A stretch of 38,709 nucleotides of DNA from the NCBI GenBank assembly GCA_024762975.1, contig JANTGJ010000018.1, positions 1-38,709 on the forward strand. Direction: 5' to 3'. Source of the stretch: Candidatus Krumholzibacteriia bacterium. GTDB taxonomy: Bacteria; Krumholzibacteriota; Krumholzibacteriia; LZORAL124-64-63. The position numbers were made by a program, and so were the translations under genes. Of this stretch, positions 1-38,709 are shown one piece after another; position 1 is the first letter of the stretch; the number at the start of each line of letters is the position of its first letter. The notes under the pieces were generated by a model, which was not told where the DNA came from, did not search any database, and worked only from the letters and a program-made list of their open reading frames with translations.

Positions 1-45
1 GGGGCCACATTAGCACATCGACCAAGGTGAGGTCGACAGGTCAAC

Positions 46-321
46 CTACCAGCGGCCACCGCCACCGCCGCCACCGCGGGGCTTGTCCTGGGCCTCGTTC
101 ACGCGCAGAGCGCGGCCGCCCATTTCCTTGCCGTCCAGGTTCTGGATCATGCCCGACAGGTCGTTGTCATCGACCTCGATGAATCCAAAGCCTCGGGGGC
201 GACCGGTCTCGCGGTCATTGATCAGGGCGACGGAGTGGACCGTGCCGTACTGACCGAACAATTCGGTGACCTCGTCCTCGGTCGCGGAGAAGGGCAGGTT
301 GCCAACGTACAGTTTCTTCAA
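46..321 (-). CDS. RRM-domain RNA-binding protein
   Basis: A 91-residue single RNA-recognition-motif protein. RNP2 (LYVGNL) is at about residues 4-9 and RNP1 (RGFGFIEV) at about 43-50, followed by a short glycine-rich tail ending in RW. This is the compact layout of bacterial/cyanobacterial Rbp proteins, which bind single-stranded RNA and are often cold-induced. The start is TTG: GGAG lies about 8 nt upstream, the reading begins directly with KKLYVGNL as in relatives, and no ATG lies between it and an upstream in-frame stop. It sits downstream of the secreted protein gene but has its own strong promoter at 599-627. The family call is firm; the RNA targets are unknown. Confidence 0.93.
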   Translation of the reverse strand: MKKLYVGNLPFSATEDEVTELFGQYGTVHSVALINDRETGRPRGFGFIEVDDNDLSGMIQNLDGKEMGGRALRVNEAQDKPRGGGGGGGRW

Positions 322-592
322 GATCTTGTCTCCAGCTGCCGGCGTTCCGGCTTTACCGAGCGCTCGGGACGAACGGCTTCTTCCGCTCTACCCCCCGCGC
401 TCCAGATGGGCTCGCGATTCATTCGATCACGAACCTGATTCCCCGACGATCGAGGAAATCGATGGTGCTCGCCACATCGACGACACTCGGGTGCCGAATC
501 GGCGAAAGCACAAAACTCGTTGCGGCTCAGCGCATCACGCGCCGGGAACCGAAAAATCGACTCCTCGGGCAGGCCGTGGAGCCGATCGACGT
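322..592 (-). other. Long 5' leader of the RRM gene
   Basis: About 270 nt lie between the predicted transcription start and the RRM start codon. The leader carries no supported gene: the only long minus-strand reading frame here begins at 620, between the -35 and -10 boxes, so it would not be on the transcript. Long structured leaders are known for cold-shock RNA-binding protein genes, so this could be a regulatory leader. No specific fold was established. Confidence 0.4.
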
Positions 593-598
593 GGGGCA

Positions 599-627
599 AC
601 CATAGAATGAACGAGTTCAATTGTCAA
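599..627 (-). promoter_or_regulatory. Sigma70-type promoter of the RRM gene
   Basis: On the minus strand a perfect -35 TTGACA (622-627) is followed by a 17-nt spacer and a -10 TATGGT (599-604). Transcription should start near 592, about 270 nt upstream of the TTG start of the RRM gene. This would separate the gene from the upstream secreted-protein gene. Confidence 0.7.
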
Positions 628-648
628 CCCATGGGCATCAGGGCGTCG

Positions 649-675
649 GGGGCCGGGAATCGAGTTCCCGGCCCC
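649..675 (-). terminator. Hairpin after the secreted sorting-domain gene
   Basis: A perfect 11-bp inverted repeat (GGGGCCGGGAA / TTCCCGGCCCC) with a 5-nt loop lies just past the stop of the gene at 683-3784 on the minus strand. No clear U-tract follows, so it may be a transcript-end stabiliser or a non-canonical terminator rather than a classic intrinsic one. Confidence 0.55.
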
Positions 676-682
676 GGGCGGA

Positions 683-3600
683 TCATTTGATCAGCGACAT
701 TTTCCCCGTATGCAGATGGTCTCCCGATCGCACCCGATAGAAGTACGTCCCGGCAGCCTCGATCCGGCCGTCGGATCCACGCCCATCCCATTGGACCTGA
801 CCGGCACCGGCAGCAACGGGTTCGTCCACGAGCGAACGCACCAGACGGCCTCGCACATCGTAGACCTGGACACTCAAATGACCTGCACGAGGCAGGTTCC
901 ACTGAATGTTCGTGACCGGATTGAAGGGATTCGGATACAGGTCGGCAGCGAAGACCGAGGCCTCGGGCACCGGCGTGGGATCGAAGCCGGTCGGGGCACC
1001 GAAGTAGTCCAGAATCTCCCCCAACATCAGAGTGCGGGACGCGAGAACCGACGGGGCATTCGCACCGTCGGCAACGGTCCACACGCCCTCGAAATCGTAG
1101 GGCAAGGAGATGACTCGCGCATTGAAGTCCGGACGCAGGTTCAGCGTCGCTGCGTTGTAGGCGTACGCTCCCGGAGCACCGGCCGGGTCGGTAAACTCGG
1201 CCAGACGCTGGGCGGTGGAACGCGAGACGACGCCATCATAGCGCTTCAATCCACCCGAGGTGGTGATGGTACTGTAGTACTGACTTGAAACCGCGGAGCA
1301 CCGGGCTATCGCCCGCCACTGATCCAAACCGAGGAACACGGGATTCGCGAACTCGGTCATCACCACGGCATCCGTTTGCTGGTCAATCATCGGCAGTACA
1401 TCCTCTTCGAGCAGGTCCACCCCGATCCAATCCTGCAGGAACGCGGTGTGCAGCGGAGTACCACGAGCAAGGTCACCAGCCAGATCGTCACCGGTCAGGA
1501 ACAAATCCTTGCCTCCCTGCTCCAGCCAGCCCGAAAGCACCTGCACGTCCCGGGATCGGTCCCCATTGAAATCGGAACCGTCGCCGAGCGTATACAGGGA
1601 GACCTTGCCGCACGTGTAGAGCAAGTCGTCGTATCCCGCCAACTGCTCCGCCGTCGAACGCCCACCCAATCCCTGGCCGGAGCCCAGGCGGGGGTTATTC
1701 GTGTAGTAGATGTCGTAGTCCAGGCCCGCGATCAGGCCGAGATTCCGGAACGACATATACCATTCGTCGCGATTCCCCTCGGCGCCGGCGTCATCCCAGA
1801 ACAGAATCCTGGGTTGTTCGAAAACGCCCGGCGAGGATTCGGTCATGGTGGGTAGAGCGTGCAATTTGTAAATGGGCGGATAGGCCATCGGGTCATCGAA
1901 GTTGCTGAAGCCGGTCGTGTCCGCCGGCAGGGTGGAGGTGTACTGGACGCCACCCAGGTCGTCGGTGGCCTCGAAGTAGTAGTACAGGAAATCACCTGGA
2001 AACAGAAAACCGGTATCCGGCAGATCGAACGCGAAGCGAACCGGAAGGGGAACCCCGTTCGAGTCGAGAACCTGCCACCCGTCCATGGATCCACGGTCGG
2101 GCAGGCCACTGGTGCGATAGGGGTCGAAGGCCGGATTGCGTTTCAGGTTCCAGTGCAACCGGGGCATGCCGACCAGGGTAGCGCCTTCCCGTAGCGGCTC
2201 GATGCTCAGGGTCACGGAATCACCCGGATCGTTCCGCAGATCGGAGGGGGCGGAGATGTCGGTTCCGGAGTCGAAGCGGATGTTGTTATTGCCCGGATTG
2301 ACCAGGTCCAGTTGACCGCCCTCTGGAAAGGTATCGTGCGGCAAGTCGTTGACCACCGCTGTCAGGGAAGGTCCTTCGACGTAAAACGCGGTCAACCGCA
2401 CGTTGTCGAAATAGGGCGCAGGTGTGCCGTTGCTTCCTGTCCAGCCCCAGGCGTACCCCATCTCGACGATCCCCAACTGGACCTGCACCCACTGCGCCTG
2501 CGAGGGAATCAGGTCCCCCAGCGGCTGGACCATGCGCAGCCAGTCGGGTCCGCCGTAGTAGACGAAGTTGCGATCAGTCCAGATCCCGTTCTCGATGGTG
2601 GCCGGGTCGGGATCATTCGTCCAGCGCACGCTCCAGATGAAAAAGATTCCCGGGTCATCAACCCCCAGAGTCATGTCCCGCCAAACGTCGAACTCCAACT
2701 GGCTGCCATCGTAGTCGGGACCGGGCCAGGGCATCACCGGCGACTCGACAACGTTGTGAATGTGCTCATCGGGTCCGGCCAGACCACCGGACGTGTTGAC
2801 GATATAGCCTCCCGGTCCGTAGCAATGATCAATGCACAGCGTGCCGCCCGTGCCCGGAACCACGACGCCGTCATCAATGAAAGCTACCAGGGGCGAGCGG
2901 TTGGGCTCGTTGCAGTCGCCAGACGTTTCCAGCCCGGTCCAGATCTTCGCGAAATCGCCTACACCCTGCGGGTAGACCGTGACCAGTTCACCCAGTGTGC
3001 CGTCTTCGAAGTCGTGGCTGTAGCCGGTCCCGTTGTCCAGGGAGATCGCCAGGTCGTCCAGCAGGAAAGCGCCATCGGAACTGAACGAACAGTCTGCGTC
3101 CGACCAACCGGCATCACTGGTTACGCGAAACTGGATCGCGACCTCGTCCTCGTTCTCGCCAACGTAGGAACCCGGCATATAGTTCGTCTGCAAGGAGATC
3201 GATTCGGACGGGTTGATACCGTCGCGAGTCCATATATCCACGGACGCGGTCGACTTGACCACGGTCACATAACAGTAGTCGTAACCCGGTTCGGTCCGTA
3301 CCTGCACCTGAGCGGATACATCTACGGTACAGGGCGCTGTGGGATCGGCGACCGTACCACGCCATTCGAGGATCTCGTCCCATGAATTGCCGTACCCGCC
3401 GTCCTCATCATCAACTCCGCAGGAAGGAAAACCGGCGTCGCCACACCAGGCAGACCAGTCACCGGCCAGGGGTTGAAAGGTGTCCGCGTGCCAGTATGAG
3501 GTTTCCGATTGGGTCAGATCCCTGCTGGTCCAACCGTTCCACGCCGGAGTCCCCTGTGGCGTTTGGAACTGACCGTTCTCGAAGGCGCCGCTGCCCCACG

Positions 3601-3784
3601 GGCCCATCAACACGATCGTATCGCCCACGGCCTTTGCATTGGAAATCGTCCCGCCATGCACCACGGAAGTGCCGGCATGCATGGGTCTTTTCGCTGGAGG
3701 CGAGGAAGCCACTGCAACGGAAACCAGCAGTAGCAGGATGGCGGCGACGGCAAGCGCCCCGGAAATTCTTGTACGCGTGGACAT
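683..3784 (-). CDS. Secreted protein with FlgD-like/T9SS-type C-terminal sorting domain
   Basis: A 1033-residue protein. It starts with a signal peptide (hydrophobic core around residues 9-26, ending VAVASS) and ends with about 80 residues of the FlgD Ig-like/type A sorting type: YPNPFNP near 952, then VQVYDVRGRLVRSL, and GTYFYRVRSGD close to the terminus. The middle is rich in Asp, Gly, Trp and Tyr, with probable beta-sandwich segments of the kind seen on large secreted proteins of FCB-group bacteria. A segment near 745-775 (FLTGDDLAGDLA) is typical of this uncharacterised family. No catalytic motif was recognised. GGGGGA lies upstream of the ATG. It is probably exported and cell-surface attached, but no secretion-machinery genes lie in the window. 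Confidence 0.85.
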   Translation of the reverse strand: MSTRTRISGALAVAAILLLLVSVAVASSPPAKRPMHAGTSVVHGGTISNAKAVGDTIVLMGPWGSGAFENGQFQTPQGTPAWNGWTSRDLTQSETSYWHADTFQPLAGDWSAWCGDAGFPSCGVDDEDGGYGNSWDEILEWRGTVADPTAPCTVDVSAQVQVRTEPGYDYCYVTVVKSTASVDIWTRDGINPSESISLQTNYMPGSYVGENEDEVAIQFRVTSDAGWSDADCSFSSDGAFLLDDLAISLDNGTGYSHDFEDGTLGELVTVYPQGVGDFAKIWTGLETSGDCNEPNRSPLVAFIDDGVVVPGTGGTLCIDHCYGPGGYIVNTSGGLAGPDEHIHNVVESPVMPWPGPDYDGSQLEFDVWRDMTLGVDDPGIFFIWSVRWTNDPDPATIENGIWTDRNFVYYGGPDWLRMVQPLGDLIPSQAQWVQVQLGIVEMGYAWGWTGSNGTPAPYFDNVRLTAFYVEGPSLTAVVNDLPHDTFPEGGQLDLVNPGNNNIRFDSGTDISAPSDLRNDPGDSVTLSIEPLREGATLVGMPRLHWNLKRNPAFDPYRTSGLPDRGSMDGWQVLDSNGVPLPVRFAFDLPDTGFLFPGDFLYYYFEATDDLGGVQYTSTLPADTTGFSNFDDPMAYPPIYKLHALPTMTESSPGVFEQPRILFWDDAGAEGNRDEWYMSFRNLGLIAGLDYDIYYTNNPRLGSGQGLGGRSTAEQLAGYDDLLYTCGKVSLYTLGDGSDFNGDRSRDVQVLSGWLEQGGKDLFLTGDDLAGDLARGTPLHTAFLQDWIGVDLLEEDVLPMIDQQTDAVVMTEFANPVFLGLDQWRAIARCSAVSSQYYSTITTSGGLKRYDGVVSRSTAQRLAEFTDPAGAPGAYAYNAATLNLRPDFNARVISLPYDFEGVWTVADGANAPSVLASRTLMLGEILDYFGAPTGFDPTPVPEASVFAADLYPNPFNPVTNIQWNLPRAGHLSVQVYDVRGRLVRSLVDEPVAAGAGQVQWDGRGSDGRIEAAGTYFYRVRSGDHLHTGKMSLIK

Positions 3785-3851
3785 GGTCGTTCCCCCGTAT
3801 CGGTGGGCTGCGCCGGTACGTCTTGCGGACCCAAAGCAGCGTGGTGGATTG

Positions 3852-3857
3852 ATTATA
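3852..3857 (-). promoter_or_regulatory. Candidate -10 box for the secreted sorting-domain gene
   Basis: A perfect TATAAT on the minus strand lies about 68 nt upstream of the ATG at 3784. No good -35 is found at the usual distance, so the assignment is tentative. The rest of 3785-4052 shows no gene and no convincing terminator for the oxidase operon. Confidence 0.4.
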
Positions 3858-4052
3858 ACCGAAGTTGATGAACAGTGGACGGAGGAACAGAAAAATTTCC
3901 GCGAATGATTCCCAATATAATTTGCCGGTCACAATCGGCAACCGGGCGGCCCTCCCTGCAACGGATGGAACCCGTTGAAAAGAAACCCGATATTTCTCTC
4001 CTACCCGACTACCGATCTATCAATAACCGACGTCGATCTCCCCGAGACACCT

Positions 4053-4145
4053 CTAGAGGATCTCCAGGCGTTTCAGAACCAGAACCGACAACTGATAGGA
4101 CGCCCAGATCAAGATCACCCAACCGATGAGCATGGCGTTAGTCAT
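4053..4145 (-). CDS. 30-residue membrane protein, putative extra cytochrome bd subunit
   Basis: A very short gene: ATG at 4145, TAG at 4053. An unusually good ribosome site (GGAAGGAG, 7 nt before the ATG) marks it as translated. It lies 32 nt after the cydB stop on the same strand. The product is one hydrophobic helix (about residues 4-25, two Trp) with a short basic tail (LKRLEIL). Position, size and topology match the small subunits of cytochrome bd oxidases (CydX, CydS, CydH). By eye the sequence fits none of them; it lacks the MWYFAW start of CydX. A role in stabilising the CydAB complex is inferred from context. Confidence 0.75.
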   Translation of the reverse strand: MTNAMLIGWVILIWASYQLSVLVLKRLEIL

Positions 4146-4177
4146 TGCAATCTCCTTCCGTTCGCAGAAGCAGCCTT

Positions 4178-5311
4178 CTAGTAGGCCGCCTTGTCGTCCA
4201 CGTCTCCGAGGGTCATGGGCCTCTTGTTCATGGCACGCCACACATACGCGATGTAGGCCAGGATCACCGGAATGAAAAGGGCCACGTAGGTCATTGCCGT
4301 CAGCGTGAAGTGGCTGGAAGAGGCATTGTAGATCGTCAAGCTCGATTGCAGATCCGAGCTCGACGGATAGAAGGCGGTATTGTTGAAGGCCGGCAACAGA
4401 AAGACCACCAGGCCCACGAAAACCGTTCCCAGCCCTCCGCACCAGATACCGCGCGTCCGAGTCGTGCGCGCCGTGACCCAAACGCCCCTGACAACCAGGA
4501 CCAAACCGAGAACCAGCAGAATCGGCAGCAACGGATTCGCGATCAGGTTGGACAGGTACTTTCCATCGACCCGTTGCACCTGGCCGCTCGCATCGAACCC
4601 GTAACCCTTCATGAAAACCAGGTACGCCAGTACGATGATCAGGAACGGCAGTGAGATCAGCAGATTCCACCACGCGCTCGACCGCAGGCGTTTCGCCAGA
4701 TCCGGGGCCTGCTTCAGGTCCACACTGTTGACCAGGTACATGGCTCCCAGCGTCCGGGCATGGAACACCAGGAAAAGCCCCAGACATACATTGAAGACAC
4801 TGAAGGCCGCCTCCAGTCCGCGCAACGGATGCGTCCAGGTCACCAGATTGTAACTACTGAGTTGAAAATTGCTGCCGGTGTAGAACGTCCCGACCGCCGC
4901 ACCGATCAACAGAATCCCCAGTGTACCGTTGATCGCCAGAAAGACTTCATAGGTTTTCGAACCCAGCAGATTGTTCTTCTTGGTTCGAAACTCATAACTC
5001 ACGGCCTGGACGATGAAGGTAAAGAGGATGATGATCCACACCCAATACGCTCCGCCGAAACTGGTCGCGTAGAATTTGGGAAAAGCCGCAAACAGAGCGC
5101 CACCGAAAAGGACGAGGGTCGTAAACGAGAGCTCCCACTTCAAGCCCAATGCGTTGATCACCAATTTCTTCTCGGTCTCCGTCCTGGCCACCTGCCACAA
5201 CTGGCTTTGCCCGCCATGGATGAAATTCAGGAACAGGAATAACGCGCCCACCACGGAACACAATACCCACCAGATCTGCTGCAATACGGATTGATCCAGG
5301 TTGCCGATCAT
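4178..5311 (-). CDS. cydB: Cytochrome bd ubiquinol oxidase subunit II
   Basis: A 377-residue integral membrane protein, close to the usual CydB length (about 380). It begins with the helix following LQQIWWVLCSVVGALFLF and has eight to nine predicted membrane helices. Family features include the N-terminal FIHGGQSQLW stretch and the WRAMNKRPMT C-terminal tail. With CydA it forms the quinol-oxidising, oxygen-reducing high-affinity terminal oxidase of the inner membrane. Its ATG is 1 nt from the cydA stop, and its strong ribosome site (GGAGGAGG) lies inside the end of cydA. A 30-residue protein gene follows. The identification is secure. Confidence 0.95.
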   Translation of the reverse strand: MIGNLDQSVLQQIWWVLCSVVGALFLFLNFIHGGQSQLWQVARTETEKKLVINALGLKWELSFTTLVLFGGALFAAFPKFYATSFGGAYWVWIIILFTFIVQAVSYEFRTKKNNLLGSKTYEVFLAINGTLGILLIGAAVGTFYTGSNFQLSSYNLVTWTHPLRGLEAAFSVFNVCLGLFLVFHARTLGAMYLVNSVDLKQAPDLAKRLRSSAWWNLLISLPFLIIVLAYLVFMKGYGFDASGQVQRVDGKYLSNLIANPLLPILLVLGLVLVVRGVWVTARTTRTRGIWCGGLGTVFVGLVVFLLPAFNNTAFYPSSSDLQSSLTIYNASSSHFTLTAMTYVALFIPVILAYIAYVWRAMNKRPMTLGDVDDKAAY

Positions 5312-5312
5312 T

Positions 5313-6848
5313 TCAATCCTCCTCCGGGCCGATGCTGATCTGCTTCAGCATGATCCTGATCTCTGCGATCAACAAGACGGTAAATAGAGCCAAGAACAGG
5401 AAAAACGTCGTTTGGACCGTACCGACCGTCAGGTTGGATCGTGCCACCGTTACCGGCAGCAGGTCCTGGATTGCCCACGGTTGGCGCCCCACCTCGGCAA
5501 CGACCCACCCGAGCCAGTGAGCCACCATGGCCAGGAAATAGGATGCCGTACCCAGATACAGCACCCAGCGATAGCGGCCGAGGCGATCCTTGGCCGCCAG
5601 GAACAGAAAGAGGATGCAGATCAGGGGAAACAGTCCACCGAGCATGACCATCACATGAAAGGAATAGAAGGTCAGCGGGAGTGGCGGAACGGCATCTTCC
5701 GGTTTTTCCAGAAATCCATAGCCCAGGTCCGCCTTGAATCGCTGAAAAGTCTCCAGCGCCGCCGCGGCAGCAGTTTCGTTGCCCGACTCGCGGGCTTCCT
5801 TGAACTCCGACAGTGCGGTCAAAGCCCAATGCCCATTGTCCATGCGCTCGTCCACACCGACGATTCCCTGCTCCTGGTTTCCGTAGAGCAGGTCCTGAAC
5901 GCCGGGAACGAACGAGTCCGTGCGGCGATTGGCCAGCAACGACAACATGCCGGGAATCGCCACCTTCAGGAAGCAGGATTCCTTCTCGTCTCCCACTTTT
6001 TTTCCTGGCGTGATCAGCCCCACCGCGATCAAATCCGCGCGACTTTGGCCGAAGCAGAGTCCCTCGCTCGCGGCCAGCTTCATGGGCTGATTCTGCGCGG
6101 CCTCGTATGCCGATTGATCTCCAGTGAAGATGACGAAGAGAGCTGCGGTGAATCCGAAGACGGAGGCCACCACAATGGAGCGCCTCGCCAGGAGGAGGTG
6201 GCGACCCTTGAGCACGAACCAGGAGGACACGGCGATCACGAAAAAGGCAGCCAGGAGCATGGAACTACTGGTGGTGTGGGTGAACTTGGCAACGGCGACG
6301 GGAGAGAAGACAACATCCGCAAAGGACTGCATCTCGAAGCGGGCCGTTTCCGGATTGAATTCCTGCCCCACGGGTTGCTGCATCCAGGCATTCGCAACCA
6401 GGATCCAGACCGCCGAGAGATTACTGCCGATGGCCACCAGCCAGGTCGACAGGAGGTGGAACCGTTTGCCGACCCGGTTCCATCCGAAGAACATCACCGC
6501 GAAGAACGTCGCTTCCATGAAAAAGGCGAACAGTCCCTCGATGGCCAACGGGGCGCCGAAGATATCGCCGACCATCCAGGAATAGTTCGACCAGTTCGTG
6601 CCGAATTCGAACTCCAGGATGATGCCGGTAGCCACGCCGATCGCGAAGTTGATGCCGAAGAGTTTCATCCAGAATCGGGTGAGTCGCTTCCATTCCTCGC
6701 TGCCCGTCCGATAGTAGATGGTGTGAAAGAATGCCAGCATCCAGGTCAGCCCCAGAGTCAATGGCACGAAAATCCAGTGATACATTGCCGTCAGTGCGAA
6801 CTGGGCACGCGCCCAGTTCACCATCGTCAGGTCGAAGTGCCCAATCAT
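5313..6848 (-). CDS. cydA: Cytochrome bd ubiquinol oxidase subunit I
   Basis: A 511-residue protein (E. coli CydA has 522) that carries the hemes of the bd oxidase. The start at 6848 begins MIGHFDLTMVNWARAQFA and overlaps the preceding stop as ATGA. Visible features are the N-terminal YHW histidine, LEFEFGTNW with the conserved glutamate, AKFTHTTSS with the heme b558 histidine, the quinol-site GDQSAYEAAQNQPMK, a long Q-loop of about 130 residues, and FHVMVMLGG with the heme-ligand methionine. The long Q-loop (with KADLGYGFLEK as in E. coli) makes it the L-type. The reading frame continues upstream of 6848, but that part is the DUF4492 gene in another frame. Confidence 0.96.
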   Translation of the reverse strand: MIGHFDLTMVNWARAQFALTAMYHWIFVPLTLGLTWMLAFFHTIYYRTGSEEWKRLTRFWMKLFGINFAIGVATGIILEFEFGTNWSNYSWMVGDIFGAPLAIEGLFAFFMEATFFAVMFFGWNRVGKRFHLLSTWLVAIGSNLSAVWILVANAWMQQPVGQEFNPETARFEMQSFADVVFSPVAVAKFTHTTSSSMLLAAFFVIAVSSWFVLKGRHLLLARRSIVVASVFGFTAALFVIFTGDQSAYEAAQNQPMKLAASEGLCFGQSRADLIAVGLITPGKKVGDEKESCFLKVAIPGMLSLLANRRTDSFVPGVQDLLYGNQEQGIVGVDERMDNGHWALTALSEFKEARESGNETAAAAALETFQRFKADLGYGFLEKPEDAVPPLPLTFYSFHVMVMLGGLFPLICILFLFLAAKDRLGRYRWVLYLGTASYFLAMVAHWLGWVVAEVGRQPWAIQDLLPVTVARSNLTVGTVQTTFFLFLALFTVLLIAEIRIMLKQISIGPEED

Positions 6849-7120
6849 GGTGAGCCCCCTTCGTGGGGTTGGCCGGTCGACACGGTTCCGGAGGTGATCT
6901 GATCCAACACATGGGCGGATCGCTCGGTATCGTTGGAATAGTTCGAAGAGAGGAAATCCGGAAAGAAGAAGAGCTTCAGGATCCCGAAAATGACCAGCAA
7001 CTTGATTCCGATGACCCACCAGAGGGTTCTTCCCACGGTCATTCCGCGAAACCCCTGCACATAGAAATCAGTGAGACCTGATAGAAGGTACCTGGCCCGG
7101 GAGCCTCGAAGGGTCGACAT
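6845..7120 (-). CDS. DUF4492 small membrane protein of the cytochrome bd operon
   Basis: A 91-residue protein with the DUF4492 pattern: an FYVQGFRGMT motif, then one membrane helix (WWVIGIKLLVIFGILKLFFF, about residues 32-51) ending in FPDFL. DUF4492 proteins are found directly upstream of cydA in Bacteroidetes and Epsilonproteobacteria, and their function is not settled. Here the stop overlaps the cydA start by four bases (ATGA), so the two are probably translationally coupled. The ATG at 7120 was chosen because homology begins there, although its ribosome site is weak; an ATG 22 codons upstream is possible. It is the likely first gene of the operon. Confidence 0.82.
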   Translation of the reverse strand: MSTLRGSRARYLLSGLTDFYVQGFRGMTVGRTLWWVIGIKLLVIFGILKLFFFPDFLSSNYSNDTERSAHVLDQITSGTVSTGQPHEGGSP

Positions 7121-7289
7121 TTTCCAATCCGTTTTCCTGAAGTCAAAAATTTGAACTGCCACACCCCAATATGAACATATGCGCATAATGGCACAAGTAG
7201 GAAATTCCACTATTTCGTCCATTTTCAGCCGGTTATATCATATTTCTGTGGTGGGAGTTTTGTCTGCAAGAGTACCGACAAGCGGGTCG

Positions 7290-7307
7290 AATCTGCGTAC
7301 GCAGATT
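7290..7307. promoter_or_regulatory. 18-bp perfect palindrome between cyd operon and histidine kinase
   Basis: AATCTGCGTACGCAGATT is its own reverse complement and lies in the 308-nt divergent intergenic region (7121-7428). The flanks GTCGA and TCGAC add a further imperfect arm. It is a candidate operator for a dimeric regulator, or a leader hairpin of the kinase mRNA. Nothing else in the region could be assigned: AT-rich candidate promoter elements exist at 7140-7260, but none had good spacing. Confidence 0.45.
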
Positions 7308-7428
7308 GTATCGACTTCGAAGTGCCCTTCTGCTTCAGTTCGGGATTGCCCCCCCCTCGGGATTCCCGCACAATGGAAAAGTTGGATTTCGGGATGTCCA
7401 GAGTCCTGACAACGGAGGGGAAATCGAA

Positions 7429-10335
7429 TTGACGAACACCACCGAACAAGCGACTACGGGTAGGGACCGGATGAAGATGCCGACCTCCTTCATCCTCGCT
7501 CTCTCCGTTCTGGTCATCCTCGTCATCGTGTTTTCGTCGGTGGTCGCCGAGCGCATCACCGGTCGCTATCCGCCGCTGATCACGGCAGCCCTGAAAATCG
7601 AACTGGAAGCGGCGACAGCTCACCTGCAGTTCGAGGAGACCATCATCGAAGACCGGCACGATGAGATCAGCAGCATCCGGTCACACCTCGATCGCTCGGC
7701 CTGGTATGCCCGGGCCATGCTTTCGGGCAGCGAGGATCCCGACGGGGTCGTCGTGCCGTTGGTTGATCCGCAGACTCGGGCCGAGGTCAAGACGGTCCTC
7801 GCCTCGGTGATCGAGTTCCGGGCGATTGCCGAAGAACAATGGGCGGCGCGGTCGGAGGGTGGGACCGAACTCGACCCGCGTTTCTGCCGGGTGTTCAATG
7901 ACCTTCTGGTACATGTCAGTCAGGTATCCGCTTCGCTCGATCGATCGATGCAACGGGACATTCACCGGTTCAGGTTGCTGCAAGCGCTGCTCCTGTTCCT
8001 CTCGATTGCCTTTTCGGCACTGGCGTGGATGTTTCTGAATCGAAATCGGCGGCGTCATGAATCGACGCTCAAGCTGGTTCAGCATAGTGAAAAGAAGTTC
8101 AGGACGATGTATGACAACGCTCCGTTGTCCTATCAGTCGCTCGACGCAGACGGCCGTTTCCTCGACGTCAATTCAACCTGGTGTTCCGTTCTCGGATACG
8201 AGAGAGAGGAGATCATCGGGACCCGGTTTGGTGACCTCCTGCACCCCGATTGGCGCCCCCATTTCGAAGAACAGTTTCCCGCGTTCAAAGCGCGTGGCTA
8301 TGTCCACGATGTCCAATTCAGGATCCGGCACAAAGAGGGACGGTATCTGGATATTTCCTTTGAAGGCTGTATCGGGTACGGCTCCGACGGCAAGTTTCAG
8401 CAGACCTACTGTGTATTCCAGGACATCACCACCCGGATGAGGGTCACCGGGGAACTGCGCGCGAGCGAGGAAAAATTCAGGACGTTCGCCAACCAGTCGA
8501 CCGAAGGAATCAGCGTCGCGGATCTCGCCGGACGATATACGTATGTCAACCCTGCCTTTTGCGACATGGTCGGCTGGGACGCGAAAGAGCTCCTGGAGAT
8601 GACGGTATTCGATGTCACCGCCGACAAGCAGGACAAGGCAACCTTCGACAAAACGAAAGGCAACCAGGAGGGGGTCCCCGTCCTGGTGACTCTCGTCCGA
8701 AAAAACGGGTCGACCTTCATCGCGGAGGTCACCGGCAAGGTTCTTTCGACCGAGGGAGCCGGCAGCGTCATGGGTACGGTCCGGGATGTGACGGAGAAGA
8801 TCCGCGACGTCGACGCCTTGCGCGAAGCCAAGGAATTCTCGGAAAATCTCATCAATACCGCCGACGCGTTGATCGTGACGCTCGACCTCGAAGCCCGCAT
8901 CACCAGCTTCAACGACTACGCGGAGACCTTGACCGGCCGGAAGCGGGCAGAAGTCCTGGGCCGGAACTGGTTCGAACTGTTCATTCCGGAACGGGACCGG
9001 CAGGAGATTCCAGCCGTTTTCTCCGATGTCCTGAAGAACATGCCGGAAGTCAGCGCGAACCGCAATCCGATCCTGGTCGCGCCCGAAGGCGAGCGCATGA
9101 TGCAGTGGCGGAACAGTGTCTTGCGGGATGCCCACGGCGAGATCACCGGAGTGCTTGCCATCGGCACCGACCTATCGGATCAGATCGAGCTGGAAAACCA
9201 GTTGCGACAGGCCCAGAAGATGGAAGCCATCGGGCTTCTGGCTGGAGGTGTGGCCCACGACTTCAACAATATGCTGGGCGTGATTCTGGGCCACAACGAG
9301 TTGGCATTGCAGGACATGAATCCCGCCGACCCCCTCTACGACGATTTGATGGAAATAGGGAAAGCGGCGGACCGATCGGCGGAGTTGACCCGTCAGCTTC
9401 TCGCGTTTGCGCGCAAACAAACCGTGGATCCCAAGGTTCTCGATCTGAACGACACGCTGGAGTCGACCCTCAATATGCTGAGGCGCCTGATCGGTGAGGA
9501 CATCAACCTTGCCTGGCTTCCCGGTGCGAACATTGCCCCGATCAGGATCGACCCTTCGCAGGTCGACCAGATGCTGGCCAACTTGTGTGTGAACGCACGC
9601 GATGCCATTGCCGGTGTCGGGCATATCACCATCGAGACCCGAGAGGTCACCTTCGACGAAGAATACTGTGCCGATCACGCCGGATTCATGCCCGGCTCGT
9701 ACGCACAGTTGACCGTCAGCGACGACGGTCGCGGGATGGAAGCTGCCGTGCTGGACCGCCTCTACGAACCCTACTTCACGACAAAAGCCCTGGGTCAGGG
9801 TACGGGGCTGGGACTGGCCACGGTCTACGGCATCATCAAACAGAATTCCGGATTCATCAATGCCTACAGCGAAGTGGGCAAAGGCACCTCGTTCAAGATC
9901 TACCTGCCCACCGTCGATTCGGAACTGCACGAGTCGGAAACGGAGATTACGTCCACACAGGAACCGCACGGTGAGGAATGTATCCTTCTGGTCGAGGACG
10001 AGCCTTCCATCCTGCAAATGACCACCCGGATACTGGAGAGCCTGGGCTACCGGGTGCTGGCGACATCATCGGCCAGCGAAGCCATTGAGATCCTGGAGTC
10101 GAACAGGGACGACATACAACTGCTGCTGACCGATGTAATCATGCCCGAGATGAGTGGACAGGATCTGATCGCACGACTCCGGCGGATCAGGCCGGAGATC
10201 ATGTGCCTCTACATGTCGGGTTACACCGCCAACGTCATCGCCCACCACGGTGTGCTCGACGAAGGCGTCAACTTCATCCAGAAACCGTTTTCGCGGAACG
10301 ACCTGGCGCACGCGTTGCGCAGGGTTCTCCAGTAG
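7429..10335 (+). CDS. Hybrid sensor histidine kinase with three PAS domains and receiver
   Basis: A 968-residue membrane sensor. Order: helix 1 (about 19-38), an extracytoplasmic segment of about 140 residues, helix 2 (183-204), three PAS domains (about 219-340, 346-465, 466-590), HisKA with the phospho-acceptor His610 in GGVAHDFNN, a HATPase domain (N-box LCVNARDA, DDGRGM, YEPYFTTK, GQGTGLGL), and a C-terminal receiver with phospho-acceptor Asp902 (LLLTDVIMPEMSG) and the conserved lysine in IQKPFS. The TTG start at 7429 is preferred because GGAGGGG sits 8 nt upstream; an ATG at 7471 is the alternative. No DNA-binding output domain or partner regulator is adjacent. It is divergent from the cyd operon, so redox or oxygen sensing is possible but unproven. 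Confidence 0.92.
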   Translation: MTNTTEQATTGRDRMKMPTSFILALSVLVILVIVFSSVVAERITGRYPPLITAALKIELEAATAHLQFEETIIEDRHDEISSIRSHLDRSAWYARAMLSGSEDPDGVVVPLVDPQTRAEVKTVLASVIEFRAIAEEQWAARSEGGTELDPRFCRVFNDLLVHVSQVSASLDRSMQRDIHRFRLLQALLLFLSIAFSALAWMFLNRNRRRHESTLKLVQHSEKKFRTMYDNAPLSYQSLDADGRFLDVNSTWCSVLGYEREEIIGTRFGDLLHPDWRPHFEEQFPAFKARGYVHDVQFRIRHKEGRYLDISFEGCIGYGSDGKFQQTYCVFQDITTRMRVTGELRASEEKFRTFANQSTEGISVADLAGRYTYVNPAFCDMVGWDAKELLEMTVFDVTADKQDKATFDKTKGNQEGVPVLVTLVRKNGSTFIAEVTGKVLSTEGAGSVMGTVRDVTEKIRDVDALREAKEFSENLINTADALIVTLDLEARITSFNDYAETLTGRKRAEVLGRNWFELFIPERDRQEIPAVFSDVLKNMPEVSANRNPILVAPEGERMMQWRNSVLRDAHGEITGVLAIGTDLSDQIELENQLRQAQKMEAIGLLAGGVAHDFNNMLGVILGHNELALQDMNPADPLYDDLMEIGKAADRSAELTRQLLAFARKQTVDPKVLDLNDTLESTLNMLRRLIGEDINLAWLPGANIAPIRIDPSQVDQMLANLCVNARDAIAGVGHITIETREVTFDEEYCADHAGFMPGSYAQLTVSDDGRGMEAAVLDRLYEPYFTTKALGQGTGLGLATVYGIIKQNSGFINAYSEVGKGTSFKIYLPTVDSELHESETEITSTQEPHGEECILLVEDEPSILQMTTRILESLGYRVLATSSASEAIEILESNRDDIQLLLTDVIMPEMSGQDLIARLRRIRPEIMCLYMSGYTANVIAHHGVLDEGVNFIQKPFSRNDLAHALRRVLQ

Positions 10336-10345
10336 GTGGTGCGAA

Positions 10346-11185
10346 CTACGGCAACAGCCTGATCCCGTCTGCATCGATCGATATCCGTCGCTCCCTGTAC
10401 AGGGCCCCGAGCGCCTTCTTGTAGTTTTTCTTGCTCACACCGAAACGGTCCTGCAATTCCTCGGGCGAAGTCTTCGCGGTCAGGGGCAGGAAGCCGTCGT
10501 TCCTTGCAAGATGATTCAGGATCGTCTCGGCGATGCCGCTGATCTTGTCATATCCCGAAGCCGTCAAGGACAGATCTATCTTGCCGTCGTCCCGCATTTT
10601 CTTGATATAGCCCCGGGTCTTCTTGCCGATGCGCAGATCCTGAAAAATCTCGTTGTGGTAGAGGAACCCCCAATGGGCGTCGTTGATGATGGCGGTATAG
10701 CCCAGTTCCGTTTCGCGCGCGATCAGTAGCTCCACCATTTGGCCTGCGTCGTATTTCGCCGGTACCTTGTCGATGTACTTATTGATCCGCGTGGAGCCGA
10801 CAATCCGGCCGCTGCCTTCGTCGATGAAGACATGGACGATATAGGAGCGATTCGCCTGCAGGCGGACTTTCTGCTCGCCGAAAGGTACCAACAGATCCTT
10901 GGGCAATCCCCAATCCATGAATGCCCCGACTTTTTCCACCGAAGAGACGCGCAGCAGATTGAACTGGCCGACCAGAACGTGCGGCCGCTTCGTGGTGGCG
11001 ATAATCCGATCCTCGGAATCGAAGTAGATGAAGACATCAATGTTGTCGTAGACCGCAGTATTCTTCGGCGCCGCGTTGCGGGGTAACAGGATTTCGCCCC
11101 ACTCGTCGTCTTCGCTGTCGAGATAAAATCCGAAATCGACTTCGCGAATGACTGCCAGATTGTTGAATTTCCCGATTTTCAGCAT
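10346..11185 (-). CDS. cvfB: CvfB-like S1 RNA-binding protein
   Basis: A 279-residue protein with the CvfB/YitL layout: S1-type beta-barrel repeats in the first 210 residues, with the hallmark stretches GEILLPRN, KVGAFMDWGLPKDLLVPFGEQ and GFLYHNEIF, then a winged-helix domain (EELQDRFGVSKKNYKKALGALYRERRI, given here as its span near 241-267). CvfB proteins bind RNA and influence virulence factor or stress expression in Gram-positives; the molecular role here is unknown. It is tail-to-tail with the kinase gene (10 nt apart). The ribosome site is weak. Confidence 0.88.
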   Translation of the reverse strand: MLKIGKFNNLAVIREVDFGFYLDSEDDEWGEILLPRNAAPKNTAVYDNIDVFIYFDSEDRIIATTKRPHVLVGQFNLLRVSSVEKVGAFMDWGLPKDLLVPFGEQKVRLQANRSYIVHVFIDEGSGRIVGSTRINKYIDKVPAKYDAGQMVELLIARETELGYTAIINDAHWGFLYHNEIFQDLRIGKKTRGYIKKMRDDGKIDLSLTASGYDKISGIAETILNHLARNDGFLPLTAKTSPEELQDRFGVSKKNYKKALGALYRERRISIDADGIRLLP

Positions 11186-11285
11186 GGCAGCTCATGCCCT
11201 TCTTCTGGTCCCCCGGTGGATGTCGTCAGCCGAGGCGATGTCTCTCATGAATCGATCCTTGCTGGGGTCTACCCGGCCGGTACAA

Positions 11286-12479
11286 CTAGAATGCAGCGAT
11301 GCGACGCAACAGGGCAAACGGCGGCAAATCCTGTTCCAACAGCACGAACTGGGAGTTGTTCACCACTTCGCGTGAGTCACCGTCGCGGGTTTTCATCCAT
11401 ACCGGCATCGTGTAGGTGCCCACCTTCCCGTCCGGAGTCAGCAACTCCAACTGGTCGCCGCCGGTGATCCTGTTGCGCACCTCGAGCACGGCACAACCCT
11501 CGCTCTTTTCTTCCAGAACATTCCCCACGAAGATGGACTCTCCACTGGAACTGGGTGCGTCGAACGCGTAGTCCCCGGGAGTTATCTCGCCCTTCATGAA
11601 CCCCGTGGAGTAGCCGCGATTGGGCAGCCGATTCAGCAGGGCCAGGCCCTCGTCCCAATTCACCCGGCGCCCGTCCAGCACCTGGCGATAGAACGATACC
11701 ACCTGGGCGATGTAATGGATGCTCTTCATGCGCCCTTCCAGCTTCACGGACGCCACGCCGGCCTCCTGCAGGGCCGGCACGAACTCGAAGAGTGCCAACT
11801 CCCGCGGATTGAAGAAGTAGCTGCCGCGTTCGTCCTCGAAATAGTCCATGTACTGGCCGGGACGCTTCTCTTCCACCAGCTTGTACTTCCAGCGGCAGGG
11901 CTGTTTGCATTCGCCCCGATTGCCGCCATGCCCCGTCAGGTAGTCGCTGATCGCGCAACGTCCGGAGTGGGAGAAACACACGGCTCCATGGATGAAAACC
12001 TCGGTTTCGACGCGTCCAGCCAGGGCCTGCTGGATCTCCTGGACCTGCTGCAGTGTCAACTCGCGGGCCAGGTTCACGCGTTCGGCTCCCAGTTCGGCAT
12101 AGGCCAGCACGGCCTGCCAACTGGTGGTGTGAGCCTGGGTGCTGATGTGCAACCGCGCCCTCAGGTCCAGCTTGCGCAGCGCCATGAACACGCCCAGGTC
12201 GGCCACGATCAACGCATCGACTCCGACGTCATCGAGTTGGCCGGCCAGCTTCTGCAAACGGTCGAATTCATCGGAGTAGGGGTAGATGTTCAGGGTCACA
12301 TAACCCTGCTTGCCGAGGGCATGCAACTCGCGCAGCCCTTGTTCGGCGTCCTCCAGCGAGAAGTTGCCGGCGTAGCTTCGCAGCGATCCGAAATGAGTGC
12401 CGAAGTAGACGGCGTCGGCACCGTAGCGAGCGGCCCAACGCAGCTTTTCGAGGGTTCCGGCCGGAGCCAACAGTTCCAT
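11286..12479 (-). CDS. U32 family protein (TrhP-like tRNA hydroxylation factor)
   Basis: A 397-residue protein beginning MELLAPAGTLEKLRWA, the usual U32 N-terminus, with GADAVYFG following. The U32 signature lies at about residues 157-175 (TEVFIHGAVCFSHSGRC) and further cysteines (GECKQPCRWKYK) follow at about 187-192, consistent with the iron-sulfur-binding cysteines of the TrhP/RlhA/UbiU group. The KLEGRMKS motif is also present. TrhP homologues make 5-hydroxyuridine at the tRNA wobble position using prephenate, whereas RlhA acts on 23S rRNA. The length and single catalytic domain favour a TrhP-like protein, but the substrate cannot be fixed by eye. Despite the family name, peptidase activity is doubtful. 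Confidence 0.85.
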   Translation of the reverse strand: MELLAPAGTLEKLRWAARYGADAVYFGTHFGSLRSYAGNFSLEDAEQGLRELHALGKQGYVTLNIYPYSDEFDRLQKLAGQLDDVGVDALIVADLGVFMALRKLDLRARLHISTQAHTTSWQAVLAYAELGAERVNLARELTLQQVQEIQQALAGRVETEVFIHGAVCFSHSGRCAISDYLTGHGGNRGECKQPCRWKYKLVEEKRPGQYMDYFEDERGSYFFNPRELALFEFVPALQEAGVASVKLEGRMKSIHYIAQVVSFYRQVLDGRRVNWDEGLALLNRLPNRGYSTGFMKGEITPGDYAFDAPSSSGESIFVGNVLEEKSEGCAVLEVRNRITGGDQLELLTPDGKVGTYTMPVWMKTRDGDSREVVNNSQFVLLEQDLPPFALLRRIAAF

Positions 12480-12517
12480 GTCATATCCCGGGGCGACCGC
12501 TGTAGGTCCCGCCCACC

Positions 12518-14563
12518 CTACATCATATCCTGTAGGCGACTCAGGTTCTCCGGGCTTCCCATGACCAGCAGGGAATCGTTGCTCGCGAACTCGTAGCTCG
12601 CGTTCGGAACCCGGCTGAGAATGTGCTGATCCTCTTCTCCCTGCTGCTTGATCAGCAGCACGGTCACTCCGTACTGATTGCGAAGGTCCAGATCGGCGCA
12701 GCTGTGTTTGATGAACGAGGAAGGCACCGGAATTTCCGCCATGCTCAGGCCTGACACCCCGGGCAGAGGAGTGACACTGCCGGCATCGTCCAGGGAGGTA
12801 ACCATGCTCATGGCGGTCTCCCGCTTGAACATCTCGTTGTTGTAGCGCTGGACGACATCCATGGCCAGGACCGCTCCCACCAGACGTCCGCCCTCGATCA
12901 CCGGCACCTCGAAGCGGAAACGATCCAGGCGGCGAATCACCTGGTCCAGCTTGTCGTCGGGAGAGACGGTCGGGTATCCGGACGCGTGCATGATATCATG
13001 AGCGATCAGGGCCTTCCCCGCCGTGCCGGAAGCCGTCAGGAACGGGCGCAGGTCATCGAATGTGATGATACCCTGGAGCAGATCTTCCTGGTCGACCACG
13101 AAGATGGAGCCGTGCCGGTTCTCCAGGAACAGCGGCAGCAATTCGATCAGGGGCGTCGCCGCACCCGTCGAGATACTCGGCTTGCTCATGACATCGCGGA
13201 CGCACAAGTGACTCAGAACATCCAGACTCCGGCCCTTGAAGATGTCCAATCCACGGCGCAGCAGCTTCATGGTGTAGATGGAAGCCTTGTCGATCCGGAC
13301 GGCAAGCAACGTGGCGATCACGCAGGAGATCATCAGCGGCAGGATGATCTTGTAGTCGTTGGAAAGCTCGAAAATGATCATGAACGCTGTCAGGGGGGCG
13401 TGGGTGGTCGCGGCCACCACGGCTCCGGCCCCGACCAGGGCATAGGCCCCGGAGGAAGCGGTCGTCGCCGGCCAAATCGAATGAACGACCATTCCGAGAG
13501 CTCCACCGACCATGGCGCCGATCATCAATGACGGGGCGAAGATACCGCCGGATCCTCCCGAACCGATGGTGATCGAGACCGCCATGATCTTGATCACGAC
13601 CAACAGCAGCAACGTGGGCAGCAACAGGTCCTCATGCAGCGCCATCTCGATGGCTTCGTAGCCCACTCCCATGATCTCGGGAAAACGCAGCGCCAGGACA
13701 CCGATCAGGGTTCCTCCCAGAACGGCCTGTGCCACACCGGGGATCCGGGCCAGGGGTCCCTCGAACAGGTCCTCGGTGGCATACATGATCTTGACGAAGG
13801 CAACGGCCACCACGCCGGAAGCCAGTCCGAGAATCGCGTAGATGATAAATTCCCAGGAACTGACGAGGGAGTAGCCGGGAATCAGGAACGCCGGCAAATC
13901 CCCGAAGAAATGATGGCTGACGACGGTGGCAGCCACGGACGAAATCACGATGGGCGTCAACTGGGTGGGCGCGAAATTCCCCAGAATGACCTCGGCGGCA
14001 AACAGGGCTCCGGCGATGGGTGCGTTGAACGTCGCCGCGATTCCGGCAGCGGCACCACAGGCAACCAGGGTTCGGAGTCGACGTTCGCCCAGGTTGAGCA
14101 ACTGCCCGATGGCCGATCCCAGAGCCGATCCGATCTGCACGATCGGCCCCTCGCGACCGACCGAACCACCGGTTCCGATACAGAGTCCCGACGCCACCAG
14201 CTTGGCCATGACCACCCGCGCCCGGATGCGGCCGCCGCGCAGGGTGACCGCTTCCATCACCTCGGGCACACCGTGGCCCTTGGTTTCCTTGGCAAAAAAG
14301 TGGGTAATCAGGCCGACCAGCAGCCCGCCGGCCGCCGGAATCAGGACGATTTGCCACGCGGCGTGCTCACGCACTCCATCGAGCGTGAACGCCGGCATAC
14401 TCCAGGACTGCACCTGCACCAGATGAATGAATTTGCGAAAACCGACGGCGCAGAGGCCACCCAACAGTCCCACCAGGACCGCCAGGAGCACCATGACCGA
14501 GTGGTAGGATTGGAGGAGCCGAAAGCGCAGACGGCGTAGACTGTTCATCTTGCTGATGTTCAT
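12518..14563 (-). CDS. ClC chloride channel/exchanger with CBS pair and RCK_C domain
   Basis: A 681-residue membrane protein. The ClC domain (about residues 10-440) shows GSVGREGPIVQIGSALGS, where the glutamate of GREGP is the gating/proton-coupling Glu of H+/Cl- exchangers, and GSGGSGGIFAPSL of the anion pathway. Two CBS repeats follow (about 455-585), then a C-terminal TrkA_C/RCK_C-like domain (about 590-681). CBS pairs bind adenine nucleotides, and RCK_C domains bind small ligands in K+ and Na+ transporters. It shares a strand with a 53-residue membrane protein and kup, suggesting joint ion homeostasis. The start ATG at 14563 has no clear ribosome site; Met6 is an alternative. Confidence 0.93.
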   Translation of the reverse strand: MNISKMNSLRRLRFRLLQSYHSVMVLLAVLVGLLGGLCAVGFRKFIHLVQVQSWSMPAFTLDGVREHAAWQIVLIPAAGGLLVGLITHFFAKETKGHGVPEVMEAVTLRGGRIRARVVMAKLVASGLCIGTGGSVGREGPIVQIGSALGSAIGQLLNLGERRLRTLVACGAAAGIAATFNAPIAGALFAAEVILGNFAPTQLTPIVISSVAATVVSHHFFGDLPAFLIPGYSLVSSWEFIIYAILGLASGVVAVAFVKIMYATEDLFEGPLARIPGVAQAVLGGTLIGVLALRFPEIMGVGYEAIEMALHEDLLLPTLLLLVVIKIMAVSITIGSGGSGGIFAPSLMIGAMVGGALGMVVHSIWPATTASSGAYALVGAGAVVAATTHAPLTAFMIIFELSNDYKIILPLMISCVIATLLAVRIDKASIYTMKLLRRGLDIFKGRSLDVLSHLCVRDVMSKPSISTGAATPLIELLPLFLENRHGSIFVVDQEDLLQGIITFDDLRPFLTASGTAGKALIAHDIMHASGYPTVSPDDKLDQVIRRLDRFRFEVPVIEGGRLVGAVLAMDVVQRYNNEMFKRETAMSMVTSLDDAGSVTPLPGVSGLSMAEIPVPSSFIKHSCADLDLRNQYGVTVLLIKQQGEEDQHILSRVPNASYEFASNDSLLVMGSPENLSRLQDMM

Positions 14564-14614
14564 GGAGCGACTATCCAGGATTGATCTCGAGTGTCCAAAT
14601 TTCAGAACGGAGAA

Positions 14615-14776
14615 TCAGGCCAGCCACTGTCGGGCCAAGCGTCGCCCATAGTATAGTCCGAACCCCGTGCCCAGGGTACTCAAGAAAAAAGCAGTCATGA
14701 ATCCGATCTTGGCGCCGAGCCACCAACCGGCCAGACTGCCCAGTCCAGCCCCGATCATTCCCAGTATCCGCTCCAT
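14615..14776 (-). CDS. 53-residue glycine-rich membrane protein between clc and kup
   Basis: A small gene inside a longer reading frame. The ATG at 14776 is preceded by GGGAGAGGA, so the true product is 53 residues. It has two short helices with small-residue spacing (GMIGAGLGSLAGWWLGAKIG, then MTAFFLSTLGTGFGLYYGRR), ending in a basic tail. Similar tiny two-helix proteins occur widely as unnamed proteins; no function is known. The gene lies 51 nt upstream of the ClC gene on the same strand and is probably cotranscribed. Confidence 0.72.
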   Translation of the reverse strand: MERILGMIGAGLGSLAGWWLGAKIGFMTAFFLSTLGTGFGLYYGRRLARQWLA

Positions 14777-14924
14777 GGTCCTCTCCCTCGATATCGCCGT
14801 GCACCATTCGGTCGGTAAGTGGTTTCGGCAGGGTAGGCGATGGACTTGAACGGCGGGGGGAATGCCTGCGCTGGGCTCGCCTCGATTCTCAGTCGAATTC
14901 AGGACCCGGACGGGATCGGGTTCC

Positions 14925-16832
14925 TCAGACCTTGACCTGGATCCCGATTTCAAGGACCTGCTCCGCTGGAATATGGTAGAACGCAGTAGCGCCGGTAGCA
15001 TTGCGGGACATGAAGGCAAAGAGTGTTGCCCGCCAGAGGGACAGTCCCACCTTGCGATCCGGCAGCAGACGTTCCCGACCCAGGAAGAAACTGGTTTCCG
15101 CCAAAGTGAAGGGCAGACCCTTTTCTGCGGCCAAGGCCAGAATGTAGGGCACGACAGGGTCCTCCATAAAACCGAAATGGGCTTTCACCCGGTAGAGCCC
15201 CTGACCCAGATTCCGGACTGAAACCTTCAGCTCCCGTTCGACGCGGGGAACCGATTCGGTGACGATCGTCAGGATGGCCACTTCCTGATGTAGGATCTTG
15301 CCATGCTGGAGCATACTCAATAGGGCTGGAGGTGCGCCGGCCTGGTTCCCTGCCATATAGATAGCTTTGCCCGCCACTCGCTGGGGCGGGTCCGCTGCGA
15401 TCGTGCTCAGGAATTCGGCGATGGGCCGTGACCGCTGATTCAAACGGGAGACCAGATATCGGCGCCCCTGCCGCCAGGTTCGCATCACGACATACAGGCT
15501 CAGTCCGATGACCAGCGGGAACCAGGCACCCTGGGTGATCTTGGCCAAATTGGCTCCCAGGAAGGCAGAATCGACAATCAGCAGCAATGCCACCATGCCC
15601 ACGGCAGGCCAGCGACTCCACTGCCAGCGATCCCGCATCACCCGATACAACAACAGCGTCGTGATGAACATGGTCATGGTCACCGCGACACCGTACGCGG
15701 CGGCCAGTCGGCTGCTGGAACGGAAGCCGACCACGAGCAGAATCGCGGCGATCATCAAACCCCAGTTGACAGCCGGCACGTAGATCTGACCCGGGACCGA
15801 CTCTGAGGTATGGATAATACGCATGCGGGGCAGGTAGCCCAATTGGATCGATTGGCTGGCCAGGGAAAAAGCCCCCGAAATGACCGCCTGCGAGGCGATA
15901 ATGGTGGCCACGGTGGCCAACAGGACCAGCGGTAGCAGGGCCCAGCCGGGCACCAAGGCAAAAAACGGGTGGGTGCTGACACCACCGGAGGCAAGAAGAA
16001 CGGCCCCTTGTCCGTAATAATTCAGCAGCAGAGCCGGCAGCACGACCACAAACCAGGTCAAGCGAATGGGGCGGGCCCCGAAGTGCCCCAAGTCCGCGTA
16101 CAGTGCTTCGGCCCCCGTGACCGTCAGAAAAACCGCGCCCAGCACCAGATAGCCGTGAAGGTGGTTCCTCATCAGAAAGTTGAACCCGTGCAAAGGATTG
16201 ATCGCGGCCAGGACGCCGGGATCCCTGATAATGCCGGCCAGCCCCATGGCGGCCAGCACCAGAAACCAGAGAATCATGACCGGGCCAAAAAACGCACCCA
16301 CCGTAGAGGTTCCCCGGCGCTGAAACATGAACAGAACAATGAGAATAACAATCGTGAGCGGGACGGCCAGATACGTCAGGGACGGCAGGGCGATCTGAAG
16401 GCCCTCGGTTGCACTGAGTACCGAGATGGCCGGAGTGATCATTCCGTCCCCATACAGGAGAGCGGCGCCGAACAGTCCAAGCGCCACCAGCACACTGCGG
16501 CTCTTCACCCTCTCAGCCAGCCCGGCGGTTACCAGGGCGGTCAACACCAGAACGCCGCCTTCACCGTGATTGTCGGCACGCAGAACCAGGCTCAGGTACT
16601 TGAAGGAAACCACAATGATCAGGGACCAGGTGATCAGCGAGAGCACACCCAGAACATTCGCGGCGTCGACGGGCAGGCCGTGCTTGCTGTGAAAGCATTC
16701 GCGGATGGCATAGAGTGGGCTGGTGCCGATATCTCCATAGACAATGCCCAACGCTGCCAGGGAGAGCGCAACAAGGCGGGCATCCCGTGGCCGCTCGCGG
16801 CGGATGTTGGGTACTCCGTCCACAAGTACCAT
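14925..16832 (-). CDS. kup: Kup-type potassium uptake protein
   Basis: A 635-residue protein matching the Kup/HAK/KT family: LGIVYGDIGTSPLYAI at about residues 28-43 (the GDIGTSPLY signature), about 12 membrane helices in the first 430 residues, GDGMITPAISVLSATEGL at about 128-145, and a cytoplasmic C-terminal region of about 190 residues. Kup proteins are constitutive K+/H+ symporters of the inner membrane, important at low pH and after osmotic upshift. The ATG at 16832 has GGGAG only 2 nt away; a GTG three codons downstream (16823) is an alternative start. It is divergent from the amino-acid permease gene at 16974. Confidence 0.95.
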   Translation of the reverse strand: MVLVDGVPNIRRERPRDARLVALSLAALGIVYGDIGTSPLYAIRECFHSKHGLPVDAANVLGVLSLITWSLIIVVSFKYLSLVLRADNHGEGGVLVLTALVTAGLAERVKSRSVLVALGLFGAALLYGDGMITPAISVLSATEGLQIALPSLTYLAVPLTIVILIVLFMFQRRGTSTVGAFFGPVMILWFLVLAAMGLAGIIRDPGVLAAINPLHGFNFLMRNHLHGYLVLGAVFLTVTGAEALYADLGHFGARPIRLTWFVVVLPALLLNYYGQGAVLLASGGVSTHPFFALVPGWALLPLVLLATVATIIASQAVISGAFSLASQSIQLGYLPRMRIIHTSESVPGQIYVPAVNWGLMIAAILLVVGFRSSSRLAAAYGVAVTMTMFITTLLLYRVMRDRWQWSRWPAVGMVALLLIVDSAFLGANLAKITQGAWFPLVIGLSLYVVMRTWRQGRRYLVSRLNQRSRPIAEFLSTIAADPPQRVAGKAIYMAGNQAGAPPALLSMLQHGKILHQEVAILTIVTESVPRVERELKVSVRNLGQGLYRVKAHFGFMEDPVVPYILALAAEKGLPFTLAETSFFLGRERLLPDRKVGLSLWRATLFAFMSRNATGATAFYHIPAEQVLEIGIQVKV

Positions 16833-16973
16833 CGCTCCCGTTGAAGACTTCCGAGTCCTGACGCTCAGCCAGGAGACGATCTATGTAGTTGCTATTGCAC
16901 TCTAAGTTCCGGATGGTAGAACTCAAGTGGAAAAGATCCGGCACACATCGCAGGAACCAGACAGGGAAAAACA

Positions 16974-18326
16974 GTGAGTAACAACCAAGAGGCCTGCGGC
17001 ACCAAGGCATTTGGACTGTGGAGCGCCGTGCTCCTGGGAATCGGTTCGATGGTCGGGGCCGGAATTTTCATTGTCATCGGTGAAGCCGGTGTGATCGCCG
17101 GCAGTCTGGTCACGGCCTCTTTCCTGATCGGCGGTGTCATCGCCCTGTTGTGCGGTTACTCCCTGAGTCGGCTGGCCGTCCGCTATCCCAGCCGGGGTGG
17201 AATTATCGAATACCTGGTGCAGTGCTATGGCGAAGGCCTGCTTTCGGGTTCCTTGGGTATTCTTTTCTACTTTGCCCAATTGGTGGCCCTGGCCGCGGTC
17301 GCCAAATCCTTTGGGACCTACGCCGCTGCCTACTTCAGCGCCGACAGTGGCTCTTTGCTGACGAATCTGTTCGCCGTTGGGGTACTGCTGTTCTTTGTGG
17401 GAGTGAACCTGGTGGGCGCCGCAACGGTCGCTCGGGCCGAGAATGCAATTGTCGTCGTCAAATTGACAGCCCTGCTGGTCTTTATGATCGCAGCCCTGCT
17501 CTTCATCAAACCAGCCAACCTGGCTCCGGGCCGGGCGCCGGGTGTGATCAATATTTTCTACGCCCTGGGCCTGACCTTTTTCGCGTTCCAGGGATTCAGT
17601 GTCATCACCAACAGTGTTGAGGACATGCGTGATCCGCGGCACACGATGTTGCGCTCCATGTTCTGGGCGATCGGGCTGGTAACGGTACTCTATATCGCCA
17701 TCTCGGTAGCGGTATTCGGCAACCTGCCCCTGGCGGAGATCATCCGGGACAAGGATTTTGCTCTGGCGGCGGCGGCCCAACCGGCTTTTGGCCGGTGGGG
17801 TTTCAAAATCATGGCGGCCACCGCGTTGTTGGCCACGGCCTCGGCAATCAATGCAACCCTCTATGCGGTCACCCAGATCAGCTACACCCTGGCCAAGGAC
17901 GGAGATCTGCCCGAGGTATACGAATACAGTGTATTCCACAACACCACGGGCCTGATCATTTCGGCGATCCTGATCGTACCGATGATCCTGTTTCTGGACC
18001 TGTCGGACATCACGACGATCGCGGCGATTGCGGTGCTGTTGATCCAGGGCTTCACCCACGCGGGGCATTTTTTCCGGCGACACCAGACCGGTGCCCATCC
18101 GGCCTGGATCGTGGCCGCGGTTCTGGGTTCATTCGGCGCGGCGGGTTTTGCTATCGCCCATGCTTCCCGATCCCAACCGCTCACCGTTTTCTACGTCCTC
18201 GGCATTTTTGTCCTGGCCTTCCTCTTTGAGATGGGCCTACGGCAGTTCAGCGGACGTCTCGTGAAGCAACAAATCCCGGAGTCACTGGCAGAAACGGCGC
18301 GCGGAATGAAGAGGTTGAAGCCATGA
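16974..18326 (+). CDS. APC-family permease coupled to an unknown lipoprotein
   Basis: A 450-residue, about 12-helix permease of the APC (amino acid-polyamine-organocation) superfamily. The first helix carries LLGIGSMVGAGIFIVIGEAG, the family's substrate-binding glycine motif, followed by LAVRYPSRGGIIEYL. The substrate is unknown. The start is GTG at 16974 with CAGGGA upstream. The stop overlaps the ATG of the downstream lipoprotein gene by four bases (ATGA), so the two products are probably made in fixed ratio. The transport direction and the link with the lipoprotein are inference. Confidence 0.88.
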   Translation: MSNNQEACGTKAFGLWSAVLLGIGSMVGAGIFIVIGEAGVIAGSLVTASFLIGGVIALLCGYSLSRLAVRYPSRGGIIEYLVQCYGEGLLSGSLGILFYFAQLVALAAVAKSFGTYAAAYFSADSGSLLTNLFAVGVLLFFVGVNLVGAATVARAENAIVVVKLTALLVFMIAALLFIKPANLAPGRAPGVINIFYALGLTFFAFQGFSVITNSVEDMRDPRHTMLRSMFWAIGLVTVLYIAISVAVFGNLPLAEIIRDKDFALAAAAQPAFGRWGFKIMAATALLATASAINATLYAVTQISYTLAKDGDLPEVYEYSVFHNTTGLIISAILIVPMILFLDLSDITTIAAIAVLLIQGFTHAGHFFRRHQTGAHPAWIVAAVLGSFGAAGFAIAHASRSQPLTVFYVLGIFVLAFLFEMGLRQFSGRLVKQQIPESLAETARGMKRLKP

Positions 18327-19597
18327 GTCCACGAATAGCCCGTCGCATATTCTGGGTGCTTTTGACAGTCGGTGTCGTCGGTTTCAGCACAGCATCCTGT
18401 TCCCGCGAAGAACCGCCGCCGGCAAAGCGGGGCAGGATCCAGGTATCACCGGGCGAGGCTCTCAGTTACGCCGAGCAACGAGCACCCTATTTACGGCTGC
18501 GCACGGCCGAGGCGGTGCTGCCGGGCGGTTGGGCGGCAGCCATGGCGCCGGTCATCGTGGACTGGTCGACCAGCAGCCCCGACTCGGCCGATGGCCACTA
18601 CCAGGTGCTGAATCTCAATCACGGCGGAAACCCGATCGATGGAACCACCGTCCTGTGTTCGGCCCAGGTGCCGGCCGGCCCTATTCAGCGGGTGGAATTC
18701 ATTGTCGTACCTCTGGACAAGCTGGGTATTCACGGTGTCGTAGCCCATGCGATGGTACGCTTCATTTTTGCCGACGACACACCACTGACCCTGCTGGACC
18801 CTTCAGGCAAGCCGTTGTTCGGTGATCCCGCCATCCAGGATCTGATTCTCAGCTGGGAGGCATGGCGGGCACCCGGTGCGGATTTTGACGCCATTGCCGG
18901 CCTGGATCCGACCACCTACGGATTGACCCTGCGTGCCTATTCCGGCCCCCAGCGCTTCCTGGAGGATACGCTTCAAAAGCGTGACTGGTATGCAACCCCA
19001 CTGGAGCTTCCGGGCGGGGAAGTCGGTAATGCCGAACTCCTGCGCGTCATGTTGGCTCTTGGTGACGGGACAGCGCGTCGTACTCTGGAAGGCATCTACT
19101 CCCGCACCGGCGATGACTGGACGCGACACGGGCCCGGGACCGATGCCTCTGCGGCGACTGCATCGAGCCAGCTCGTGCGGGCTCTGCAGAGCGGCACCAG
19201 TGCCGAGGACTCGCTGACCGTCCTGCCGCAGAACGAACTCAGCTACCAGACGCTGCAGCGTTCGTGCGCCACGATGGCGCTTTTCACCATCCGGGTGGCC
19301 ATGGCCCGACTGGTGGCACCGGAGCACCGGATCCGACTCTCGCTCGACACGACGATCGGTCCTCTGGAACCCTGGATGTTGGCGGCAGCCAAGGACGGCC
19401 GGCGGGGATTGTTTCTGCAATCACCGAAAGTCCTGAAATACGTTTTCGCTCATCGGCAGACGGTGCCGACCAGGATTCCGGGCATCCTGGACCGGTCCGG
19501 CCTGGTGCCGCATCAGGAGGGCCACGCCATCAGGATCCACTATGCACTGACCGATGGGCCGCCCTACGGGGATATCCGCGACAATCTCATTCGCTAG
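18323..19597 (+). CDS. Unknown lipoprotein, paralogue of the protein at 21869-23035
   Basis: A 424-residue protein with a lipoprotein signal (hydrophobic residues 9-22, lipobox TASC with Cys26), so it is likely membrane-anchored outside the inner membrane. No family was recognised. It aligns along its length with the protein at 21869-23035. Shared blocks are AAAMAP-IVDW (about 73-83), GGNP (108-111), SWEAWR-PG (about 175-183), LAGLDP-TY-LT-R-Y-GPQRFLED (about 192-215), E-SY-LQRSC-TMAL (about 306-322) and PYGDIRDNL near the C-terminus. The dense Trp/Asp/Arg conservation suggests a soluble enzyme or binding protein. It is translationally coupled to the permease before it and overlaps the convergent deacetylase gene by 11 bp. 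Confidence 0.8.
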   Translation: MSPRIARRIFWVLLTVGVVGFSTASCSREEPPPAKRGRIQVSPGEALSYAEQRAPYLRLRTAEAVLPGGWAAAMAPVIVDWSTSSPDSADGHYQVLNLNHGGNPIDGTTVLCSAQVPAGPIQRVEFIVVPLDKLGIHGVVAHAMVRFIFADDTPLTLLDPSGKPLFGDPAIQDLILSWEAWRAPGADFDAIAGLDPTTYGLTLRAYSGPQRFLEDTLQKRDWYATPLELPGGEVGNAELLRVMLALGDGTARRTLEGIYSRTGDDWTRHGPGTDASAATASSQLVRALQSGTSAEDSLTVLPQNELSYQTLQRSCATMALFTIRVAMARLVAPEHRIRLSLDTTIGPLEPWMLAAAKDGRRGLFLQSPKVLKYVFAHRQTVPTRIPGILDRSGLVPHQEGHAIRIHYALTDGPPYGDIRDNLIR

Positions 19598-20297
19598 CGG
19601 TCGCGGTGAGTGCCGAGACGGTCAATATCTCATATCCCTGTTCCATGAGTCGGGGCAGAATACGATCCAGCACATCCAGGATATAGAGCCGTTCCGGTCC
19701 ACCATCATGGAGGACGATGATGGCCCCGGGAAAGGCGCGCTGTAGGATGAAATCCGCGATCAAGCGGGGGTGCTTGAGTTTGTTGTCGTGGGGAAATATC
19801 GAACCCAGACAGCAGCGATACCCCTGGCGGGCAGCTTCTTTGAGCATTTTTGGAGTGAACCAGCCCGAGGCGGGACGGAACCAGTGCGGCTTGTTCTCGG
19901 GCCCGATGATCTCGGTGGTACGCGCCAGGTTCGCAGCGAAGCTTTCGGAAGAGTCGAGAATGCTCGGACTGTCGTGCAGCATGTGATTTCCCAATTCGGA
20001 GCCAGTCACGGCAATTTTCCGGAGCAGATCTTCATGGTCGAGAGCGTGATCACCAATGACAAAAAAAGTCGCCTGGACGCCGTAGCGTTGGAGGCGCTCA
20101 AGGATCGCAGGCGTGACGGCCGAACTCGGTGCATCATCGATGGTCAGGGCCACGGCGCGGCGATTTGTCTTTACCATGAAAAGGACGTCGGGATTGGCCC
20201 GGGCCAGGAGCTCGACAGCGATTCGAGGCTGGAAGAACAAGGCACCGGCGATGACCAGCGCGATGATTCCGATTGTGGCGGCAATGGCAATGAGCAT
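19587..20297 (-). CDS. Polysaccharide deacetylase (NodB homology), membrane-anchored
   Basis: A 236-residue protein with an N-terminal membrane anchor (about residues 2-22) and a NodB domain. Motifs: ALTIDDAPS (catalytic Asp and metal Asp), ELGNHMLHDS (metal-binding histidines), WFRPASGWF, and IVLHDGG near the C-terminus. Such enzymes remove N- or O-acetyl groups from peptidoglycan, chitin-like or exopolysaccharide chains outside the inner membrane. A TTG at 20318 in the same frame would add seven residues; the ATG at 20297 is used because neither has a good ribosome site. The gene sits between the two permease/unknown-protein pairs and follows permease 20426-21637 on the same strand. Confidence 0.87.
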   Translation of the reverse strand: MLIAIAATIGIIALVIAGALFFQPRIAVELLARANPDVLFMVKTNRRAVALTIDDAPSSAVTPAILERLQRYGVQATFFVIGDHALDHEDLLRKIAVTGSELGNHMLHDSPSILDSSESFAANLARTTEIIGPENKPHWFRPASGWFTPKMLKEAARQGYRCCLGSIFPHDNKLKHPRLIADFILQRAFPGAIIVLHDGGPERLYILDVLDRILPRLMEQGYEILTVSALTATASE

Positions 20298-20369
20298 TCC
20301 TGAAATGTACCTCTGCAATCTGTCACGAAACCCTGCGGCGACGGATCCGACCCTGCCTGCAATCCAGCA

Positions 20370-20385
20370 ACGTAGAGTCCTACGT
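20370..20385 (-). terminator. Weak hairpin between permease and deacetylase genes
   Basis: Inverted repeat ACGTAG / CTACGT with a 4-nt loop in the 128-nt gap after the permease stop. On the minus strand it is followed by TTGCTGGATTG, only mildly T-rich. It could attenuate read-through from the permease into the deacetylase gene. Confidence 0.3.
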
Positions 20386-20425
20386 CAGATTCGATTGCAA
20401 TCCGGACAGAACAACGTTTCTTCGC

Positions 20426-21637
20426 TTACCCGGAAGGAACTCCCAGAGCAAAGACCAACAGGCAGATCATTGCCAGAAAACCGAAATTGATCAGATGCAG
20501 CGACCGGCGACGCAGCCCCCTGTTCCCCCAGGCGACGACAAACGCAACCAGGCACTGGCAAAGATAATATAGGGCGAAGGCGCGCGAGGCGTAGGCGATG
20601 ATCTGGTTGACATTGGTCTGCAAGGTAAGAACAACGGTGACCACAAGAATCAACAAATAGGCGAAACGGACTGATAGCTTTCCGCGTGTGATATCTTCGA
20701 TCAGGCCTCCGGCCCCTTCACTGTCGGCAACCGCGGCACTGAACTGGCTTGCCATCGCGGCAACTGAGAGCAGGATGGGCAAGATGACGGCAACCGGTTT
20801 CGCCATACCGATGACCGCAGTCACGTCGGCTCCCAGGCCGTCCCGGAACAACACCGTCACCAGCGCAATGAACACCAGGTAGATCACGGTCGCGATCAAC
20901 TGCGCGTTTCTCATGGTGGCGATACGCTGTTCGGGAGGGTGTTCGTCCCCGAGATAACGTGATGTCTCGAAACCCTGCACCACGATCAGCAGGCCCAACA
21001 GGACCCGCAGATCGTGGAAATCGATTACTGAGGAGACGGGTGGCAAGGCCCAGGCTCCGCCGGAAACAAGTCGCAGATTATAGACAGCCAAACCGACCAG
21101 CAAGGCACCAATCATACCGAGATTCAGGCTAATGGCATATTTTTCCAGGCTCTCCAACTCATCCAGACCGCGCCACATCCCCACCCCGCAGATCACGGAG
21201 AGCAGGCCGATCGTAATACCGTTCGCCGCCGCAGCGGCGCCCTGATAGCCGATCGCATTGAGTACAAATGCCGCCAACAACTGTAGATAGTAGGTGATCG
21301 AGATGAAATAGGCGCCAATCAGCACGATGCGCGAGAGAACCGCGATTCTTTGGGCTGGATGCTTGCCTTGATTTTCGATGGGCTCAAAATAGCGGATATT
21401 GAATCGGACCGCGCCACCCACCATGTAGGCCAGAAGAAGCAACAACCCCATGCAGACCAAGGCCAGGTTGCCTACGATTCCAGCCAGCAAGGGCGCACTG
21501 ACCAAAAACCCGCTTCCCATGATCGAAGCCAACGGCGTTACGGTGGCTTTCCAGCTCAAGGATCCAGCGAGGCGTTTTGAAAAGGCCAGATATCCCGCCA
21601 AAGCGATGGCGGTAACAACTATGAGTCCACTCAACAC
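20426..21637 (-). CDS. Unassigned APC-superfamily-like permease
   Basis: A 403-residue hydrophobic protein with about 11 predicted membrane helices. It resembles the APC/LeuT-fold superfamily in helix pattern: a glycine-rich first helix region (ASIMGSGFLVSAPLL, about 37-51) and a conserved VVQGFETSRYLGDEHPPEQR stretch (about 234-253). It did not match any named transporter by eye. It starts with GTG at 21637 and is divergent from the cytoplasmic member of the unknown paralogue pair (21869-23035). This mirrors the permease-lipoprotein pair at 16974-19597. The substrate is unknown. Confidence 0.72.
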   Translation of the reverse strand: MLSGLIVVTAIALAGYLAFSKRLAGSLSWKATVTPLASIMGSGFLVSAPLLAGIVGNLALVCMGLLLLLAYMVGGAVRFNIRYFEPIENQGKHPAQRIAVLSRIVLIGAYFISITYYLQLLAAFVLNAIGYQGAAAAANGITIGLLSVICGVGMWRGLDELESLEKYAISLNLGMIGALLVGLAVYNLRLVSGGAWALPPVSSVIDFHDLRVLLGLLIVVQGFETSRYLGDEHPPEQRIATMRNAQLIATVIYLVFIALVTVLFRDGLGADVTAVIGMAKPVAVILPILLSVAAMASQFSAAVADSEGAGGLIEDITRGKLSVRFAYLLILVVTVVLTLQTNVNQIIAYASRAFALYYLCQCLVAFVVAWGNRGLRRRSLHLINFGFLAMICLLVFALGVPSG

Positions 21638-21808
21638 TCGACAACTCTACTCTCATGGGTGTCACCAGGCACATTCGATGCCGCCGGATTCTAGTCGAGG
21701 AAACGGCCCTTTGACACGCCCAATCTGGAGTAGGCCCAGAATCTAATACCCTACAATCGACCTTGCGCTATAGTCTACCGGTAGGTACTCGCCACTGAAA
21801 TCGGGCGC

Positions 21809-21836
21809 TTGTGTCGCGTACGCTCTCGGGTAAGAT
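21809..21836 (+). promoter_or_regulatory. Candidate promoter of the cytoplasmic paralogue gene
   Basis: TTGTGT (21809-21814), a 16-nt spacer and TAAGAT (21831-21836) lie just before the ribosome site AAAGGA (21854-21859). The -35 match is modest. A perfect TTGACA at 21711-21716 lacks a -10 at the right distance. The 10-bp palindrome CTACCGGTAG at about 21775-21784 may be an operator between the divergent genes. Confidence 0.35.
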
Positions 21837-21868
21837 TTTTTCTGTGTGTTTCGAAAGGACGGATGACC

Positions 21869-23035
21869 ATGCACCCGTCACAGCTATTGGATCTATTGAG
21901 CGAACCATTCCCCCTGCTACGCATCTGCTCCGGAACCGACCAACTGCCCAACGGTCTGGCCGCGGCGATGGCCCCGGCGATTGTGGATTGGCAACGCTCG
22001 CCCGGGGACTCCGGAGATGAGGACTATTTTCTGGTCCGCAATGTCAATGTGGGAGGAAATCCGGTCGAGGGGAAATGTGTCTTGGCCACGGCAAAAGTCC
22101 CGCGCACAGGGGTGATGTCCGCCGAATGGGTGCTGGTTCTGCAACGTCTGCTGGGCAAGGACACGCCCGCCGGTCACGGACAGCTTCGGTTGCGTTTTCA
22201 CGAGGACAAACGCCCGACGATCGTCAACCGCGACGGTGACCCCATGTGGCCCGACCCTCATGTGGGGGATCTTGTTTTCAGTTTCGAGGCCTGGCGCCCG
22301 CCCGGAAAATCCTTTCAGCCCCTGGCCGGCCTGGATCCCAGCACCTACGCCCTGACCATGCGTTGTTACGCCGGTCCCCAACGCTTTCTTGAAGATGGTA
22401 TCTGCAACCGTTCCTGGGTTACCTATCCATTGGACTTCAGTCGTCACGGCGAGGCCCTGGACGACCTCCTGTACACCGCGCTGATCACCGGTGATTCCCT
22501 GGCCCGCCACACGATCAACAATCTCCTCGACAGTCCGGCCGTGCACCTGGAACTGGAGCAGCCAGACTACCCCCAGGCCGACCCTCGCCAGATTCAGGCT
22601 CTGCAACCGCTCCTGGATGAGAGCCTGGTACCTGAGGATCCCATCGCAGAAATCTCCGGCGGTGAAATCGGCTACCACCTGCTACAGCGATCCTGCATCA
22701 CCATGGCACTGAATGTCATCGATACCTGTCTGCACCGCCTGCACCACCGTCGACCCGAACTCGGGCCGTACGAATCCCTATCCGTGGCGCCACGTAGCAT
22801 TCCGTCCTGGATCTCCGATTTGGCGCACGCCGACCGAAGGGCGACGCTCATGCGGCTGCCCGGCGCCGTTCACTGGCTCGCACTCAATCAAACGGTGTTG
22901 CCGGACAAATCCTACATCATCCTGCAGGAGGCGGGGCTGCTCGAAACGGAAACCGACGGCCAATCCGTGCGCCATCACTACACCCTGGCCGGGGACACTC
23001 CCTATGGCCGCATCAGCGATTCGCTGATGCAGTAG
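21869..23035 (+). CDS. Unknown cytoplasmic protein, paralogue of lipoprotein 18323-19597
   Basis: A 388-residue protein with no signal peptide or membrane helix. It shares the blocks of the lipoprotein at 18323-19597: AAAMAPAIVDW, GGNPVEGKCVLATAKVP, SFEAWRPPGKSF, LAGLDPSTYALTMRCYAG with PQRFLED following, IGYHLLQRSCITMALNVI, and PYGRISDSLMQ at the end. No known family or catalytic motif was recognised. The start at 21869 was chosen because AAAGGA lies 9 nt upstream; an ATG at 21863 is too close to it. It is head-to-head with the permease at 20426-21637. The same fold placed in two compartments, each next to a permease, suggests a role with a transported compound. Confidence 0.8.
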   Translation: MHPSQLLDLLSEPFPLLRICSGTDQLPNGLAAAMAPAIVDWQRSPGDSGDEDYFLVRNVNVGGNPVEGKCVLATAKVPRTGVMSAEWVLVLQRLLGKDTPAGHGQLRLRFHEDKRPTIVNRDGDPMWPDPHVGDLVFSFEAWRPPGKSFQPLAGLDPSTYALTMRCYAGPQRFLEDGICNRSWVTYPLDFSRHGEALDDLLYTALITGDSLARHTINNLLDSPAVHLELEQPDYPQADPRQIQALQPLLDESLVPEDPIAEISGGEIGYHLLQRSCITMALNVIDTCLHRLHHRRPELGPYESLSVAPRSIPSWISDLAHADRRATLMRLPGAVHWLALNQTVLPDKSYIILQEAGLLETETDGQSVRHHYTLAGDTPYGRISDSLMQ

Positions 23036-23111
23036 GATTCGGCCCTTCGTTTCATTCGATCCTGAACATAGCCACCCTGTGTTCAGCCGGTTCTTGAAGC
23101 GCCGACGCACG

Positions 23112-23141
23112 CCGATCGGCGGGGCGAGCCCCGCCGATCGG
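23112..23141 (+). terminator. Strong hairpin terminator between convergent genes
   Basis: A perfect 14-bp inverted repeat (CCGATCGGCGGGGC / GCCCCGCCGATCGG) with a tiny loop lies in the 141-nt gap between the convergent genes ending at 23035 and 23177. It is followed on the plus strand by ATTCTTG. It probably ends the transcript of the upstream gene and may act in both directions. Confidence 0.65.
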
Positions 23142-23176
23142 ATTCTTGACTCGTGGGCAGTTCTCGACCCATGGCC

Positions 23177-24013
23177 TCAGAGGCAACCAGTAGTCCCCAC
23201 TGCCGTGGCGAGTAGCTGCACGTCGATCAGGTTGAGAGACCCGTCGCCGTTGAAATCAGAGCGAGACGGGGGGAGTCCCGAATAGTAGTCGGCAGCGAAA
23301 AAGCTGATGTCGGCGAGATTGACCACTCCATCACCGTTGTAGTCCGCGTCACATGGCACGAAGGTCCCTCCGTCGCCGATCTGCACCATCGCCGAAGCAC
23401 TGGTGCCGTCGGAAATTCCGTCGGATGGAGTGACGACACATTCCCAGGTATCGTTCAGCGATGTCTCGCTGGCGTCGATCACGTCGTCCGTTTCCCCGGA
23501 CAAAGACCCGTTCACGAACCACTCGTACCGAAGAGAGACGGGATCGCCGTCCGGGTCGAAAGCCGGCGTCGTGATCACGCAGACCAGATCATCTGTGTCA
23601 CTGGGATTCGCCGGGGAAATTTCGATCTGGGTCAGAATCGGCGGAGCGTTCGCGATGATGACCCGGTCGGTTCCTGCTGGACCCGGCGGGTTCACACCAT
23701 CGGAGGCCCTCACGCTGAGATCCACGACGTCGCCCCTCATCGCCAAGAGGTGATCGAGGTGATCCTCCGAACCCACCTGGACGCCATTGATGAACCATTC
23801 GTAGAGATAGACCAATTCATCATTCTCCGGATCCACGGCTTCATCGATGATGACGCAGTGCAACACGTCAACGGTCGTCGCGGGATTCGGCGCGATTTCG
23901 ATCGTTGGTGCACCCGGCGCCTCGTTGCCGAAGGCTGTCCCCGCGACAACAACCAGGCAGAGCGCGATCGACAAAAGCCCCCCCTGGGCAATACGAAAAG
24001 AAGATGTTCGCAT
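23177..24013 (-). CDS. Secreted protein with two Ig/PKD-like repeats and a dockerin type I pair
   Basis: A 278-residue exported protein. After the signal peptide (about residues 1-29, ending GTAFG) come two similar beta-sandwich repeats of about 90 residues, recognisable by PTIEIAPNPATTVD / EISPANPSDTDDLVC and YLYEWFINGVQVG / LRYEWFVNGSLSG. The C-terminus is a dockerin type I-like duplicate (DADYNGDGVVNLADI and SDFNGDGSLNLIDV), each half a Ca2+-binding loop. In bacteria without cellulosomes such dockerins occur on secreted and surface proteins, and their partner is often unknown. The ATG at 24013 was chosen over 24019 because GGAGG lies 7 nt upstream of it. Confidence 0.85.
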   Translation of the reverse strand: MRTSSFRIAQGGLLSIALCLVVVAGTAFGNEAPGAPTIEIAPNPATTVDVLHCVIIDEAVDPENDELVYLYEWFINGVQVGSEDHLDHLLAMRGDVVDLSVRASDGVNPPGPAGTDRVIIANAPPILTQIEISPANPSDTDDLVCVITTPAFDPDGDPVSLRYEWFVNGSLSGETDDVIDASETSLNDTWECVVTPSDGISDGTSASAMVQIGDGGTFVPCDADYNGDGVVNLADISFFAADYYSGLPPSRSDFNGDGSLNLIDVQLLATAVGTTGCL

Positions 24014-24262
24014 TCTCATACCTCCGCCTGTTGTGTCCGGTCCGAGAGTTTCCGTCGGGTGAAGAATAACAGATTGGGACCGCGATGTCTCTACTCAATG
24101 AAAATCCATTGTCATGATGTGGGTTCGTCAGAGGAATCGTGGCGGATGGAATTTTGATCGGCGAAACGCAAATTAAAGGTAACGCCGACAGGATGTTGGC
24201 CGATTCTAATCGGGTGCCCGTCCGCCCCGGACGGGACCTGGAAACAGAGAGTCGCAGTAGCC

Positions 24263-25084
24263 ATGACGACCGGTACCTCGAAAATCTCACCCCCCGGTCT
24301 GGATCTGCCCAGCAGGTTGGGCCGTGGCGCACGCCTGACGGCGGAGGAATGGTTCTGGGCCATCGGCTACGCCTACGCACTGTTCCGTCATACCGCGAGC
24401 CTGTTGCGGAACAGGAAGATCAAATCGCCGGTCCTGATATCCCAGATCTATTTCACCGGCGTGGAAGCACTGCCGATCCTGGCGGTCATCTCGCTGGGGA
24501 TCGGTGCGGCGGTGATCATCCAGGGCATTTCCCTGCTGCCCCAATTCGGCCAGGGCGAATTGACCTACAAGATCCTGATCCTGGTGATCACTCGCGAGTT
24601 GGGTCCGTTGCTGACGGCCCTGATCCTGGCGGCGCGGTCCGGGAGTGCGGTGACCACCGAAATCGGGAACATGGTCGTCGACCACGAAATCGAAGCCTAC
24701 GTGGCGGCGGGGATCAATCCCCTGAGCCACCTGGCCGTCCCGCGCCTGATCGGCATCACGGTGTCGATGGTCTTTCTCAATCTCTACTTCAACCTGTTCG
24801 GGCTGTTCGGATCCTGTTGGATCGGTTCGCTGATCCACGGGATTCCGCTCGGGCAGTACCTGGGGAGTCTGGTTCTGGTCATGACGGCCAGCGATGTCCT
24901 GTCGTCACTGGCCAAGAGTGTCGTGTTCGGACTGATCCTGGCCACCGTCGCCACGTATTTCGGTTTTCAAGTGGAACGGGCGGTGACCGAAGTACCCCAG
25001 AAGACCATCCAGTCGCTGGGCGTCAGCATGACCCTGTGCGTCGTGGCCAACCTGGTGATCTCGATCCTCTTTCGACTGGGGTAG
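24263..25084 (+). CDS. mlaE: MlaE-type permease of an MCE lipid transporter
   Basis: A 273-residue protein of the MlaE/YrbE family. Landmarks are the IYFTGVEALPILAVISLGIG region, the strongly conserved VITRELGPLLTALILAARSG stretch (about residues 109-128), GNMVVDHEIEAYVAAGINPL (about 137-156) and four to five membrane helices. MlaE is the inner-membrane permease of MCE systems that move phospholipids or other hydrophobic compounds between the inner and outer membranes. It is the first gene of a tight four-gene operon (MlaE, ATPase, MCE, lipoprotein). The ribosome site at the ATG is weak. Confidence 0.93.
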   Translation: MTTGTSKISPPGLDLPSRLGRGARLTAEEWFWAIGYAYALFRHTASLLRNRKIKSPVLISQIYFTGVEALPILAVISLGIGAAVIIQGISLLPQFGQGELTYKILILVITRELGPLLTALILAARSGSAVTTEIGNMVVDHEIEAYVAAGINPLSHLAVPRLIGITVSMVFLNLYFNLFGLFGSCWIGSLIHGIPLGQYLGSLVLVMTASDVLSSLAKSVVFGLILATVATYFGFQVERAVTEVPQKTIQSLGVSMTLCVVANLVISILFRLG

Positions 25085-25087
25085 ACG

Positions 25088-25771
25088 GTGCGGATCGAAT
25101 TGAAAAACGTGGCAGTCGAACTGGGAGGTCGCTCCATCCTGAACGACATCGACCTGCGGTTTGCCCCGGGCGAGATCGTTGCGATCCGCGGACACTCCGG
25201 CAGCGGCTTGAGCGTGCTGCTGAAAACGGCCGCGGGCCTCCTCGCCCCGACGAGCGGCGGGGTATTCTATGACGGTCACGACTACGGGGCCCTCGGCGAG
25301 CGGGAAACCGTTTTGTTGCAGACGCGAACGGGCTTCATGTTCCAGGACGCTGCACTGTGGGCCAACATGTCGCTGGCCGCCAACCTCGACCTGCCCCTGC
25401 AGGCCAAATTCCCACAGGAAGGCACGGCCGCAAGGCGACAGCGGGTGGCTGTCGCCCTGGACGACTTCGGCATTTCCCTCGATCTGAACAAGCGCCCGGT
25501 CGATCTCTCGCTGGGCGAGCAGAAGTTCCTGTCGTTCCTGCGGGCGGCATTGCCGGAACCCGAAGCGATCCTTCTTGATGACCCCCTGGCCGGCATGGAT
25601 GACCGATCTGCGGAGATCCTCCTGAAACATCTGACGGTGATGAAGACACGCGGTGCTGCGGTCGTGCTCGGTAGCCACGGCTCCGACGCCGCGATCGATC
25701 TTGCGGATCGTCTCGTCGTCCTCGACCAGGGACGCATCCTGGTCGCACGAACCGGCATGGAGACACGATGA
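25088..25771 (+). CDS. MlaF-like ABC ATPase with degenerate Walker A
   Basis: A 227-residue ABC ATPase of the MlaF group, starting with GTG 3 nt after mlaE. Q-loop Gln86, the signature LSLGEQ (140-145), Walker B Asp164 and switch His197 are all present. The Walker A motif reads GHSGSGLS (35-42): the invariant lysine is leucine at residue 41 (codon TTG). The catalytic glutamate after Walker B is aspartate (LLDDP, Asp165). In standard ABC proteins the lysine contacts the ATP phosphates and the glutamate activates water, so ATP hydrolysis is likely weak or absent unless the fold compensates. The motif is otherwise intact and the frame is open, so this is not an obvious pseudogene. It overlaps the MCE gene by four bases. 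Confidence 0.88.
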   Translation: MRIELKNVAVELGGRSILNDIDLRFAPGEIVAIRGHSGSGLSVLLKTAAGLLAPTSGGVFYDGHDYGALGERETVLLQTRTGFMFQDAALWANMSLAANLDLPLQAKFPQEGTAARRQRVAVALDDFGISLDLNKRPVDLSLGEQKFLSFLRAALPEPEAILLDDPLAGMDDRSAEILLKHLTVMKTRGAAVVLGSHGSDAAIDLADRLVVLDQGRILVARTGMETR

Positions 25772-26790
25772 AGCTGATGTTGCGGCACAACGACAAACTC
25801 GTCGGGACCTTCCTCCTGATCGGCCTCCTGTTTCTCGTCGGCACGGTCGCCTTCGTCGGAGTCAGCCAGAGGTGGTTCCGCTCCGACCTGGAATACATCA
25901 GCACTTTCGAAACGGCCCAGGGACTCAGTCCGGGGCTCGCGCTCGAGTTCCGTGGATTCGCCATCGGCCGGGTCAAGAGCCTGGGCCTGGACGACTCCGG
26001 GCGTGTCCGTGTAGTGCTGTCCGTGCAACCGGAATACGCCGACCGGATCGTGACGGACTCGGTCGTCGAACTGGCCGTGCAGCCTCTGGGCTTCGGCGCG
26101 AACCTGCTGTTGTATCCTGGCCTCGGCGGTGAAGAACCGTTACCGCCCGGCTCGACGATTCCCTCGACCGACACGGCCTACGGGCGGCGGCTTCTGTGCG
26201 AAGGCAAGGTCGACCGGCCCCAGGGGCACGACGAAATCACCGCCCTCATCCAGTCCCTGCCGCCCCTGGTGGGCCAGGTCGGCACCCTGGTTGCGGACCT
26301 GGACGAACTCCTGGTGGGGCTGGACCAGCGCCTGATGGGCCGGGACGATCAACCCGGCACCGGTCTTTTGAGCGCCGCCGACGGTACGGTGCGGGAATTC
26401 GGAGAGGTGGCCGGACGTTTCAATGAACTCACCGGACAGATCGACCGGATCCTGGCCAACCTGACGTCCCTGGCCGAACGCCTGGCCGATCCGACGCGCC
26501 TCATTCCCACGCTTCTGGGACCGGACGGCAGCGCGGCCGCCCTGTTTCAGGACGACGGGGCACTCTTCCAGGACCTGCGCGAGGCCATGGATGAACTGCA
26601 GAAGATGATGGTCTTCCTGAACGAGTCGACGCCGGAGATCTCCGTTCTGATCGAGGAGACCACCAGCGCGCTCGCCGAAAGCGAACAGGTGATGCAGGGT
26701 CTGAAGAACAACCCCCTGTTGCGAGGTGGCATCTCTCCGTTGGCCGAGGAATCCGTAGTCGACGGCGGCTTCCGCGAAGGGGGCAATTAG
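25768..26790 (+). CDS. MCE-domain protein (MlaD-like substrate-binding subunit)
   Basis: A 340-residue protein with an N-terminal membrane helix (about 12-32) and one MCE domain (about 40-125: YISTFETAQGLSPGLALEFRG, IGRVKSL, PLGFGANLLLYPG). A long, mostly helical C-terminal region follows (about 150-320) with coiled-coil-like heptads, as in PqiB/LetB-type or mycobacterial Mce proteins. MCE domains form periplasmic rings or tubes through which lipids pass. The start overlaps the ATPase stop as ATGA. The helical tail is longer than in E. coli MlaD (183 residues), suggesting a protein that spans further across the periplasm. Confidence 0.93.
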   Translation: MKLMLRHNDKLVGTFLLIGLLFLVGTVAFVGVSQRWFRSDLEYISTFETAQGLSPGLALEFRGFAIGRVKSLGLDDSGRVRVVLSVQPEYADRIVTDSVVELAVQPLGFGANLLLYPGLGGEEPLPPGSTIPSTDTAYGRRLLCEGKVDRPQGHDEITALIQSLPPLVGQVGTLVADLDELLVGLDQRLMGRDDQPGTGLLSAADGTVREFGEVAGRFNELTGQIDRILANLTSLAERLADPTRLIPTLLGPDGSAAALFQDDGALFQDLREAMDELQKMMVFLNESTPEISVLIEETTSALAESEQVMQGLKNNPLLRGGISPLAEESVVDGGFREGGN

Positions 26791-26791
26791 A

Positions 26792-27652
26792 ATGGCGAGA
26801 CGACGCATCCCAAACCGCCTTCTGATCCCCGTCGCACTGGCGCTGACCGCGCTGGCCGGCTGCTCATCCCTGCCCAAGGAGCCCGTCGCCGATTCGGAAC
26901 CGGCTCGTCGGAGTTCATCCTTCCACGCGTTGGGCGACAAGCACCTGCGAGCCGGGCGGTTCGAGAAGGCGTGTACCTTCTACGAGCAGGCGCTGGCCCT
27001 GAACGCCTCGATCGATGATCTCTCGGGAGTGGCGCGAGCCTTCTCGTCTCTGGGCCGGGCCCGGTTGAATGCCGGAAAGATCGACGAAGCCGAGATCGAC
27101 TTCCGGTGCGCCCTGGACTCGGCCGCCGATCTGCGCGACCCGACACAGGCGGCGCGCGCACTGACCGGACTCGGCGAAGTTGCGTTGCATCGGCAACGGG
27201 CGGAAGAAGCCCGCTCGTGGATCGAAAGAGGACTGCGACTTTCCTTGCCGGAATCCAGCGTGCAACGGACCATCCTGAGGCACGATCTCGGGTCGGCCAC
27301 CTGGATGGCCGGCGACGTCGAAGGAGCCGAAGAACATTTCCGCCAGGCCCTGGTCCTGAACGAGGCACTCGGGAATCGGATCGGGATCGCGGCCGACTGT
27401 TACTCCCTGGCCCGCCTGGTCGATGAATCGGGAGATCCCGATCAGGCCCGATTGCTCGCCCGGCGAGCTCTCCGAAACGACAAGAGGGCGCAGAACCCCC
27501 GGGGCGTAGCGGAGGACCTGAGCCTGCTCGCATCCCTGGCCGAACGTCAGGGAAACGCGACAGCGGCCGCCGACTACCACCGGCGGGCGCAACTCGCATG
27601 GCAGTCCCTGGGCCGATCCGCTCCCGTCGAAAACAAAGGGGCGGGTCGCTGA
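26792..27652 (+). CDS. TPR-repeat lipoprotein of the MCE operon
   Basis: A 286-residue lipoprotein: signal with lipobox LAGC (Cys23), then about five to six tetratricopeptide-like repeats (from ALGDKHLRAGRFEKACTFYE at about 46 to about 265). It begins 1 nt after the MCE gene and is preceded by AAGGGGG, so it belongs to the operon. TPR repeats bind protein partners. By position it could replace the auxiliary lipoprotein (PqiC or LetA-type partner) of other MCE systems, for example by bridging the MCE protein to the outer membrane. No MlaC, MlaA or STAS gene is in the window. The role is inference from operon membership. Confidence 0.83.
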   Translation: MARRRIPNRLLIPVALALTALAGCSSLPKEPVADSEPARRSSSFHALGDKHLRAGRFEKACTFYEQALALNASIDDLSGVARAFSSLGRARLNAGKIDEAEIDFRCALDSAADLRDPTQAARALTGLGEVALHRQRAEEARSWIERGLRLSLPESSVQRTILRHDLGSATWMAGDVEGAEEHFRQALVLNEALGNRIGIAADCYSLARLVDESGDPDQARLLARRALRNDKRAQNPRGVAEDLSLLASLAERQGNATAAADYHRRAQLAWQSLGRSAPVENKGAGR

Positions 27653-27663
27653 CGACCCACCCC
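27638..27663 (-). terminator. Intrinsic terminator of the beta-barrel gene (27695-28684)
   Basis: An inverted repeat with a 10-bp stem and one mismatch (GGGG/CCCC and GGGTCG/CGACCC, loop CTGA). Read on the minus strand it is followed by TTTGTTTTC, the U-tract of an intrinsic terminator. It lies about 30 nt beyond the beta-barrel gene's stop. The loop also contains the stop codon of the plus-strand TPR gene, so it may stabilise that transcript as well. Confidence 0.65.
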
Positions 27664-27694
27664 CTGCTACGAATCCGAGCGGCGATTGCCGCCG

Positions 27695-28684
27695 TTACTT
27701 GAGAAATTTACCCGGCCGGTAGCTCACCTGGAAGATGAACGCGGTATCGCGCTCTTCTTTGCGGAAATTATTGTTGTAACTGGTGACCACGGGGATCCGC
27801 ACACCCAGGTAGGGACTGATCATGCCCAACTTGTAGGAGATTCCGGGGAATAGATCCACCAGCGTGCCGCCCATTTCCGCTCCGTTGTCGATCGAGGGAG
27901 TGTCGTCGCTGTACTCGGTTTCCGACTTCCCGTCTCCCGTCAGGACGACCGCGCCGCCGAGATGGACCCACCAACGGGTGGCGACCCGGTAGCGTCCGAA
28001 TGCCGAGGCGATGACCTCGTCGCCCATCGTCCGCGTGGTCGTCGCCCTCACCGTCCCCCAGTCCTGGATGGTTTCCCCGGAGGTATTCTTGCGGAACATC
28101 AGGCCCGCCAGCAGGCCGGTTTTGGCGGTCGAGCGGCTGTACTGGCCGCGTAGCAGGTAGTCGGTGGTACCGGATCCCAGGGGCACGGCATACTCCAGCC
28201 CCGAGTCATCCTTGACGGTCTTCTCGTCATCGCCGGTGGGCAATTTGACGCTCGCCGCGAAGCGCAGCAACGTGCTTGGTGAGGCGAAGGTTTTCGTGTA
28301 CTCGCCGTCCAGCACGATATCGCCCAGGCCGCTGGCCGAGGCGTCATAGCCCCAGTAGTTCAAGGTGCGGTCCCAGATGATCGGGACCTGGGCCTTCACC
28401 GCAAAGGCGGGCGAGAACTTGTACGACGGGGTCAGAACGCCGGACTTCATCTTGTCGGTGACATCCACGTAGGCGCTGATCGCCAGGTTCGAGTCGACAA
28501 CCGGGGATTCCGTCGTGGCCGGATCCTCACCGACCGGTGCGAAGTCCTCGATCGTGGGAAACACGAGGGGCCCCAACGTCGTGTCGTAGGTCTCTCCATG
28601 ATCCTCGTCCTGGGCCATGACCGCGGGAACAGCGAAGACCATCAGGACCAGCAGCATCAAAAGCGTGAACCGGTGCATTCTCAT
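27695..28684 (-). CDS. Predicted outer-membrane beta-barrel of the phenol MetA/transporter-like family
   Basis: A 329-residue exported protein: signal peptide (about residues 1-24, ending AVMAQ), then repeated amphipathic beta strands rich in aromatic and glycine residues, finishing FIFQVSYRPGKFLK, typical of an outer-membrane barrel. Motifs such as ASGLGDIVLDGEY, VKLPTGDDE and LGSGTTDYLLRGQYSR fit the phenol_MetA_deg/transporter-like barrel family. Substrate unknown. The start at 28684 is supported by GGGAGG, 7 nt upstream; the reading frame extends further, but without a ribosome site. It is adjacent to the MCE operon but on the opposite strand, with its own promoter and terminator. Confidence 0.82.
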   Translation of the reverse strand: MRMHRFTLLMLLVLMVFAVPAVMAQDEDHGETYDTTLGPLVFPTIEDFAPVGEDPATTESPVVDSNLAISAYVDVTDKMKSGVLTPSYKFSPAFAVKAQVPIIWDRTLNYWGYDASASGLGDIVLDGEYTKTFASPSTLLRFAASVKLPTGDDEKTVKDDSGLEYAVPLGSGTTDYLLRGQYSRSTAKTGLLAGLMFRKNTSGETIQDWGTVRATTTRTMGDEVIASAFGRYRVATRWWVHLGGAVVLTGDGKSETEYSDDTPSIDNGAEMGGTLVDLFPGISYKLGMISPYLGVRIPVVTSYNNNFRKEERDTAFIFQVSYRPGKFLK

Positions 28685-28718
28685 CGAAGAACCTCCCTGG
28701 GGTGAATTTGACAGATCA

Positions 28719-28746
28719 ATCCTAGCACAGCCGGAAGGCGTTGCAA
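28719..28746 (-). promoter_or_regulatory. Promoter of the beta-barrel gene
   Basis: On the minus strand TTGCAA (28741-28746), a 16-nt spacer and TAGGAT (28719-28724) with an extended -10 TGC. The predicted start of transcription lies about 28 nt upstream of the ATG. No comparable promoter for the divergent SH3 gene was found. Confidence 0.5.
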
Positions 28747-28841
28747 TCACAATCAAATAGGATCGAAATGCATGGTTCGCATGCTTCGATGGTGATACCA
28801 TTGCCGGATCGGACCATCATTCGGAATACGGGAGGATTTTC

Positions 28842-29345
28842 ATGCAGGCGATGCGTCAAAACCGGGTCGGGCGACGGATCTGGCCGCTGCTGTTGCTCTT
28901 CGTTGCGACGGTGGCGTGGGCCGGAGCCGAGATCATGAGCGTGCAGGTGCGCTCCGGGCAACTCAGGGACAAGCCATCATTCCTGGGCAAGATCGGCGCA
29001 CCCGTTTCCTACGGCGACCGGCTGACCGTGATGGAAACACGCGGCGCCTGGGTCCGGGTCCAGGGCGCCGGCACCAGCGGGTGGATCCACTCCTCGGCAT
29101 TGACGACAAGGAAGCTGGAGCTGAAATCGGGATCGGACGATCTGAACGCCGGAGCCTCGGCCGGCGAGTTGGCGCTGGCCGGCAAGGGATTCAATGACGA
29201 AGTGGAAACCAAGTACCGCGCGGATCATCCCGAAGCCGACTTTACCTGGATCGACAAGATGGAGTCGGTGACGATCAGTCCCGAACAGGCGATCGAATTC
29301 CTCCAGGCCGGCGGGATCACCGATTCGACCGGAGGTGCGCAATGA
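28842..29345 (+). CDS. Periplasmic SH3-domain protein, first gene of the cAMP operon
   Basis: A 167-residue exported protein with a signal sequence (about residues 11-29, ending AWAGA) and a bacterial SH3-like domain (about 30-95; VQVRSGQLRDKPSFLGKIG, then YGDRLTVMETRGAWVRV and GTSGWIHSSAL). Bacterial SH3 domains often bind peptidoglycan or proteins in the envelope. The C-terminal 70 residues are unassigned. Its ribosome site is excellent (GGGAGG, 6 nt from the ATG). Its stop overlaps the following protease gene as ATGA, making it the head of a five-gene operon with a cyclase and channel. A sensory role is inference. Confidence 0.85.
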   Translation: MQAMRQNRVGRRIWPLLLLFVATVAWAGAEIMSVQVRSGQLRDKPSFLGKIGAPVSYGDRLTVMETRGAWVRVQGAGTSGWIHSSALTTRKLELKSGSDDLNAGASAGELALAGKGFNDEVETKYRADHPEADFTWIDKMESVTISPEQAIEFLQAGGITDSTGGAQ

Positions 29346-30250
29346 AATACCTGCAGACGCTCCTGCTTGCGACCGGCCTGACGGCTGTCCTGGCCCTGCT
29401 CGGTTGTTCAGCCGTTACACAGCTCGGTACCCAGATCGGACAGGGCACCGGAGTGATCACGCCCGAAGAAGGAGATTCCATCCGGCGCGTCAGCGATGCC
29501 GCCATCAAGTCATTCGAGGATCTGACGCCGGAGCAGGAATACTTCATCGGCCGTGCCGTGGGCGCGACCGTCCTGGAATCATATGCTCCGCTGGATGACC
29601 CGGGCGCCAACGAATATGTGAACCTGCTGGGCCAGTCCCTGGCCATGGCTTCGGACCGGCCGGCGACTTTCGGCGGCTATCATTTCCTGCTGCTGGACAC
29701 CGACGAAATCAACGCCTTCGCCGCTCCCGGAGGACTGATCTTCGTGTCCCGCGGACTGGTGGCGTGCTGCCCGAACGAAGACGCTTTGGCCGCCGTGCTG
29801 GCTCACGAGATCGGTCACGTGCAGAACCAGGACGGCTTGCGCGCGATCAAGACCAGTCGCTGGACCAGCCTGGCCGCCATCAGCCTGGAGGAAGGTTTCC
29901 GCAACCTGGGCAACGAGGCGCTCCAGAACGTCGCCAACGAATTCTCCGGCTGCATCGACGACATCGCCCAGACGCTGGTCGTCAACGGGTACGCCCGCAG
30001 TCAGGAAATCGCGGCGGACGCCACGGCGGTGACCCTCCTGCGGCGCGTAGGCTATGACCCCCGCGCCCTCGATACGATGCTGGCAGAAATGGACCATCGT
30101 CTCGAGCCGGGCGGTCCCGGATTCGCCAGAACCCACCCGTCGCCTTCGGATCGCCGATCGACGATCGAGCCGTTGCTGAAGGGGCCGGCACCGGCAGAGG
30201 CTCCGGCAGCCCGGCAGACCCGATTCGACCAGGCCATGGGCAACTACTGA
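29342..30250 (+). CDS. M48-family zinc metalloprotease lipoprotein
   Basis: A 302-residue lipoprotein (lipobox LLGC, Cys22) with an M48 protease domain: zinc-binding HEIGH (His155, Glu156, His159) and the downstream glutamate ligand in RSQEIAADATAV (about residues 219-230). A proline/alanine-rich tail ends the protein. It is related to the LoiP/YcaL/BepA group of periplasmic quality-control proteases, which act on misfolded outer-membrane proteins. It overlaps the SH3 gene by four bases and the cyclase gene follows by 1 nt, so an envelope-stress function feeding into the cyclase is plausible. Substrate unknown. Confidence 0.93.
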   Translation: MKYLQTLLLATGLTAVLALLGCSAVTQLGTQIGQGTGVITPEEGDSIRRVSDAAIKSFEDLTPEQEYFIGRAVGATVLESYAPLDDPGANEYVNLLGQSLAMASDRPATFGGYHFLLLDTDEINAFAAPGGLIFVSRGLVACCPNEDALAAVLAHEIGHVQNQDGLRAIKTSRWTSLAAISLEEGFRNLGNEALQNVANEFSGCIDDIAQTLVVNGYARSQEIAADATAVTLLRRVGYDPRALDTMLAEMDHRLEPGGPGFARTHPSPSDRRSTIEPLLKGPAPAEAPAARQTRFDQAMGNY

Positions 30251-30251
30251 C

Positions 30252-32264
30252 ATGGATCTACGGGCCGGCAGGCACGGATTGCTGATCGGGACCGGGGCTG
30301 CCCTGCTGGCCCTGGTCCTGTGGTTTTCCCACGCCCTCGACGGCTGGGAGAACAGCACCTGGACCTGGCGGGTCCGCGCCCTGTCCGGACCCGGCCCCCA
30401 TTCCGGAGAGATCGTGCTGATCCTGCTGGACCAGCCCAGCCTCGATTGGGGCGAAAAAGAGAACGGCCTGACCTGGCCCTGGCCGCGCGAGGTCTATGCT
30501 CCCCTGATCGACTTCTGCACCCGGGGCGGCGCTCGATCGGTATCCTTCGACGTATTGATGACCGAAGCGTCCGGATACGGGGTGTGGGACGACCGGGCCC
30601 TGGCCGAAGCCATGGCTCGCAACGGCCGTTTCATCGGCGCGCGCTTCCTGTCGCCGGTCCCCGACGGGGAGGGTGACGGCCGACTGGATGATCCAATCGC
30701 CGAAGTGGCCGACAACGCCCGGATGCTGGCCAACGTCAGCGACGTCCCGGACGCCGACGGTATTTTCCGACGCGCGAGCATGGTCCGCACATTCGCCGGA
30801 GAATCGATTCCCAGCCTGGGCGTCGCCGCCTGGCTGGTGGGCGAAGACTTGCCGGCCGCTGCCTGGAAAGCCCGGTTGCAGAGCCTGGCCATTGATCCGG
30901 CGGGCACCGCGCTGCTGCGCTATCGCGGGCACGATGCGTACACCACCTACGGAGCCGCCGCGATCATCCAATCGGAATTGCGACTGGCCGAAGGAGCCGT
31001 GCCCACGATTTTGCCGGAAGCGCTACGCGACAAGAATGTGTTCTTCGGTTTCAGCGCTCCGGGATTGATGGACCTGCGCCCCACGCCCTTGAGTAACGTG
31101 AGCCCGGGCGTGGTGATCCACGCAACGGTTCTGGACAACCTGCTGGGCGGAGATTTCCTGCGTGCAGCCGACGGCTCGGCGGTGGTGATCGGTACGGTGC
31201 TGCTGGCCCTGCTGACGGGATTTCTGGCCACGGTTTTTTCCAGTACGCGAGTGACCGTGGCCTTGGCGCTGGTCGCCGCCGGCGTTCCCGCCCTCGCCGG
31301 TTTCGCCGCCTATCCGCTGGGCTGGTGGTGGCCCATCCTGCCGGGTCTGACGGCCGCAAGCCTGGCCGGGTTCGGCGCCCTGGTCCGCAACTACGCCGTC
31401 GAGGGCAGCCAAAAGCGTTTCATCAAGCAGGCCTTCCGCCACTACCTGAGTCCGGCGGTGATCGATCGAATCCTGGTCGACCCCCACGCCCTGAAGCTGG
31501 GCGGAGAGCGCCGCGAACTGAGCATCCTGTTCATGGATCTGGTGGCGTTCACCAGCTTGTCCGAGGGACTGGAACCGGAAGCGCTGACCACCCTGCTCAA
31601 CGAGTATCTTTCCGACATGACCGAAATTATCCTGGAGGAGGGCGGTACCCTGGACAAATACCTGGGCGACGCCATCATGGCCTTCTGGAACGCTCCGCTG
31701 AGCCAGGAGGATCATGCCACACGCGCCTGCCGCGCCGCAGTTCGTTGCCAGCGGCGACTGATCGAGCGAGGTCCCGATTTCCGCGCTCGTTGCGGACGGG
31801 AACTGCGCGCGCGGATCGGCCTGCACACCGGACCGGTGGTCGTCGGGAACATGGGATCGCGTCAGCGCTTCGACTATTCGGTGCTCGGCGATGCGGCGAA
31901 TCTGGCCTCGCGTCTCGAGGGGGCCAACAAGCATTTCGGCACCGAGACCATGATCAGCGCGGACACCTTGGCCCAGGCCGGTCCGTTCCAGTGTCGGGCG
32001 CTGGGTCCGTTGCGGGTTGTCGGCCGACAGGAGCCGGTCGAGGTATTCGAGCTGACAGGACTTCCCGGCGAGGCCGAACCTCCGGGCTACGAAGTCTTTG
32101 CCGAGGCCCTGGCGGCCTGGCGCGCCGGCGACGACGACCGGACCGCCGACCTGTTCGCACGATTGTCCGATGATCCGGTCGCCCGCCGAATGTCGGAAAT
32201 CGGTCCCGGGTGGCAGGTGTGGTCCGACGACGGGAAGCGCGTGTGGGAACTCAAGAGCAAATGA
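30252..32264 (+). CDS. CHASE2-domain class III adenylate cyclase
   Basis: A 670-residue membrane enzyme: helix (about 9-27), a CHASE2 extracytoplasmic sensor (about 30-300), three membrane helices (about 312-380), and a class III cyclase domain (about 415-600). Metal-binding Asp429 (FMDLVAFT) and Asp473 (YLGDAIM) are present, as are the adenine-selecting Lys469 and the transition-state pair Asn550 and Arg554 (DAANLASR). The second adenine-binding position is Ser543, where the mycobacterial enzyme has Asp and cyanobacterial CyaC-type enzymes have Thr, so ATP is the likely substrate. All catalytic residues needed for cAMP synthesis are present. It follows the protease gene by 1 nt; the next gene resembles a cyclic-nucleotide phosphodiesterase. 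Confidence 0.94.
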   Translation: MDLRAGRHGLLIGTGAALLALVLWFSHALDGWENSTWTWRVRALSGPGPHSGEIVLILLDQPSLDWGEKENGLTWPWPREVYAPLIDFCTRGGARSVSFDVLMTEASGYGVWDDRALAEAMARNGRFIGARFLSPVPDGEGDGRLDDPIAEVADNARMLANVSDVPDADGIFRRASMVRTFAGESIPSLGVAAWLVGEDLPAAAWKARLQSLAIDPAGTALLRYRGHDAYTTYGAAAIIQSELRLAEGAVPTILPEALRDKNVFFGFSAPGLMDLRPTPLSNVSPGVVIHATVLDNLLGGDFLRAADGSAVVIGTVLLALLTGFLATVFSSTRVTVALALVAAGVPALAGFAAYPLGWWWPILPGLTAASLAGFGALVRNYAVEGSQKRFIKQAFRHYLSPAVIDRILVDPHALKLGGERRELSILFMDLVAFTSLSEGLEPEALTTLLNEYLSDMTEIILEEGGTLDKYLGDAIMAFWNAPLSQEDHATRACRAAVRCQRRLIERGPDFRARCGRELRARIGLHTGPVVVGNMGSRQRFDYSVLGDAANLASRLEGANKHFGTETMISADTLAQAGPFQCRALGPLRVVGRQEPVEVFELTGLPGEAEPPGYEVFAEALAAWRAGDDDRTADLFARLSDDPVARRMSEIGPGWQVWSDDGKRVWELKSK

Positions 32265-32274
32265 GGAACAAGTC

Positions 32275-33117
32275 ATGAACATCTTCTTCGGCGGCGTTCG
32301 AGGAACCGCTCCCCGCGCGGCTCCTGGCTATACACGCTACGGCGGGCACACGACCTGCCTCCTGGTATCCGGCCAACAGGGCGAGATCCTGGTGATCGAC
32401 GCCGGCAGCGGTATCCAGGAAATCAACCGGCACCTGCTGGAATCCGACCGCCGGGACCTGCTCCTGCTGCTGACCCACCTGCACCTCGACCACATCATGG
32501 GGTTGCCCACCCTGAGCCCCCTGTATGACCCCGACTGGCGGGTGCGGATGCTGGCCGGCGGACATACCGGCGCGCACCTGGCGCGGGTCGTGGACCGGGT
32601 GACCACGCCGCCGGTCTGGCCGATCTCCCTGGCCGACATGGGCGCCGAGGTCGATCTGGCCGATCACGTGCCCGATGCCGGCCCCATCGACTGGGGTGGG
32701 CTGAAGATCACCGGAACCGCAGTTCCCCACCCCGGCGGCTGTTTCGCCTGGCGCGTGGACGAACCGGCCACCGGTGCATCGTTCGTCTTTTCCACCGACA
32801 CCGAATGGTCCGCTGAAGCCAAGCGTCAGGACCGGGGCCTGCGTCGGCTCTGCACCCATCCGAATCCAGCCGATCTGTTGGTCATGGACGGCCAGTTCAC
32901 GGCGGAGGAACTTCCCGCACACGCGGGCTGGGGCCACAGTTCGATCGACCAATGCGCCGAGGCGGCGATCGAAACCGGCGTCGGACGACTGCTCGTCACG
33001 CACCACCACCCTGATTCCACGGACGATACGCTGGACCGGCTGGAGCAGGAGCTGTCCCGACTGTTCCCCGGGGCCGCTCTGGCTCGCCAGGGCGACACCA
33101 TCGAGCTGGGCCGCTGA
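32275..33117 (+). CDS. Metallo-beta-lactamase-fold hydrolase, candidate cyclic-nucleotide phosphodiesterase
   Basis: A 280-residue metallo-beta-lactamase-fold protein. The metal site THLHLDHIMG has His68, His70, Asp72 and His73; further ligands are VPHPGG (His), STDTE (Asp) and LVTHHHPDS (His). The HxHLDH form is the signature of class II cyclic-nucleotide phosphodiesterases (yeast PDE1 type), whereas RNase Z-type proteins usually have HGDH. With the cyclase 10 nt upstream and the cyclic-nucleotide-binding channel 23 nt downstream, cAMP hydrolysis is the natural inference. Another hydrolase activity (such as RNase Z-like) cannot be excluded. The start at 32275 has GAGGA upstream and begins at the first fold residue. 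Confidence 0.86.
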   Translation: MNIFFGGVRGTAPRAAPGYTRYGGHTTCLLVSGQQGEILVIDAGSGIQEINRHLLESDRRDLLLLLTHLHLDHIMGLPTLSPLYDPDWRVRMLAGGHTGAHLARVVDRVTTPPVWPISLADMGAEVDLADHVPDAGPIDWGGLKITGTAVPHPGGCFAWRVDEPATGASFVFSTDTEWSAEAKRQDRGLRRLCTHPNPADLLVMDGQFTAEELPAHAGWGHSSIDQCAEAAIETGVGRLLVTHHHPDSTDDTLDRLEQELSRLFPGAALARQGDTIELGR

Positions 33118-33140
33118 ATCTGCCGGAAGGAAACTCGATC

Positions 33141-34739
33141 ATGACTTCCTACGTTCCCTACACCATCGAGATCAGCGTACTGGTGAGTGTCTGGTTGCTC
33201 GCCCTCGGGCTATCGCATCCCCTGCACCGGCGCCTGCGTCAGGACAACGGGCCCCGGCCTTCCGCCCTGGCGGCCGATCTGCTGGCCCACATCGTGCGCC
33301 CCGGACTGATGCTCGTGATGGGACAGCTGCTGCTGTCGGCGGTGAACTACTGGCCGGCCGGCAAGCAGTGGATCGGTGAGCGACCGGCCCACGCGACGGC
33401 CTGGAACATGTTCTGGATCGGCGTCGTGCTGGTCGGTCTTCTGGAAGGGATCGCGCAACTGGGATTTCGCCGCCGCGGCAAGGCCTTTCCCCTGCCCGAT
33501 CTGTTGCTCGACATCCTGCGGGCAATCCTGCTGATCGCCGTGGGTCTGTGGAGCCTGCGCTGGGGACTCGGCATCAGTATCGGTCCGGTTCTCGCTTCGA
33601 CCGCGCTGGTCACCGCCGTGGTCGGCTTCGCCCTGCAGGGCGTGCTGGGCAACCTTCTGGCCGGCTTGTCCATGCACCTGGTCCGTACCCTGCGCCCCGG
33701 AATCTGGATCGAAGTGGATGGGATCACGGGCAGGGTAACCCGGACCAATTGGCGGGAAACGCGGGTGCGTACCCTCGGCGGCCATATGTACATCTTCCCC
33801 AACTCCACGATCGCCGGATCCAGGATCCACAACTTCAACGAACCCTCTTCGTTGCGCCGGCATACGATCGAGGTCGGCGCCAGCTACAGCGACGCGCCGG
33901 ATGAAGTGATCTCCGCTCTGCTCGAGGCCGTGCGGGACGTGCCCCAGGTGCGCAGCACACCGGCCCCGGAAGCCCTGATCACCCAGTTCCAGGACTACGG
34001 AATCAACTACCGCCTGACGTACTGGACCACCGAACTGCAGCTGGACATTCCCATCAGCGGGCACGTCAACCGCAACATCTGGTACCGGTTCAAGCGACGA
34101 GGCATCGAGATCCCCTTCCCGATGAGCGACAAGCTGCTCAACGATTTCATGGCCGTGGTCTACAACCAGCGCAAGCTGGCGCCGGAGTCGGAAGACACGA
34201 ATGCGACCCTGAAGGATCTGCTGTCCAGCGACCTCAGTAGCAAGGTGTTCGTCGACAGCCAGGGACAGGCCCTGGTGACCGGATCCGAGTGGGAGCAAAT
34301 TGCACCCCTGGTCCAACGGCAACCCTACACCGCGGGCGAGGTCGTCTGTCGGCAGGGAGAACCCGGGGAGAGCTTCTGGGTCCTGGCCGCCGGAGGCTTA
34401 CGGGGCCACGTGGACCAGGAAGGAAAGACGGCGACCGAATTCGATCTGGCACCCGGCGCGGTGGTCGGCGAGATCAGTCTGCTGACCGGCGCGCCCCGCA
34501 GCGCGACACTGACAACGACCACCGGCTCGGAGCTCCTTGAATTCGGACCCGAGGCTTTCAAAGCCCTACTGCGGTTGCATGACGATCTGCCGGAAAAACT
34601 GTCCCGGCTGGCCGCGGCGCGGGCCGAACAGAATCGAGAGGCACTGGAAGCCCTATCGCGACTCGCCGGTGTCGAGGCGTCCGTGGTCCTGGAAGAAAAG
34701 GGGATCCTCCGTCACCTGCTCGGCATCATCGGTAGGTGA
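33141..34739 (+). CDS. MscS-type channel with cyclic-nucleotide-binding domain
   Basis: A 532-residue membrane protein with about five membrane helices. The last is the glycine/alanine-rich MscS pore helix (VVGFALQGVLGNLLAGLSMH, about 157-176), followed by the MscS beta domain (RPGIWIEVDGITGRV) and alpha/beta C-terminal domain, then a cyclic-nucleotide-binding domain (about 390-500). The phosphate-binding cassette GEISLLTGAPRSAT is canonical, with Glu444 for the ribose and Arg453 for the phosphate. This is the bCNG layout, in which cAMP rather than, or together with, tension may open the pore. The ribosome site is GGAAGGA. It closes the operon begun at 28842. Confidence 0.93.
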   Translation: MTSYVPYTIEISVLVSVWLLALGLSHPLHRRLRQDNGPRPSALAADLLAHIVRPGLMLVMGQLLLSAVNYWPAGKQWIGERPAHATAWNMFWIGVVLVGLLEGIAQLGFRRRGKAFPLPDLLLDILRAILLIAVGLWSLRWGLGISIGPVLASTALVTAVVGFALQGVLGNLLAGLSMHLVRTLRPGIWIEVDGITGRVTRTNWRETRVRTLGGHMYIFPNSTIAGSRIHNFNEPSSLRRHTIEVGASYSDAPDEVISALLEAVRDVPQVRSTPAPEALITQFQDYGINYRLTYWTTELQLDIPISGHVNRNIWYRFKRRGIEIPFPMSDKLLNDFMAVVYNQRKLAPESEDTNATLKDLLSSDLSSKVFVDSQGQALVTGSEWEQIAPLVQRQPYTAGEVVCRQGEPGESFWVLAAGGLRGHVDQEGKTATEFDLAPGAVVGEISLLTGAPRSATLTTTTGSELLEFGPEAFKALLRLHDDLPEKLSRLAAARAEQNREALEALSRLAGVEASVVLEEKGILRHLLGIIGR

Positions 34740-34823
34740 TGGGCGCCTTGTGACTGTCCTGGGCTGGGTACTGCAACATTCTTTCTGTATAGTCGCCGGC
34801 GGTCCTCACTCGGTTGCCATGTT

Positions 34824-35291
34824 GAGCTGGATCCCGCTGACCAGGCACGCCTCATGGACCCCCGGTTGACCCTGAGTCCGTTGCAGGGGCTGGTGGTGCT
34901 GGACGAAGCTCAGCGCAAACCCGAACTCTTTCCCCTGCTTCGCGTCCTCGTGGACCGACCCGGCAATGGTACCCGGTTTCTACTGCTGGGTAGCGCCTCG
35001 CCGGATCTGATTCGCCAGAGCGGAGAAAGTCTTGCGGGTCGGATCGCCTACCACAACCTGCCGGGCTTGAGTCTGTCCGAGACGGGCGGCCGCGAGCAGG
35101 ACAGGTTGTGGCTGCGTGGAGGGTTCCCCCGCTCTTATCTGGCCACGGACGAAGAGGCGAGCATGCGTTTCCCCTGGCCGAGAGAATCGTAGCGGTGCCG
35201 CTGGGATAACTTCGTTCAGCTCCCGATCCTCGAGAATACGGCACTACGACACCAGGTCAAAATCCTGCAGCGCAATTCTTCCAACCCGTAG
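34824..35291 (+). pseudogene. Decayed AAA/DUF4143-type ATPase fragment with possible transposase remnant
   Basis: A degraded gene in the roughly 670-nt stretch 34740-35407, which holds no intact gene. In one frame it reads ELDPADQARLMDPRL, then GLVVLDEAQRKPELFPLLR (Walker B), FLLLGSAS, SLAGRIAYHNLPGLSLSE and LWLRGGFPRSYLA, all typical of the AAA_14/DUF4143 ATPases. The Walker A part is missing and a TAG (35190) interrupts it. After the stop the same frame resumes with RWDNFVQ, matching the next family motif, so about 11 codons containing the stop look inserted. Further on, ENTALRHQVKILQRN resembles the N-terminus of integrase-type transposases, ending at TAG 35291; this last part is tentative. 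35292-35407 shows nothing. Confidence 0.6.
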
Positions 35292-35407
35292 CTGAAATGG
35301 CGAGACCAGGCGTTTGGGGACGGTCGCAGCTGCGTTTGGCGTGGATTGCCAGGTTCTTCGGGGCAGATGAATCATAAAGAAGGGACAACCGAACAAAACG
35401 ACAGGAA

Positions 35408-37189
35408 TCAGAACGGCCAGAATCGAGGCACCAGCAGCGAAGCCATGACCCAAACCACCACATTGAGCACCATGCCCAGCCGCAGAAAATCGGAAAACCG
35501 ATAACCACCGGGGCCGTACACCAACAGATTCGTCTGGTAACCCAACGGAGTGGCGAAACAGGCCGACGCGCCGAAGCAGATGCCCACCACGAAGGGACGC
35601 GGGTCCACCCCCATGGCGCTTGCGGTGGCGATTCCGATGGGTATGAGCAGAACCGCGGTGGAATTGTTGGACAAGACATGGGACAGCAGGCTTGTCAACA
35701 CAATGAACGCAGCCAGCACCGCATGAGGGCCCAGGCTCTGGAATACCCCCAGGAAGCCGCGGGCATAGAGGTCGGCCGCCCCGCTGGCGGTGATGGCCGC
35801 CCCCATGGCGATGGTGCCGATGATCAACATCAACACCGGCACATCGATGGCCTTGTAGGCCTCGTGCATGCTCAGGCAGCCGGTCACAACCATCAGGAAC
35901 GCCGCGGCCAGGGCGGCGGTCAGAATGTTGACAAGGCTCAGCGCCGCCACCGCAACCATCACCACGAAAATCCCCAACGCCATCGGAGCCCGCGAACGGT
36001 TCACAATGCGCGGCACCGTGTCCTCGACCACGATGAGATCGAAGTCCGTCCGCAGGCGCTGCAAACCCAGCCCCTGGCCCTGAACCAGCAGGATGTCCCC
36101 TACATGCAAACGCAGACTCTCCAGCCTCTGCTCGCTGTAATGTGTCCGCAAACGCTGCATCCCCAGCACATGCAGATCTTCATCCCGACCCAACCGGGTG
36201 TTCGCCAGGCGCCGACCCACCAGACGCGACTCCGGTGTCACGATGGCTTCAACGATCTGAGTGTCCAGGTCATAGGGTTCGGGAAGATCCACACCCCCTG
36301 TGGTCGGCAAAGCAACCGACCCGCGCCCCAGCATATCCACAAGCTCTTCCGCCGTGGCGCTCAAAAGTACCAGGTCCCCCGCCGTGAGGGTGCAATCGTC
36401 GGTTTCCGGATAGAGAACCCGGCTCTCACGCAGGACTTCGTGCACTTCGATCCGCGGATGGTCCCGGCAAATCGCTTCCTGAGCCGCACTGCCCAGCAGG
36501 CGGCTACCCTCGGGAATCACCACTTCGGCGATGTAGCGGTGCCTTTCGCTGCGGTCAGTGTGAAAGATGGGGATGTGGGTGCGCGGCAGGAGGCGGTCCG
36601 AAAGCAGAAAGATCAAGGCGCCTCCCAGCAGGGCCGCCGGCGCCCCGACCCTCGCCAATTCAAACATACCGATGGGAGCCAGCCCCGCCTCCGCCGCCAG
36701 ATCGCTGACGATGATGTTGGTCGAGGTACCGATCAAGGTGGACATGCCCGCCAGGATGGAAATGAAAGAGATCGGCATCAGAAAACGAGCCGGAGAAATG
36801 TCGAAGCGGCCGCTCAGCCCGAGGATGACCGACAGCATCAGCACCACCACCGGCGTGTTGTTGACGAAGGCCGACAAAATACCCACCAGCAGCAACGACA
36901 ACAAAAGAATACGCCGGGGTCGCCCCCGCGTCGCCGCAGCCATGAGCCGGGTCAGAAACAGCAGGCCCCCGGTGCGGATCAGCCCACGCGTCACAATGAA
37001 CAGGGCCCCCACCGTCAGGGGCGCGGGGTTGGCGAAGCCGTTCACCGCCTGCCGCGGCGTCAGGATGCCCGTGGCCATGAGAACGACCATGATCCCCAGA
37101 GCCGTCAGATCGTAAGGCAACCGCTCACTGACCAGTAAGGCCAGGGCGGCCAAAAGAATCAGGCTCACGATGATGATCTCGGGGGTCAT
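35408..37189 (-). CDS. SLC13-family (DASS-type) permease with RCK_C domains
   Basis: A 593-residue inner-membrane permease of the SLC13/divalent anion:sodium symporter superfamily. Features include the NGFANPAPLTVGALFIV and SAFVNNTPVVVLMLSV helices, ILAGMSTLIGTSTNIIVSDL (the SNT ion-binding motif class) at about 145-164, and the matching LLSHVLSNNSTAVLLIPIGI in the second half. Between the halves lie two TrkA_C/RCK_C domains (about 205-375). The usual substrates are sulfate, phosphate or dicarboxylates; this one is unknown. It is the second transporter in the window with an RCK_C domain (the ClC at 12518-14563 is the first). Confidence 0.93.
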   Translation of the reverse strand: MTPEIIIVSLILLAALALLVSERLPYDLTALGIMVVLMATGILTPRQAVNGFANPAPLTVGALFIVTRGLIRTGGLLFLTRLMAAATRGRPRRILLLSLLLVGILSAFVNNTPVVVLMLSVILGLSGRFDISPARFLMPISFISILAGMSTLIGTSTNIIVSDLAAEAGLAPIGMFELARVGAPAALLGGALIFLLSDRLLPRTHIPIFHTDRSERHRYIAEVVIPEGSRLLGSAAQEAICRDHPRIEVHEVLRESRVLYPETDDCTLTAGDLVLLSATAEELVDMLGRGSVALPTTGGVDLPEPYDLDTQIVEAIVTPESRLVGRRLANTRLGRDEDLHVLGMQRLRTHYSEQRLESLRLHVGDILLVQGQGLGLQRLRTDFDLIVVEDTVPRIVNRSRAPMALGIFVVMVAVAALSLVNILTAALAAAFLMVVTGCLSMHEAYKAIDVPVLMLIIGTIAMGAAITASGAADLYARGFLGVFQSLGPHAVLAAFIVLTSLLSHVLSNNSTAVLLIPIGIATASAMGVDPRPFVVGICFGASACFATPLGYQTNLLVYGPGGYRFSDFLRLGMVLNVVVWVMASLLVPRFWPF

Positions 37190-37386
37190 GATGGAGTTTG
37201 CCTCTCTTCTCTATTTGATTCGTCCAGTGGCTTGCCCGCGTCGTTCCGGCGATTTTGACTTCCCCCGGTTCTCTGGACGCCAGCCCGAGTATACAATGCC
37301 CGAGGGGGACAACGAAGGGCAAGCTATGCCATGTCACGTCGGCGGGTACTTTCGCAGAAGAGCGCATTTCGCTACACCTACGCCTT

Positions 37387-37403
37387 GATCATGTGCTATG
37401 ATC
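37387..37403. promoter_or_regulatory. Inverted repeat in the SLC13/secreted-protein intergenic region
   Basis: GATCAT-GTGCT-ATGATC, a perfect 6-bp inverted repeat with a 5-nt spacer, in the 352-nt divergent region 37190-37541. It could be an operator for either gene. Nothing else in that region could be assigned: no clear promoter, no RNA gene, and a reading frame at 37170-37388 that is not supported. Confidence 0.3.
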
Positions 37404-37541
37404 GTTTGGTTGGAGGATATGGGCGAAAGCAACCAGTTTCAGGACGTTTTTGTAGCTGACACCTTGAGCCGAACATTCCAACAGCTCCTTGCTGGTACTT
37501 TGCGCCTTCGATGTTGATCTTCAACCAGCGAAAGGCGCCCT

Positions 37542-38177
37542 ATGAAATCCAAACTCAGCAAACTGATACTGATTTGCCTGGCTCTCGTGGTATTTGCGAA
37601 CACGGCCCAGGCAATGACGTGCATCCTGACAGTCCCCCCGCCATTCTCGACCGGAGGCAAGTTCCTGGTCTGTCCCGCCGGTGATGGAGACCTGCCATCC
37701 CATCCGCCGTTCACGCTCCAACTACTCGATAGCAGCCTTGTCCCGATCGCAAACTACCCGTTCGAGGATATTCGTCTCGAGTTCGTCGATCCTGTTCCTG
37801 GTCCTTCTCCTCGCGTCAGTTTAGGCTTCTGCAATCCGGGACTTATAGCCGATTCCAATACGGATGCCAATGGAATGACTACGTTCTCAGGCGGCGCCCT
37901 GTTTGGTTGTGGCAGTGTCCGAAATCCATTGATTCAAGTTGTTGTTAACTCGACTGCCTGTGCCACGACGCCAACGCTCATAGAAATCGTCAGTGTCGAC
38001 TTCAATTGCGACGGGATGGTCACCAAGGCTGGCGACAACCCCATAATGACAGCTCTGAAGAGTACTTGTCCTTGGGCCATTGATTTGAATCATAGCCCGG
38101 CCGGAGGCCTCATGAAGGATGCCAGTATTCTCGCTAAACATATATTCCCTCCCCCCCTAACACACACGTGCCCATGA
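37542..38177 (+). CDS. Secreted protein with dockerin-like C-terminus
   Basis: A 211-residue exported protein: signal peptide (about residues 1-24, ending NTAQA), a beta-sandwich region with SNTDANGMTTFSGGALFGCG at about 107-126 (an Ig-like/Big-type strand pattern), and a C-terminal dockerin-like pair, VDFNCDGMVTKAGD and IDLNHSPAGGLMKDAS. Cysteines suggest disulfides outside the cell. Such proteins are common as unnamed secreted proteins in Krumholzibacteria/Eisenbacteria-type genomes. The start ATG at 37542 has AAAGG at about 6 nt. By eye it is more AT-rich than the gene blocks to its left. Confidence 0.75.
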   Translation: MKSKLSKLILICLALVVFANTAQAMTCILTVPPPFSTGGKFLVCPAGDGDLPSHPPFTLQLLDSSLVPIANYPFEDIRLEFVDPVPGPSPRVSLGFCNPGLIADSNTDANGMTTFSGGALFGCGSVRNPLIQVVVNSTACATTPTLIEIVSVDFNCDGMVTKAGDNPIMTALKSTCPWAIDLNHSPAGGLMKDASILAKHIFPPPLTHTCP

Positions 38178-38217
38178 ATATTCGGAAAGGTTCATTTCTC
38201 GAAACGGGGGCAATCCA

Positions 38218-38709
38218 ATGAGTAGAGTGATCATAATTTTGTGCTTGGTTTGCGCAGCCAGCGCGTTCGCAGACCCCATCGATCCTGTCCCCGACCATCT
38301 CGGGGTGTATTTCGATACCGCGGCAACGATGACGAACATTGACGTTACGCACGGGGTTCCGTTCAACGCGTATGTGATTCTCACGAACCCGACGGCCGCA
38401 GGTATCTGGGGATACGAACTGGGCTATCGTCTTGCCGTACCGCCAGGCTATGAAAATTCGTACACGCGTCTTGAGAACAGCGGGCCGGATCAGTCGATCG
38501 ATCTTGGCAACAGCGAAGACATTTCTCAGGGAGATTACATCGTGGGAATCGCATCTCCCATTCCGCAATCGGACGCGGTGGTACTCGTGACCTGGGAGTT
38601 CGAGTTCGCCGATGATTTCCCGATGGACTTCTATCTGGCCCCCCCCTCAGTGCAATACATCGAGGACGGCTGGCCAGCTTATGGCGGTGTTGATTCCGAG
38701 GCCTATGCG
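38218..38709 (+). CDS. Secreted protein, 3' end beyond the window
   Basis: An open frame from ATG 38218 (GGGGG 7 nt upstream) to the end of the window, at least 164 residues, with no stop. It begins with a signal peptide (about residues 1-19, ending SAFA), then DPIDPVPDHLGVYFDTAATM and strand-rich sequence with PFNAYVILTNPTAAGIWGYE at about 49-68. The pattern resembles unnamed secreted proteins of FCB-type candidate phyla, where this beta-rich domain recurs. Function unknown. It follows the secreted protein at 37542 by 40 nt on the same strand and is likely cotranscribed. Confidence 0.8.
   Translation, partial: MSRVIIILCLVCAASAFADPIDPVPDHLGVYFDTAATMTNIDVTHGVPFNAYVILTNPTAAGIWGYELGYRLAVPPGYENSYTRLENSGPDQSIDLGNSEDISQGDYIVGIASPIPQSDAVVLVTWEFEFADDFPMDFYLAPPSVQYIEDGWPAYGGVDSEAYA

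Follow-up and report, generated by a model that had tools for sequence, protein, structure and literature searches.

Do five adjacent genes on one strand of a Candidatus Krumholzibacteriia genome form a signalling circuit of their own, in which the maker, receptor and remover of one second messenger are encoded together with envelope proteins? The question is raised by positions 28,842 to 34,739 of the window (the whole 38,709-nucleotide stretch of DNA that was analysed), for which a sequence-only reading had proposed a self-contained cAMP circuit. The operon appears to be a member of a widespread signalling cassette without an existing name. From the domains and residues of its products we consider it probable that an envelope-sensing class IIIb adenylate cyclase makes cAMP that would gate a bCNG-type MscS channel, with a metallo-β-lactamase (MBL) phosphodiesterase ending the signal.

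Layout of the operon and its envelope proteins

28685..28841, no strand: divergent intergenic region of 157 bp, between the operon and a minus-strand gene for an outer-membrane-type protein
28842..29345, plus strand: SH3b protein, 167 aa, with one N-terminal hydrophobic segment/signal peptide and SH3_3 at aa 41-87
29342..30250, plus strand: M48 metalloprotease lipoprotein, 302 aa, with lipobox LLGC (C22), HEIGH (H155, E156, H159) and E222
30252..32264, plus strand: CHASE2 class IIIb adenylate cyclase (most likely), 670 aa, with an N-terminal transmembrane segment (TM), CHASE2 at 17-320, further TMs and a catalytic domain at about 420-600
32275..33117, plus strand: MBL-fold hydrolase, 280 aa, with [T/S]HxHxDH at 67-73, H152, D175 and H243, without the RNase Z arm
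33141..34739, plus strand: bCNG-type channel, 532 aa, with a TM region, MscS pore/beta/alpha-beta regions at about 140-330 and a cNMP-binding domain at 394-478

The five open reading frames follow one another with gaps of -4, +1, +10 and +23 nt, and their products match, above the Pfam gathering cut-offs, SH3_3; Peptidase_M48; CHASE2 and Guanylate_cyc; Lactamase_B_2 and Lactamase_B; and MS_channel_2nd/3rd and cNMP_binding, respectively, which bears out the common strand, spacings and domains first read from the sequence. A scan for terminators between the five genes found none. The true start of the minus-strand gene is probably at 28684, and the operon promoter likely lies within 28685..28841, a gap in which a promoter scan returned none and the sigma-70 consensus was unmatched.

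Downstream of its SH3_3 domain the first product has a helical C-terminal segment (aa 109-157, ELALAGKGFN..VE...DFTW.D.ME), conserved but without a Pfam match; a fold search with this protein recovered SH3 matches only, the C-terminal helices matching nothing. In the second product HEIGH and E222, the third zinc ligand, are invariant in 80/80 aligned members, and the lipobox cysteine C22 is found in 79/80. Like the proteases BepA and LoiP it is exported and has an M48 catalytic domain, but its partner genes are different and it falls below every curated cut-off (87.8 against 570 and 46.2 against 365 bits on the respective NCBIfam equivalog/exception models).

Predicted activities of the cyclase, channel and hydrolase

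The cyclase retains the metal-binding aspartates D429 and D473, the adenine-recognizing lysine K469, and S543, N550 and R554, the complete catalytic set that had been claimed for it. Across 67 aligned cassette cyclases the corresponding D/D/K/(T,S)/N/R positions are invariant, except for one row gapped at N550/R554. Its CHASE2 domain (PF05226; 156 bits against a gathering score of 26.3) is placed by the hydrophobic segments 10-28, 311-329 and 334-352 as an extracytoplasmic region between TMs. The catalytic domain can be aligned to the class IIIb adenylate cyclases 2w01, CyaB (3r5g) and CyaC (1wc1) with the K and T/S positions in register, although 2w01 has E at the lysine position. By these residues the protein is most likely a class IIIb adenylate cyclase, sharing the catalytic residues, including the base-selecting Lys and Thr/Ser, with P. 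aeruginosa CyaB and with CyaC, and distinguished from both by its CHASE2 sensor and its SH3 and M48 partners. A precedent for gating of CHASE2 cyclases by an envelope protein is offered by the Sinorhizobium cyclases CyaD1, CyaD2 and CyaK, whose output likewise depends on an envelope protein, the outer-membrane NsrA, but passes to a CRP-family regulator, Clr, rather than to a channel (PMC13001267). In the passages of that source consulted, no operon with M48, SH3 and channel genes is described for these cyclases (PMC13001267). A link between CHASE2 and osmotic responses was not found in the literature searched.

The bCNG channels are a group within the MscS family, defined from domains and heterologous tests and reportedly described by Caldwell in 2010 and Malcolm in 2012, two works listed among the references of PMC4560390; to our knowledge, neither a natural cAMP source nor a trigger has been described for them. 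The operon channel has the same arrangement, namely an MscS core (pore and vestibule) with a cNMP-binding domain at its C-terminal side, and PF00924, PF21082 and PF00027 are all above cut-off. Its phosphate-binding cassette is intact (G443-E444...R453-S454-A455), so that the Glu444 and Arg453 singled out earlier were correctly identified, and G443, E444 and R453 are invariant in each of the 21 channels whose aligned sequence reaches this site. Unlike the known bCNG channels, it is a constant part of an operon that also encodes a cyclase of its own, the MBL hydrolase and the two envelope proteins.

The hydrolase contains T67-HLHLDH73 together with H152, D175 and H243, in agreement with the MBL fold and HxHLDH motif originally noted, and HxHxDH is invariant in the 30 MBL proteins aligned. 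Its description as a class II phosphodiesterase has to be narrowed: the only Pfam matches are PF12706 and PF00753, and PF02112, typical of class II enzymes in the strict sense, is unmatched, whereas PF12706 represents the fold class to which the 'atypical class-II' enzymes belong (PMC9293780), whose combination of PF12706 and [T/S]HxHxDH is present here. This motif is no discriminator, because it is common to RNase Z and the atypical class-II phosphodiesterases. The protein indeed scores as high on RNase Z models as on the cyclic-nucleotide phosphodiesterase model, and far below both cut-offs (TIGR02651, 56.8 against a curated 292.95 bits; NF041851, an equivalog model that looks narrow, 48.7 against 400 bits). 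Its structure model (pLDDT 92.9) matches the folds of YhfI, which prefers cAMP/cGMP (PMC9117128), of the PhnP family, yeast PDE1 and Apyc1, and also that of RNase Z. With Rv1339, YhfI and C. glutamicum CpdA (PMC9293780) and phage Apyc1 (PMC9117128) it has in common the MBL fold, the [T/S]HxHxDH motif and the lack of an RNase Z arm; it differs in being encoded beside a cyclase, in scoring below the NF041851 cut-off and in having an activity that is here predicted only.

These observations bear on the alternative that the MBL protein, instead of removing cAMP, processes RNA or acts as another kind of phosphodiesterase (RNase Z or PhnP-like), which would reduce the circuit to maker and effector. 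RNase Z is its best match by both sequence and fold, and RNase Z models match all 30 members, but every such match is far below cut-off, the tRNA-binding arm is missing (about 28 residues against about 69 in 2cbn), a higher-scoring second RNase Z-like gene is present elsewhere in the genome (G000:C117), cyclic-nucleotide phosphodiesterases are among the fold neighbours, and the MBL gene tracks the cassette, occurring in 18/19 family genomes that have it and 0/19 of the others. We consider this alternative unlikely, though deserving of serious attention, and the protein a probable cyclic-nucleotide phosphodiesterase. Removal of cAMP by the MBL protein is nevertheless the weakest step of the predicted circuit: the protein fits a cAMP phosphodiesterase, but by sequence it cannot be told apart from RNase Z, and one family genome (G017) has a cassette without the MBL gene.

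Distribution of the cassette and alternative readings

Among the 38 genomes of the window's GTDB family, apparently Krumholzibacteriota, the cassette channel and the class III cyclase are present in the identical 19 genomes and in 0/19 of the remainder, and the SH3 protein in 18/19 of the former against 0/19 of the latter. The co-occurrence of channel ortholog and cyclase has a chance value of 2.8e-11 if the genomes are independent, which overstates the surprise because the genomes in the test are related. Five genera include both cassette-bearing and cassette-free genomes. A comparison with empty sites gave none, the flanking MlaD gene having no match in G001, a cassette-free genome of the same genus, or in three other family genomes. 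Across the family the genes keep the order SH3-M48-cyclase-MBL-MscS, except where contigs break and in the one genome without the MBL gene. Co-occurrence thus clearly extends beyond this genome, and this supports the earlier proposal that maker and receptor of one messenger belong to a conserved unit with two exported proteins.

A GTDB-wide scan with the SH3 protein gave 486 relatives, and in the best 80 of these loci M48 follows the SH3 gene in 80/80 and a CHASE2 cyclase is present in 72/76 testable cases, whereas in 23 of the 44 testable core loci both MBL and channel are missing from the surroundings. The universal core is thus SH3-M48-cyclase, with MBL and channel as add-ons, which qualifies the five-gene unit first proposed. 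This core is also carried by Desulfonema magnum (L063), a cultured relative. As those 23 loci are without MBL and channel, the core must have other outputs. Loci with both add-ons beside the core carry the labels Verrucomicrobiota, Lentisphaerota, Planctomycetota and Auribacterota; one further lineage (G136) has them in a different order, the channel being placed between M48 and cyclase. More distant CNBD-MscS channels (L050, L052-L054) had no cassette gene within the stretches examined around them.

Is the messenger private to the operon? The operon cyclase is the only class III cyclase in the genome (one Guanylate_cyc match), a class I cyclase was not found there, and the channel has the only cNMP_binding domain above the Pfam cut-off. 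A second, sub-threshold CNBD match (G000:C71) was discounted as a cAMP receptor, being a protein of 192 aa that lacks the GE...R cassette. As the channel is the sole recognised cNMP-binding receptor in this genome, cAMP is probably a near-private messenger of the operon. Many family genomes, cassette-free ones included, have other cNMP-binding proteins of CRP-like size. The notion of a closed circuit is thus unexpectedly supported for this genome, but cAMP is not always private, because relatives encode these other proteins.

In another alternative, the true unit is the envelope trio of SH3 protein, M48 protease and CHASE2 cyclase, feeding global cAMP signalling through CRP-like regulators, with channel and MBL as loose passengers. 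The core loci that lack both genes, the CRP-like-size proteins of many family genomes, and a cyclase tree on which the core is distributed more widely than the add-ons are in its favour. It is at odds with the perfect tracking of cyclase by channel in the family, with G000 and G024, which have no other cNMP_binding domain above cut-off, and with the presence of channel and MBL at the cassette in the other phyla and G136. We regard it as improbable.

A much more remote alternative is a Pycsar-like anti-phage system, with an infection-sensing cyclase and a cyclic-nucleotide-activated membrane effector. The PADLOC PycC model matches the catalytic domain with 108 bits, PycTIR models weakly match the channel's binding domain, and Pycsar likewise pairs a class III cyclase with a cNMP-activated, CNBD-bearing effector (PMC11224242). 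However, any class III cyclase is expected to match PycC, and Lys469 and Ser/Thr543, invariant in the 67 cyclases, are as in adenylate cyclases and unlike the pyrimidine-selecting residues of PycC clades B and E (compared with PMC11224242 by position, not structure). Furthermore, Pycsar includes neither a CHASE2 sensor nor SH3 and M48 proteins, the operon has an MBL hydrolase of its own, and no defence genes were noted among its immediate neighbours. Chance clustering of unrelated genes in a single genome, for which only the generic character of the individual domains could speak, has practically no likelihood and is rejected as already refuted by the order and spacing kept in the family and the core at about 80 loci in several phyla: the block is far beyond chance, and its inheritance as a unit across several phyla suggests a real signalling module.

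Proposed mechanism and its implications

In the circuit that we favour, the two exported proteins, SH3 protein and M48 lipoprotein, acting in the periplasm or at the outer membrane, might set the CHASE2 sensor activity of the membrane-anchored cyclase. The cyclase would then make cAMP, a step strongly suggested by its residues; cAMP would bind the C-terminal domain of the channel and alter its opening, for which occurrence pattern and residues together make a strong case. The change in opening would move ions or solutes and hence affect turgor or membrane potential, and with moderate confidence we predict that the MBL-fold enzyme would hydrolyse cAMP to end the signal. We infer from this that envelope state may be coupled to turgor. 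Only tentatively do we extend this to a broad envelope-surveillance system, in which the protease/SH3 pair sets the cyclase and a near-private cAMP directly gates the channel, with its own phosphodiesterase and no transcription factor.

No paper combining the parts of this cassette was found in the literature searched, mainly non-subscription papers. The operon brings together a candidate cAMP source, trigger side and off-switch of a bCNG channel, and the genera that hold genomes with and without the cassette provide a ready natural comparison. If the proposal is true, bacterial cAMP would act here as a fast local channel ligand rather than via CRP, and a function would be assigned to the SH3-M48-cyclase core of many genomes.

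Operon layout and co-inheritance in the family

At 28842-34739 five forward-strand genes stand head to tail, separated by -4, +1, +10 and +23 nt, and a further gene diverges from them:

gene 1, +: exported SH3b protein
gene 2, +: M48 lipoprotein protease
gene 3, +: CHASE2 class III cyclase
gene 4, +: metallo-beta-lactamase-fold (MBL) hydrolase, PF12706
gene 5, +: MscS channel with C-terminal cNMP-binding domain (CNBD)
27695-28801 (true start probably 28684), -: probable outer-membrane protein gene, divergent from the operon

Pfam bore out the domain calls of the sequence-only reading for all five genes, and the key residues it named are present and correctly numbered. Scans showed neither a terminator between the operon genes nor a sigma-70 promoter in the divergent gap 5' of them, and the internal gaps leave insufficient room for a conventional promoter. 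Immediately 3', 34854-35192 (+) holds a truncated AAA_14 ATPase fragment, probably a decayed gene.

The five families do co-occur beyond the window genome. Half of the window's GTDB family (19 of 38 genomes) has channel orthologs (46-60% identity, mostly full length); at this identity level no other genome of the 146 searched has one. The order SH3-M48-cyclase-MBL-channel is kept wherever the contig is long enough (18 of the 19 channel-bearing genomes fetched), and most gaps lie between -4 and a few tens of nt; of these 18, G017 alone lacks the MBL, and in two family genomes an additional gene separates cyclase from MBL. At this junction, loci L041 (7587-8371) and L035 (10633-11437) carry an inserted opposite-strand gene, whose translation resembles, by eye, a Cys-rich family of redox type with a small signal-transduction domain fused on.

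When all 38 family genomes were searched with Guanylate_cyc, cyclases turned up in exactly the 19 channel-bearing genomes and in 0 of the 19 others, with a second, weakly matching cyclase in one genome only. Two identical 19-genome sets have a chance of 2.8e-11 under independence of genomes, which family genomes do not have. The SH3 protein and the MBL are each present in 18/19 cassette-bearing versus 0/19 remaining genomes; the single SH3 miss is an 81% complete genome (G034), in which the contig with the channel is 3.3 kb long and ends inside the MBL. As both states, cassette present and absent, occur inside five genera, the state must have changed several separate times. Across the class the SH3 protein occurs in 18 of 80 genomes, all within the window's family and none in the other families, a distribution suggesting that the family acquired the cassette and then lost it repeatedly.

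Reach of the core and its add-ons

The SH3 alignment, scanned against GTDB as a whole, gave 486 relatives, the best 80 of which were fetched with flanks. Among these best 80, M48 follows SH3 in 80/80 loci and a CHASE2 cyclase follows the pair in 72 of the 76 testable by contig extent; 3' of the cyclase, 44 testable loci show MBL and channel (15), MBL only (5), channel only (1) or neither (23). Some of the 15 are contigs that belong to the window's family but were submitted under different names (L059 'Latescibacterota', L080 'Gemmatimonas'). Outside the family both add-ons are found at L060, L066, L068, L081, L088, L100, L102, L107, L110 and L133, with labels including Lentisphaerota, Planctomycetota, Verrucomicrobiota and Auribacterota, and in a closed genome (G136, locus L051), where the channel is placed between M48 and cyclase. 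In the latter a frameshift (L051:8737-10232) splits the channel between MscS core and CNBD, as either a true break or a sequencing error.

In the cyclase tree one 33-row clade (support 99) holds every add-on locus bar G136; outside it fall other loci with the core alone, which carry the labels Desulfobacterota/Myxococcota, Lentisphaerota and relatives. This distribution and the locus counts therefore identify SH3-M48-cyclase as a wide unit found across phyla, with MBL and channel as a variant of it. For many of the 486 loci it is possible that only the core operates, feeding global cAMP; this, however, leaves the perfect channel-cyclase linkage in the window's family unexplained. Four loci (L070, L074, L079, L096) have the SH3-M48 pair with no cyclase 3' despite adequate contig, and L079 and L096 share, by eye, a D-Ala-D-Ala-ligase-like gene in its stead.

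Envelope proteins and upstream neighbours

The SH3 protein carries a signal for export, and M48 keeps its lipobox in 79/80 members and its zinc site in 80/80. From the adjacency of these genes to each other (80/80) and to the cyclase (72/76) we infer that the SH3/M48 pair controls the CHASE2 sensor. Envelope control of such cyclases has a precedent in Sinorhizobium, where sensing via the outer-membrane protein NsrA raises cAMP synthesis by CHASE2 cyclases (PMC13001267). The SH3 C-terminal segment (aa 109-157, window 29165-29312; ELALAGKGFN..VE...DFTW.D.ME) is strongly conserved across phyla and not recognized by Pfam, making it a candidate new domain and a marker of the 486 loci in GTDB genomes.

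The divergent outer-membrane-type gene has no Pfam or NCBIfam match; relatives (42%) are likewise divergent and 5' of the cassette in loci L033 and L034, and its product is possibly a further partner of the circuit. Upstream of the operon, just beyond this gene, 24263-27652 (+) encodes MCE/Mla-type lipid transport components (MlaE, ABC ATPase, MlaD) as well as a TPR protein; MlaD had no match in four other family genomes searched.

Proposed synthesis, hydrolysis and binding of cAMP

Across 67 aligned cassette cyclases D429, D473 and K469 are invariant, as are N550 and R554 bar one gapped row, and position S543 is T in 65 and S in 2. Aligned to the adenylate cyclases CyaB (3r5g) and CyaC (1wc1), the catalytic domain has its key positions in register. 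It is the sole Guanylate_cyc match in the window genome (96% complete), in which no class I cyclase was found. A Pycsar-like defence role is unlikely, as PADLOC matches are generic and, compared with PMC11224242, the cyclase has base-selecting residues of adenylate type and a different sensor.

In the MBL, T67-HLHLDH73, H152, D175, H221 and H243-H244 vary little or not at all among aligned members, and Foldseek neighbours of its confident AlphaFold2 model (pLDDT 92.9) include RNase Z, YhfI, BA1088, the PhnP family, yeast PDE1 and Apyc1. It shares the [T/S]HxHxDH motif with the 'atypical class-II' phosphodiesterases YhfI, Rv1339 and CpdA (PMC9293780), of which YhfI prefers cAMP/cGMP (PMC9117128). 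RNase Z is slightly ahead in sequence score, with no curated cut-off reached among the models scored; the MBL nevertheless lacks the RNase Z arm, and a different gene of the window genome (G000:C117) is a better RNase Z candidate. On balance we lean towards the MBL hydrolysing cAMP. In one family genus (g12; L042:7373-8755, L043, L044, L047, L048) it bears a C-terminal extension of ~180 aa, a 152-aa stretch of which has no Pfam match.

The channel CNBD, akin in sequence to PKA regulatory subunit and Mesorhizobium CNG-channel domains, has the cassette G443-E444...R453-S-A, with G, E, R and A invariant in the 21 cassette channels covering the site.

The five-gene observation is thus confirmed and stronger than first stated. 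As for the self-contained cAMP circuit read into it, the outline was right, with the MBL and envelope-sensing steps putative. Each separate part is of an already known kind, and in the literature searched, which covers few subscription papers, the assembled, co-inherited circuit appears undescribed. Other family genomes, with or without the cassette, carry CRP-sized cNMP-binding proteins, so a closed circuit is not general, although in one relative (G024) the channel alone was recovered in the cNMP-binding search. A second match in the window genome (25 bits, 192 aa) falls below the Pfam cut-off and lacks the cassette; the channel thus carries the only cNMP_binding domain over cut-off there, and in this organism the circuit may indeed be closed.
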